Assembly: GCA_944376655.1 (NCBI GenBank)
Contig: CALWDJ010000021.1
Span: 1-37,932 of the forward strand
Direction of reading: 5' to 3'
Source of the DNA: an uncultured Clostridia bacterium
GTDB lineage: Bacteria > Bacillota > Clostridia > Oscillospirales > Acutalibacteraceae
DNA: 37,932 nt
Below are positions 1 through 37,932 of the stretch, in pieces. Made by a program: the position numbers and the translations under genes. Position 1 is the stretch's first letter, and each line of letters begins with the position of its first letter. The notes beneath the pieces were generated by a model. The model did not search any database, was not told the DNA's origin, and saw only the letters and a program-made list of their open reading frames with translations.

Positions 1-6
1 TGACCC

Positions 7-61
7 ATAAAATCGAGATTTTAACTCGATTTTATATAATTGCATTTGCTAATGCAATTAT
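7..61. repeat. Two adjacent perfect 11-bp hairpins
   Basis: Two back-to-back inverted repeats are visible. In the first, the arms are 7-17 and 25-35 with a 7-nt loop. In the second, the arms are 36-46 and 51-61 with a 4-nt loop (TGCT). Both stems are perfect, AT-rich and directly abutting. Neither has the GC-rich stem plus one-sided T-run of an ordinary intrinsic terminator. They lie beyond the T-box-controlled mini-ORF at the window edge. Tandem palindromes of this kind occur at some transposon ends and in extragenic palindromic repeats, but the function here is unknown. Confidence 0.6.
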
Positions 62-74
62 TCAGTAGACATTA
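58..74. repeat. 17-bp repeat, inverted copy at the other window end
   Basis: The 17 bases at 58-74 recur exactly as the reverse complement at 37861-37877, close to the opposite end of the window. The left copy overlaps the last 4 bases of the second terminal hairpin. I saw no longer homology on either side of the two copies. Confidence 0.6.
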
Positions 75-100
75 TTTTAATGCTTTAAAGGTTTATAAAT

Positions 101-148
101 TCAAAAAATCAGTAATTCAGAAATACGCCATCGTTTTGTCATAAGCAC
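101..148 (-). CDS. 15-codon ORF downstream of the Trp T-box
   Basis: A strong ribosome binding site (GGGGAGG at 157-163) lies 8 nt before a GTG at 146-148. The ORF is VLMTKRWRISELLIF (first residue read as Met) followed by TGA at 101-103. It carries one Trp codon, and it is the only reading frame with a good ribosome binding site between the T-box terminator and the left edge. It may be the beginning of a tryptophan-related gene broken by mutation or insertion, a leader peptide, or an artefact of a contig end. Nothing in 15 residues identifies a family. Confidence 0.35.
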   Translation of the reverse strand: MLMTKRWRISELLIF

Positions 149-193
149 GGCCTTTTCCTCCCCGCCGGAATTTATTGCTTTCTGCCGGAGCAT

Positions 194-480
194 AAAAAAA
201 CGCCCCTGACAGAAAAATACCTTCTGTCAAGGACGAATAAATCAGATTATCCGCGGTGCCACCTTGAATTCACGGAACCCCGTGCACTTAAATCAGGATA
301 CAAGCATATCCCCGGTAACTTACGCATACCCACGCGTTGCAGAATACTCTGCGGCCTGCGCCGCATTTGACTGCACCCTCAGCGGTCCATTTGACAACTT
401 GTTTCTTACCTGATTCCCAGCAGCACAGGCTCTCTGTAAAGGCATAATTGCCGTTATCTCCGCGTCAACGGTTTAAATTT
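194..480 (-). promoter_or_regulatory. T-box leader, tRNA-Trp specifier (UGG)
   Basis: On the minus strand the conserved T-box core AAGGTGGCACCGCGG lies at 251-265. The rho-independent terminator follows at 203-232 (9-bp stem, loop, T-run 200-194). Upstream, the Stem I motif AGAGAGCC and a GCTGNG-type segment are present. The specifier region reads AAA-TGG-ACC-GCTGAG, and the usual NNN-ACC-xCTGAG context puts the specifier at TGG (387-389). A T-box reading uncharged tRNA-Trp would control tryptophan synthesis, uptake or trpS. No full-length target gene is visible before the left edge, so the target either lies outside the window or has been lost. The T-box assignment is secure; the codon is a good inference from spacing. 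Confidence 0.9.
203..232 (-). terminator. T-box regulated terminator
   Basis: The 9-bp stem pairs 224-232 with 204-212 (one G-T pair), and seven T residues follow on the minus strand (194-200). It sits just after the T-box core, which would form the alternative antiterminator when uncharged tRNA-Trp is bound. Confidence 0.85.
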
Positions 481-491
481 AATTTTTAAGT

Positions 492-520
492 ATTTTATCA
501 TTTTACATACATTTTGTCAA
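492..520 (-). promoter_or_regulatory. Sigma-A promoter of the T-box transcript
   Basis: On the minus strand a perfect -35 TTGACA (515-520), a 17-nt spacer and -10 TAAAAT (492-497) lie directly upstream of the T-box leader. The promoter begins only about 17 nt beyond the stop codon of the ANTAR gene, and no terminator separates the nitrogen operon from it. Confidence 0.85.
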
Positions 521-536
521 GAAAAATTTTAAAAAA

Positions 537-1121
537 TCAGGTATAGGTTTTAATTATATCCTCCGCCACTGTGCGTTTGGTAACGCAGCAGTCCATCGCC
601 TGCCGCTCTATATATCTGTGCGCCTGCTCCTCGTCCATTTTAAGATGGCTGATAAGCAGCCATTTCGCCCGGTTGACAATACGTATTTCCTCCATTTTAT
701 CTTCAATGGAAACAGTTTTCGCCTCAAATCGGCGCAGTCGCTCTCTCGCCGAGCCCAGCCAGCCCACAGCTGTTAAAAACAGAGGCCTTGAAACCGGCTT
801 CGGCAGCGTGAAAACACCGTAGGGCGATACCTTACCGTATACCTCGGCGTGCAGCTCCGAGCGCACCATGATAAGCACAACGGTGCCGCGGCATTCGCAT
901 AAATCAACGGCGAAGCGCTCGCCGGTATTGTCGGGCAGGGGAGAATTTATTATAACGCAGTCAAACGCACGTTCTGAAATCACACGCTTCGCGGAACTGA
1001 TGCTTGAAACGGTAAGCAGGGGAGAGCAGCCTGACTCGCGGAGCAGAGAAGCGGCGGATTCGTTGAATTTTTCCGACGCTGAGACGAGCAGAACGCTGTA
1101 AGCACGCTCTTTAAGGCTCAT
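537..1121 (-). CDS. ANTAR-domain RNA-binding regulator with degenerate receiver
   Basis: This 194-aa protein has an N-terminal receiver-like fold (about 8-120), a short helical linker and a C-terminal ANTAR domain (about 140-190, with a VNRAKWLL helix and ERQAMDCC). ANTAR proteins (AmiR, NasR, EutV families) bind nascent RNA and prevent termination, often in nitrogen metabolism. The receiver lacks the acidic pocket (VSAS where VDDE is usual), and the phosphorylation site is Asn59 instead of Asp (NSPLP). The distal Lys-Pro (KP, about 108) is kept. It is therefore probably not controlled by a histidine kinase. It is the last gene of the glutamate synthase-glutamine synthetase operon and a natural candidate to act on that operon's leader at 7397-7464. 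Confidence 0.85.
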   Translation of the reverse strand: MSLKERAYSVLLVSASEKFNESAASLLRESGCSPLLTVSSISSAKRVISERAFDCVIINSPLPDNTGERFAVDLCECRGTVVLIMVRSELHAEVYGKVSPYGVFTLPKPVSRPLFLTAVGWLGSARERLRRFEAKTVSIEDKMEEIRIVNRAKWLLISHLKMDEEQAHRYIERQAMDCCVTKRTVAEDIIKTYT

Positions 1122-1150
1122 ATTTCTCTCCTCCTTAATGCGGTAATTTT

Positions 1151-2362
1151 TTATTTATCGCAGTAGACTGCCGAAATTCCGGCGGGGATATGCTGTTTTA
1201 TAAAATCGCTGGCTGCCGCCGCCGCTTTTGCCGCGGCAAGGCTGTCAGGCAGCTTTCTGAAGGCGGAAAGGGTTTCGGCGTCCGCCTTGTAAAGGTTTAT
1301 ATTCGCCGCTTTCGGCAGCTCGAGACGGTTCTCAAGACCGTAAAGACCGGCGTATATCATAAGCGCGAAGGCAAGGTAAGGATTGGCGGTCGAATCAGGC
1401 GAGCGCAGCTCCGCTCTGCGGTATTCGCCTATCGCCGCCGGTATCCTCACAAGCTGCGAGCGGTTCTCGCTTGACCACGATACGTAGCCCGGCGCTTTTT
1501 TGGAATTGAAACGCTTGTAGGAATCCTCCGTTGTATTGAGAAAAGCGGTCATTTCACACGCCTTGTCAAGTATTCCGGCTATCACGTAGCAGAGGTTTTC
1601 GGAATTGGGGCAGGGCTTTACCGAAATATTGATATGAAATCCGCTGCCCGGCTCACCTAAAAGCGGCTTGGGAGAAAAATCGGCATATAGTCCGTTGCGG
1701 CGCGCTACTGTTTTAACTACCGTCTGGAATGTAAGGGCATTGTCGGCGGCGGTGAGCGCGTCGGAATACCGGAAGTCTATCTCGTTCTGCCCGGGTCCCT
1801 CCTCGTGGTGGGAGCTTTCGGGGCGTATTCCCATCTGTTCAAGCGTAAGGCATATCTCGCGCCTTATATTCTCGCCCCTGTCCTCAGGCGCGATATCCAT
1901 ATACCCCGCGCGGTCGTAGGGAATTTTTGTCGGTCTGCCGTTTTCGTCAAGCTCAAAAAGGTAAAATTCCTGTTCAGAGCCGAATGAAAAAGCATAGCCG
2001 GCGCGCGCGGCTTCCTCCACCGCTTTTTTCAGTATGCTTCTGGTATCACATTCAAACGGCGTACCGTCCGGATACGTGACGCCCGAGAACATACGCACCA
2101 CCTTGCCGTGCTCGGGCCGCCACGGAAGCTGCGCGAGCGTCGAAGGGTCGGGGTGCAGCAGAAGATCCGAATAGGTCTCGTCGCCGAAGCCCGCGATCGC
2201 CGAAGCATCAAACGCAATGCCGTATTCAAAAGCGCGCGGCAGCTCCTCCGGCATTATCGAGATGTTTTTCTGATTGCCGAAAACATCGCAGAACGCAAGC
2301 CGGATAAACTTGACATCGTCCTCCCGGACGTACTGCATTACCTCTTCTTTTGAGTACCTCAT
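1151..2362 (-). CDS. glnA: Glutamine synthetase, type I-like
   Basis: This is an ATP-dependent glutamate-ammonia ligase of 403 aa, shorter than the usual 440-470 aa of bacterial GSI. The family signatures are all present: metal-binding GSEQE (128-132), GPGQNEIDF (189-197), GSGFHINIS (239-247), the NRSQLVRIP nucleotide-site segment, and RAELRSPD followed by TANPYLAF near residue 330. The gene lies 18 nt after the GXGXG gene and 29 nt before the ANTAR gene, on the same strand. Glutamine made here would feed the glutamate synthase encoded upstream. The short N and C termini suggest one of the compact GS-like Clostridial forms. Activity is likely, though an altered substrate cannot be excluded. 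Confidence 0.9.
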   Translation of the reverse strand: MRYSKEEVMQYVREDDVKFIRLAFCDVFGNQKNISIMPEELPRAFEYGIAFDASAIAGFGDETYSDLLLHPDPSTLAQLPWRPEHGKVVRMFSGVTYPDGTPFECDTRSILKKAVEEAARAGYAFSFGSEQEFYLFELDENGRPTKIPYDRAGYMDIAPEDRGENIRREICLTLEQMGIRPESSHHEEGPGQNEIDFRYSDALTAADNALTFQTVVKTVARRNGLYADFSPKPLLGEPGSGFHINISVKPCPNSENLCYVIAGILDKACEMTAFLNTTEDSYKRFNSKKAPGYVSWSSENRSQLVRIPAAIGEYRRAELRSPDSTANPYLAFALMIYAGLYGLENRLELPKAANINLYKADAETLSAFRKLPDSLAAAKAAAAASDFIKQHIPAGISAVYCDK

Positions 2363-2380
2363 ATTAGCTCCTGCTTTCCT

Positions 2381-3106
2381 TTAATTTGCCACATACATCT
2401 GCTTGTAAGGGTTCCTGCTGTCCGGCGTGACCACCGTGAACGGAGAATCCATAACAGCCTTTTCGTCATATCCGAAAAGACGGCAGTATTCCTTTACATA
2501 TTCCTCAAGCTCGGGCATATCCTCATCGGCCGCCGGCCGCGCCGTTACCTGACCGGGGAATTTTATGTCCCGGCAGTCGGAACGGAGAAACATTTTGCCG
2601 CCGTGCATACCGGTGCAGGGGAAGTAGCCGACGATTTTTTTATCGTCTGCCTCAAGCCCCAGCACGACTATAACCCCGCCCGCCTGATATTCGCCTAAAA
2701 AGCTGCCCGCGCAGCCGCCTATTACTATTACCGGAACCTTTTCTTTATAAGCCTTCATATGTATTCCGGCGCGGTATCCGGCGTCGCCCTTTACAAATAT
2801 TCTGCCGCCGCGCATAGCGTATCCGGCGGCGTCACCTATGCCGCCGTGAACAACTATCTTTCCGGCGTTCATGGTGTCACCTACGGCGTCCTGCGCGTTG
2901 GCGTTCACGGTGATTTCCGCGCCGTTTAAATAAGCGCCCAGCGCATTGCCCGGAACACCGTTTATTGTTATTTTCTTATCCGACATACCAGCGGCAATAA
3001 AGCGTTGTCCACAGCAGTCTGATATGGTTATATCGCCGCTTTCTTCTCTTAACCTGCAGTTGAGCTCTTTATATCCGAGCTGTTTTGCATCTATTATAAC
3101 AGCCAT
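2381..3106 (-). CDS. Stand-alone glutamate synthase GXGXG domain (GltB3)
   Basis: This 241-aa protein is made of right-handed beta-helix repeats with recurring Gly-rich turns (DAVGDTMNAG, GDAAGYAMRGG, GCAGSFLGEYQAGG, CTGMHGGKMF). It matches the C-terminal GXGXG domain of the large glutamate synthase subunit. In full-length GltB this domain is structural and linked to the amidotransferase and FMN domains. Here it is a separate polypeptide, as in archaeal-type split enzymes. Its ATG shares the A at 3106 with the end of the preceding oxidoreductase gene, so the two are translationally coupled. The assignment is firm because the other two GltB domains are separate genes in the same operon. Confidence 0.88.
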   Translation of the reverse strand: MAVIIDAKQLGYKELNCRLREESGDITISDCCGQRFIAAGMSDKKITINGVPGNALGAYLNGAEITVNANAQDAVGDTMNAGKIVVHGGIGDAAGYAMRGGRIFVKGDAGYRAGIHMKAYKEKVPVIVIGGCAGSFLGEYQAGGVIVVLGLEADDKKIVGYFPCTGMHGGKMFLRSDCRDIKFPGQVTARPAADEDMPELEEYVKEYCRLFGYDEKAVMDSPFTVVTPDSRNPYKQMYVAN

Positions 3107-4338
3107 TATACCACACCTCCGAATTTTTTTCTACGGTTTTCTTCTGTAAAGGCGGCGGAAGTGGCGGTTCTCATAAGCATACCGAAATCCACCGTGTCAA
3201 GCGGGGTCTTCTCGCGGATAAGCGAGGTGTAAATTCCGGCGCGTTCTGTTTCGCCTATCAGTATAAAACCGCAGAGCAGTCCGTCGCGTATGAAAAAACG
3301 CTTTATATTTCCGTTTTCTGAGCAGTCGGTCAGCTCGCCGTCATAGCTTCCGGCGGTCATTGCGTGAAGACCAAAAAAGCCTATCGAGTTCATCGGCACC
3401 GCCTTGTCGAACAGGCTCTCGCCGCCCGCCATATTCACGCCCGCGGTAAAGCCCTGCATATATGCGTTCGGAAGCAGAGCGAGTACCTTTTTCTGTCCCG
3501 ATGATATATCATTGCCCTCGGTGCAGTCGCCCGCGGCAAAAACATCCTCTATGCTTGTTCTCATGCCGTCGTCAACAATTATGCCCCTGCCGGTTTCTCC
3601 GCCGGCGTTCTTTACAAGCTCTGTATTCGCGCGCACGCCGACAGCCAGCACCACAGCGTCGAATTTTACCTCGGCGCCGCTTTTCGTATAAGCCGTGTTT
3701 TTACTGAATTTTGTTACCGTGTCCGAAAGCATGAATTTTATACCGTTTTCCTCAAGCCGCTTCTGCATAACGGCAGCGCAGTCAGTATCAAGAATACTTG
3801 AAAGCACACGGTCGGCAAGGTCGCAGACCGTGATGCTTTTAACCCTGCCGTGTAGTCCCTCCGCGCACTTAAGCCCTATAAGACCGGCGCCTACGATAAG
3901 TACGTCGGAATCCTCATTTACTGCCTTTTCAAGGGCCAATGTGTCGTCAAGCGTCATAAAGGCAAATTTTTTTTCTACCGCTTCAAGACCCTCGAACGGC
4001 GGCACAAAGGGGGAGGAACCCGCGGCGACGCAGACTGACGTGTAGGAAACAGAGGAGCCGTCGTCAAGAATTACTTTTTTGTTTTCCTTGTCAAGGCTGA
4101 CTGCTTTTCTGCCGTATAATACCTCGCAGCCGTTCTTTTCGTAGAAATCGGCAGGACGGTAGTTCATTTTTTCCATGTCGGTCTTGTGCTCGAGATAATA
4201 TGAAATCAGAGGGCGGCAATAAACCGGGTGTTTTTCCTCTGATATCACGGTTATCGGCGTCTTGCTGTCCGTGCCGCGTATTCCCTCTATACAGCCGGCG
4301 GCGGCAACGCCGTTTCCGATTATAACATACCGTTTCAT
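3106..4338 (-). CDS. FAD/NAD(P)-dependent oxidoreductase of glutamate synthase
   Basis: This 410-aa protein is a two-dinucleotide-binding-domain flavoprotein. The FAD Rossmann motif is at the N terminus (IIGNGVAAAGC, near 5-15), the NAD(P) motif in the middle (IVGAGLIGL, near 147-155), and the second FAD motif is DVFAAGDC (near 267-274). It resembles NADH:rubredoxin/nitrite-reductase-type oxidoreductases. The ATG at 4338 overlaps the stop of the ferredoxin gene. The probable role is to pass electrons from NAD(P)H through the neighbouring ferredoxins to the FMN of the glutamate synthase domain, in place of the usual GltD subunit. The electron donor cannot be told from sequence. Confidence 0.8.
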   Translation of the reverse strand: MKRYVIIGNGVAAAGCIEGIRGTDSKTPITVISEEKHPVYCRPLISYYLEHKTDMEKMNYRPADFYEKNGCEVLYGRKAVSLDKENKKVILDDGSSVSYTSVCVAAGSSPFVPPFEGLEAVEKKFAFMTLDDTLALEKAVNEDSDVLIVGAGLIGLKCAEGLHGRVKSITVCDLADRVLSSILDTDCAAVMQKRLEENGIKFMLSDTVTKFSKNTAYTKSGAEVKFDAVVLAVGVRANTELVKNAGGETGRGIIVDDGMRTSIEDVFAAGDCTEGNDISSGQKKVLALLPNAYMQGFTAGVNMAGGESLFDKAVPMNSIGFFGLHAMTAGSYDGELTDCSENGNIKRFFIRDGLLCGFILIGETERAGIYTSLIREKTPLDTVDFGMLMRTATSAAFTEENRRKKFGGVV

Positions 4339-4775
4339 TCTTCCTCACCCCGTTCCTCGTATACTATCGCCCGGTTCGGGCAGCCGGCAACGCAGGCGGG
4401 CTCTCCGCAGGAATTGTCAAGGCAAAGCTCGCATTTCTGCATTACGCCGTTTTCTCCGGGTGCCAGCGCGCCGTACGGGCAGACAAGCACGCAGGTAAGA
4501 CAGCCCACGCATTTGTCCTTGTTGATTTTTATAACGCCGTCCTTTTTCGTAATGGCTCCGGCAATACAGCTTTTTACGCATATCGGGTCGGTGCAGTGCC
4601 GGCAGGAAACGGCGTAGGTGATTTTATCGTCCTCCTCTATATGTATGCGCGGATATATGGTTTTTCCTTTAAGCGCAGTCGCCATATCGCTTATACCTGA
4701 ATTGGCAAAGGCGCAGTTATATTCGCAAAGGTGACAGCCGAGACACCATTCCTCATTTACATATACTCTTTTCAT
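4335..4775 (-). CDS. Four-cluster polyferredoxin (HycB/DmsB type)
   Basis: I choose the ATG at 4773-4775 (146 aa). It has GGGGAG seven nt upstream and avoids a 35-nt overlap with the preceding gene that the longer reading would require. Cysteine groups for four [4Fe-4S] clusters are visible: CLGCHLCEYNC, CRHCTDPICVKSC, CVGCLTCVLVC, and CELC with CGEPACVAGC. Proteins of this type relay electrons between subunits. Its position between the FMN synthase gene and the flavoprotein gene fits a relay from the NAD(P)H flavoprotein to glutamate synthase. Confidence 0.87.
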   Translation of the reverse strand: MKRVYVNEEWCLGCHLCEYNCAFANSGISDMATALKGKTIYPRIHIEEDDKITYAVSCRHCTDPICVKSCIAGAITKKDGVIKINKDKCVGCLTCVLVCPYGALAPGENGVMQKCELCLDNSCGEPACVAGCPNRAIVYEERGEEE

Positions 4776-4779
4776 TTTA

Positions 4780-6285
4780 TCACTCCCCGGCGTGTGAGAT
4801 ACCGAGTATCTCAAGCTCTTTTTCGGTCATTCCTATTCCGCGCAGCATAAGGCGGTTGCCTCTTAAAGCCTCGACCGAGTTTATACCCATTCCGCCCATA
4901 AGCTCCTTTATTTCGTGCTTCCATGCGGTCACAAGATTTACAAGGCGTTCGCTTCCGATGTCGGGATTAAGTCTTTTTACAAGCTCTGGTCTCTGCGTCG
5001 CTATGCCCCAGTTGCATTTTCCGGTCTGGCAGGTGCGGCAGAGGTGACAGCCGAGTGCTAACAGAGCCGCCGTTGCGATATAGCAGGCGTCGGCGCCCAG
5101 CGCTATCGCCTTTACCACATCGGCCGCGCTGCGTATTGAACCTCCGACAACAAGAGATACATTGTTTCTTATACCCTCGTCACGCAGTCTCTGGTCCACC
5201 GCTGCAAGCGCTAACTCTATCGGGATACCCACGTTGTCGCGTATCCTTGTGGGAGCGGCTCCGGTGCCGCCGCGGAAGCCGTCTATCGCGATTATATCTG
5301 CGCCGCTTCTCGCGATTCCGCTCGCTATCGCCGCGATGTTATGCACCGCCGCAACCTTTACTATGACCGGCTTTTTGTATTCGGTCGCCTCTTTCAGAGA
5401 GAAAACAAGCTGGCGCAGGTCCTCTATCGAGTAAATATCGTGGTGCGGAGCGGGGGAAATAGCGTCGGAGCCTTCGGGTATCATTCTCGTGCGCGATACG
5501 TCGCCCACTATTTTAGCACCCGGCAGGTGTCCGCCTATGCCCGGCTTCGCACCCTGACCCATTTTGATTTCTATTGCGGCGCCCGCCTTCAAATAGTCCT
5601 CGTGAACGCCGAAACGCCCCGACGCGACCTGAACCACCGTGTTTTCACCGTAGCAGTAAAAATCCTCGTGCAGTCCGCCCTCACCGGTGTTGTAGAGTAT
5701 TCCGAGCTGCTTTGCCGCCCTAGCGAGAGATGCGTGGGCGTTGTAGCTTATGGAGCCGTAGCTCATCGCCGAGAACATAACCGGTACCGAAAGCTCTATT
5801 TGAGGCGGAAGCTCGCATTTAAGTTTACCGTCCGGTCCGCGCTCTGCCTTTTCGGGCTTTTTTCCTAAGAACACACGGGTCTCCATAGGCTCTCTTAAGG
5901 GGTCAATAGGCGGGTTTGTCACCTGCGACGCGTTTATAAGTATTTTATCCCAGTAAACCGGCATCGGCTTCGGGTTGCCCATCGAAGAGAGCAGCACTCC
6001 GCCGCTGTTCGCCTGCTTGTATATTTCTTTTATGGTATCGTTCTGCCAGTTGGCGTTTTCTCTCAATGTGCAGTCGCTCTTTACAATTTTAAGCGCCCTT
6101 GTAGGACAGAGAGAGACGCAGCGCTGACAGTTTACGCATTTGCTCTCATCGCTCATCATAACTCCCTTTGCGGTGTTTAAGTAATGCACCTCGTTGGCGC
6201 ACTGCCGCTCGCATACACGGCAGCCAATGCAGCGGTCGCTGTTTCTTATGACCTCGAATTCGGGGTGTATATATTCTATGCTCAT
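4780..6285 (-). CDS. gltB: Glutamate synthase FMN domain with N-terminal ferredoxin
   Basis: This 501-aa protein starts with a two-cluster ferredoxin module (CIGCRVCERQC and CVNCQRCVSLC, residues about 18-65). The FMN-binding TIM barrel of glutamate synthase follows. Visible features are the glycine-rich GGTGAAPTR loop, VVGGSIRSAADV, and the [3Fe-4S] cysteines in CHLCRTCQTGKC. This is the catalytic half that converts 2-oxoglutarate plus channelled ammonia to glutamate. It is of the archaeal/ferredoxin type, in which amidotransferase, synthase and GXGXG domains are separate polypeptides. Its start overlaps the end of the amidotransferase gene by 4 nt (ATGA), indicating coupled translation. Confidence 0.92.
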   Translation of the reverse strand: MSIEYIHPEFEVIRNSDRCIGCRVCERQCANEVHYLNTAKGVMMSDESKCVNCQRCVSLCPTRALKIVKSDCTLRENANWQNDTIKEIYKQANSGGVLLSSMGNPKPMPVYWDKILINASQVTNPPIDPLREPMETRVFLGKKPEKAERGPDGKLKCELPPQIELSVPVMFSAMSYGSISYNAHASLARAAKQLGILYNTGEGGLHEDFYCYGENTVVQVASGRFGVHEDYLKAGAAIEIKMGQGAKPGIGGHLPGAKIVGDVSRTRMIPEGSDAISPAPHHDIYSIEDLRQLVFSLKEATEYKKPVIVKVAAVHNIAAIASGIARSGADIIAIDGFRGGTGAAPTRIRDNVGIPIELALAAVDQRLRDEGIRNNVSLVVGGSIRSAADVVKAIALGADACYIATAALLALGCHLCRTCQTGKCNWGIATQRPELVKRLNPDIGSERLVNLVTAWKHEIKELMGGMGINSVEALRGNRLMLRGIGMTEKELEILGISHAGE

Positions 6286-7376
6286 ATGTCCGCGCCCTCC
6301 TTTGTCGTAATTATTACCGGCTCGCCGCCTGCCGGCGCCCAGATGTTTTCGGCATCAGGCTCCATAACCCTTATCGCGGCTTCCTCGCTTGCTATGAATA
6401 CTCTGTCGTCCTTATCGCCCACTACCATTGAACGCAGCTTAAGCCTGTCGTTAAGCGCCATAAGTCCGCCGCTGAAGCCTAAAACCACCGAAAACGGTCC
6501 GGTGACAATCAGGCTCGGGAAAAGGGTGCGCAGATAGGTGTATTTTCTGCGCTCGTCGGGGCTTTTGCTCTCAATGGTGCTCCAGAACGGAGCGGCAATT
6601 ACGCCTGCTGCCTCCTCGAGAGTGAGCCCCTGAACGCGGACAAGGTAATCTATTATATATGTAATGACCTCGGTATCGGTCTGAAGGTTGCATTTGTAGC
6701 CGAACATCTCGATAAAACGGCGGTTGGCGTCATACGAGGATATTTCGCCGTTGTGGACTATCGACCAGTCAAGCAGGGAAAACGGGTGAGCGCCGCCCCA
6801 CCAGCCGGGAGTGTTTGTGGGATACCTTCCGTGCGCCGTCCATGAGTAGCCTTCGTATTCCTCGAGCCTGTAAAAAACACCCACGTCTTCGGGAAATCCC
6901 ACAGCTTTAAAGGTGCCCATATTCTTTCCGCTTGAGAAGACGTAAGCGCCGTGCATTTCGGTGTTTATCTTCATCACGGTGCGGGCGACAAACTCCTTTT
7001 CGTCAAGCTGCATAGATGAAAGCACCGATTTGAGCGGCGCGACAAAGTACCGCCATATTACAGGTTCGTCTGTAATGGCGGGTATTTTCCTTGTGGGGAT
7101 TATTTCAGATTTTACTATCTCAAAGCGTTCCTTTAAAAATACTTCACATTCCTTGCGGGTGTCGCGCCGATCGAAAAACATATGCAGCGCGTAAAAATCC
7201 CTGTATTCGGGGTATATGCCGTAGCCCGCGAAACCGCCGCCGAGTCCGTTGGAGCGGTCGTGCATGGGCTTCATTGCTTCGGTGATCTTTTCGCCGGACA
7301 TTCTTTCGCCGTCTCTTGATATTACCGCGGCTATGGCGCAGCCCGAGGGGATTCTTATCTGACCTTCCTTTTTCAT
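6282..7376 (-). CDS. Glutamate synthase class II glutamine amidotransferase (GltB1)
   Basis: This 364-aa Ntn-hydrolase amidotransferase has its probable nucleophile Cys at residue 13 (SGCAI), so a short propeptide must be removed or the Cys be used internally. Other family segments are GRYPTNTPGWWGGAHPFSLLDWSIVHNG (cited by its key NTPG and HNG parts) and QTDTEVITYIIDYL. It would hydrolyse glutamine and hand ammonia to the FMN synthase domain encoded next. It is first in the operon, preceded by AAGGA about 10 nt upstream of the ATG, by a terminator in the leader and by a strong promoter. Separation from the synthase domain is typical of archaeal-type split GOGAT. Confidence 0.88.
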   Translation of the reverse strand: MKKEGQIRIPSGCAIAAVISRDGERMSGEKITEAMKPMHDRSNGLGGGFAGYGIYPEYRDFYALHMFFDRRDTRKECEVFLKERFEIVKSEIIPTRKIPAITDEPVIWRYFVAPLKSVLSSMQLDEKEFVARTVMKINTEMHGAYVFSSGKNMGTFKAVGFPEDVGVFYRLEEYEGYSWTAHGRYPTNTPGWWGGAHPFSLLDWSIVHNGEISSYDANRRFIEMFGYKCNLQTDTEVITYIIDYLVRVQGLTLEEAAGVIAAPFWSTIESKSPDERRKYTYLRTLFPSLIVTGPFSVVLGFSGGLMALNDRLKLRSMVVGDKDDRVFIASEEAAIRVMEPDAENIWAPAGGEPVIITTKEGADI

Positions 7377-7396
7377 TTCAGCTCGTTCCTTTCAGA

Positions 7397-7464
7397 AAAA
7401 ATAAAAAAGGCGCTCATTTCAGAACAGAATAACTCTGTTTAGAAATGAACGCCTTTGCTCATTT
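7397..7464 (-). promoter_or_regulatory. Attenuator in the gltB operon leader
   Basis: The minus-strand transcript begins near 7464. It contains a long hairpin (arms 7442-7455 and 7407-7420, an inner stem AACAGA/TCTGTT, then a T-run at 7397-7408) before the gltB1 ribosome binding site. A second, mutually exclusive pairing is possible: 7459-7464 (AAATGA) with 7443-7448 (TCATTT). That pairing would occupy the 5-prime arm of the terminator. The arrangement is that of a transcription attenuator. It does not show the paired hexaloop (A1, G4) signature of the best-known ANTAR targets. Confidence 0.7.
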
Positions 7465-7470
7465 GAGGAC

Positions 7471-7499
7471 ATTATATACCTTTGAAAACCGTTTGTCAA
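7471..7499 (-). promoter_or_regulatory. Promoter of the glutamate synthase operon
   Basis: On the minus strand, -35 TTGACA (7494-7499), a 17-nt spacer and -10 TATAAT (7471-7476) match the sigma-A consensus perfectly. Transcription would start near 7464, immediately before the attenuator. Such a strong promoter suggests that control is exercised after initiation. Confidence 0.9.
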
Positions 7500-7600
7500 G
7501 AAAAATGTATACAAAAATTCAAAAAAACAATTTTTGCTTTCGTCATCTAAAATGGCAGAATTTTGAGGTTGTGACAATGATTTCAAAACGCTCTGCGTTC

Positions 7601-7629
7601 TTGACGAAAATGTTTAAGGGTTGTATAAT
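7601..7629 (+). promoter_or_regulatory. Promoter of the flavoenzyme-aconitase X operon
   Basis: -35 TTGACG (7601-7606), a 17-nt spacer and -10 TATAAT (7624-7629). The resulting leader of about 60 nt has a 5-bp GC stem (7637-7641 with 7654-7658) before the ribosome binding site. It diverges from the gltB operon promoter 100 bp away. Confidence 0.85.
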
Positions 7630-7695
7630 TGAATTACGGCGGCAAAGAGAATGCGCCGCGTATTATTAAATAACTATCAAGGAAGAGGGGATACT

Positions 7696-9750
7696 GTGAA
7701 CAGTGTTTATGAGCCGTTGTTTACTCCGTGGAAAATAGGAAATGTGGAAATCAAAAACCGCATTGTTATGACCTCCATGGGAGGCACCTCCATTTTCGGG
7801 TGGATGGAGCCTAATCATTTTGACGAGGAAGCCGCTAAATTTCTGCTTGAAAGGGCAAAAAACAATGTCGGACTTATCCTGCCCGGAATAGCGCCCATAC
7901 GCGATATGCTGATGGGCAAATGGCTTTATCAGGGAACTGCAAAGTTTGATAAGCTAAAGGATTTTATGGACGAGTTCCACAAGACCGGATGTAAAATGTT
8001 TATCCAGCTGACTGCGGGCTTCGGCAGGTCGCTCGCCGTGACCGATATTCTTGTAAAGGCGCTTCATAACAAGGCGCTCGGCGCCGTGATGAAGCCGGTG
8101 CTCAACGCCGATTACCTGACCGCCAGCGCCAGCGCTACGCCTAACCGCTGGGACGAAAGCTGTATTTCCCGTCCCCTTACGGTTAAGGAAATAAAACAGA
8201 TGGTGGACGCCTTCGCCAAAACGGCAAAGCTGTGCATGGACGCGGGGGTTGACGGCATTGAGGTCCATGCGGTACATGAGGGCTATCTGCTCGACCAATT
8301 TACAATGAAATACACAAATATGCGTACCGACGAGTACGGCGGCTCTTTTGAGAACCGCTACCGTTTCCCGGTAGAGATAGTAAAAGCGATAAAAGCCGCC
8401 TGTGGGAAGGATTTTCCGGTAACTCTCAGATACTCGGTCGTTTCAAAGACAAAAGGATTCGGCAAGGGAGCGCTTCCGGGCGAGGAATACACCGAGGTCG
8501 GCAGAGACATGGAGGAAAGCGAGCGCGCGGCAAAGTATCTGCAGGACGCCGGATACGATATGCTCAACTGCGACAACGGTACATATGACGCGTGGTACTG
8601 GGCGCATCCGGCGCCCTATATGCCGGAAAACTGCAATTTAGCCGAGGTCGCGCATATAAAGAAGTTTGTTGATATACCGGTTGTCTGCGCCGGAAGAATG
8701 GACGCTAAGACCGCGGCAAAGGCGATAGAATCGGGAGAAATAGACGCCATGGGCGTGGCGCGCCAGTTCCTCTGCGATCCTGAATGGATAACCAAGATGA
8801 TAGATGACAGGGAGGACGATATACGCCCCTGCATCTGCTGTCATAACGCTTGCTTTAATATGGCGCATTACAAGGGCGTGCCGAACGACCAGTCGCTCTC
8901 GGACAATGCCGGAATGTCACGCTGCGCGCTTAACCCCGAAACCATGCAGTCAAAGAAATATAAAATCGTTCCGGCAAAGCGTAAAAAGAACGTAGCTGTT
9001 ATAGGCGGCGGCATAGGCGGTATGGAGGCGGCGCGGGTGCTCAAGCTGCGCGGTCATAATGTCACCCTTTACGAAAAGAGCGGGGAACTCGGCGGCGTAT
9101 TCATAGCCGCGGCGGCGCCCTCCTTCAAGGAAAAGGACAAAGAGCTTATAAAATGGTATAAAAAGCAGATGAAGGACCTTGAAATAGATATACGTCTTAA
9201 TACCGAGGTAAAGGATTTTTCATCGCTTAACGTCGACGAAATCATTATAGCCACCGGCAGCAAGCCGAGAAAGCTCAGTGTGCCCGGAGCCGAAAAAGCG
9301 ATCGAGGCGTGCGATTATCTGCTTGATAAAACCGATGTGGGAGACAGGGTCATAGTAATAGGCGGCGGACTTACCGGCTGCGAAATAGCGCTTGACCTTT
9401 ACAATAAGGGCAAAACTCCGGTGATAGTTGAAATGAAAAACGACCTTATAGCGGCTAAAGGGGTATGTCTTGCCAATTCCTCGTACCTGCGTGATTTCTT
9501 TGAGCTTCATAAGGTTGAGGTGTATCTCGAGACCTCGGTCAGAGAGATAACCGATACCGGAATAAAGGCGGAGGATAAGAACGGAAAGGTCTTTGACATC
9601 AAGGGCGACAGCGTTATTCTGTCGGTCGGGTATATTCCGGCTCCTGCGGCGAAGAAATCGGGCAGGACGCATCTTGTGGGCGACTGCGAGACGGTCGGAA
9701 ACCTGCGCACGGTAATCTGGCGCGCGTGGGACGTAGCGATGAAGATTTAG
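7696..9750 (+). CDS. Old Yellow Enzyme-type Fe-S flavoenzyme (2-enoate reductase family)
   Basis: I start at GTG 7696, just after GGAAGAGGGG, giving 684 aa; an upstream ATG at 7651 has no ribosome binding site. Residues 1-370 are an FMN TIM barrel (EPLFTPWKIGN start, HAVHEGYLLDQF active-site region, ENRYRFPVEIV). An Fe-S segment has Cys379, Cys382, Cys386 and Cys410. From about 430 to the end there are FAD and NAD(P) binding folds (IGGGIGG near 436-442, IGGGLTGCE near 555). This is the architecture of 2-enoate reductase, 2,4-dienoyl-CoA reductase and BaiCD-like bile-acid enzymes, which reduce C=C bonds or oxidise the reverse. The fourth cluster Cys is farther away than usual. It is followed 12 nt later by aconitase X subunits, suggesting a common substrate. 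Confidence 0.88.
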   Translation: MNSVYEPLFTPWKIGNVEIKNRIVMTSMGGTSIFGWMEPNHFDEEAAKFLLERAKNNVGLILPGIAPIRDMLMGKWLYQGTAKFDKLKDFMDEFHKTGCKMFIQLTAGFGRSLAVTDILVKALHNKALGAVMKPVLNADYLTASASATPNRWDESCISRPLTVKEIKQMVDAFAKTAKLCMDAGVDGIEVHAVHEGYLLDQFTMKYTNMRTDEYGGSFENRYRFPVEIVKAIKAACGKDFPVTLRYSVVSKTKGFGKGALPGEEYTEVGRDMEESERAAKYLQDAGYDMLNCDNGTYDAWYWAHPAPYMPENCNLAEVAHIKKFVDIPVVCAGRMDAKTAAKAIESGEIDAMGVARQFLCDPEWITKMIDDREDDIRPCICCHNACFNMAHYKGVPNDQSLSDNAGMSRCALNPETMQSKKYKIVPAKRKKNVAVIGGGIGGMEAARVLKLRGHNVTLYEKSGELGGVFIAAAAPSFKEKDKELIKWYKKQMKDLEIDIRLNTEVKDFSSLNVDEIIIATGSKPRKLSVPGAEKAIEACDYLLDKTDVGDRVIVIGGGLTGCEIALDLYNKGKTPVIVEMKNDLIAAKGVCLANSSYLRDFFELHKVEVYLETSVREITDTGIKAEDKNGKVFDIKGDSVILSVGYIPAPAAKKSGRTHLVGDCETVGNLRTVIWRAWDVAMKI

Positions 9751-9762
9751 AGGTGAGAACAA

Positions 9763-11040
9763 ATGGAACTTACAAAGGAACAGCAGCAGATACTTGACGG
9801 TGAAAAGGGCGACACATTGGCTAAAATAATGAAGACGCTTGTTATGTACGGCGAGACCTTCGGAGCCGAGAAAATGGTGCCGGTCACAAGCAAAATGGGA
9901 CATCTTGTCACCAGCTTCGGACTCGGCGTTATGAAGCCGGTGTATGAGCTTATGGATAAGCTGATAGCCGACGGGGCGGTTTCCTCGCAGAAATTCTCGG
10001 TAGACCCGAGACCGCTTGATAAAAACGTGCCGTCAGACCCGATAAAAAATCTTGTTTTCAAGAAATTTATGTATAGCGCGCAGGAGTCATATGACAAACA
10101 GCTTGAAAAGCTCGGACTGCTCAACAAAAACGCCTACACCTGCACCTGCTATCTTGACGAGATAGGCAACACCCCTGAAAAAGGCGAGGTTTTAAGCTGG
10201 GCGGAGTCGAGCGCGGTGGTTTACGCAAATTCGGTGCTGGGCGCACGCTGCAACCGCAATTCCGGAATAATAGAGCTTTTCGGCTCGATTGTCGGGTATG
10301 TGCCGTATTTCGGTCTGCTTACCGACGAGGGCAGAAAGGCTACGTGGGTAGTAGAGGTAAAAACCTCGAAAACGCCTGAGGCGCAGGTGCTCGGCAGCGC
10401 CATAGGTATGAAGGTTATGGAGGACGTCCCATATGTTAAGGGACTTTCCGAAATGATAGGAACCGAGCTTAACGACGAAAACCGGGCTTATTTAAAGGAT
10501 TTCGGCGCCGCCACCGCCTCAAACGGAGCGGTTGGGCTTTACCATATAGCGGGGCTTACCCCCGAGGCGAAGGAGCAGGGAGAGTCGCTCATAGCCGAAA
10601 ACGCCAAAACCTATGTAATCGACGACGCCGAGCTTGAAAGGGTAAAGAACGGCTATCCGGTCATGTGGAAGGATAAAAATGCCGTGCCGAAGCTCTGCTT
10701 TATAGGCTGTCCGCATCTGACTCTGGCACAGCTTAAGGAATGGACCGAGAAAATAAGCGCCGGACTTGCGGCTAAAGGTCTTAAAAAGGTGAAAGTGCCG
10801 ACGGTGCTTACCGCCGCGCCCGATGTTGCCGAGGAATTTTCAAAACTGCCTGACGCCGCGCGTCTTAAAGCTACGGGGGCGGTACTGAGCTACATATGTC
10901 CGCTTATGTATATGAATAACCCGCTCGCCGGAAAAATGCCGGTCATAACAAACTCAAACAAGCTGCGTACATACACAACGGCGAGGTACTACACTTCAGA
11001 CGAAATACTCAGAATAATCACGGGAGGTGCGGCGAAATGA
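9763..11040 (+). CDS. Aconitase X catalytic (large) subunit
   Basis: This 425-aa protein has the DUF521/aconitase X pattern. It shows an N-terminal KEQQQILDGEKG helix, YTCTCYLDEIGNTP, NSVLGARCNRNSG, a central GAAxASNGAVGLYH segment, FIGCPHLTL, and a C-terminal CPLMYMNNP. Characterised aconitase X enzymes are cis-3-hydroxy-L-proline dehydratases in bacteria and mevalonate 5-phosphate dehydratases in archaea; both use an Fe-S cluster. The substrate cannot be read from sequence. GAGGTGA lies 6 nt before the ATG. The gene ends inside the start of the small-subunit gene (ATGA overlap). Confidence 0.88.
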   Translation: MELTKEQQQILDGEKGDTLAKIMKTLVMYGETFGAEKMVPVTSKMGHLVTSFGLGVMKPVYELMDKLIADGAVSSQKFSVDPRPLDKNVPSDPIKNLVFKKFMYSAQESYDKQLEKLGLLNKNAYTCTCYLDEIGNTPEKGEVLSWAESSAVVYANSVLGARCNRNSGIIELFGSIVGYVPYFGLLTDEGRKATWVVEVKTSKTPEAQVLGSAIGMKVMEDVPYVKGLSEMIGTELNDENRAYLKDFGAATASNGAVGLYHIAGLTPEAKEQGESLIAENAKTYVIDDAELERVKNGYPVMWKDKNAVPKLCFIGCPHLTLAQLKEWTEKISAGLAAKGLKKVKVPTVLTAAPDVAEEFSKLPDAARLKATGAVLSYICPLMYMNNPLAGKMPVITNSNKLRTYTTARYYTSDEILRIITGGAAK

Positions 11041-11477
11041 AAACCTTTAAAGGACGGGCGGTAGTGCCCGGAACGGCGGAGGCTACGGCGCTTGTATCGC
11101 ACGGCGGCTTCAACACGCTCGCGTCATATCAAAAAAGCCTTATGTTCGGGGATAAAACCGGAAAATGCGGCGACCAGAACAATCCCGACCTGTTCGGAAA
11201 GCCTATGGCGGGAACGGCGCTCTGCCTGCCGCAGACAATAGGCTCGACCACCGGCGGAATGGTGCTTTACTGCGCCCACGCTATGGAGAGAAGCCCCGCC
11301 TGCCTGCTTTTCTCGAACCATATTGATTCGCTCGCGGCGGCGGGGGCGATACTCGCGGACGTCTGGACCGACCGCAGACTGCCTACTGTCGATTGTCTCG
11401 GAGAGGAATTTATCAAAACCGTAAAAACCGGCGACCGCATAAAGGTATATGAGGACGGAACAGTGGAAATACTCTGA
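11037..11477 (+). CDS. Aconitase X small swivel subunit (DUF126)
   Basis: This 146-aa protein is the aconitase X swivelling domain. It has an N-terminal FKGRAVVPGTAEATALVS segment and a mid-region LPQTIGSTTGGMVL in which a conserved Ser/Thr-rich loop forms part of the active site. Its start overlaps the stop of the large subunit (ATGA), so the two are translated together. Separate large and small subunits are common in bacteria; in some homologues they are fused. Confidence 0.88.
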   Translation: MKTFKGRAVVPGTAEATALVSHGGFNTLASYQKSLMFGDKTGKCGDQNNPDLFGKPMAGTALCLPQTIGSTTGGMVLYCAHAMERSPACLLFSNHIDSLAAAGAILADVWTDRRLPTVDCLGEEFIKTVKTGDRIKVYEDGTVEIL

Positions 11478-11495
11478 TAAACAGTATAAAAATAT

Positions 11496-11529
11496 AAGGG
11501 GCTCCGGAAAACAGGAGCCCCTTGTTTTT
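11496..11529 (+). terminator. Terminator of the aconitase X operon
   Basis: A 10-bp perfect stem (11496-11505 with 11514-11523) ends in TTGTTTTT. It separates the plus-strand operon from the convergent transporter gene. Confidence 0.9.
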
Positions 11530-11545
11530 GCTTGTGCCTGATTTT

Positions 11546-12463
11546 TTATGCGGCATACTGCGCAAGGGTTATTACAAGCGGCATCGTGATGACCGACAGC
11601 ACAGTGCTTAAGGATACCATATTTATGGATAGCGGAGTATCGCCGCCGTATTTTGTGGAAAACATTGTGGTGATAGCCGCGACCGGAGCGCTTACCGAAA
11701 TCACGATAGAGACAAGCAACGTACCCCGTACGCCTATTAAGAACAAAAAGCCCAGCACGGCGAGCGGATAGATTATCATACTTAAAAATACCGAAAAAAT
11801 GCACTTTAAATCCTTTAAGGCTTTGAACGGATTGTTCTGCGCCAGATGATAGCCTATTATGAGCATAGGCAGCGGCGTGTAAATCGCCGCCATATAATCT
11901 ATCGCCGAATACAGTATATTTGGCACCGGAACCGAAAAAACGAATATTATTATTCCGATGATAAGACCGACTATTCCGGGGTTTATAAAGAGCTTTTTTG
12001 GCTTTATATACTTCCTGTCCCCGCTTATCAGAAATACGCCGTAGCTCCATACCACAAGATTGAAGACTATAACGTATGCAGAGCCGTAAAGCGTGCCGTC
12101 CTCCCCTAAAAGCGACTGCTGGAGCGGCAGCGACATAAAGCCGCAGTTGGCGAATATCGAGCCGAACCGCAGCACCCTTTCGCGCTCGCGGTCTTTTGAG
12201 TGAAGAAAAATATGGCTGAGCACAATGAGCAGCACCTGAACCAGAAGCACAAGGCCGAACGCTTTGAGCAGAGAAGACATTATCCGGGGGTCATATTCCC
12301 TGATGAGGGATTTGATAATTACGCAGGGCGTTACTATTATAAGCGCTATATCAGTGCAGCAGAGCGCCCCCTCCGCCGAGAGAATACCGGTTTTCGCCGC
12401 TATGTATCCGGCGGCTATCATAAGCACAAGTATGGCAACCTGCGAGAATACGGAAAAGAACAT
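11546..12463 (-). CDS. AEC-family (auxin efflux carrier-like) permease
   Basis: This 305-aa membrane protein has about ten hydrophobic segments, beginning with a FSQVAILVLMIAAGYIAAKTG helix (given in part). The AEC pattern includes a central FANCGFMSLPL and a terminal set of helices with APVAAITTMFSTKYGGD. Family members export or exchange organic anions such as malate, malonate or related acids. The ATG at 12463 follows directly after the galT stop codon with no spacer, so it depends on the galT message. It also faces the flavoenzyme-aconitase X operon, but no evidence ties it to that substrate. The substrate is unknown. Confidence 0.82.
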   Translation of the reverse strand: MFFSVFSQVAILVLMIAAGYIAAKTGILSAEGALCCTDIALIIVTPCVIIKSLIREYDPRIMSSLLKAFGLVLLVQVLLIVLSHIFLHSKDRERERVLRFGSIFANCGFMSLPLQQSLLGEDGTLYGSAYVIVFNLVVWSYGVFLISGDRKYIKPKKLFINPGIVGLIIGIIIFVFSVPVPNILYSAIDYMAAIYTPLPMLIIGYHLAQNNPFKALKDLKCIFSVFLSMIIYPLAVLGFLFLIGVRGTLLVSIVISVSAPVAAITTMFSTKYGGDTPLSINMVSLSTVLSVITMPLVITLAQYAA

Positions 12464-13954
12464 TTATTTTACACTCTCCGCGAATCTGATAAACGCCGCG
12501 GTGCCCTCGGGGGTTCTCTTGTATACTCCGGCGTGCTCAAGCACCTTTGCGAAGACATGACCGATTTCGTCGCGGATTATTCCGTTTATGTTTCCGCTGT
12601 TTATTTCGGGGTGACGTTTCTTAATATCCTCCGCCCATTCGGCGTGCTTCGCGAGCTGCTCGTCTGAGGATATATCCCTGTTCTCAAGCATTGCCTGCTC
12701 AAGCGCCGCCATTTCGCCCTTGAGCCTTGAAGGCAGCACGGCAAGCCCCATAACCTCTATAAGACCGATGTTTTCTTTCTTTATATGGTGAAGCTCGGCG
12801 TGCGGATGGTAAACGCCGAGAGGGTGCTCCTTTGTGGTTATATTGTTGCGCAGCACAAGGTCAAGCTCATAAAGCCCGTCTTTCTTTCGCGCTATCGGGG
12901 TTATAGTGTTGTGCGGCTCGCCGTCGGTTTCGGCGAAGATAAAGGCGGACTCGTCGGTATAGCCGCGCCATGCTTTAAGGATTTTGTCGGCAAGCTCGGT
13001 GAGCCTTTCAGGGTCTTCCGAAGATGTCCTTATAACCGACATCGGCCATTTGACTATACCTGCCTTTACGTCCTCAAAACCGTCAAAAACAAGCGGACGC
13101 TCAACGGGTGCCTTTGCCATGGCAAAGGTATAGTTTCCGCCCTGAAAATGGTCGTGGCTTAAAATAGAGCCGCCTACAATCGGCAGGTCGGCGTTTGAGC
13201 CCACGAAATAATGCGGGAACTGCCTTACAAAATCAAGCAGTTTTTTGAATGTGTCGCGGTTTATCGCCATCGGGGTGTGGAGCGAGTTGAAAACTATGCA
13301 GTGCTCATTATAATAAACATACGGCGAATACTGGAAGCACCAGTCTCTGCCGTTTATTCTGACCGGTATAACGCGGTGGTTCTGGCGGGCTGGGAAATTC
13401 ACTCTTCCTGCGTAGCCCTCGCACTCACGGCAGAGCATACATTTAGGATATCCCGCCTGCGGCGCGTTTTTGGCGGCAGCGATAGCCTTCGGGTCCTTTT
13501 CGGGCTTTGAAAGGTTTATTGTTATATCAAGGTCGCCGTATTCGGTCGCGGTGACCCATTTTATATCCTTTTCGACACGGTAACGCCTTATATAGTCGCT
13601 GTCCTGGCTGAGCTTGTAGAAGTAGTCCGTGGCAGCTTTGGGCGATACGGAGTAAAGCTCGTTGAATTTATCCGTAACCTCGCTGGGTCTTGGCATAAGC
13701 GCGCCCATCAGCCTGGTGTCAAATAGGTCGCGGTAAACCACGCTGTCCTCGGTAAGGCCCTTGCTTACTGCAAAATCGAGCAGCTCAGCGAGCGTTTTCT
13801 CAAGGCAGACGTCAGAAAAATCCTCGGAACAGTCGTATTCGTCAAGCCCCAGTATCTCAAGCAGTCTGTTTGTGACGTATACCTCGTCCCTTTTTGTAAA
13901 AAGCTCCTTCTCCAGTCCGTAGCATACAAGCCTTCTTATACTTTTATCTATCAT
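12464..13954 (-). CDS. galT: Galactose-1-phosphate uridylyltransferase, class II
   Basis: This is the Firmicute-type GalT. It exchanges UMP between UDP-glucose and galactose-1-phosphate in the Leloir pathway. I prefer ATG 13954 (496 aa, starting MIDKSIRR), which has GGTGG five nt upstream; a GTG three codons earlier is possible. The nucleotidyl-transfer His motif is SHDHFQGG, around residue 288. A CMLCRECEGYAGR segment precedes NFPARQNHRVIP, and length agrees with class II enzymes of about 500 aa. galK and galE are not in this window. The AEC permease gene follows immediately. Confidence 0.93.
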   Translation of the reverse strand: MIDKSIRRLVCYGLEKELFTKRDEVYVTNRLLEILGLDEYDCSEDFSDVCLEKTLAELLDFAVSKGLTEDSVVYRDLFDTRLMGALMPRPSEVTDKFNELYSVSPKAATDYFYKLSQDSDYIRRYRVEKDIKWVTATEYGDLDITINLSKPEKDPKAIAAAKNAPQAGYPKCMLCRECEGYAGRVNFPARQNHRVIPVRINGRDWCFQYSPYVYYNEHCIVFNSLHTPMAINRDTFKKLLDFVRQFPHYFVGSNADLPIVGGSILSHDHFQGGNYTFAMAKAPVERPLVFDGFEDVKAGIVKWPMSVIRTSSEDPERLTELADKILKAWRGYTDESAFIFAETDGEPHNTITPIARKKDGLYELDLVLRNNITTKEHPLGVYHPHAELHHIKKENIGLIEVMGLAVLPSRLKGEMAALEQAMLENRDISSDEQLAKHAEWAEDIKKRHPEINSGNINGIIRDEIGHVFAKVLEHAGVYKRTPEGTAAFIRFAESVK

Positions 13955-13986
13955 AAGCTCCACCAGCCTTTTCTTAATATATTAAA

Positions 13987-14015
13987 ATTATACCTTTTTT
14001 AAGCCGTCCTGTCAA
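13987..14015 (-). promoter_or_regulatory. galT promoter
   Basis: On the minus strand, -35 TTGACA (14010-14015), a 17-nt spacer and -10 TATAAT (13987-13992). It would transcribe galT and the AEC permease. Confidence 0.88.
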
Positions 14016-14083
14016 TCACGGGAGGCGCTGAATACGGCGATAAAAAGAAATAATTTAAAGGTTATGCGGAAATATCAAAGCTG

Positions 14084-14112
14084 TTTACTTTTTTACTGAA
14101 TTGGTGTAAAAT
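14084..14112 (+). promoter_or_regulatory. Promoter of the HI0933-cmk-ispH/rpsA operon
   Basis: -35 TTTACT (14084-14089), a 17-nt spacer and -10 TAAAAT (14107-14112), about 30 nt before the first ATG. Confidence 0.7.
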
Positions 14113-14142
14113 AATAAATAATTATTTATCAGCGGTGAAAAG

Positions 14143-15375
14143 ATGAAAAAGACAGTTATAATAGGCGGCGGCGCGGCGGGACTTATGGCGGCCTGCGCCG
14201 CCGCGGAAAAATACGGCGGCAGAGCGGTCACCGTTATAGAGAAGAACCGGCGGCCGGGCAGAAAGCTGATGATAACCGGAAAAGGCAGGTGTAACGTCAC
14301 GAATAACTGCGACCGGGACACGCTTATTTCAAATGTTCCGGCAAACGGCAGGTTCCTTTTCTCGGCGTTTTCCGATTTCGGCACGGCAGACACAATGGAA
14401 TTTTTTGAAAAGCGGGGCGTTCCGCTTAAAACCGAGCGGGGAAACAGGGTTTTCCCGGTGTCGGACAAGGCGTCGGACATAGTGGACGCGCTTGTTAATA
14501 CGGTAATCAAAAGCGGCGTAAAAATACTGACTGCCGAGGCAGAGGAGATACTTACGGAAAATTTTTCCGTAACGGGAGTGAGAACGCGGTACGGCGAAAT
14601 TTTAGAGGCGGACAGCGTTATTCTCGCCACAGGCGGAATGTCCTATCCGGTCACGGGCTCAACGGGCGACGGCTATGAAATGGCGGGCAGGCTCGGACAC
14701 ACGGTTACTCCGCTTAAAGCGTCGCTTGTGCCGCTTAATGTAAAGCAGGGCTTTTGTTCGAGACTTTCGGGGCTTTCGCTTAAAAACGTCACCCTTACGG
14801 TTTACGAGAGCGGCAGGAAAAAGCCGGTTTTCTCGGAGCTCGGCGAAATGCTTTTTACCCATTTCGGTATATCGGGTCCGCTGGTGCTGAGCGCCTCTGC
14901 GCATATGCGGAAAATGGGAAGCTCGGAATATACCGCCTATATAGATTTAAAGCCGGCGCTTGATGAGCAGAAGCTGGACAGCAGGATACTGCGTGATTTT
15001 GAGGAGGAAAAAAACCGCGATTTTGCAAATTCTCTTGATAAACTGCTGCCTAAAAGCATAATTCCGGTAATAATATCACTGTCGGGCATAGCGCCCGATA
15101 CAAAAGTGAACCAGATAAGCAGGGAGCAGCGTGCGCGGCTCTGCGGGGTTTTAAAGGCGCTGCGGTTTGACATAACCGGCTTCAGACCGATAGAAGAGGC
15201 GATCATAACCGGCGGCGGGATATCTGTAAAGGAGATAAACCCCTCCACAATGGAATCAAAGCTGGTAAGCGGTCTGTTTTTCGCCGGCGAGATAATCGAT
15301 GCCGACGCGTATACGGGAGGCTTCAATCTTCAGATTGCTTTTTCGACAGGTCATCTTGCCGGAAAAAACGCGTAA
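14143..15375 (+). CDS. HI0933/YhiN-family FAD-dependent oxidoreductase
   Basis: This 410-aa flavoprotein has the FAD motif IIGGGAAGLMAA at its N terminus, the family hallmark GRKLMITGKGRCNVTN (near 43-58), and a C-terminal NPSTMESK segment with LFFAGEIIDADAYTGGFN. Length is normal. The family is sometimes called aminoacetone oxidase or BaiN-like, but its physiological reaction is not settled. In many Clostridia it sits, as here, upstream of cmk and ispH. The gene is preceded by GGTGAAAAG directly before the ATG. Confidence 0.88.
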   Translation: MKKTVIIGGGAAGLMAACAAAEKYGGRAVTVIEKNRRPGRKLMITGKGRCNVTNNCDRDTLISNVPANGRFLFSAFSDFGTADTMEFFEKRGVPLKTERGNRVFPVSDKASDIVDALVNTVIKSGVKILTAEAEEILTENFSVTGVRTRYGEILEADSVILATGGMSYPVTGSTGDGYEMAGRLGHTVTPLKASLVPLNVKQGFCSRLSGLSLKNVTLTVYESGRKKPVFSELGEMLFTHFGISGPLVLSASAHMRKMGSSEYTAYIDLKPALDEQKLDSRILRDFEEEKNRDFANSLDKLLPKSIIPVIISLSGIAPDTKVNQISREQRARLCGVLKALRFDITGFRPIEEAIITGGGISVKEINPSTMESKLVSGLFFAGEIIDADAYTGGFNLQIAFSTGHLAGKNA

Positions 15376-15397
15376 AGAATATGAAAGGAAAATTAAA

Positions 15398-16069
15398 ATG
15401 ATTTCAGTTGCGATAGACGGTCCGGCGGGTGCCGGAAAAAGCTCGATTTCCCGCATTGCGGCGAAAAAGCTCGGATTTATTTATGTTGATACCGGAGCGC
15501 TTTACAGAGCGGTGGGGCTGAAATTCGCCCTTTCGGGAGCGGATACCTCGCTTGACTGCGATATTGACGGTATTTTAAGCGAAACCGCCGTAGATATAAG
15601 GTTTGTAAACGGCGAGCAGCGGGTATTTCTCGACGGGGAGGACGTTTCAGATAAAATAAGAACGCCGAAGGCTTCGATGATGGCGTCGGCGGTTTCGGCG
15701 CGTCCGCAGGTAAGGGCGTTTCTGCTTGAAATGCAGCGTAAGCTCGCAAGGGAAAACAATGTGATTATGGACGGGCGCGATATCGGCACGGTAGTACTGC
15801 CTGACGCGGATGTAAAAATCTATCTTACCGCGTCGGCGGAGATAAGGGCGGAGCGGAGACTTAAGGAGCTGCTTGAAAAGGGTCAGCAGGTGACGTATGA
15901 TGAGGTTTACCGCGATATGGTAAAGCGCGACTACGACGATATGCACCGTGAGATAGCGCCGCTTAAAAAGGCGGAGGACGCCGTCACGGCGGACACAAGC
16001 GCGCTTGACTTTGATAAGTCGGTAGAGCTGATTCTTGAAATCGTGAAAAGGGAGACTGAAAAACAGTGA
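15398..16069 (+). CDS. cmk: Cytidylate kinase
   Basis: It phosphorylates CMP and dCMP to the diphosphates. I use ATG 15398 (223 aa) because AAAGGA precedes it and the P-loop follows at once (AIDGPAGAGKSS, residues about 5-16); the longer frame would run back into the previous gene. Other family segments are YVDTGALYRAVG and the DGRDIGTVVLPDADVKIYL substrate-binding region. It overlaps the next gene by 4 nt (GTGA). The cmk-ispH-rpsA order is typical of Clostridia, though the plsC gene often found between them is absent. Confidence 0.95.
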   Translation: MISVAIDGPAGAGKSSISRIAAKKLGFIYVDTGALYRAVGLKFALSGADTSLDCDIDGILSETAVDIRFVNGEQRVFLDGEDVSDKIRTPKASMMASAVSARPQVRAFLLEMQRKLARENNVIMDGRDIGTVVLPDADVKIYLTASAEIRAERRLKELLEKGQQVTYDEVYRDMVKRDYDDMHREIAPLKKAEDAVTADTSALDFDKSVELILEIVKRETEKQ

Positions 16070-18243
16070 GAATAACGCTTGCGAAAACCGCCGGCTTCTG
16101 CTTCGGGGTTGACAGAGCGGTCAAAACCGTTGAAGACCTGCTTGACAAAAGCGAGAGGGTATGCACGCTCGGGCCTATAATCCACAATCAGCAGCTTGTG
16201 GAGGAACTTGGCAGGAGGGGAGCGAGAATAGTCGGTTCACCAGATGAGGTAAAGATGGGTGAGACGCTGGTTATCCGCTCGCACGGAGTTGAGCCGGAGG
16301 TTATGGAAAACGCGGAAAGACTCGGTATAAAAACGGTGGACGCCACCTGCCCGTTTGTCGCGAAAATACATAAAATTGTCGCCGGAAAAAGCCGTGAAGG
16401 CTACACTGTTTTAATAGCCGGAGACGCTTCCCATCAGGAGGTAAAGGGTATCGTAGGGCACTGCCTGGGCAGCGTATTCGTCTTTTCTGGTGAAGAGGAG
16501 CTTTCGCTATTGCTTGAAAAAGAGGGAAATTTTGCCGGAAAACGCATAATTTTGGCGGCGCAGACCACTTTTAACGAGGAAATTTTTGCAAAGTGCAAAA
16601 ATATTTTAAAAAAAGTATGTACAAACGCCGAAATTTTTGATACAATATGTAATGCAACTTCTATGCGCCAGCAGGAAGCCCGGGAGCTGTCGCGCGTTAA
16701 TGACGCGATGATAGTCATAGGCGGAAGGCACAGCTCGAACACGGCAAAGCTGTTTGACGTGTGCAGGGAAAAATGCGGCAGGACGTATCTGATAGAAACG
16801 GCGGCGGAATTATCCGGTCTCGATTTGTCGGACTGCGGTTCGGTGGGAGTTGTTGCAGGCGCGTCAACGCCCGCAGGTATAATAAAGGAGGTTATTAAAA
16901 CCATGTCGGAAAATTTACAACCGGTAGAGGAACAGATGGAGGTAAAAGAATCTGTTCAGAAGAGCTTTGAGGAAATGACGGACGAGGAAGCATTTGAGGC
17001 TTCACTCAGCGGACTGACAGGCGACCAGAAGGTAGTAGGCACTGTTATCACTGTAAATCCCACGGAGATAACCGTGGACATCGGCAGGGGTGTCACAGGC
17101 TATGTTACCGCTGAAGAATTTTCTTCTGACCCTGATGTGAAGCTTACCGATGAGGTAAAGCCGGGTGATGAGCTCAATCTCATCATAATGAAAATCAATG
17201 ACCAGGAAGGAACCGCAATGCTTTCAAAGCGTCGTTACGATGCTATCGCCGGTTGGGACAATATAGTCGCTGCCAAGGATTCTGGCGAGATTGTTACCGG
17301 TTTCGTCAAGGACATTATCAAGGGCGGCGTCGTTGCTTACTCAAACAATGTAAGGGTATTCATTCCCGCTTCGCAGGCAACCGCTTCAAGGGGCGAGCCG
17401 CTTGAGGATCTCAAGGGAAAGGAAGTTTCCTTCCGCATAATTGAAATCGGCAGAGGTCACAGGGCGGTAGGCTCTATCCGCAGCGTGCTCAAAGAGCAGC
17501 GCAAGGCTGCGGAGGACAAAATCTGGGAAAACATTGCTGTCGGCGACCGTTTTACAGGTACTGTCAAGTCGCTCACCAGCTACGGCGCGTTTGTCGATAT
17601 CGGCGGAGTAGACGGTATGATACATATTTCCGAGCTTTCGTGGCAGAGAATAAAGAATCCGTCAGAGGTAGTTCTTGTAGGCGATACCGTTGAGGTTTAC
17701 GTAAAGGCGCTCGATACCGAGAAGAGGAAGATTTCTCTCGGCTACAAGAAGCCGGAGGATAACCCGTGGGTTATTTTCGAGAACAATTACAAGGTCGGCG
17801 ATACCGTAAAGGTTACAATCGTAAGTATGACCACATACGGCGCTTTTGCCCGTATAATTCCGGGTATTGACGGTCTTATCCACATTTCGCAGATCGCCAA
17901 TAAGCACGTTGCCAAGCCGCAGGACGAGCTTACGGTAGGTGAAGAGGTCGAGGCGAAGATAATCGCCGTCGATTCCGAGAAAAAGCGCGTAAGCCTTTCT
18001 ATCCGCGCTCTGCTTGAGCCTGAAGCTCCGGCTGAGGAAGCCGAAATTACCGCTCCCGACGAGGTAGTGTTTGAGGCGTCCGAAGAGACTGCCGCAGCCG
18101 CTGCCGAGGCACCGGCCGAAGAGGCACAGACTGAAACGGTTCCGGTAGAAGAAGCACCGGTTGAGGAAGCAAAAGCCGAGACCGCTCCGGTGGAAGAAGC
18201 TCCGGAAGCCGCCGCTGAGAAGACAGAGGAAACAGCGGAATAA
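16066..18243 (+). CDS. ispH-rpsA: IspH-ribosomal protein S1 fusion
   Basis: This 725-aa fusion starts at GTG inside the cmk stop. Residues 1-280 are HMBPP reductase, the last step of the MEP isoprenoid pathway, with the three Fe-S cysteines in GFCFGV, DATCPFV and DTICNAT. Residues 280-630 carry four S1 RNA-binding domains; clear examples are YGAFVDIGGVDGMIHISEL and YGAFARIIPGIDGLIHISQI (quoted within limits). The last about 95 residues are an acidic Ala/Glu/Pro-rich tail with repeated EEAP units. Such fusions are known in Clostridia. A perfect internal AAAGGAGG at 16884-16891, 11 nt before an in-frame ATG (16903, residue 280), would let the S1 part be made alone. Confidence 0.95.
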   Translation: MRITLAKTAGFCFGVDRAVKTVEDLLDKSERVCTLGPIIHNQQLVEELGRRGARIVGSPDEVKMGETLVIRSHGVEPEVMENAERLGIKTVDATCPFVAKIHKIVAGKSREGYTVLIAGDASHQEVKGIVGHCLGSVFVFSGEEELSLLLEKEGNFAGKRIILAAQTTFNEEIFAKCKNILKKVCTNAEIFDTICNATSMRQQEARELSRVNDAMIVIGGRHSSNTAKLFDVCREKCGRTYLIETAAELSGLDLSDCGSVGVVAGASTPAGIIKEVIKTMSENLQPVEEQMEVKESVQKSFEEMTDEEAFEASLSGLTGDQKVVGTVITVNPTEITVDIGRGVTGYVTAEEFSSDPDVKLTDEVKPGDELNLIIMKINDQEGTAMLSKRRYDAIAGWDNIVAAKDSGEIVTGFVKDIIKGGVVAYSNNVRVFIPASQATASRGEPLEDLKGKEVSFRIIEIGRGHRAVGSIRSVLKEQRKAAEDKIWENIAVGDRFTGTVKSLTSYGAFVDIGGVDGMIHISELSWQRIKNPSEVVLVGDTVEVYVKALDTEKRKISLGYKKPEDNPWVIFENNYKVGDTVKVTIVSMTTYGAFARIIPGIDGLIHISQIANKHVAKPQDELTVGEEVEAKIIAVDSEKKRVSLSIRALLEPEAPAEEAEITAPDEVVFEASEETAAAAAEAPAEEAQTETVPVEEAPVEEAKAETAPVEEAPEAAAEKTEETAE
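16884..16905 (+). promoter_or_regulatory. Internal ribosome binding site before the S1 part
   Basis: AAAGGAGG (16884-16891) followed after 11 nt by ATG 16903-16905, in frame with the fusion and exactly at the IspH/S1 junction. Translation from here would give a 446-aa S1-like protein starting MSENLQPVEEQ. The spacing is slightly long but workable. Confidence 0.6.
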
Positions 18244-18255
18244 TTTTTAAAAATC

Positions 18256-18297
18256 AAACCGCCGCAGTTACGCAAAACGTAACTGCGGCGGTTTCTT
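18256..18297 (+). terminator. Terminator of the ispH-rpsA operon
   Basis: A perfect 17-bp stem (18256-18272 with 18278-18294), 5-nt loop, ending in GTTTCTT. The T-run is short, but the stem is very stable. It may also stop transcription from the opposite strand. Confidence 0.85.
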
Positions 18298-18317
18298 ATG
18301 CACAAAAAAGGTGAAAA

Positions 18318-18443
18318 TCAGTAATTTTTATCGTCATCTTTCTTGTTCTGGTCGTTGTTTTTATTCTTGTTCTGATCGTTGTTCTTGTTTTTGTTCTGGT
18401 TCTGATTTTTGTTGTCATACTTGTTCTGATTGTTCTTATCCAT
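18318..18443 (-). CDS. Asn/Lys/Gln/Asp-rich 41-aa small protein
   Basis: The ATG at 18441-18443 is preceded by GGGGTGA five nt upstream. The ORF encodes 41 residues made almost only of Asn, Lys, Gln and Asp in short repeats (NKNNDQNK occurs twice), ending DDDKNY. There are no hydrophobic residues apart from the start Met and two Tyr. The protein would be disordered and very hydrophilic. The good ribosome binding site, clean frame and repeat pattern favour a real gene; the low complexity weakens that. I do not recognise a family with certainty. It lies just downstream of tatD on the same strand. Confidence 0.5.
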   Translation of the reverse strand: MDKNNQNKYDNKNQNQNKNKNNDQNKNKNNDQNKKDDDKNY

Positions 18444-18446
18444 GAA

Positions 18447-18492
18447 AATCACCCCGCTTTCAGATGTTATTATCTGTAAAAGCGGGGTGATT
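18447..18492 (-). terminator. Hairpin after tatD that also covers the small ORF's ribosome binding site
   Basis: A 14-bp perfect stem (18447-18460 with 18479-18492) extended by CAGAT/ATCTG pairs, beginning 4 nt after the tatD stop. On the minus strand it is followed only by ATTTTC, so termination is probably partial. The GGGGTGA at 18449-18455 used by the 41-aa ORF lies in the 3-prime arm. Confidence 0.7.
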
Positions 18493-18495
18493 ATA

Positions 18496-19281
18496 CTAAA
18501 TTCCGAATAATTTTTCAGTATTTTCCTTTGCCGCTTTGAAAATTGTTTCCGGCGAGGTGTTTTTTATTTCGGCGATTTTTGCCGCCGTAAAATAAATCAT
18601 TGCCGAATGATTGAGCTTTGAGCGGTAGGGAACAGGGGTCATATAAGGCGCGTCGGTTTCAAGCAACAGACGGTTAAGCGGCAGCATTTCGACCACTTCG
18701 GGCAGCTTGCGCGCGTTTTTAAAAGTGAGCGCTCCGCCTATTCCTAAATACATACCGAGCTTAAGAATTTCCGCTGCCATTTCTGCGCTGCCCGAAAAGC
18801 TGTGCAGCACGCCTTTCGGACGGTGCTTTTTTAAAAGCTCAAGCGTGTCGGCATGGGCGTCGCGGTCGTGGACTATAACAGGCATTGAAAGACTGTTCGC
18901 AAGCTCAAGCTGTTCTTCAAAAAGCCGTTTCTGCTCTTCCTTGTTATCGCTTACCCAGTAATAGTCAAGCCCGATTTCGCCTATCGCCACACATTTTTTA
19001 TGCCCTGCCAGCGCCTTTATTTCCTCCGGTGTTCCGCCGCCGATATTTTCGGGGTGTATTCCTGCCGCCGCGTATATATAAGGATACTTTTCAGCAAGAA
19101 CCAGCGCCTTTTTTGAGGATTCGGTATCACAGCCGCAGTTTATAACGCCGCAAACGCCGTGCTTTGGCAGCCCGTCTAAAAGCTCGTCCCTTATCCCGTC
19201 GAATTTCCGGTCGTCATAATGAGCGTGGCTGTCAAAAATCAGTTGTTCACAGAGCGGACATTCATAAAGAAAATCAATCAT
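18496..19281 (-). CDS. tatD: TatD-family metal-dependent DNase
   Basis: This 261-aa TIM-barrel hydrolase has FDSHAHYDD (metal His pair, residues 16-24), GEIGLDYYW, PVIVHDRDAH, LHSFSGS and LLETDAPYMTP, all TatD/YcfH signatures. The ATG overlaps the metG stop (ATGA), and tatD next to metG is a common arrangement. The N terminus has 14 extra residues, including CPLC, before the FDSHAHYDD start usual for the family. Start choice therefore rests on the overlap. Family members are 3-prime exonucleases and D-aminoacyl-tRNA deacylase-like enzymes; the exact substrate is open. Confidence 0.9.
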   Translation of the reverse strand: MIDFLYECPLCEQLIFDSHAHYDDRKFDGIRDELLDGLPKHGVCGVINCGCDTESSKKALVLAEKYPYIYAAAGIHPENIGGGTPEEIKALAGHKKCVAIGEIGLDYYWVSDNKEEQKRLFEEQLELANSLSMPVIVHDRDAHADTLELLKKHRPKGVLHSFSGSAEMAAEILKLGMYLGIGGALTFKNARKLPEVVEMLPLNRLLLETDAPYMTPVPYRSKLNHSAMIYFTAAKIAEIKNTSPETIFKAAKENTEKLFGI

Positions 19282-21200
19282 CTTATTTTGCTGCCTGCCG
19301 GAACATTGTCTATAAACAGCACCTTTACGTCATCATCGGCGCAGTCCGCGGCAAGTATCATACCGTTCGACTCAACGCCGCACAGCGTGGCGGGTTTAAG
19401 GTTTGACACAAGGACCACTGTATGACCGATGAGTTCCTCCGGTTTGTAGTATTTCGCAATGCCCGAGGCTACGGTGCGCTCCTTGCCGCTGCCGTCGTCA
19501 AGGGTAAGCTTAAGGAGCTTTTTGGCTTTCGGCACAGGCTCACATTTAAGGATTTTCGCGGCTTTAAGCTCTACCTTGGCGAAATCCTCTATACCTATCT
19601 GCGCGGCGGTAACCGTGTTTTCAGCCTGTTCTTTTTCTTTTTCGGCCTTCTGCTCTGCGGCTATTTCCGCAAGTACCTTTTCAGCATCAATCCTTGCGAA
19701 AAGCGGAGTCGCCGCACCGACCGAGTATTCCTTTATTTCTCCGAAGCTGAGAACGGCATTATCACAGCAAAGCTGTGATTTTATCGCCTCGGCGCTTTCG
19801 GGCATAATGGGGGCAAGCAGGTTTGCGAGGAGACGTATACATTCAAGCAGATTGTAAAGCACGGTCTCAAGCTCTGCTTTTTTGCTTTCGTCTTTGGCAA
19901 GCACCCACGGAGCGGTCTCGTCAATATACTTGTTGCAGCGCTTGGCAAGATTCATCACCGTGTCGCACGCCTCGGCGTTATGGTAAATATCCATAAGGCT
20001 GTAATATTTCTGAACGGTCTCATCAGCGCAGGCTATAAGCTCGCTGTCAAATTCGCTTGCCGTGCCGCCTGCCTTTACATTTCCGCCGAAGTATTTGCCT
20101 GCCATCGCCACCGAGCGGTTTACAAGGTTGCCTAAAGTATTGGCAAGGTCGGCGTTATACTTTGTGATAAAGCTTTCATAGGTTATGGTGCCGTCCTGCG
20201 TAAAGGGCATTTCGGAAAGCAGGTAGTATCTTACCGCGTCGGTTCCGAAGCGCTTTGCCATATCGTCGGCGTAAATCACGTTGCCGCGGGATTTTGACAT
20301 CTTGTCCTCTCCCACAAGCAGCCACGGGTGACCGAGCACCTGCTTCGGCAGAGGAAGACCGAGCGCCATAAGGATAATCGGCCAGTATATTGTATGGAAA
20401 CGGACAATGTCCTTGCCTATAACGTGAAGGTCGGCAGGCCACAGTTTTTCAAATTGCTCTCCGCTGCCCTCCGGGTCGTAGCCTATTCCGGTAATATAGT
20501 TTGAGAGCGCGTCGAGCCAGACGTATACAACGTGCTTTTCATCAAACGGTACCGGAATACCCCATTTGAAAGAAGTTCGGGAAACGCACAGGTCTGAAAG
20601 TCCCGGCTTTAAAAAGTTGTTTATCATTTCGTTTTTTCTTGACTCGGGCTTTATGAAATCCGGGTTCTGCTCATAGTACTCAAGCAGCTTATCCTGATAT
20701 TTTGAGAGCTTGAGAAAATAGGCTTCCTCCTTGGCGTCTACAACCTCACGGCCGCAGTCGGGGCATTTTCCGTCCACAAGCTGCGAGGCGGTAAAGAAGG
20801 ACTCGCAGGGAACGCAGTATTTGCCCTCATAGTGTCCCTTATAGATATCACCCTGATCATACAGCTTTTTAAATATCTTCTGAATTACTTTTTCGTGATA
20901 ATCATCGGTGGTGCGGATAAACTTATCGTAGCTTGTGTTGAGACTGTCCCACACTCCGCGTATTTCAGATGAAACTTTATCAACATATTCCTTGGGAGAA
21001 ACACCCGCCGCGTTGGCGTATTCCTCTATCTTCTGTCCGTGCTCGTCGGAACCGGTCATCAGAAATACGTCAAAGCCCATCATACGCTTGTAGCGCGCTA
21101 TCATATCCGCGAGAACGATATCATAAGCGTTTCCGATATGTGGCTTGCCTGAAGTATAGGCGATAGCCGTGGTGATATAAAACTTTTTCTTTTCTGACAT
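19278..21200 (-). CDS. metG: Methionyl-tRNA synthetase
   Basis: This 640-aa enzyme shows the HIGH-type signature (GKPHIGNAY), a four-Cys zinc knuckle (CVPC with CPDC near 127-147), the KMSKSRGN loop (near 298) and a C-terminal OB-fold tRNA-binding domain (IEDFAKVELKAAKIL onwards, about 540-640) that dimerises the enzyme. Length is normal for the Firmicute form with this extra domain. GGAGG lies 8 nt before the ATG. It is the third gene of the rlmB operon. Confidence 0.96.
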   Translation of the reverse strand: MSEKKKFYITTAIAYTSGKPHIGNAYDIVLADMIARYKRMMGFDVFLMTGSDEHGQKIEEYANAAGVSPKEYVDKVSSEIRGVWDSLNTSYDKFIRTTDDYHEKVIQKIFKKLYDQGDIYKGHYEGKYCVPCESFFTASQLVDGKCPDCGREVVDAKEEAYFLKLSKYQDKLLEYYEQNPDFIKPESRKNEMINNFLKPGLSDLCVSRTSFKWGIPVPFDEKHVVYVWLDALSNYITGIGYDPEGSGEQFEKLWPADLHVIGKDIVRFHTIYWPIILMALGLPLPKQVLGHPWLLVGEDKMSKSRGNVIYADDMAKRFGTDAVRYYLLSEMPFTQDGTITYESFITKYNADLANTLGNLVNRSVAMAGKYFGGNVKAGGTASEFDSELIACADETVQKYYSLMDIYHNAEACDTVMNLAKRCNKYIDETAPWVLAKDESKKAELETVLYNLLECIRLLANLLAPIMPESAEAIKSQLCCDNAVLSFGEIKEYSVGAATPLFARIDAEKVLAEIAAEQKAEKEKEQAENTVTAAQIGIEDFAKVELKAAKILKCEPVPKAKKLLKLTLDDGSGKERTVASGIAKYYKPEELIGHTVVLVSNLKPATLCGVESNGMILAADCADDDVKVLFIDNVPAGSKIR

Positions 21201-21216
21201 ATATATTCCTCCCGTA

Positions 21217-24060
21217 TTACGGTTTTTGAGTTAAATATAGAATATATGAAACAACGGTGCTGATAAGGCAGTATAAAAGCACAAAGGCGCCCGATAAAAG
21301 CGAGCCGGAGCTGTTGAAGGACATATAGGCGAAAAGTATCGCGCCTATAACCGAAGTAAGTGTGTAAAGCACCGTAAGGAGTATGTTTGATTTTTTTATC
21401 CTGCTCGCGCTGCTTATTATAGATGCGAGCCCCACGGGGCTTCCCTTGTAGGCGGCGGGTGCCTGACAGCGGGGAGTGTAGGTGACCGCGTTTTTATACA
21501 TATGGCAGCCGGCGGCGCTCATTACCTTTACCGAATCCTCGTAAAGACCCATATAATCGCATATCATTTCCTCGGTCATATTCGGGTCCGAGCTGTTTAT
21601 AAGCATTGTTACTCCGAGAGCGGAAACCCGCCTTAATTCGCGTGATATATCAGGTCTTACGGTGTAGTGTACGGTAAGCAGAGCGTACGCTTTATCCTCC
21701 GCCGCTACATAAACGGGGAAAAAGCCCTGGCGGAGTATCTTGCGGTCTACCTCAACGCTCGGACATTCTATTCCGTGCGCCTCCATAAGCGTCCTGTTGC
21801 CGATAAAGAGCAGTCGGTCGTCTACCCAGCCCGATATGCCCATACGGTCCTCGTACTTCACCGTGTCCGAATCCGGCAGAACCACGTTTTTATCGGTTCC
21901 GGCTATCTTCTTGAATATGGGGGCGAGAGGGCTGTTAAGCGCATCGGTAAGCGAGGCGGCGCGGATTATGGTATCGTCTATGCTGTTGTCGGACAAAAGC
22001 TGCATATTGTGAAGCGTTACCGTGCCGGACGGGAAAATATCCTCCGAGCTGAAAACAACGGCGTTGGCATACTCGATATGCTCCGCCCCGACCTTTCCGG
22101 CTATCATTGCGCCGCAGCGGCTGAGCCTTTTGGCGGCTGAGGCAAACGGCAGCGAGTCAATGAAAAACAGAACCGGCATTGCGGCAAAGCACTGCACTGC
22201 GGCGGCGGCGTAAAAGCCGTAAACCGCTCCGTCAAAATACGACGCTCCGGCAAATCCTACGGCAAGTGAAAGCACAAGTGAAACGAGGGTTACCGCCGGC
22301 AGCTTGCCTGCTAAAACCACCCTGAAGGTGGAATATTTCATAAATCCGTCTATATGCGCGGTCCTCTGCGGGGCGGCGGCAAGCACGTCGCCCTCAATCG
22401 AGTTCTTCGCCATGGCGAAGGTCACGGCGCGGTCGTCTATCAGCTTTACGGCGCGCTTAGGGGTGTTGCCCGCTATCTGACGGAAGCTCAGAAGCCTGCC
22501 CGACGCCGCGAGAAAGGCGCATACAGAGCGGAACGAGAGTATAATTCCGCAAAGCAGCAGCATATCCATCGCAGGCTCGCTCGCATATGCGGCGGCCACC
22601 GCGTAGGCGAGCACCGAAAGCGACGCCGTTACGGCGCATATTTCAGGAGACGAGCGCCTGCTTATTATGCGGGCGACGCTGCCGAACATATCGGCGTTTA
22701 TAACTATTATTATTGCCAGAACCGCCGTACATATTATATCAGCCGTGCGGGTGTGGGCAAGTATCGTCTCTGAAAGAAAGGGCAGCTTTGAGCAGGCGAG
22801 CACAAGAGTAAAAAGAACCGAGAAAAACGCGCGCAGGAAATGGCTGCGTTTTTTTACCGAGAGCATTCTTAAAAAATGCTTCGCGTCCTTTTCGGAGCGG
22901 AACTCCTCTTTCGGCTCGTATTCGTCAAACTCGGTCTGCTCGAGCTTCAGCTCGCTTTCGTGGGCTTCGGTCCCGTCGTCTGTAAGCTCTGCAAGCTCTC
23001 CCGTAAGGTCAAGCGGCCTTGTCTGTGAGCTTACGCTGATTCTTGATGTGCTGTCGCTGTCCGCCACAGGTGTGAACTTTATTGTGGCGGTGTGGGACAT
23101 ATCCGGCGTTTCGGGCTTTTCGGGCTGACTGTCGCTTGTGTCGATATCGGATATCACGTGAAAAACGTTTTTGTTTGACGTGGCGTTGCCCGAAACCGAC
23201 GAAATTATGTCCTCATATACCTCCGGCTCTCTTTTCGGGGCGGCTTTTTCCTCTTTTACAGGCTTACTGACAGGCTTGGCGGCTTTATCTGCCGGTTTCT
23301 GCGGTTCGGCTTTCGCAGGATTATCCGAAAAGCCGTATTTCCCGAGGTCATCAAAGGATATGTCATACTTTTGCGAGAGCTTGTCAAGCGTTTTGAGGCT
23401 TTCGCTTTTAAGTATCTCCGCCACGCTTTCGAGCTTGTATGTAGGGGCGGCGTGCATCGCGGAGTCGTCGCCCTCGCCGTCAAGAATAAAGGGGCGGCAC
23501 TTTTCAAGCAGGGTTTTTTTGCTCTTGACAGCGTCACTTTCACCGTTACCGTGCCGTGTTTCCTCGGCGGCGTGCGCCGCCGGCGCTGTCTTTTCGGGCG
23601 CGGGCGTGTCCTTGCCGTTCTCACTGCCGGCACTGCGCTCCGCCTGCCGGAACGCCAGATTTGCTTCAGACTGCGCCGAGTTATGCGTATCGGAAGAAGA
23701 TGAAGCGGGAGCGGAAAAGACGGCGGCAGATGCATACTGAGCACCGTCAGGCTCCGGCTTTTCCGCATTTGCCTTATTGGTGCCGGGCGCTGTCTGCTGC
23801 GGCGCATTGTCCGTTTTCGGTTCTTCGGAAGCGCTTTTGTCCTCCGACATTTCATTCATTTTCTTTATAAGCGATTCGAGCGCTCCGGTAGCGGTGTCGC
23901 GCTCCTGCTTGAACCTGCTTTGAAGCTCGGATATTTCCTCAGGCGTCACGGTGCCGTTTCCGTGCGGCTGTCCGTCCTCCGCAAAGGCGCCGAAGCCGCT
24001 GCTTTCATCGTCCGAAAAGATGAAAAAATCATCGTTTTTCTTTTTTGAAAAAAAACTCAT
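21217..24060 (-). CDS. Degenerate P-type-ATPase-like membrane protein with long disordered N terminus
   Basis: This 947-aa protein has residues 1-400 acidic, low-complexity and probably cytoplasmic. Eight membrane segments follow in a P1B-like 4+2+2 order (about 408-428, 440-458, 473-493, 497-518, 587-608, 611-633, 893-914, 919-943). Between the second and third groups lie relics of P-type domains. There is a shortened actuator region with GDVL (557-560) and IDG (570-572) but no TGES. VVFSSEDIFPSGTVT (668-682) stands where VVFDKTGTLT is expected. FIGNR (752-756) sits in a nucleotide-domain-like segment, and LINSSDPN (820-827) stands in place of MLTGDN. The CPC motif is also missing. It should not be able to form the phospho-enzyme. 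It overlaps rlmB by 4 nt. Function is unknown. Confidence 0.75.
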   Translation of the reverse strand: MSFFSKKKNDDFFIFSDDESSGFGAFAEDGQPHGNGTVTPEEISELQSRFKQERDTATGALESLIKKMNEMSEDKSASEEPKTDNAPQQTAPGTNKANAEKPEPDGAQYASAAVFSAPASSSSDTHNSAQSEANLAFRQAERSAGSENGKDTPAPEKTAPAAHAAEETRHGNGESDAVKSKKTLLEKCRPFILDGEGDDSAMHAAPTYKLESVAEILKSESLKTLDKLSQKYDISFDDLGKYGFSDNPAKAEPQKPADKAAKPVSKPVKEEKAAPKREPEVYEDIISSVSGNATSNKNVFHVISDIDTSDSQPEKPETPDMSHTATIKFTPVADSDSTSRISVSSQTRPLDLTGELAELTDDGTEAHESELKLEQTEFDEYEPKEEFRSEKDAKHFLRMLSVKKRSHFLRAFFSVLFTLVLACSKLPFLSETILAHTRTADIICTAVLAIIIVINADMFGSVARIISRRSSPEICAVTASLSVLAYAVAAAYASEPAMDMLLLCGIILSFRSVCAFLAASGRLLSFRQIAGNTPKRAVKLIDDRAVTFAMAKNSIEGDVLAAAPQRTAHIDGFMKYSTFRVVLAGKLPAVTLVSLVLSLAVGFAGASYFDGAVYGFYAAAAVQCFAAMPVLFFIDSLPFASAAKRLSRCGAMIAGKVGAEHIEYANAVVFSSEDIFPSGTVTLHNMQLLSDNSIDDTIIRAASLTDALNSPLAPIFKKIAGTDKNVVLPDSDTVKYEDRMGISGWVDDRLLFIGNRTLMEAHGIECPSVEVDRKILRQGFFPVYVAAEDKAYALLTVHYTVRPDISRELRRVSALGVTMLINSSDPNMTEEMICDYMGLYEDSVKVMSAAGCHMYKNAVTYTPRCQAPAAYKGSPVGLASIISSASRIKKSNILLTVLYTLTSVIGAILFAYMSFNSSGSLLSGAFVLLYCLISTVVSYILYLTQKP

Positions 24061-24812
24061 TGCGGCCTCCTTTTCCTGACTGCCTCGTACATCAGCACGC
24101 CGGCTGCAACCGACGCGTTGAGCGAATTTATTTTCCCGAACATCGGCAGGCTAATTATTTTATCGCACTTTTTGGCGGTAAGGGCGCCTATTCCGCTGCC
24201 CTCGTTGCCTATGACTATCGCGCAGGGAATATCAAAATCGGTTTTTGTGTAATCCTCTCCGTCCATATCGGCGCCGAAAACCCATATTCCGCGGCTTTTA
24301 AGCTCGTCTATGGTATTCGCGATGTTTGTGACTCTCGCGACCGGCATATATTCAAGCGCGCCGCTCGCCGCTTTCGCCACGGTGGCGTTAAGCGAGGCGC
24401 TTCTGCGCTTCGGTATGATAATCCCGTGCACTCCGCAGGCCTCGGCGGTCCTGACGATAGCGCCGAGATTGTGCGGGTCTTCTATTTCATCGCATATTAT
24501 GATAAACGGCTTTTCGTTTCGTTCCTCCGCCGAGGCGAGAATATCCCCGACCGTGGCGTATTCCTGTGCCGCGAACATAACGGCGACACCCTGATGGTTC
24601 GCGCCGCCGCAGTAATAATCGAGCTTCTGGGGACTTACTTCCTTTATCAGAATCCCCTTGGCGCGGCATTTGGCAATTATCGCCGTAACCGAGCCGCCCG
24701 AAACCCCGTGCGCCACCAGCAGGCGGTCTATCTCTCTGCCTGAGCGTACCGCTTCAAGCACCGGATTCCTGCCGCATATTATATTGCCGCTTCTTTCTTC
24801 GTTATTCTGCAT
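24057..24812 (-). CDS. rlmB: 23S rRNA 2-prime-O-methyltransferase, TrmH/RlmB family
   Basis: This 251-aa SPOUT methyltransferase has an N-terminal substrate-binding domain starting GNIICGRNPVLEAVRSG, and the C-terminal knot motifs: EDPHNLGAIVRTAEACG, GNEGSGIG, and LPMFGKINSLNASVAAGV (the last two near 205-240). It would use S-adenosylmethionine to methylate a guanosine in 23S rRNA (G2251 in E. coli numbering). It is first in the operon, with a promoter at 24851-24859 and AAAAAAGGA about 10 nt before the ATG. Confidence 0.92.
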   Translation of the reverse strand: MQNNEERSGNIICGRNPVLEAVRSGREIDRLLVAHGVSGGSVTAIIAKCRAKGILIKEVSPQKLDYYCGGANHQGVAVMFAAQEYATVGDILASAEERNEKPFIIICDEIEDPHNLGAIVRTAEACGVHGIIIPKRRSASLNATVAKAASGALEYMPVARVTNIANTIDELKSRGIWVFGADMDGEDYTKTDFDIPCAIVIGNEGSGIGALTAKKCDKIISLPMFGKINSLNASVAAGVLMYEAVRKRRPQ

Positions 24813-24850
24813 ATTTTAAAATTCCTTTTTTACATAAAAATACATAATAG

Positions 24851-24859
24851 ATTATACCA
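24851..24859 (-). promoter_or_regulatory. Extended -10 promoter of the rlmB operon
   Basis: On the minus strand, TGGTATAAT at 24851-24859 is an extended -10 element (TGnTATAAT). The -35 position holds only TTTTAA. It lies about 40 nt before the rlmB ATG. Confidence 0.65.
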
Positions 24860-24957
24860 TATTTCTCTATCAATTAAAATAGGCAATTTAATAAATAAAC
24901 AGGAAATATCTGAAAATAATATATTTAAAATAAGACAGAAGACACGGAGGGCATAAT

Positions 24958-26199
24958 ATGACACAGAAAAAAATTGTTTCGGTAAAGGGATATGAGCTTA
25001 TGGACTCAAGGGGCAACCCTACCGTAGGCGCGAGGGTGGTATTAAGCGACGGCAGCGAGGGCTTCGCGCTCTCTCCCTCCGGCGCTTCGACAGGCATATT
25101 TGAGGCGCACGAAATGCGGGACGCCGACCGTAAAAGATATAACGGCAAGGGCGTTATCAACGCTGCGGCGGGAATCGAAAGAGAAATTGAACCGGCTTTA
25201 ATAAGCCTCGGCAGTACAGACCAGCGCGCCGCCGACCGGCTTATGATAGAGCTTGACGGCACGGAAAACAAGAAAAGGCTCGGCGCCAACGCCATACTCG
25301 CGGTGTCATTGGCGCTTGCCAAAGCCGCCGCGGCGTCTTACGGTATGCCGCTTTACAGATATATAGGGGGCATAAACGCCGTAACGCTGCCGAGACCGAT
25401 GATGAATATTTTGAACGGCGGAGCGCACGCGGCAAATAATATAGATATACAGGAATTTATGATAATTCCTTTTACTGCGCCGTCCTTTTCGGAGGGACTG
25501 AGACAGTGCGCCGAAATCTACCACGCGCTCGGCGCGCTTTTAAAGGAACGGGGAAAATCCTGCGGAGTGGGGGACGAGGGCGGCTTTGCGCCCGACCTTG
25601 ATTCCGACGAGGCGGCGATAGAGCTTATTGTCGAGGCGATAAACCGTGCAGGTTATACCACAGACGATATAAAAATAGCGCTTGACGCCGCGTCAAGCGA
25701 GTGGTACACCGACGGCGGATACCTTATGCCGAAGCGTAACAGAAAAGTTACCGCCGACGGGCTTATCGAGTATTACGCCGGACTGTGCGGAAAATATCCG
25801 GTAATATCGATTGAGGACGGTGTCGCCGAAGAGGATTGGGAGGGCTGGCAAAAGCTGACCGCCGCATTAGGCGACCGCATACAGCTTGTGGGCGACGACC
25901 TTTTTGTGACCAATACCGCGCGTCTCGCAAAGGGCATTGAGCGGAAAGCCGGCAATTCAATACTTGTAAAGCTCAATCAGATAGGAACGCTCAGCGAGAC
26001 CCTCGATGTAATAGAGCTCGCAAAAAAGAATGGCTATACCTCGGTCATTTCCCACCGCTCCGGTGAGACCGAGGACACTACGATAGCCGATCTTGCCGTG
26101 GCGGTAAATGCCGGACAGATAAAGACCGGCGCGCCCTGCCGCACCGACCGTGTGGCGAAATACAACCGCCTTCTTATGATAGAAAACGAAATAATATAA
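24958..26199 (+). CDS. eno: Enolase
   Basis: It converts 2-phosphoglycerate to phosphoenolpyruvate in glycolysis. The 413-aa protein has a normal N terminus ([13 protein letters not shown]), the [14 protein letters not shown] loop, catalytic Glu in [10 protein letters not shown], the Mg ligands in ISIEDG and [10 protein letters not shown], the catalytic Lys in LVKLNQIGT, and [17 protein letters not shown]. It ends about 15-20 residues earlier than many enolases. The HAANN segment replaces the common HADNN, which is not expected to be critical. GGAGGG lies 7 nt before the ATG. It is a single-gene unit closed by a strong terminator. Confidence 0.97.
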
Positions 26200-26215
26200 G
26201 GCGTGTGTAATAAAG

Positions 26216-26253
26216 AACCCCCACTTTGTCACTACAAAGCGGGGGTTGCTTTT
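26216..26253 (+). terminator. Terminator between convergent eno and the MoCF-like gene
   Basis: A 13-bp stem with one mismatch (26216-26228 with 26235-26247) followed by TTGCTTTT on the plus strand; the minus strand side has only a weak run. It closes eno and probably also the convergent gene ending at 26267. Confidence 0.85.
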
Positions 26254-26266
26254 AATATAAATGATT

Positions 26267-27451
26267 TCAGCCGAAAAGGGTGCTGAAGGTTTCCCTTAAA
26301 TAGGCGGCGGCGCTTACGCCTTCCTTGGCGGGTACATAAAAAATGCAGTAGCACAGAATCGCTATTACGATAAGCAGGATAACCGATATCACAAGAACGG
26401 CAATATTTCCGGATCTGCGTCCGCCCTGCTCCGGCATATCGGCATAGTAAGGCGGTTCGTCCTCATATTCTTCGCTTAAAGCCTCGCCGCGGCTTTTTTT
26501 GATTTTATCGGTATCTATATAGTAATCGCCGCTTTCTGACGCGGTGTCCGTTTTGTCCTGCACCTCGGTTTTCTGCCTTTGCATGGGGATAACATAGCTG
26601 TTGTCAGTGTTATCCGGCTTATTTACAAATGAGCCGAGCGGAGTTTCGGTTTTGACCGGCTCGCTTTCCTCAGCTTTCGCAAAAATATCGCCGGTCGGGT
26701 TTTCGCTGTCTTTTTTTGCAGCGCTTTCAGTGTTTTCCGCGTCTTCGGAGGTTTCTTCGGAAACGGCGCTTTCGGCGCTGACTTCCCCGGCGGGCTGAGC
26801 CGGAGCTTCGGGCAGACCGCTCTGATTTCCGGCGCTTTCAGCCGTAGCTTCGGCAGCGGTTGCGGCAGGTTCCGGCGTAACGGCAGTATCCTGTACGTCA
26901 CTTTGCATAGCTGCCACGGGGGGCGGTACCGCCGCGGCGGAAGTGCCGGAAATATCCGTCGGCGGCTGACCCTGTACCTTTTCCTTCATTTCAATGGCGC
27001 ACAGCTCTTCGATATACGGGTGGATGAGGGAACTCATAACGGCTTTGCGGACAGCGCGGTTGTCGGTCAGCAGTATCATCGACTGGGGACCGCTTTCTAT
27101 AATGCAGCCGCCGAAGCTGCCGTCGGGCGAGACAAGCGGAGTGGCCCCGTTTATAACCCGTATTTTTTCCCCTCCGGATATACCGTAGCGCCTGCTGTCG
27201 ATTTCTGTGAGGGTCTTGCTTATGGCGCGCGCGGTTATATCCATTATCCCGTCTTCCCCGAAAAGGTTGCCCGAAATAATGATTACGCGGCTTCTCGATA
27301 CCGCTCTCGCGAGGTCGTGCACAAGCGTCTTTCTGTCAGGCGCCTTGTCGGTCAGCAGCCGCATTCTGCAGCAGCCGCATAAATTGAATTCAAGCTCAAA
27401 ATCCGTATTTGTCCTGTAATAGACAATATCGACCTTTAAATTCTGCAACAT
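26267..27451 (-). CDS. Membrane-anchored MoCF/CinA-N-like protein
   Basis: This 394-aa protein is not confidently assigned to a named family. Residues about 30-152 look like the molybdopterin-binding/CinA N-terminal fold. RVIIISGNLFGEDGIMDIT (55-73) matches the place of VIxTGGLGPTxDDxT, INGATPLVSPDGSFGG (100-115) that of PNPVGTAPGF, and a final IHPYIEEL that of the domain's end. The signature glycines and acidic residues are altered, so catalysis is doubtful. Residues about 155-345 are an acidic Ala/Glu/Pro/Thr-rich linker. One transmembrane helix (350-372) and a short tail follow. An excellent GGAGG precedes the ATG. It is the last gene after sortase B and a CinA C-terminal-domain gene. Confidence 0.55.
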   Translation of the reverse strand: MLQNLKVDIVYYRTNTDFELEFNLCGCCRMRLLTDKAPDRKTLVHDLARAVSRSRVIIISGNLFGEDGIMDITARAISKTLTEIDSRRYGISGGEKIRVINGATPLVSPDGSFGGCIIESGPQSMILLTDNRAVRKAVMSSLIHPYIEELCAIEMKEKVQGQPPTDISGTSAAAVPPPVAAMQSDVQDTAVTPEPAATAAEATAESAGNQSGLPEAPAQPAGEVSAESAVSEETSEDAENTESAAKKDSENPTGDIFAKAEESEPVKTETPLGSFVNKPDNTDNSYVIPMQRQKTEVQDKTDTASESGDYYIDTDKIKKSRGEALSEEYEDEPPYYADMPEQGGRRSGNIAVLVISVILLIVIAILCYCIFYVPAKEGVSAAAYLRETFSTLFG

Positions 27452-27471
27452 AAGCAGTCCTCCTTTTTTTA

Positions 27472-28419
27472 TCAGTCAAACGGGAAGTCAAGTCCCCTGT
27501 CGTCATACCAGCGCTTCGGATACCTCGGGGACGGGTTAACCGATGCCGACGAGGTATCGACCGTCGGCTCCTCGCCCTCTCTTGTCTCCCTCGCCATCAC
27601 GACGAGTCTCGCGTCGTCAAAATCGTAAACGCAGGTCACGAGGGTTATTATGTTATCGCCGTTCACAACGTCAACTCCGGTATTGATAAGGCTGCGCTGA
27701 TACGCTTCGTCCGCCCATGAGTTGAAATCGTCGTCGTCTAAAAAGTTCTTGCGCGATATATTGTAAATATACCCGTTGTCGTCTTCCTTTGAGGCGTTGA
27801 GCACAAATACCGAAAACACCTTGTAGGTTGACGATTTGTAAAGGGTCGAAAACTCAAGCGTCGGGTTTTGCTTGTAAAAATCAAGGTTCCGGTATTTCGT
27901 GAGATTCGCGAACATGGAGCCGTTCTTCATATGGTGCCCGTATATTACGAGGTTTTTGTCGGTTTCTTCTTCGGTTATGATGTTTTCGCAGTCGAAAAAC
28001 AGGGCGCCGTAAGCGCTTGTCTGCTTTTTCTGATTGTGGGTAAGATAATAGTCGTTGTTGTCGGTCTGGTATATCGGATTGTCTATTTTTGTGTTGGGAA
28101 CGGTTATCCAGCCCTTGAAATCACTGTTTTCGGCAAGCATCAGGTCGGTTATCGAGGTTGACGGAGCGGCTGTGCCGGCGCTCTGCGATGAAGACGAGTG
28201 CCACAGCTTGCGGCTTTCGTCTATTATACTGTCCTGCTTTTTGGCGGTAAGGAAATAATTTGTGAGATAAACCGCCGAGCCGATGAAAACTATCAGAGCG
28301 ATAAGGAAAAACAGCTTGAGGATTACCTGCTTTTTATTGTCCCTCCGGTTCGGAATATAGGAAATATAGAGATTGTGAAAAAAGCTCTGAATTGTGGGTC
28401 TTTCTTTTGCGTGCTTCAT
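27472..28419 (-). CDS. srtB: Class B sortase
   Basis: This 315-aa protein has a cytoplasmic N terminus, one membrane helix (32-57), and a sortase barrel (about 95-280). The catalytic His is His162 in YGHHM, the Cys is Cys263 in TLVTCVYDF, and the Arg is Arg271 in DARLVV. The N-terminal anchor and helical insert favour class B. A 35-residue Ser/Pro-rich tail follows. Sortases attach proteins with a sorting signal to peptidoglycan; no obvious substrate lies in this window. The ATG overlaps the stop of the CinA-type gene (ATGA). Confidence 0.93.
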   Translation of the reverse strand: MKHAKERPTIQSFFHNLYISYIPNRRDNKKQVILKLFFLIALIVFIGSAVYLTNYFLTAKKQDSIIDESRKLWHSSSSQSAGTAAPSTSITDLMLAENSDFKGWITVPNTKIDNPIYQTDNNDYYLTHNQKKQTSAYGALFFDCENIITEEETDKNLVIYGHHMKNGSMFANLTKYRNLDFYKQNPTLEFSTLYKSSTYKVFSVFVLNASKEDDNGYIYNISRKNFLDDDDFNSWADEAYQRSLINTGVDVVNGDNIITLVTCVYDFDDARLVVMARETREGEEPTVDTSSASVNPSPRYPKRWYDDRGLDFPFD

Positions 28420-28907
28420 TTTTTAACTTCCCCGATTGTTAATAGTAAACTGAACAGCTCTTTTACCGCGGCTTCCCTGACCTGACTGCGGCTTTTATAC
28501 GGAATATGCAGCTCTTTTACCTCGGTGCCCGCCAAAGACGCTGCCGCGATATAAACAAGCCCGGGACCGTGCCCCTCCGACGGGTCCGGCCCCGCCACTC
28601 CGGTGACCGACAGGCCTATATCCGAAGCGGCTTTTTTTCTTACGCCCTCCGCCATTTCACGTGCTGTTTCACTGCTTACCGCGCCGAATGCCTCAAGCGT
28701 TTTTTCGCTGACGCCTATCACTTCGTGCTTTATCCGCACAGAGTAGGAGACAACCCCCATTTCAAACACCGCCGACGCACCGGCGACAGCGGTTATATAA
28801 GCGGATAAAAGTCCGCCCGTGCAGGATTCGGCGGCAGATACCGTCATTTTGTTCTCGTCAAGCAGCTTTACCGCCCTTTCGGCGAGCCGCAAGGTTGTTT
28901 CATTCAT
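28416..28907 (-). CDS. CinA C-terminal-domain protein (NMN deamidase, PncC-like)
   Basis: This 163-aa stand-alone domain carries the family core: SAAESCTGGLLSAYIT (near 25-40), YSVRIKHEVIGVS, GAVSSETAREMAEG, and TGVAGPDPSEGHGPGLVYIA (quoted in part). PncC-type enzymes hydrolyse nicotinamide mononucleotide to nicotinate mononucleotide for pyridine recycling. In many bacteria this domain is fused to an N-terminal MoCF domain. Here it is separate, and a MoCF-like protein is encoded two genes downstream. The ribosome binding site is weak. Confidence 0.9.
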   Translation of the reverse strand: MNETTLRLAERAVKLLDENKMTVSAAESCTGGLLSAYITAVAGASAVFEMGVVSYSVRIKHEVIGVSEKTLEAFGAVSSETAREMAEGVRKKAASDIGLSVTGVAGPDPSEGHGPGLVYIAAASLAGTEVKELHIPYKSRSQVREAAVKELFSLLLTIGEVKK

Positions 28908-28930
28908 ATTTTTGCGCCGTCTTTGCTTAA

Positions 28931-30100
28931 TTATTCAATAAAGGAATACTGCGTTCCCTCTACCGCCTTTTCGACAAGCCCTTCAATATCAAGCCCCTTT
29001 TCGGCTTCCTCGCAAAGGGCGAGGGTGGGTCTTGTCTTCGGGTGCTTTGGGGTAAATACCGTGCAGCAGTCCTCGTAAGGGAGAATAGAGGTCTCAAAGG
29101 TGTCTATATGCCGGGATACGGCTATTATTTCCTCCTTGTCCATTCCTATAAGGGGACGCAGCACCGGCATATCGGCCACACTGTCCGTAGTGACGAGCGC
29201 CGGCAGTGTCTGGCTTGCGACCTGACCGAGGCTTTCCCCCGTAATAAGGGCAAGGCTGCCCGAGCTTCCGGCTATGCGCTGCGCTATTCTCATCATCATG
29301 CGCCGCATTATAAGCGTAAAGTAATCCTCCGGACATTTCTGTGCTATCTCGTCCTGAACCTCGGTAAAGGGGACAACCGCTAAATTTATCGTGCCGCTGT
29401 ATGCCGCCACTTTTTTAAGCAGTGTGCGCACCTTAAGCTCGGCGCGCGGACTTGTATACGGCGGACTCGCAAAATGTATAGCGTCAAGTCTCAGCCCTCT
29501 TTTCGCCATTGTCCATGCGGCTACGGGGCTGTCGATTCCGCCCGAAATCAGCACCGACGCCTTTCCGGCGGTTCCCACCGGCAGACCGCCCGCGCCCTTT
29601 ATCTGCTCGGCTCTTACATATGCCGCGAAATCCCTTATCTCAACATAAACCGTGCGGTCGGGATTGTGAACATCAACTTTAAGATGCGGATACGCCTCAA
29701 GCAGCATAGCCCCAACCTCGGCGCATATTTCGGGAGAGGTGAGCGGAAAACGCTTGTCTGCCCTTTTCGCCTCCACCTTGAAGGTTTTTATATTTTCCAT
29801 CACATTTTTAAGATATTCACGCGAACGCGAAAGTATGTCCTCAATCGTCTTTTCGCAGACGCATGCGCGGCTGAAGCCGGCTATGCCGAATATCATTCCG
29901 ACCCTTTTGAGCGCTTCCTCAAAATCGTAATCCTCCGAAACAGGCTGCACGTAAATCGTTGACTGCGATTTTGTGATTTTTGCCTCTCCGAGGTCCTTAA
30001 GCCGGCGTTTCATATTTTTTATAAGAGCGTCCTCAAAGTTTGAACGGTTAAGTCCTTTAAGGGCAAGCTCGCCGTTTTTGATAAGTATTATTTCTTTCAT
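28931..30100 (-). CDS. thiI: tRNA 4-thiouridine synthetase ThiI
   Basis: This 389-aa protein has an N-terminal ferredoxin-like/THUMP region (about 1-165) and a PP-loop ATPase domain starting SGGIDSPVAAW (about 186-196). It lacks the C-terminal rhodanese domain, as is normal in Firmicutes. It adenylates U8 in tRNA and takes sulfur from a cysteine desulfurase, which is encoded directly upstream; the stop and start codons overlap (TGATG). The gene may also contribute to thiazole synthesis, but no thiamine genes are nearby. Confidence 0.95.
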   Translation of the reverse strand: MKEIILIKNGELALKGLNRSNFEDALIKNMKRRLKDLGEAKITKSQSTIYVQPVSEDYDFEEALKRVGMIFGIAGFSRACVCEKTIEDILSRSREYLKNVMENIKTFKVEAKRADKRFPLTSPEICAEVGAMLLEAYPHLKVDVHNPDRTVYVEIRDFAAYVRAEQIKGAGGLPVGTAGKASVLISGGIDSPVAAWTMAKRGLRLDAIHFASPPYTSPRAELKVRTLLKKVAAYSGTINLAVVPFTEVQDEIAQKCPEDYFTLIMRRMMMRIAQRIAGSSGSLALITGESLGQVASQTLPALVTTDSVADMPVLRPLIGMDKEEIIAVSRHIDTFETSILPYEDCCTVFTPKHPKTRPTLALCEEAEKGLDIEGLVEKAVEGTQYSFIE

Positions 30101-31236
30101 CAGTTTGCCTTTCTTAGCTGTTTTACCGCGGCTTCAAGCGCGAGACAGAGCATATTTACGTCTTCTTCCGTGCTGTATCTTGAGAAGCTGATTCTCAGCG
30201 CGCTGTCGATAAGTCTGCGGTCAAGCCCCATTTCCGTAAGCACATAGCTGCCGTGCCCCTTTGCGCAGGCGCTGCCGCTTGATACGAAGACGTTCCGGCT
30301 TTCGAGAAAATGCAGAAGTGTCTCCGAGCGGTAGCCCGGCACCGAAATATTGAGAATATATGGCAGACAGCCCGCAGGCGAGTTTATCACGGCGCAGCCG
30401 GCAGCCGAAAGCCTTTGCTTTGCGTAATCAAAAAGCTCCTGCTGTTTTTTCAGCTGTGTTTCCGGCTTCTCAAGCTCGCTTACCGCTCCGGCAAAGCCCA
30501 TTATAAGCGGCATAGGCTCGGTTCCCGAGCGCATACCGCGCTCCTGTCCTCCTCCTGTTATAAACGGAGGTATATGAACGCCTTTTTTGCAGTATAAAAA
30601 GCCTATTCCTTTAGGGCCGTGTATTTTGTGGGCGCTTGCTGTAAGCAGGTCTATACCGAGCTTTCCGGTATTTATTTCCGTCTTGCCGTAGCCCTGCACC
30701 GCGTCGCAGTGGAAAAGGGCGCGCGGAACGGTTTTTTTGACAAGCCCGGCCGCCTCTTTTACAGGCTGCATGGCGCCGGTCTCGTTGTTTACGAGCATCA
30801 TGCTTACAAGCAGCGTGCTGTCGGTCAGCGCGCTTTCAAGCGCCGAAACCGGCACCGTGCCGTTTTTGTCCGGCTTCAGTCTTATGACCTCAAAGCCCTC
30901 GTCCTCAAGCCGCTTTACGGTCTCAAGCACCGACGGGTGCTCTATCACCGTGGTTATCACCCTGCCGCCCCGCTTTTTCGCTTTAAGTACGGACAGCAGC
31001 GCCGTGTTGTTGGCTTCCGTGCCGCTGCCGGTAAAAATTATCTCGTCGGGTCTTGCGGAAACCGAGTCCGCCACGGTCTTTCTCGCCTCATCAAGCGCCG
31101 TTTCGGCTTCCATACCGAGAATATGCAGGGAAGAGGGGTTCCCCCACACGGTTTCAAGCGCCCTGTTTATGTACTCTTTTGCCTTTGCACAAGGCTTGGT
31201 TGTAGAGCTGTTGTCAAGATATGCTATATGCTCCAA
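30100..31236 (-). CDS. Cysteine desulfurase (NifS/IscS family)
   Basis: This PLP enzyme releases sulfur from cysteine. I place the start at TTG 31234-31236 (378 aa, MEHIAYLDNSSTT). It has GGGGAG 9 nt upstream, whereas a longer frame from TTG 31278 would start inside the -10 promoter element. Motifs are the N-terminal LDNSSTTKP, SAHKIHGPKGIGFLY with the PLP Lys, and SSGSACAKG with the catalytic Cys. It is first in the thiI-srtB operon. The partner thiI directly downstream indicates a role in tRNA thiolation. Confidence 0.93.
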   Translation of the reverse strand: MEHIAYLDNSSTTKPCAKAKEYINRALETVWGNPSSLHILGMEAETALDEARKTVADSVSARPDEIIFTGSGTEANNTALLSVLKAKKRGGRVITTVIEHPSVLETVKRLEDEGFEVIRLKPDKNGTVPVSALESALTDSTLLVSMMLVNNETGAMQPVKEAAGLVKKTVPRALFHCDAVQGYGKTEINTGKLGIDLLTASAHKIHGPKGIGFLYCKKGVHIPPFITGGGQERGMRSGTEPMPLIMGFAGAVSELEKPETQLKKQQELFDYAKQRLSAAGCAVINSPAGCLPYILNISVPGYRSETLLHFLESRNVFVSSGSACAKGHGSYVLTEMGLDRRLIDSALRISFSRYSTEEDVNMLCLALEAAVKQLRKAN

Positions 31237-31269
31237 AGCACTGTTCTCCCCGTAAATCATATATGGAAT

Positions 31270-31298
31270 ATTATACAATATTTTTGTCGAATAAACAA
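31270..31298 (-). promoter_or_regulatory. Promoter of the cysteine desulfurase-thiI operon
   Basis: On the minus strand, -10 TATAAT (31270-31275), a 17-nt spacer and a weak -35 TTGTTT (31293-31298). Transcription would start near 31263, which rules out the upstream in-frame TTG as a start codon. Confidence 0.65.
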
Positions 31299-31330
31299 TA
31301 GGTATATACTGTAATAATGTAAATTATTTG

Positions 31331-31370
31331 TGACATAAGCCCGCGGCATTTGCACCGCGGGCTTATGTCA
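31331..31370 (-). terminator. Strong hairpin after manA
   Basis: A perfect 16-bp stem (31331-31346 with 31355-31370) with an 8-nt loop lies between the manA stop and the desulfurase promoter. The following minus-strand bases (CAAATAATTT) make a poor T-run, so it may act as an mRNA 3-prime protector as much as a terminator. Confidence 0.65.
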
Positions 31371-31398
31371 TTAAAGCAATGTATTGAATACCGCAAGC

Positions 31399-32355
31399 TT
31401 ACACTCTGCTTGAAAGTATTTCGGCTTTTCCGGAAATTTTAACCTTTAAGCCTGCCGGAATAAATATACTGCCGCCTTTCGGAGCCGAAAGCGAGCCGCC
31501 CTCATACTCGGCGGTCACGCTGCCCTCAAGCACGACAAGAGAAACAAAGCTGTCGTCACGCTTTATTTCTGTTTCGCCGTCAAGGCTTATAAGCTCCGCT
31601 GTGAAAAATCTGCATTCGGCAAGCTGTCTTACACTGCCGTAAGCGGTTTTTTCGGTTTTTCCCGTGCTTCCGTAGGGAACAGACGGTTTTTCAAGCTTTG
31701 TTACGTCAACCGCTTTTTCAATGTGCAGCGGACGCGGCTTGCCGTCGGCGCCCAGACGTCCGTAATCCGACACCCGGTAGGTTGTGTTGGAGTTCTGCTG
31801 AACCTCGGCAATAAGTATTCCCGCGCCTATGGCGTGCAGTGTTCCGGCGGCGATAAAAAATACATCGCCCTTGTGTACCGGCACAAAATTGCATATTTCG
31901 GGCAGTGTATTGTCCTTTATGCGGCTCTCAAATTCTTCTTTTGAAACCTCGCGGTTAAAGCCGTAGATAAGCTGCGCGCCCTCGTCGCAGTCAACCACAT
32001 ACCACATTTCGGTTTTGCCGAACTCACCCTCGTTTTTGAGCGCGTACCCATCGTCGGGGTGTACCTGAACCGAAAGCCTGTCCTTTGCGTCAATCAGCTT
32101 TATGAGCAGAGGAAAATAGGAAAAAGCCGCCGCCTTTTCGCCGAGAGCCTTATTGCCCCACGCCGCAAGAACTTCAGGCAGGGTTTTGCCGGCAAGCTCA
32201 CCGTTTACGACCGTGTCAGCTCCGTCCTTATGGCAGGAAAGAACCCACGCCTCCGCGGCGATTTCCTTTTCGGTTTCAAAATGATATTCGGTTTTAAGTT
32301 TTGTTCCGCCCCATATATAATCCTTTACGGGCGGCTTGAGCAGTAACGGATACGT
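31399..32355 (-). CDS. manA: Mannose-6-phosphate isomerase, class I, with apparent ACG start
   Basis: It interconverts mannose-6-phosphate and fructose-6-phosphate. The open frame extends far upstream of the first ATG (32007). It includes the essential N-terminal half: PVKDYIWGGTKL, SVQVHPDD with Zn ligands Gln and His, and the Zn-binding Glu in GKTEM. Translation from 32007 would omit these. The frame has no ATG, GTG or TTG before its upstream stop. The position expected for the start holds ACG (32353-32355), 8 nt after GGAG (32364-32367). This gives 318 aa, the usual Firmicute length. ATT at 32359-32361 is a less well-spaced alternative. Confidence 0.85.
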   Translation of the reverse strand, partial: TYPLLLKPPVKDYIWGGTKLKTEYHFETEKEIAAEAWVLSCHKDGADTVVNGELAGKTLPEVLAAWGNKALGEKAAAFSYFPLLIKLIDAKDRLSVQVHPDDGYALKNEGEFGKTEMWYVVDCDEGAQLIYGFNREVSKEEFESRIKDNTLPEICNFVPVHKGDVFFIAAGTLHAIGAGILIAEVQQNSNTTYRVSDYGRLGADGKPRPLHIEKAVDVTKLEKPSVPYGSTGKTEKTAYGSVRQLAECRFFTAELISLDGETEIKRDDSFVSLVVLEGSVTAEYEGGSLSAPKGGSIFIPAGLKVKISGKAEILSSRV

Positions 32356-32508
32356 TTTAATCTCTCCTTTTTACAAATAATTATATCACAAATAAACTTT
32401 AAAACAAGTTTTTCCGCACCTCGGCTTTTACGGTATAAATCGCTTTTAGCGGCGCAGAATATACTAATAAAAACGGTCGCGTCCCCACGCGCGGAACGGA
32501 GCGGAAAA

Positions 32509-32673
32509 TTGGGTATAATTCAGTGCGCCGAAAAATGCAGATTTCAGAAAGACGGCTATTGCGGCCTTGACAGTTGCTGTACGGTTAATTCGGTTTCGGG
32601 CAGCTGCCCTTACTTTATCGCCGTGTCACCTGATGAGGGAGACAGCCTCGGAAAGCCTTCTGACCCCGATTAG
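32509..32673 (+). CDS. Cys-rich 54-aa small protein
   Basis: A TTG at 32509-32511, 7 nt after GGAG, opens a 54-aa frame starting MGIIQCAEKCRFQKDGYC. Six further residues of note are Gly-Leu-Asp, the Cys-Cys pair (22-23 region) and CPYF near residue 33-36. The CxxxCxFxxDGxCxLD...CPYF pattern is familiar from small Clostridial Cys-rich proteins, some of which carry the misleading label hydroxymyristoyl-ACP dehydratase. Its last 48 nt overlap the 3-prime end of radA on the other strand. Metal binding is likely from the Cys spacing but unproven. Frame, ribosome binding site and motif together make it a probable gene. Confidence 0.6.
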   Translation: MGIIQCAEKCRFQKDGYCGLDSCCTVNSVSGSCPYFIAVSPDEGDSLGKPSDPD

Positions 32674-33990
32674 CTTTATTGTGTCGGGGCAGGAGGTTAT
32701 TTGTTTAAGGCAGGCGAAGGGAAGCACGCACTGCTTGAAGCCCATTCTCGCCGCCTCGGTTATTCTCGCCTGCGCGCGCGGAACCGAGCGCAGCTCGCCC
32801 GAAAGGCCTATTTCGCCGAACGCCACAAGGTCGTCGGGCAGGGGAATGTCTCTGAGCCCCGATACCAGCGACAGAGCTACCGCAAGGTCGGCGGCGGGCT
32901 CGTCTATCCTTATTCCGCCGACTATATTGAGATATGTATCAAGATTTGAATAATAAAGGCCGAGACGCTTTTCCAGCACCGCGAGCAGCAGATTGAGCCT
33001 GTTATAGTCAAAGCCGGTCGCCGTCCTCCGCGCGTTGCCGAAGCCGGTTGCCGCCACAAGTCCCTGAACCTCGGCGAGTATAGGGCGTGTACCCTCGATT
33101 ACGCAGGTGATACAGCCGCCCGAAACATCGCTCATTCTGCCCGAAAGCATCATAGCAGACGGGTTCTCAACCTCTGTAAGACCCGCTTCGCCCATTTCAA
33201 AAACGCCTATTTCGTTGGTTGAGCCGAAACGGTTTTTAATGGCGCGCAGAATCCTGTAAGACTGGTTGCGCTCGCCCTCGAAGTAAAGCACCGTGTCCAC
33301 TATATGCTCAAGCACCTTGGGGCCCGCTATGTCGCCGCCCTTATTCACATGACCTACCAGTATTACCGGTATATCAAGGCTTTTTCCCGTGCGCAGGAGC
33401 AGATTTGTCGATTCACGCACCTGCACTATGCTGCCCGGGGAGGAGGATATATCGCTGTGCTGCATGGTCTGAATCGAATCCACTATAACAAGGTCGGGCT
33501 TTGCCGAGGCTATGTATTCGCACACGGTTTGCACGTCGGTCTCGCTCATAATGGAAACCCGTTCGCTCTCAAGCCCTATGCGCTTCGCCCTTAATTTTAT
33601 CTGCACGGGGGATTCCTCGCCCGATACATAAAGTATGTCAAGCCCGTTCTGCAGCGCGCCGCAGACCTGAAGCAGTATCGTTGATTTTCCGATTCCCGGG
33701 TCACCCGAAAGCAGCACCACCGAGCCCTTTACTATGCCGCCGCCTAACACCCTGTCAAGCTCGGAAATTCCGGTCACAAAGCGGTGCTCGTCATCCGCGT
33801 TTATAGAGGAGAGCGGACGCGCCGAAAAGCTGTGCGCCGGCTTTGTCTGCGGCACAGCGGCGCTTTTCGGAATACGCACGTCTTCAACCATAGTGTTCCA
33901 CGCGCCGCATTCGCTGCACCTGCCCATCCATTTCGGACTTTCACAGCCGCATTCGCTGCATACATATACGGTTTTGCTTTTTCCTGCCAT
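32626..33990 (-). CDS. radA: DNA repair protein RadA/Sms
   Basis: This 454-aa protein, using ATG 33990 (GGAG 8 nt upstream), starts MAGKSKTVYVC. Domains are the four-Cys zinc finger (CSECGCESPKWMGRCSECG), the RecA-like ATPase with Walker A GDPGIGKST, the RadA-specific KNRFGS motif, and a Lon-like C-terminal domain (GGIRIDEPAADLAVALSL). It is a helicase-like factor for branch migration in recombination. A longer in-frame reading to 34038 would overlap cwlD and has no better start signal. It lies 17 nt after cwlD. Confidence 0.95.
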   Translation of the reverse strand: MAGKSKTVYVCSECGCESPKWMGRCSECGAWNTMVEDVRIPKSAAVPQTKPAHSFSARPLSSINADDEHRFVTGISELDRVLGGGIVKGSVVLLSGDPGIGKSTILLQVCGALQNGLDILYVSGEESPVQIKLRAKRIGLESERVSIMSETDVQTVCEYIASAKPDLVIVDSIQTMQHSDISSSPGSIVQVRESTNLLLRTGKSLDIPVILVGHVNKGGDIAGPKVLEHIVDTVLYFEGERNQSYRILRAIKNRFGSTNEIGVFEMGEAGLTEVENPSAMMLSGRMSDVSGGCITCVIEGTRPILAEVQGLVAATGFGNARRTATGFDYNRLNLLLAVLEKRLGLYYSNLDTYLNIVGGIRIDEPAADLAVALSLVSGLRDIPLPDDLVAFGEIGLSGELRSVPRAQARITEAARMGFKQCVLPFACLKQITSCPDTIKLIGVRRLSEAVSLIR

Positions 33991-34007
33991 TTTAGAATCT
34001 CCTGTTT

Positions 34008-34712
34008 TTATTCTGAAAAATAATCCTCTATTCCGCAAAAAATGCAGAAAGCCATTTTTTTCTGATAGCTTTCATCTTTAAGGCGTTCAAGCTCCGCCGT
34101 GTTGCTCAAAAAGCCGCACTCCACCAGCACCGCCGGCACCGGCGCGTTGTAAAGCAGGTATGTGCTCGAGGTCGCCTGCTTGTTTACCCGCTTGTTCTGC
34201 GGCTGCAAAAGCCTTATTATTGAGCTTTGTATATATTCGCCGAGCGGCTTTGACTCCTCCCGCTTCGGTCCGTAAAATACCTGCGAGCCGCTCGCGGCGG
34301 AGGTTGTAAACTTGTTAAGATGAATACTTACAAAAACCGAATCGGGATATTTTTTAATAAGCTCAAGCCGGTTTCGCATATCGCTTTTCTTGCGGGAGGA
34401 AATTTTTGAGCTGTCCTCATCGTCTGTTGAGACATCGCTGTTCCTCGTCATTATAACCTCGTAGCCGCCCGTGCGCAGAAAATCGGCAAGCACCGTGGCA
34501 ATGGCTAAATTTATGTCCTTTTCAACCGTGCCGTCATTCGCTACCGCGCCGCCGTCAAACCCACCGTGACCTGCGTCGAGTATTATAACCTGCCGTTCCT
34601 CCGCAGGAACAGTGACCGACGCCTCTTTTTCTTTGTAGGTTATTCCGGCGCTTGCCGCGGCGCATATAAGCACAGCGCATACAAGCAGAGCTGTGTATTT
34701 TTTAAAACCCAC
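34008..34712 (-). CDS. cwlD: N-acetylmuramoyl-L-alanine amidase, CwlD-like
   Basis: This 234-aa protein has an N-terminal signal anchor (residues 6-25) and an Amidase_3 domain. The zinc ligands are in LDAGHGG (near 45-51), the acidic TVEKDIN segment and SIHLN (near 129-133); the catalytic Glu is in VECGF. CwlD removes stem peptides from muramic acid during spore cortex formation so that muramic lactam can be made. Its presence points to an endospore former. The start is GTG with GGGGTGA four nt upstream. I could not identify a convincing sporulation sigma promoter. Confidence 0.85.
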   Translation of the reverse strand: MGFKKYTALLVCAVLICAAASAGITYKEKEASVTVPAEERQVIILDAGHGGFDGGAVANDGTVEKDINLAIATVLADFLRTGGYEVIMTRNSDVSTDDEDSSKISSRKKSDMRNRLELIKKYPDSVFVSIHLNKFTTSAASGSQVFYGPKREESKPLGEYIQSSIIRLLQPQNKRVNKQATSSTYLLYNAPVPAVLVECGFLSNTAELERLKDESYQKKMAFCIFCGIEDYFSE

Positions 34713-34824
34713 AAAATCACCCCATTACTGTTAAAAAAATATGCGGCGCGTATATAAGGTAGAACAGTACAGGGAAAAGCGCTGAAAATCAGCTGATAAA
34801 AAATGCGTTAAAAACCGTACACAA

Positions 34825-34867
34825 ACATTTTACATTTATCCGCTTGACATTTTTCGACATTTTACAT
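34825..34867 (+). repeat. Direct repeat ACATTTTACAT around a plus-strand promoter
   Basis: ACATTTTACAT occurs at 34825-34835 and 34857-34867, three helical turns apart (32 bp). A partial third copy lies at 34847-34854. They flank and overlap the -35/-10 region at 34844-34872. Possible operator for the XRE regulator encoded downstream. Confidence 0.5.
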
Positions 34868-34872
34868 ACAAT
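34844..34872 (+). promoter_or_regulatory. Plus-strand promoter facing the tRNA and XRE gene
   Basis: -35 TTGACA (34844-34849), a 17-nt spacer and -10 TACAAT (34867-34872). It would give a transcript with about 215 nt of leader, antisense to tRNA-Thr, reaching the XRE gene at 35095. No closer promoter for that gene is obvious. Confidence 0.55.
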
Positions 34873-34904
34873 TATTACAGTCGTTTTTTTGCGGACAGCG
34901 GTTA

Positions 34905-34940
34905 TAAAAAATCCCTGCATATGAATGACACATGCAGGGA
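34905..34940 (-). terminator. Terminator of tRNA-Thr
   Basis: A 9-bp perfect stem (34932-34940 with 34912-34920), followed on the minus strand by a T-rich run (34905-34911). It begins 6 nt after the tRNA 3-prime end. Confidence 0.88.
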
Positions 34941-34945
34941 AGCTG

Positions 34946-35021
34946 TGGAGCTGAAGATGGGACTCGAACCCACGACCTGCTGATTACGAATCAGCTGCTC
35001 TACCAACTGAGCCACTCCAGC
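34946..35021 (-). tRNA. tRNA-Thr (anticodon CGU)
   Basis: The minus strand folds into a complete cloverleaf. The 7-bp acceptor stem is GCTGGAG/CTTCAGC with one G-U pair. The D-arm is GCTC-AGTTGGTA-GAGC. The anticodon stem is GCTGA/TCAGC with loop TTCGTAA (anticodon CGT, 34986-34988). The T-arm is GTGGG-TTCGAGT-CCCAT. The CCA end is encoded. CGU reads the ACG threonine codon. Confidence 0.96.
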
Positions 35022-35037
35022 ATTATTTATCTATAAG

Positions 35038-35066
35038 ATTATAACAACTACCGTGCGTCAAGTCAA
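35038..35066 (-). promoter_or_regulatory. tRNA-Thr promoter
   Basis: On the minus strand, -35 TTGACT (35061-35066), a 17-nt spacer and -10 TATAAT (35038-35043), ending 17 nt before the mature tRNA 5-prime end. Confidence 0.85.
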
Positions 35067-35094
35067 GTAAAAAATATGAATGGAGGAAATATAA

Positions 35095-35517
35095 GTGGGG
35101 AACACGATAAACGAAAGAATCGCTTTATACAGAAAAATGGCTAATCTTACTCAGACCGAAGCTGCTGAAAAAATGGGTATGAAATACAGCACATATTCAC
35201 AGATGGAGCGTAAAGGTACTATAAGCGCCGAGCGTCTGCGCGCTCTGGCTGATATATTAGGGGTAAGACCTGAGGTCCTGCTTTACGGCAAGGAAGAAAA
35301 AGCGTCAGGCGAGCTGGATTTTTCCGCCGCCCGCACCGAAGCACCGCAGACACTGCGTCAGCCGGTGAATTTTAACGACGGTTTTTCGCCGGCTCCTTTT
35401 GTAGCCAACCGTAAGGAAGAAAATATACTTAAAATTTTAAGAAATCTTCCGAAAAGCGACTATGATGAGGTAATCGAGTTTATCAATAAAAAATACAAGG
35501 AATCAAAAAAGAAATAA
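35095..35517 (+). CDS. XRE-family helix-turn-helix regulator
   Basis: This 140-aa protein uses GTG 35095, 8 nt after GGAGG. Residues about 5-62 are a Cro/CI-type helix-turn-helix (RIALYRKMANLTQTEAAEKM, then KYSTYSQMERKG, then LADILGVRPEVLLYG). The rest is a poorly conserved linker and a short helical C terminus (YDEVIEFINKKYKESKKK) that may serve in dimerisation. Targets are unknown. The direct repeats near its likely promoter suggest autoregulation, which is inference. Confidence 0.88.
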   Translation: MGNTINERIALYRKMANLTQTEAAEKMGMKYSTYSQMERKGTISAERLRALADILGVRPEVLLYGKEEKASGELDFSAARTEAPQTLRQPVNFNDGFSPAPFVANRKEENILKILRNLPKSDYDEVIEFINKKYKESKKK

Positions 35518-35531
35518 TATAAGCATAAACC

Positions 35532-35563
35532 AAAACCGTCCGGCGATGTCCGGACGGTTTTTG
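35532..35563. terminator. Bidirectional terminator between XRE gene and rex
   Basis: A 12-bp perfect stem (35532-35543 with 35550-35561), flanked by T-run on the plus strand and A-run/T-run symmetry, so it can end both convergent genes. Confidence 0.88.
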
Positions 35564-35574
35564 CGTATAATATC

Positions 35575-36204
35575 CTATTCGTTGGTAATCCTGTAAGAAA
35601 GGGTCATAAGACTGTCCCCGAAATGGACGTTCTCAACCTTGACTCCGGGATATTTGAGCGAAATATCGTAATGACTGAAATTCCAGAACGCCTTAACCCC
35701 TAATCCGACAAGCTGGTCGGTCACCGCCGCGGCGGCTTTTTTGGGAATACAGAGAATCGCGGTATCCGGCAGATTTTCCCGGCAGAACTCGTCAAGCGTT
35801 GACGTGCTCCTGATAGGCAGATTCCTTATCATCTGGCCGACAAGCGCCTCCTTGCTGTCAAACAGACCGATAAGCCTGAAGCCCTTCGATTCAAAATTGA
35901 TGTGCATTGTCACCGCGCGGCCGAGGTTGCCTATTCCTATCAGAATCGCCGTTTTCGGGCGGTCAAGCCCTAAAATTTTCCCTATTTCCGACTGGAGCAG
36001 CTCTATGTTGTAGCCGTAGCCCTGCTGACCGAAGCCGCCGAAGCAGTTGAGGTCCTGCCTTATCTGGCTCGCGGTAAGCCCCATTCTTTCTGAAAGCTCG
36101 CGCGAGGAAATCCTTGTCATGCCTGATGCCTTAAGTTCGCCCAAAAAGCGATAATATCTCGGCAGACGCCTGATAACTGAGTTTGAAATAGTGCGGTTGC
36201 TCAT
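35575..36204 (-). CDS. rex: Redox-sensing transcriptional repressor Rex
   Basis: This 209-aa protein has an N-terminal winged helix (ISNSVIRRLPRYYRFL, then SSRELSERMGLTASQIRQDL, residues about 5-60), FGGFGQQGYGYN, and a Rossmann NAD(H)-binding domain (ILIGIGNLGRA near 88-98). Rex represses fermentation and NADH-reoxidation genes when NAD+/NADH is high. A candidate Rex site (36249-36266) covers its own -35 region, which suggests autoregulation. Confidence 0.95.
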   Translation of the reverse strand: MSNRTISNSVIRRLPRYYRFLGELKASGMTRISSRELSERMGLTASQIRQDLNCFGGFGQQGYGYNIELLQSEIGKILGLDRPKTAILIGIGNLGRAVTMHINFESKGFRLIGLFDSKEALVGQMIRNLPIRSTSTLDEFCRENLPDTAILCIPKKAAAAVTDQLVGLGVKAFWNFSHYDISLKYPGVKVENVHFGDSLMTLSYRITNE

Positions 36205-36234
36205 TTTATCACTCTTTTATGCGTTTTTTACATT

Positions 36235-36266
36235 ATTATAATAATTCATTGTGAAAAAAATGTCAA
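36235..36266 (-). promoter_or_regulatory. rex promoter with overlapping Rex-like operator
   Basis: On the minus strand, -35 TTGACA (36261-36266) with -10 TATTAT at 17 nt (36238-36243) or TATAAT at 20 nt (36235-36240). The 18-mer at 36249-36266 matches 10 of the 14 fixed positions of the Rex consensus TTGTTAA-N4-TTAACAA and includes the -35. Confidence 0.6.
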
Positions 36267-36287
36267 GAAATTATCTTAAAATAATGC

Positions 36288-36333
36288 TTGACATTTTGAA
36301 ATTACGGTGTATAATAAAATAGTAATCATTACT
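36288..36333 (+). promoter_or_regulatory. perR promoter with PerR-box palindrome
   Basis: -35 TTGACA (36288-36293), a 16-nt spacer and -10 TATAAT (36310-36315). A perfect 6-1-6 palindrome AGTAATCATTACT (36321-36333) lies over the transcription start, close to the Per/Fur box pattern. It implies autoregulation of perR and its downstream genes. Confidence 0.8.
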
Positions 36334-36348
36334 GATTTGGGTGATTAA

Positions 36349-36738
36349 ATGAAGAACTTTTCGCGTCAGCGTGAAGCAATTCTCAATGTTTTGCATTCGA
36401 CCGACGTTCACCCTACGGCAGGCTGGGTATATGAGCGCGTGCGTGAAACAATACCTAATATAAGTCTCGGAACCGTTTACCGCAATCTGGCGGAGCTGAC
36501 CCGCTCGGGCGAAATACTTTCGCTCTCCGTGGGGGACGGGTACGAGCATTACGACGGGAACAGCGCGCCCCACGCTCATCTGCACTGCAGAATATGCGGA
36601 AGCATAGAGGACGCCGAGCTTGAAAGCGATTCTCTGGCCGACGCGGCGCGGTGCCGCGGCTTTACGCCGGACACATCGGTTTACATTGCCTACGGTGTAT
36701 GTGCCGAATGTAATTCAAAAAAAGAAAAACAAATTTAA
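36349..36738 (+). CDS. perR: PerR-type Fur-family peroxide regulator
   Basis: This 129-aa protein has an N-terminal winged helix with LGTVYRNLAEL. The regulatory metal ligands of B. subtilis PerR all have counterparts: His21, Asp69, His75, His77 and Asp88. The zinc site is present as Cys80, Cys83, Cys118 and Cys121. The Asp at 88 (Glu in Fur) favours PerR. It senses peroxide by metal-catalysed His oxidation. It sits 18 nt before a reverse rubrerythrin gene, a usual peroxide-defence target. Confidence 0.9.
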   Translation: MKNFSRQREAILNVLHSTDVHPTAGWVYERVRETIPNISLGTVYRNLAELTRSGEILSLSVGDGYEHYDGNSAPHAHLHCRICGSIEDAELESDSLADAARCRGFTPDTSVYIAYGVCAECNSKKEKQI

Positions 36739-36756
36739 TTTACGGAGGAATTGAAA

Positions 36757-37299
36757 ATGAAAAAGTATGTATGTCTTGTTTGCGGTTATGTTTATGAGGG
36801 TGAGTCGGCTCCTGCGGAGTGCCCGATCTGCCACGCTCCGGCTTCAAAGTTCGCTGAGCAGTCAGGCGAGAAGAGCTGGGCGGCTGAGCACGTTGTGGGC
36901 GTTGCCAAGGGTGTTGACCAGAGAATAATCGACGGGCTTCGCGAGAACTTCAACGGCGAATGCTCCGAGGTCGGCATGTATCTTGCGATGGCGAGAGTCG
37001 CTCATCGCGAGGGTTATCCCGAAATAGGTCTTTACTGGGAAAAGGCGGCTTACGAAGAGGCTGAGCATGCCGCTAAATTCGCCGAGCTGCTCGGTGAGGT
37101 TGTGACCGACAGCACCAAGAAGAACCTTGAGATGCGTGTTGACGCCGAGAACGGCGCTACCATGGGTAAGTTTGAACTTGCCAAGCTCGCCAAGGAGCTG
37201 GGACTTGACGCTATTCATGACACCGTACACGAGATGGCACGCGACGAAGCACGGCATGGTAAGGCTTTTGAGGGACTTCTCAACCGTTATTTCAAATAA
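36757..37299 (+). CDS. Reverse rubrerythrin
   Basis: I use ATG 36757 (180 aa), 8 nt after GGAGG. The rubredoxin domain is at the N terminus (CLVC at 6-9, CPIC at 22-25), followed by a ferritin-like di-iron four-helix bundle. Its ligands are visible in the [19 protein letters not shown] and DEARHGKAF segments. This reversed domain order is that of Clostridial revRbr, an NADH-dependent peroxide and oxygen reductase. Control by the upstream PerR is expected. Confidence 0.95.
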
Positions 37300-37320
37300 T
37301 ATAATTTTGTTTCAATTTAT

Positions 37321-37364
37321 CGGGAAGTATGCTATTATTCTGACGGCATACTTCCCGTTTTTTT
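37321..37364 (+). terminator. Terminator of the perR-rubrerythrin unit
   Basis: A perfect 12-bp stem (37321-37332 with 37346-37357) followed by seven T. The next gene may still be reached by read-through, since no promoter is evident between. Confidence 0.9.
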
Positions 37365-37437
37365 GCGGTTCTGCAGGCGGTCAGCCTGTAATATCGCTCG
37401 GCGGACGGGATTTTATGCGATTACGGAGGTGATATTT

Positions 37438-37767
37438 ATGACCAAGGTGACAGTAGAGCCGGGTGTGTGCGGCTTTGCGACAAAGGTTACGGCCGAGGCG
37501 TCGCCGGAAGACGAAACATGTGTAAAGGTGCGGATCGCGAGCGGCTGTGAGGCTGTAAGGCGTATGACGGAGGAACTCCCCGACACATTTGACGCTTATG
37601 AGGTGTGTCTCGTAAAACCCGGCAAAGGGCCGCTTTACGAATACGCGGCAGAAAAATTCCCGATTCACGCCGGCTGTCCCGTAATATCCGGAATCTGCAA
37701 ATGCATTGAGGCGGAGGCGGGACTCTCGCTTAAAAAAGACGCTGTTATTCATTTTGAGGAAGAATGA
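37438..37767 (+). CDS. Small Cys-containing conserved protein (DUF6951-like)
   Basis: This 109-aa protein uses ATG 37438 with an excellent GGAGGTGAT upstream. It begins MTKVTVEPGVCGFATKV. Seven Cys are present (about 11, 28, 37, 57, 80, 86, 88), including ISGICKC near the end. There is no signal peptide or membrane segment. The pattern resembles an uncharacterised Clostridial family that I recall as DUF6951, but I am not certain. Cys content and the peroxide-defence neighbours suggest metal or redox chemistry. No function is assigned. Confidence 0.7.
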   Translation: MTKVTVEPGVCGFATKVTAEASPEDETCVKVRIASGCEAVRRMTEELPDTFDAYEVCLVKPGKGPLYEYAAEKFPIHAGCPVISGICKCIEAEAGLSLKKDAVIHFEEE

Positions 37768-37789
37768 AAAATTCAACGAAGGCAAAAAA

Positions 37790-37826
37790 CTGCCGCAGGC
37801 TTTTAAGCCTGCGGCAGCCGTTTTTT
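37790..37826 (+). terminator. Terminator of the small Cys protein gene
   Basis: A perfect 13-bp stem (37790-37802 with 37805-37817) followed by CCG and six T. After it, 37827-37932 is AT-rich with no gene visible, apart from the inverted repeat copy. Confidence 0.9.
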
Positions 37827-37860
37827 ACTGTTATTTGCACACCGCGGATAATTTTATATT

Positions 37861-37877
37861 TAATGTCTACTGAATAA
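37861..37877. repeat. Right copy of the 17-bp terminal inverted repeat
   Basis: Exact reverse complement of 58-74. The flanks are AT-rich and do not continue the match. Confidence 0.6.
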
Positions 37878-37932
37878 AAGAAAACTCAAAAAATCCGAAA
37901 TATAAAAAGTGCTGTTTCAAAAAGGCAGTCAA

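Follow-up and report, generated by a model that had tools for sequence, protein, structure and literature searches.

A catalytically degenerate P1B-type ATPase branch as a core gene, co-inherited with rlmB, in one order of Clostridia

The comparisons reported here support that an intact 947-codon reading frame in the analysed stretch of 37,932 nucleotides (hereafter, the window) encodes a pseudoenzyme, which by sequence and predicted models would descend from a CopA-like P1B metal pump (Table 1). Within one order of gut Clostridia, the gene belongs to the core genome, is mostly present as a single copy and is inherited together with rlmB. This order-wide distribution had gone unseen in the first-pass annotation of this DNA. 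With a probability of roughly 45%, we suggest that the protein is a non-pumping pseudo-P1B ATPase that would serve as a membrane-anchored adaptor or sensor, most likely in envelope assembly.

Table 1. Coordinates of the pseudo-P1B-ATPase gene, its protein regions and its neighbours in the window
Feature	Position	Strand	Basis
Pseudo-P1B-ATPase gene, 947 aa	21217..24060	-	ORF; NCBIfam PRK10671 CopA and PDB 3rfu matches
N-terminal region, residues 1-395, presumed cytoplasmic, disorder-like composition	22876..24060	-	charge-hydropathy score, dN/dS
Residues 183-240, conserved island LLEKC...ESVAEIL...LSxKY..FDxLG	23341..23514	-	genus consensus
Residues 406-525, membrane helices 1-4	22486..22845	-	hydropathy, DSSP of AlphaFold model
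Residues 526-577, reduced actuator-domain region without TGES	22330..22485	-	alignment with canonical pumps
Residues 578-643, membrane helices 5-6, CPx metal site lost (AMPV)	22132..22329	-	alignment, hydropathy
Residues 668-679, VVFSSEDIFPSG replacing VVFDKTGTLTxG	22024..22059	-	alignments, sequence
Residues 677-800, nucleotide-binding-domain fold; HP His and first Gly of GxG replaced	21661..22032	-	
Residues 825-827, DPN; D825 is the Asp of TGD	21580..21588	-	103-member alignment
Residues 891-945, last two membrane helices	21226..21390	-	hydropathy, DSSP of AlphaFold model
rlmB-like rRNA methyltransferase gene, directly upstream, ATGA overlap	24057..24812	-	junction sequence
metG, directly downstream, genus-specific neighbour	19278..21200	-	neighbourhood survey

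The similarity of the protein to P1B-type ATPases is far above chance. It spans residues ~587-842 and is seen with the NCBIfam PRK10671 CopA model (E=2.1e-14) and with PDB 3rfu (E=2.5e-10), while the P1B profile scores lie far under the curated cut-offs for working pumps. Over the whole chain, Pfam gave only a sub-threshold HAD-hydrolase match and no cyclase domain, and PHROGs gave no match. By hydropathy and the DSSP helices of the AlphaFold model, the C-terminal ~550 residues contain membrane helices in the order 4+2+2, as the first-pass annotation had described, with the A region between TM4 and TM5 and the P and N domains between TM6 and TM7, which is the P1B arrangement. The P- and N-domain folds are present in the predicted models, and that of the N domain is well preserved. 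The earlier proposal of P1B descent is supported. The GDV/IDG actuator remnant proposed in the same annotation is uncertain: one sub-threshold alignment to 7qbz (-0.7 bits) speaks for it, but the multiple alignment places GDV elsewhere. The stretch from TM4 to TM5 measures only ~50 residues. In overall design, the family therefore shares with heavy-metal ATPases such as CopA and ZntA (NF007952, TIGR01525; PDB 4bbj and 3rfu, which we take to be LpCopA) the domain order, the 4+2+2 helices and the P/N folds. It differs from them in lacking DKTGT, TGES, HP and GDGxND, in almost never having a CPx Cys, in its shrunken actuator region and long N-terminal arm, and in being an order-restricted core gene beside rlmB.

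The extent of the catalytic loss was followed in an alignment that combined 103 distinct members of the family with three ordinary pumps of the same order; duplicates of identical sequence, the fragmentary L066 and L073, and loci L076-L105, which had been fetched a second time, were left out. At the phosphorylated Asp, an Asp is found in 20 of the 103 members and a Lys at +1 in none; the window protein has Ser, within the altered segment VVFSSEDIFPSG that had been noted from residue 668 and that, like the reading frame itself, is confirmed in the sequence. In a set of 40 fetched family members, none contains the string DKTGT. Among the 103 aligned members, none has Gly at the TGES Gly column, so that the phosphatase loop is gone, none has the ATP-contacting HP histidine of the N domain, and all have a gap at the GDGxND Mg site. 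Cys occupies the first CPx column in TM6 in two members and is not among the seven commonest residues at the last. The earlier account of missing TGES, CPC and DKTGT motifs is thus correct for the window protein, which lacks GDGxND as well. That account had also listed TGDN as missing, and here only the motif is lost: its Asp is kept in 102/103 members (D825 of SSDPN in the window), a retention first recognized here, and the Asn two residues further on is found in 92/103. The letters TGDN do occur in one member (L124), but inside its N-terminal arm.

Other positions carry new residues. Relative to DKTGT, position +3 is acidic (Asp or Glu) in 92/103 members, +5 is Phe in 94/103, +6 is Pro in 93/103 and +8 is Gly in 72/103, and the second Gly of GxG (residue 741) is kept in 98% of the aligned family. 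The P/N head, rather than the membrane part, holds most columns with strong conservation. Taken with the family-wide losses, this looks like ordered replacement more than decay. Because the phosphorylation cycle of the established P-type mechanism needs residues that are now gone, we infer that the pumping cycle should not run in this family. By its sequence, the family is P1B in descent and departs from P1B pumps in every catalytic feature that was compared, which, together with the predicted P/N folds, upholds the earlier view that phosphorylation chemistry was lost while the fold was kept.

These residues are also where a receptor function has to be weighed, in which the P/N head would bind a nucleotide or an ion without hydrolysis, shift the membrane part or the arm, and so report metabolic or metal state. 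The well-preserved N-domain fold and the retained Gly741 fit such a receptor, and D825 together with the acidic residue at DKTGT+3 could form a new binding site; on the other hand, the ATP-contacting His is absent and GDGxND is deleted in every aligned member. On balance, we consider a receptor of this kind possible but doubtful.

The family is found throughout the order. When genomes were drawn evenly from the order, it was present at E<=1e-45 in 184 of 197 genomes and in 24 of 26 families, with a single match in 183 of the 184 positive genomes; among genomes of good quality, 150 of 155 were positive, and the 13 misses comprise eight genomes under the quality bar and five that are not. A first survey had matched 57 of 60 genomes, though in G040 the match was to an ordinary pump (L068). 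In a survey of the class, all 12 same-order genomes, including that of the window, matched at E<=3.2e-101, while the best match among the other 279 was 6.3e-38. Of 398 genomes surveyed across the phylum, six matched at E<=1e-42, all from the same order, against none of the other 392; the misses listed for this survey begin at the level "same class", and few candidates were scored per genome, so that a rare member outside the order could be missed. From the local matches at E>=6.3e-38, we infer that the matches outside the order are ordinary pumps.

The survey of gene neighbourhoods identified rlmB as the constant neighbour and confined metG to the genus of the window (both names, read by eye, are presumptive). 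rlmB lies directly upstream at 49 of 50 same-genus loci, a sample in which at least seven are second copies from another collection (equal in length and score), and at 59 of the 62 sampled from the rest of the order. The three loci outside the genus that depart from this are one that begins at a contig end (L121), one with no rlmB at this place (L064), and one in which the gene is split by a stop, with its first part still following rlmB (L047). metG, which in the window starts 16 bases past the stop of the pseudo-P1B-ATPase gene, lies downstream at 49/50 same-genus loci but at 0/62 elsewhere. The metG adjacency had been taken as a sign of a housekeeping operon; since it is genus-only, that meaning is dropped. 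The linkage to rlmB is itself no pointer to envelope assembly. Separately, positions 16066-18243 of the window hold a 725-aa ORF resembling a fusion of IspH with ribosomal protein S1, an arrangement that is usual in Clostridia.

Pseudoenzymes often regulate active paralogues, and the protein might accordingly be the regulatory subunit of an active P1B pump in the same cell. Canonical P-type ATPases with DKTGT were read in three genomes from this order (L068, L074 and L075), which means that the pseudoenzyme is not necessarily a substitute for them and that such a pair is conceivable. However, the constant neighbour is rlmB and not a pump gene, and an order-wide core distribution is atypical of metal-resistance pumps; we regard a pseudo/active pair as quite unlikely. 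Even less probable is an active transporter with another chemistry, in which the new acidic residue or D825 would be phosphorylated or transport would be passive and facilitated. The 8-helix layout and the two conserved acidic P-domain positions would be in keeping with it, but the family-wide loss of the phosphatase loop, the ATP-site His and GDGxND, the near-complete loss of the CPx Cys, and the concentration of strong conservation in the P/N head rather than the membrane part make it very improbable.

The gene is under purifying selection. In the closest pair (L001/L002), dN/dS was 0.054 for the core versus 0.23 for the arm, while in L012/L013 arm and core were equal; the 13 pairs tried, in most of which dS is saturated, gave 11 core values, ten between 0.054 and 0.21 and one of 0.56 (L120/L122). 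A decaying pseudogene or assembly artefact, for which one could cite the lost catalytic motifs and one in-frame TGA in each of the family genes of G058 (L047) and G047 (L066), has practically no standing given the low core dN/dS, the strictly conserved new motifs and, among the family matches listed, a stop inside the match in G058 only.

The adaptor or sensor reading gives a central role to the N-terminal arm, the length of which varies widely among family members. In the window protein, the charge-hydropathy score is -0.12 for residues 1-380 versus +0.385 for residues 395-947. The first-pass annotation had described a disordered tail of 400 residues; ~390 residues do have a disorder-like composition, but the genus-conserved island at ~183-240 means that the tail is not uniformly disordered. 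In 42 genus sequences, the mean consensus per 20 residues is 0.59-0.64 in this island versus 0.06-0.44 in the other blocks of residues 1-300, and a second conserved stretch lies at about residues 321-360. Outside the genus, many arms open with a short helix-like motif, for instance FSLDDILAEF, which had not been recognized previously. Of 59 non-genus arms, 23 match a strict pattern drawn up after the arms had been viewed, and in 21 the match falls no further than ~110 residues into the frame; 200 shuffles gave a mean of 0.02 matches (maximum 1) and 1758 other ORFs gave none. When scored with a matrix derived from 24 members, the 35 held-out non-genus arms included 10 at p<0.01 and 18 at p<0.05. 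In the genus of the window, the motif is weak or absent: five of 49 arms scored at p<0.01 and nine at p<0.05, and the window arm has no significant match (p=0.096), its best segment being ESVAEILKSES inside the island.

The motif also occurs in other proteins. A profile built from the family arms gave 59 matches in 50 of 108 good genomes, of which 46 were taken as family genes, provisionally so for those in G388, G398, G426, G437, G465 and G474 and for the contig-end short frames in G374 and G454. As a comparison of totals, the 13 matches outside the family stand against five for the reversed motif. Seven of the 13 are ends of membrane proteins, namely an ABC-2 exporter permease, an LCP protein, two VanW proteins, LspA, the membrane protein L186 and a second pseudo-P1B protein, and these ends would face the cytoplasm. 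The other six fall in soluble-looking proteins, in what look like ordinary helices, and are probably chance matches; by eye, we take these proteins to be RecF-, HisE-, AroQ- and MazG-like proteins, rlmB and an HTH protein. A motif search within one taxonomic family matched 27 of 41 genomes at E<=1. Three of the matched proteins are sortase-like, with motif E values from 0.005 to 0.8; Pfam identified a sortase in two of these but gave no match for L165, which is truncated where its locus stops. In L151, L153, L165, L184, L190, L191 and L202, an N-terminal DDILxE-type motif is followed by a low-complexity linker, and these linker-bearing carriers are ABC-2 permease, sortase-like, LCP and VanW proteins. 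In L154, L186 and L187 (LspA), the same kind of motif stands at the extreme C-terminus, so that it may act at either end. Two further candidates were rejected: LspA as a regular carrier, with one LspA only (G413, L187) and none of 43 printed tails by eye, and mimicry of the FtsZ tail, where two of 12 FtsZ tails beat shuffles at p<0.05 and the likeness is superficial.

The second pseudo-P1B protein belongs to a separate lineage in genus g212 (L185, 38-2089, minus strand; L262, frame from 1372, plus strand), found at E<=1e-55 in two of 61 genomes of its family, both from this one genus. L185 matches TIGR01525 at E=4.5e-56. Like the window family, this lineage has P1B homology, a replaced phosphorylated Asp (FDKTGT has become FNKTGT in L185 and FSLSGT in L262, i.e. 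N or S for Asp), no GDGxND and the N-terminal motif, which was scored in L185 and recognized by eye in L262. Unlike the window family, it keeps TGDN and HP. Because L185, at -7 bits against the family model, falls outside the present family, the combination of the motif with catalytic loss may have arisen on two occasions. A gene that by eye resembles fructose-bisphosphate aldolase adjoins this lineage.

Based on these data, we suggest a model in which a pump ancestor would have lost catalysis and kept its membrane layout and P/N folds. Through its conserved acidic-phi-F-P and D-P-N segments, the P/N head would bind a ligand or partner; the N-terminal arm, long and flexible, would recruit a cytoplasmic partner; and the setting may be the organisation of cell-envelope assembly. 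The sensor, scaffold or regulator role suggested in the first-pass annotation is, in this light, plausible. The envelope is proposed because the arm motif is common to LCP, VanW/peptidoglycan-binding, sortase-like and ABC-2 (polysaccharide-type) exporter proteins; this shared motif is the one observation that would make it the likeliest setting, the window protein itself being without a significant motif. A further-reaching version, which we consider unlikely, holds that the protein is a non-catalytic scaffold order-wide and that a common cytoplasmic receptor reads the DDILxE-type tag on its carriers (the scaffold, LCP ligases, VanW proteins, sortases and exporters) as an order-specific recruitment code.

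In the open-access literature covered, no described bacterial pseudo-P-type-ATPase family was found, in agreement with the first-pass annotation. The nearest precedent found is the malarial guanylyl cyclase PfGC-beta, which carries a degenerate P4-ATPase-like domain (PMC6592433); this domain is eukaryotic, P4-related and fused to cyclases, whereas the window family is bacterial, P1B-related and has no cyclase. P6 ATPases, of which CtpE is treated as a Ca2+ uptake system (PMC10654040), resemble the window family as a recently separated prokaryotic P-type family. However, in the window family the catalytic residues are gone.

P-type ATPases rank among the most thoroughly studied pumps. The present family is an order-specific membrane protein under selection that offers a function to test. 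A pseudoenzyme branch kept as a core gene throughout an order would show that a P-type fold was recruited for a role other than transport, and the catalytic loss turns this into a directly testable question, namely what role a P-type fold may play without pumping.
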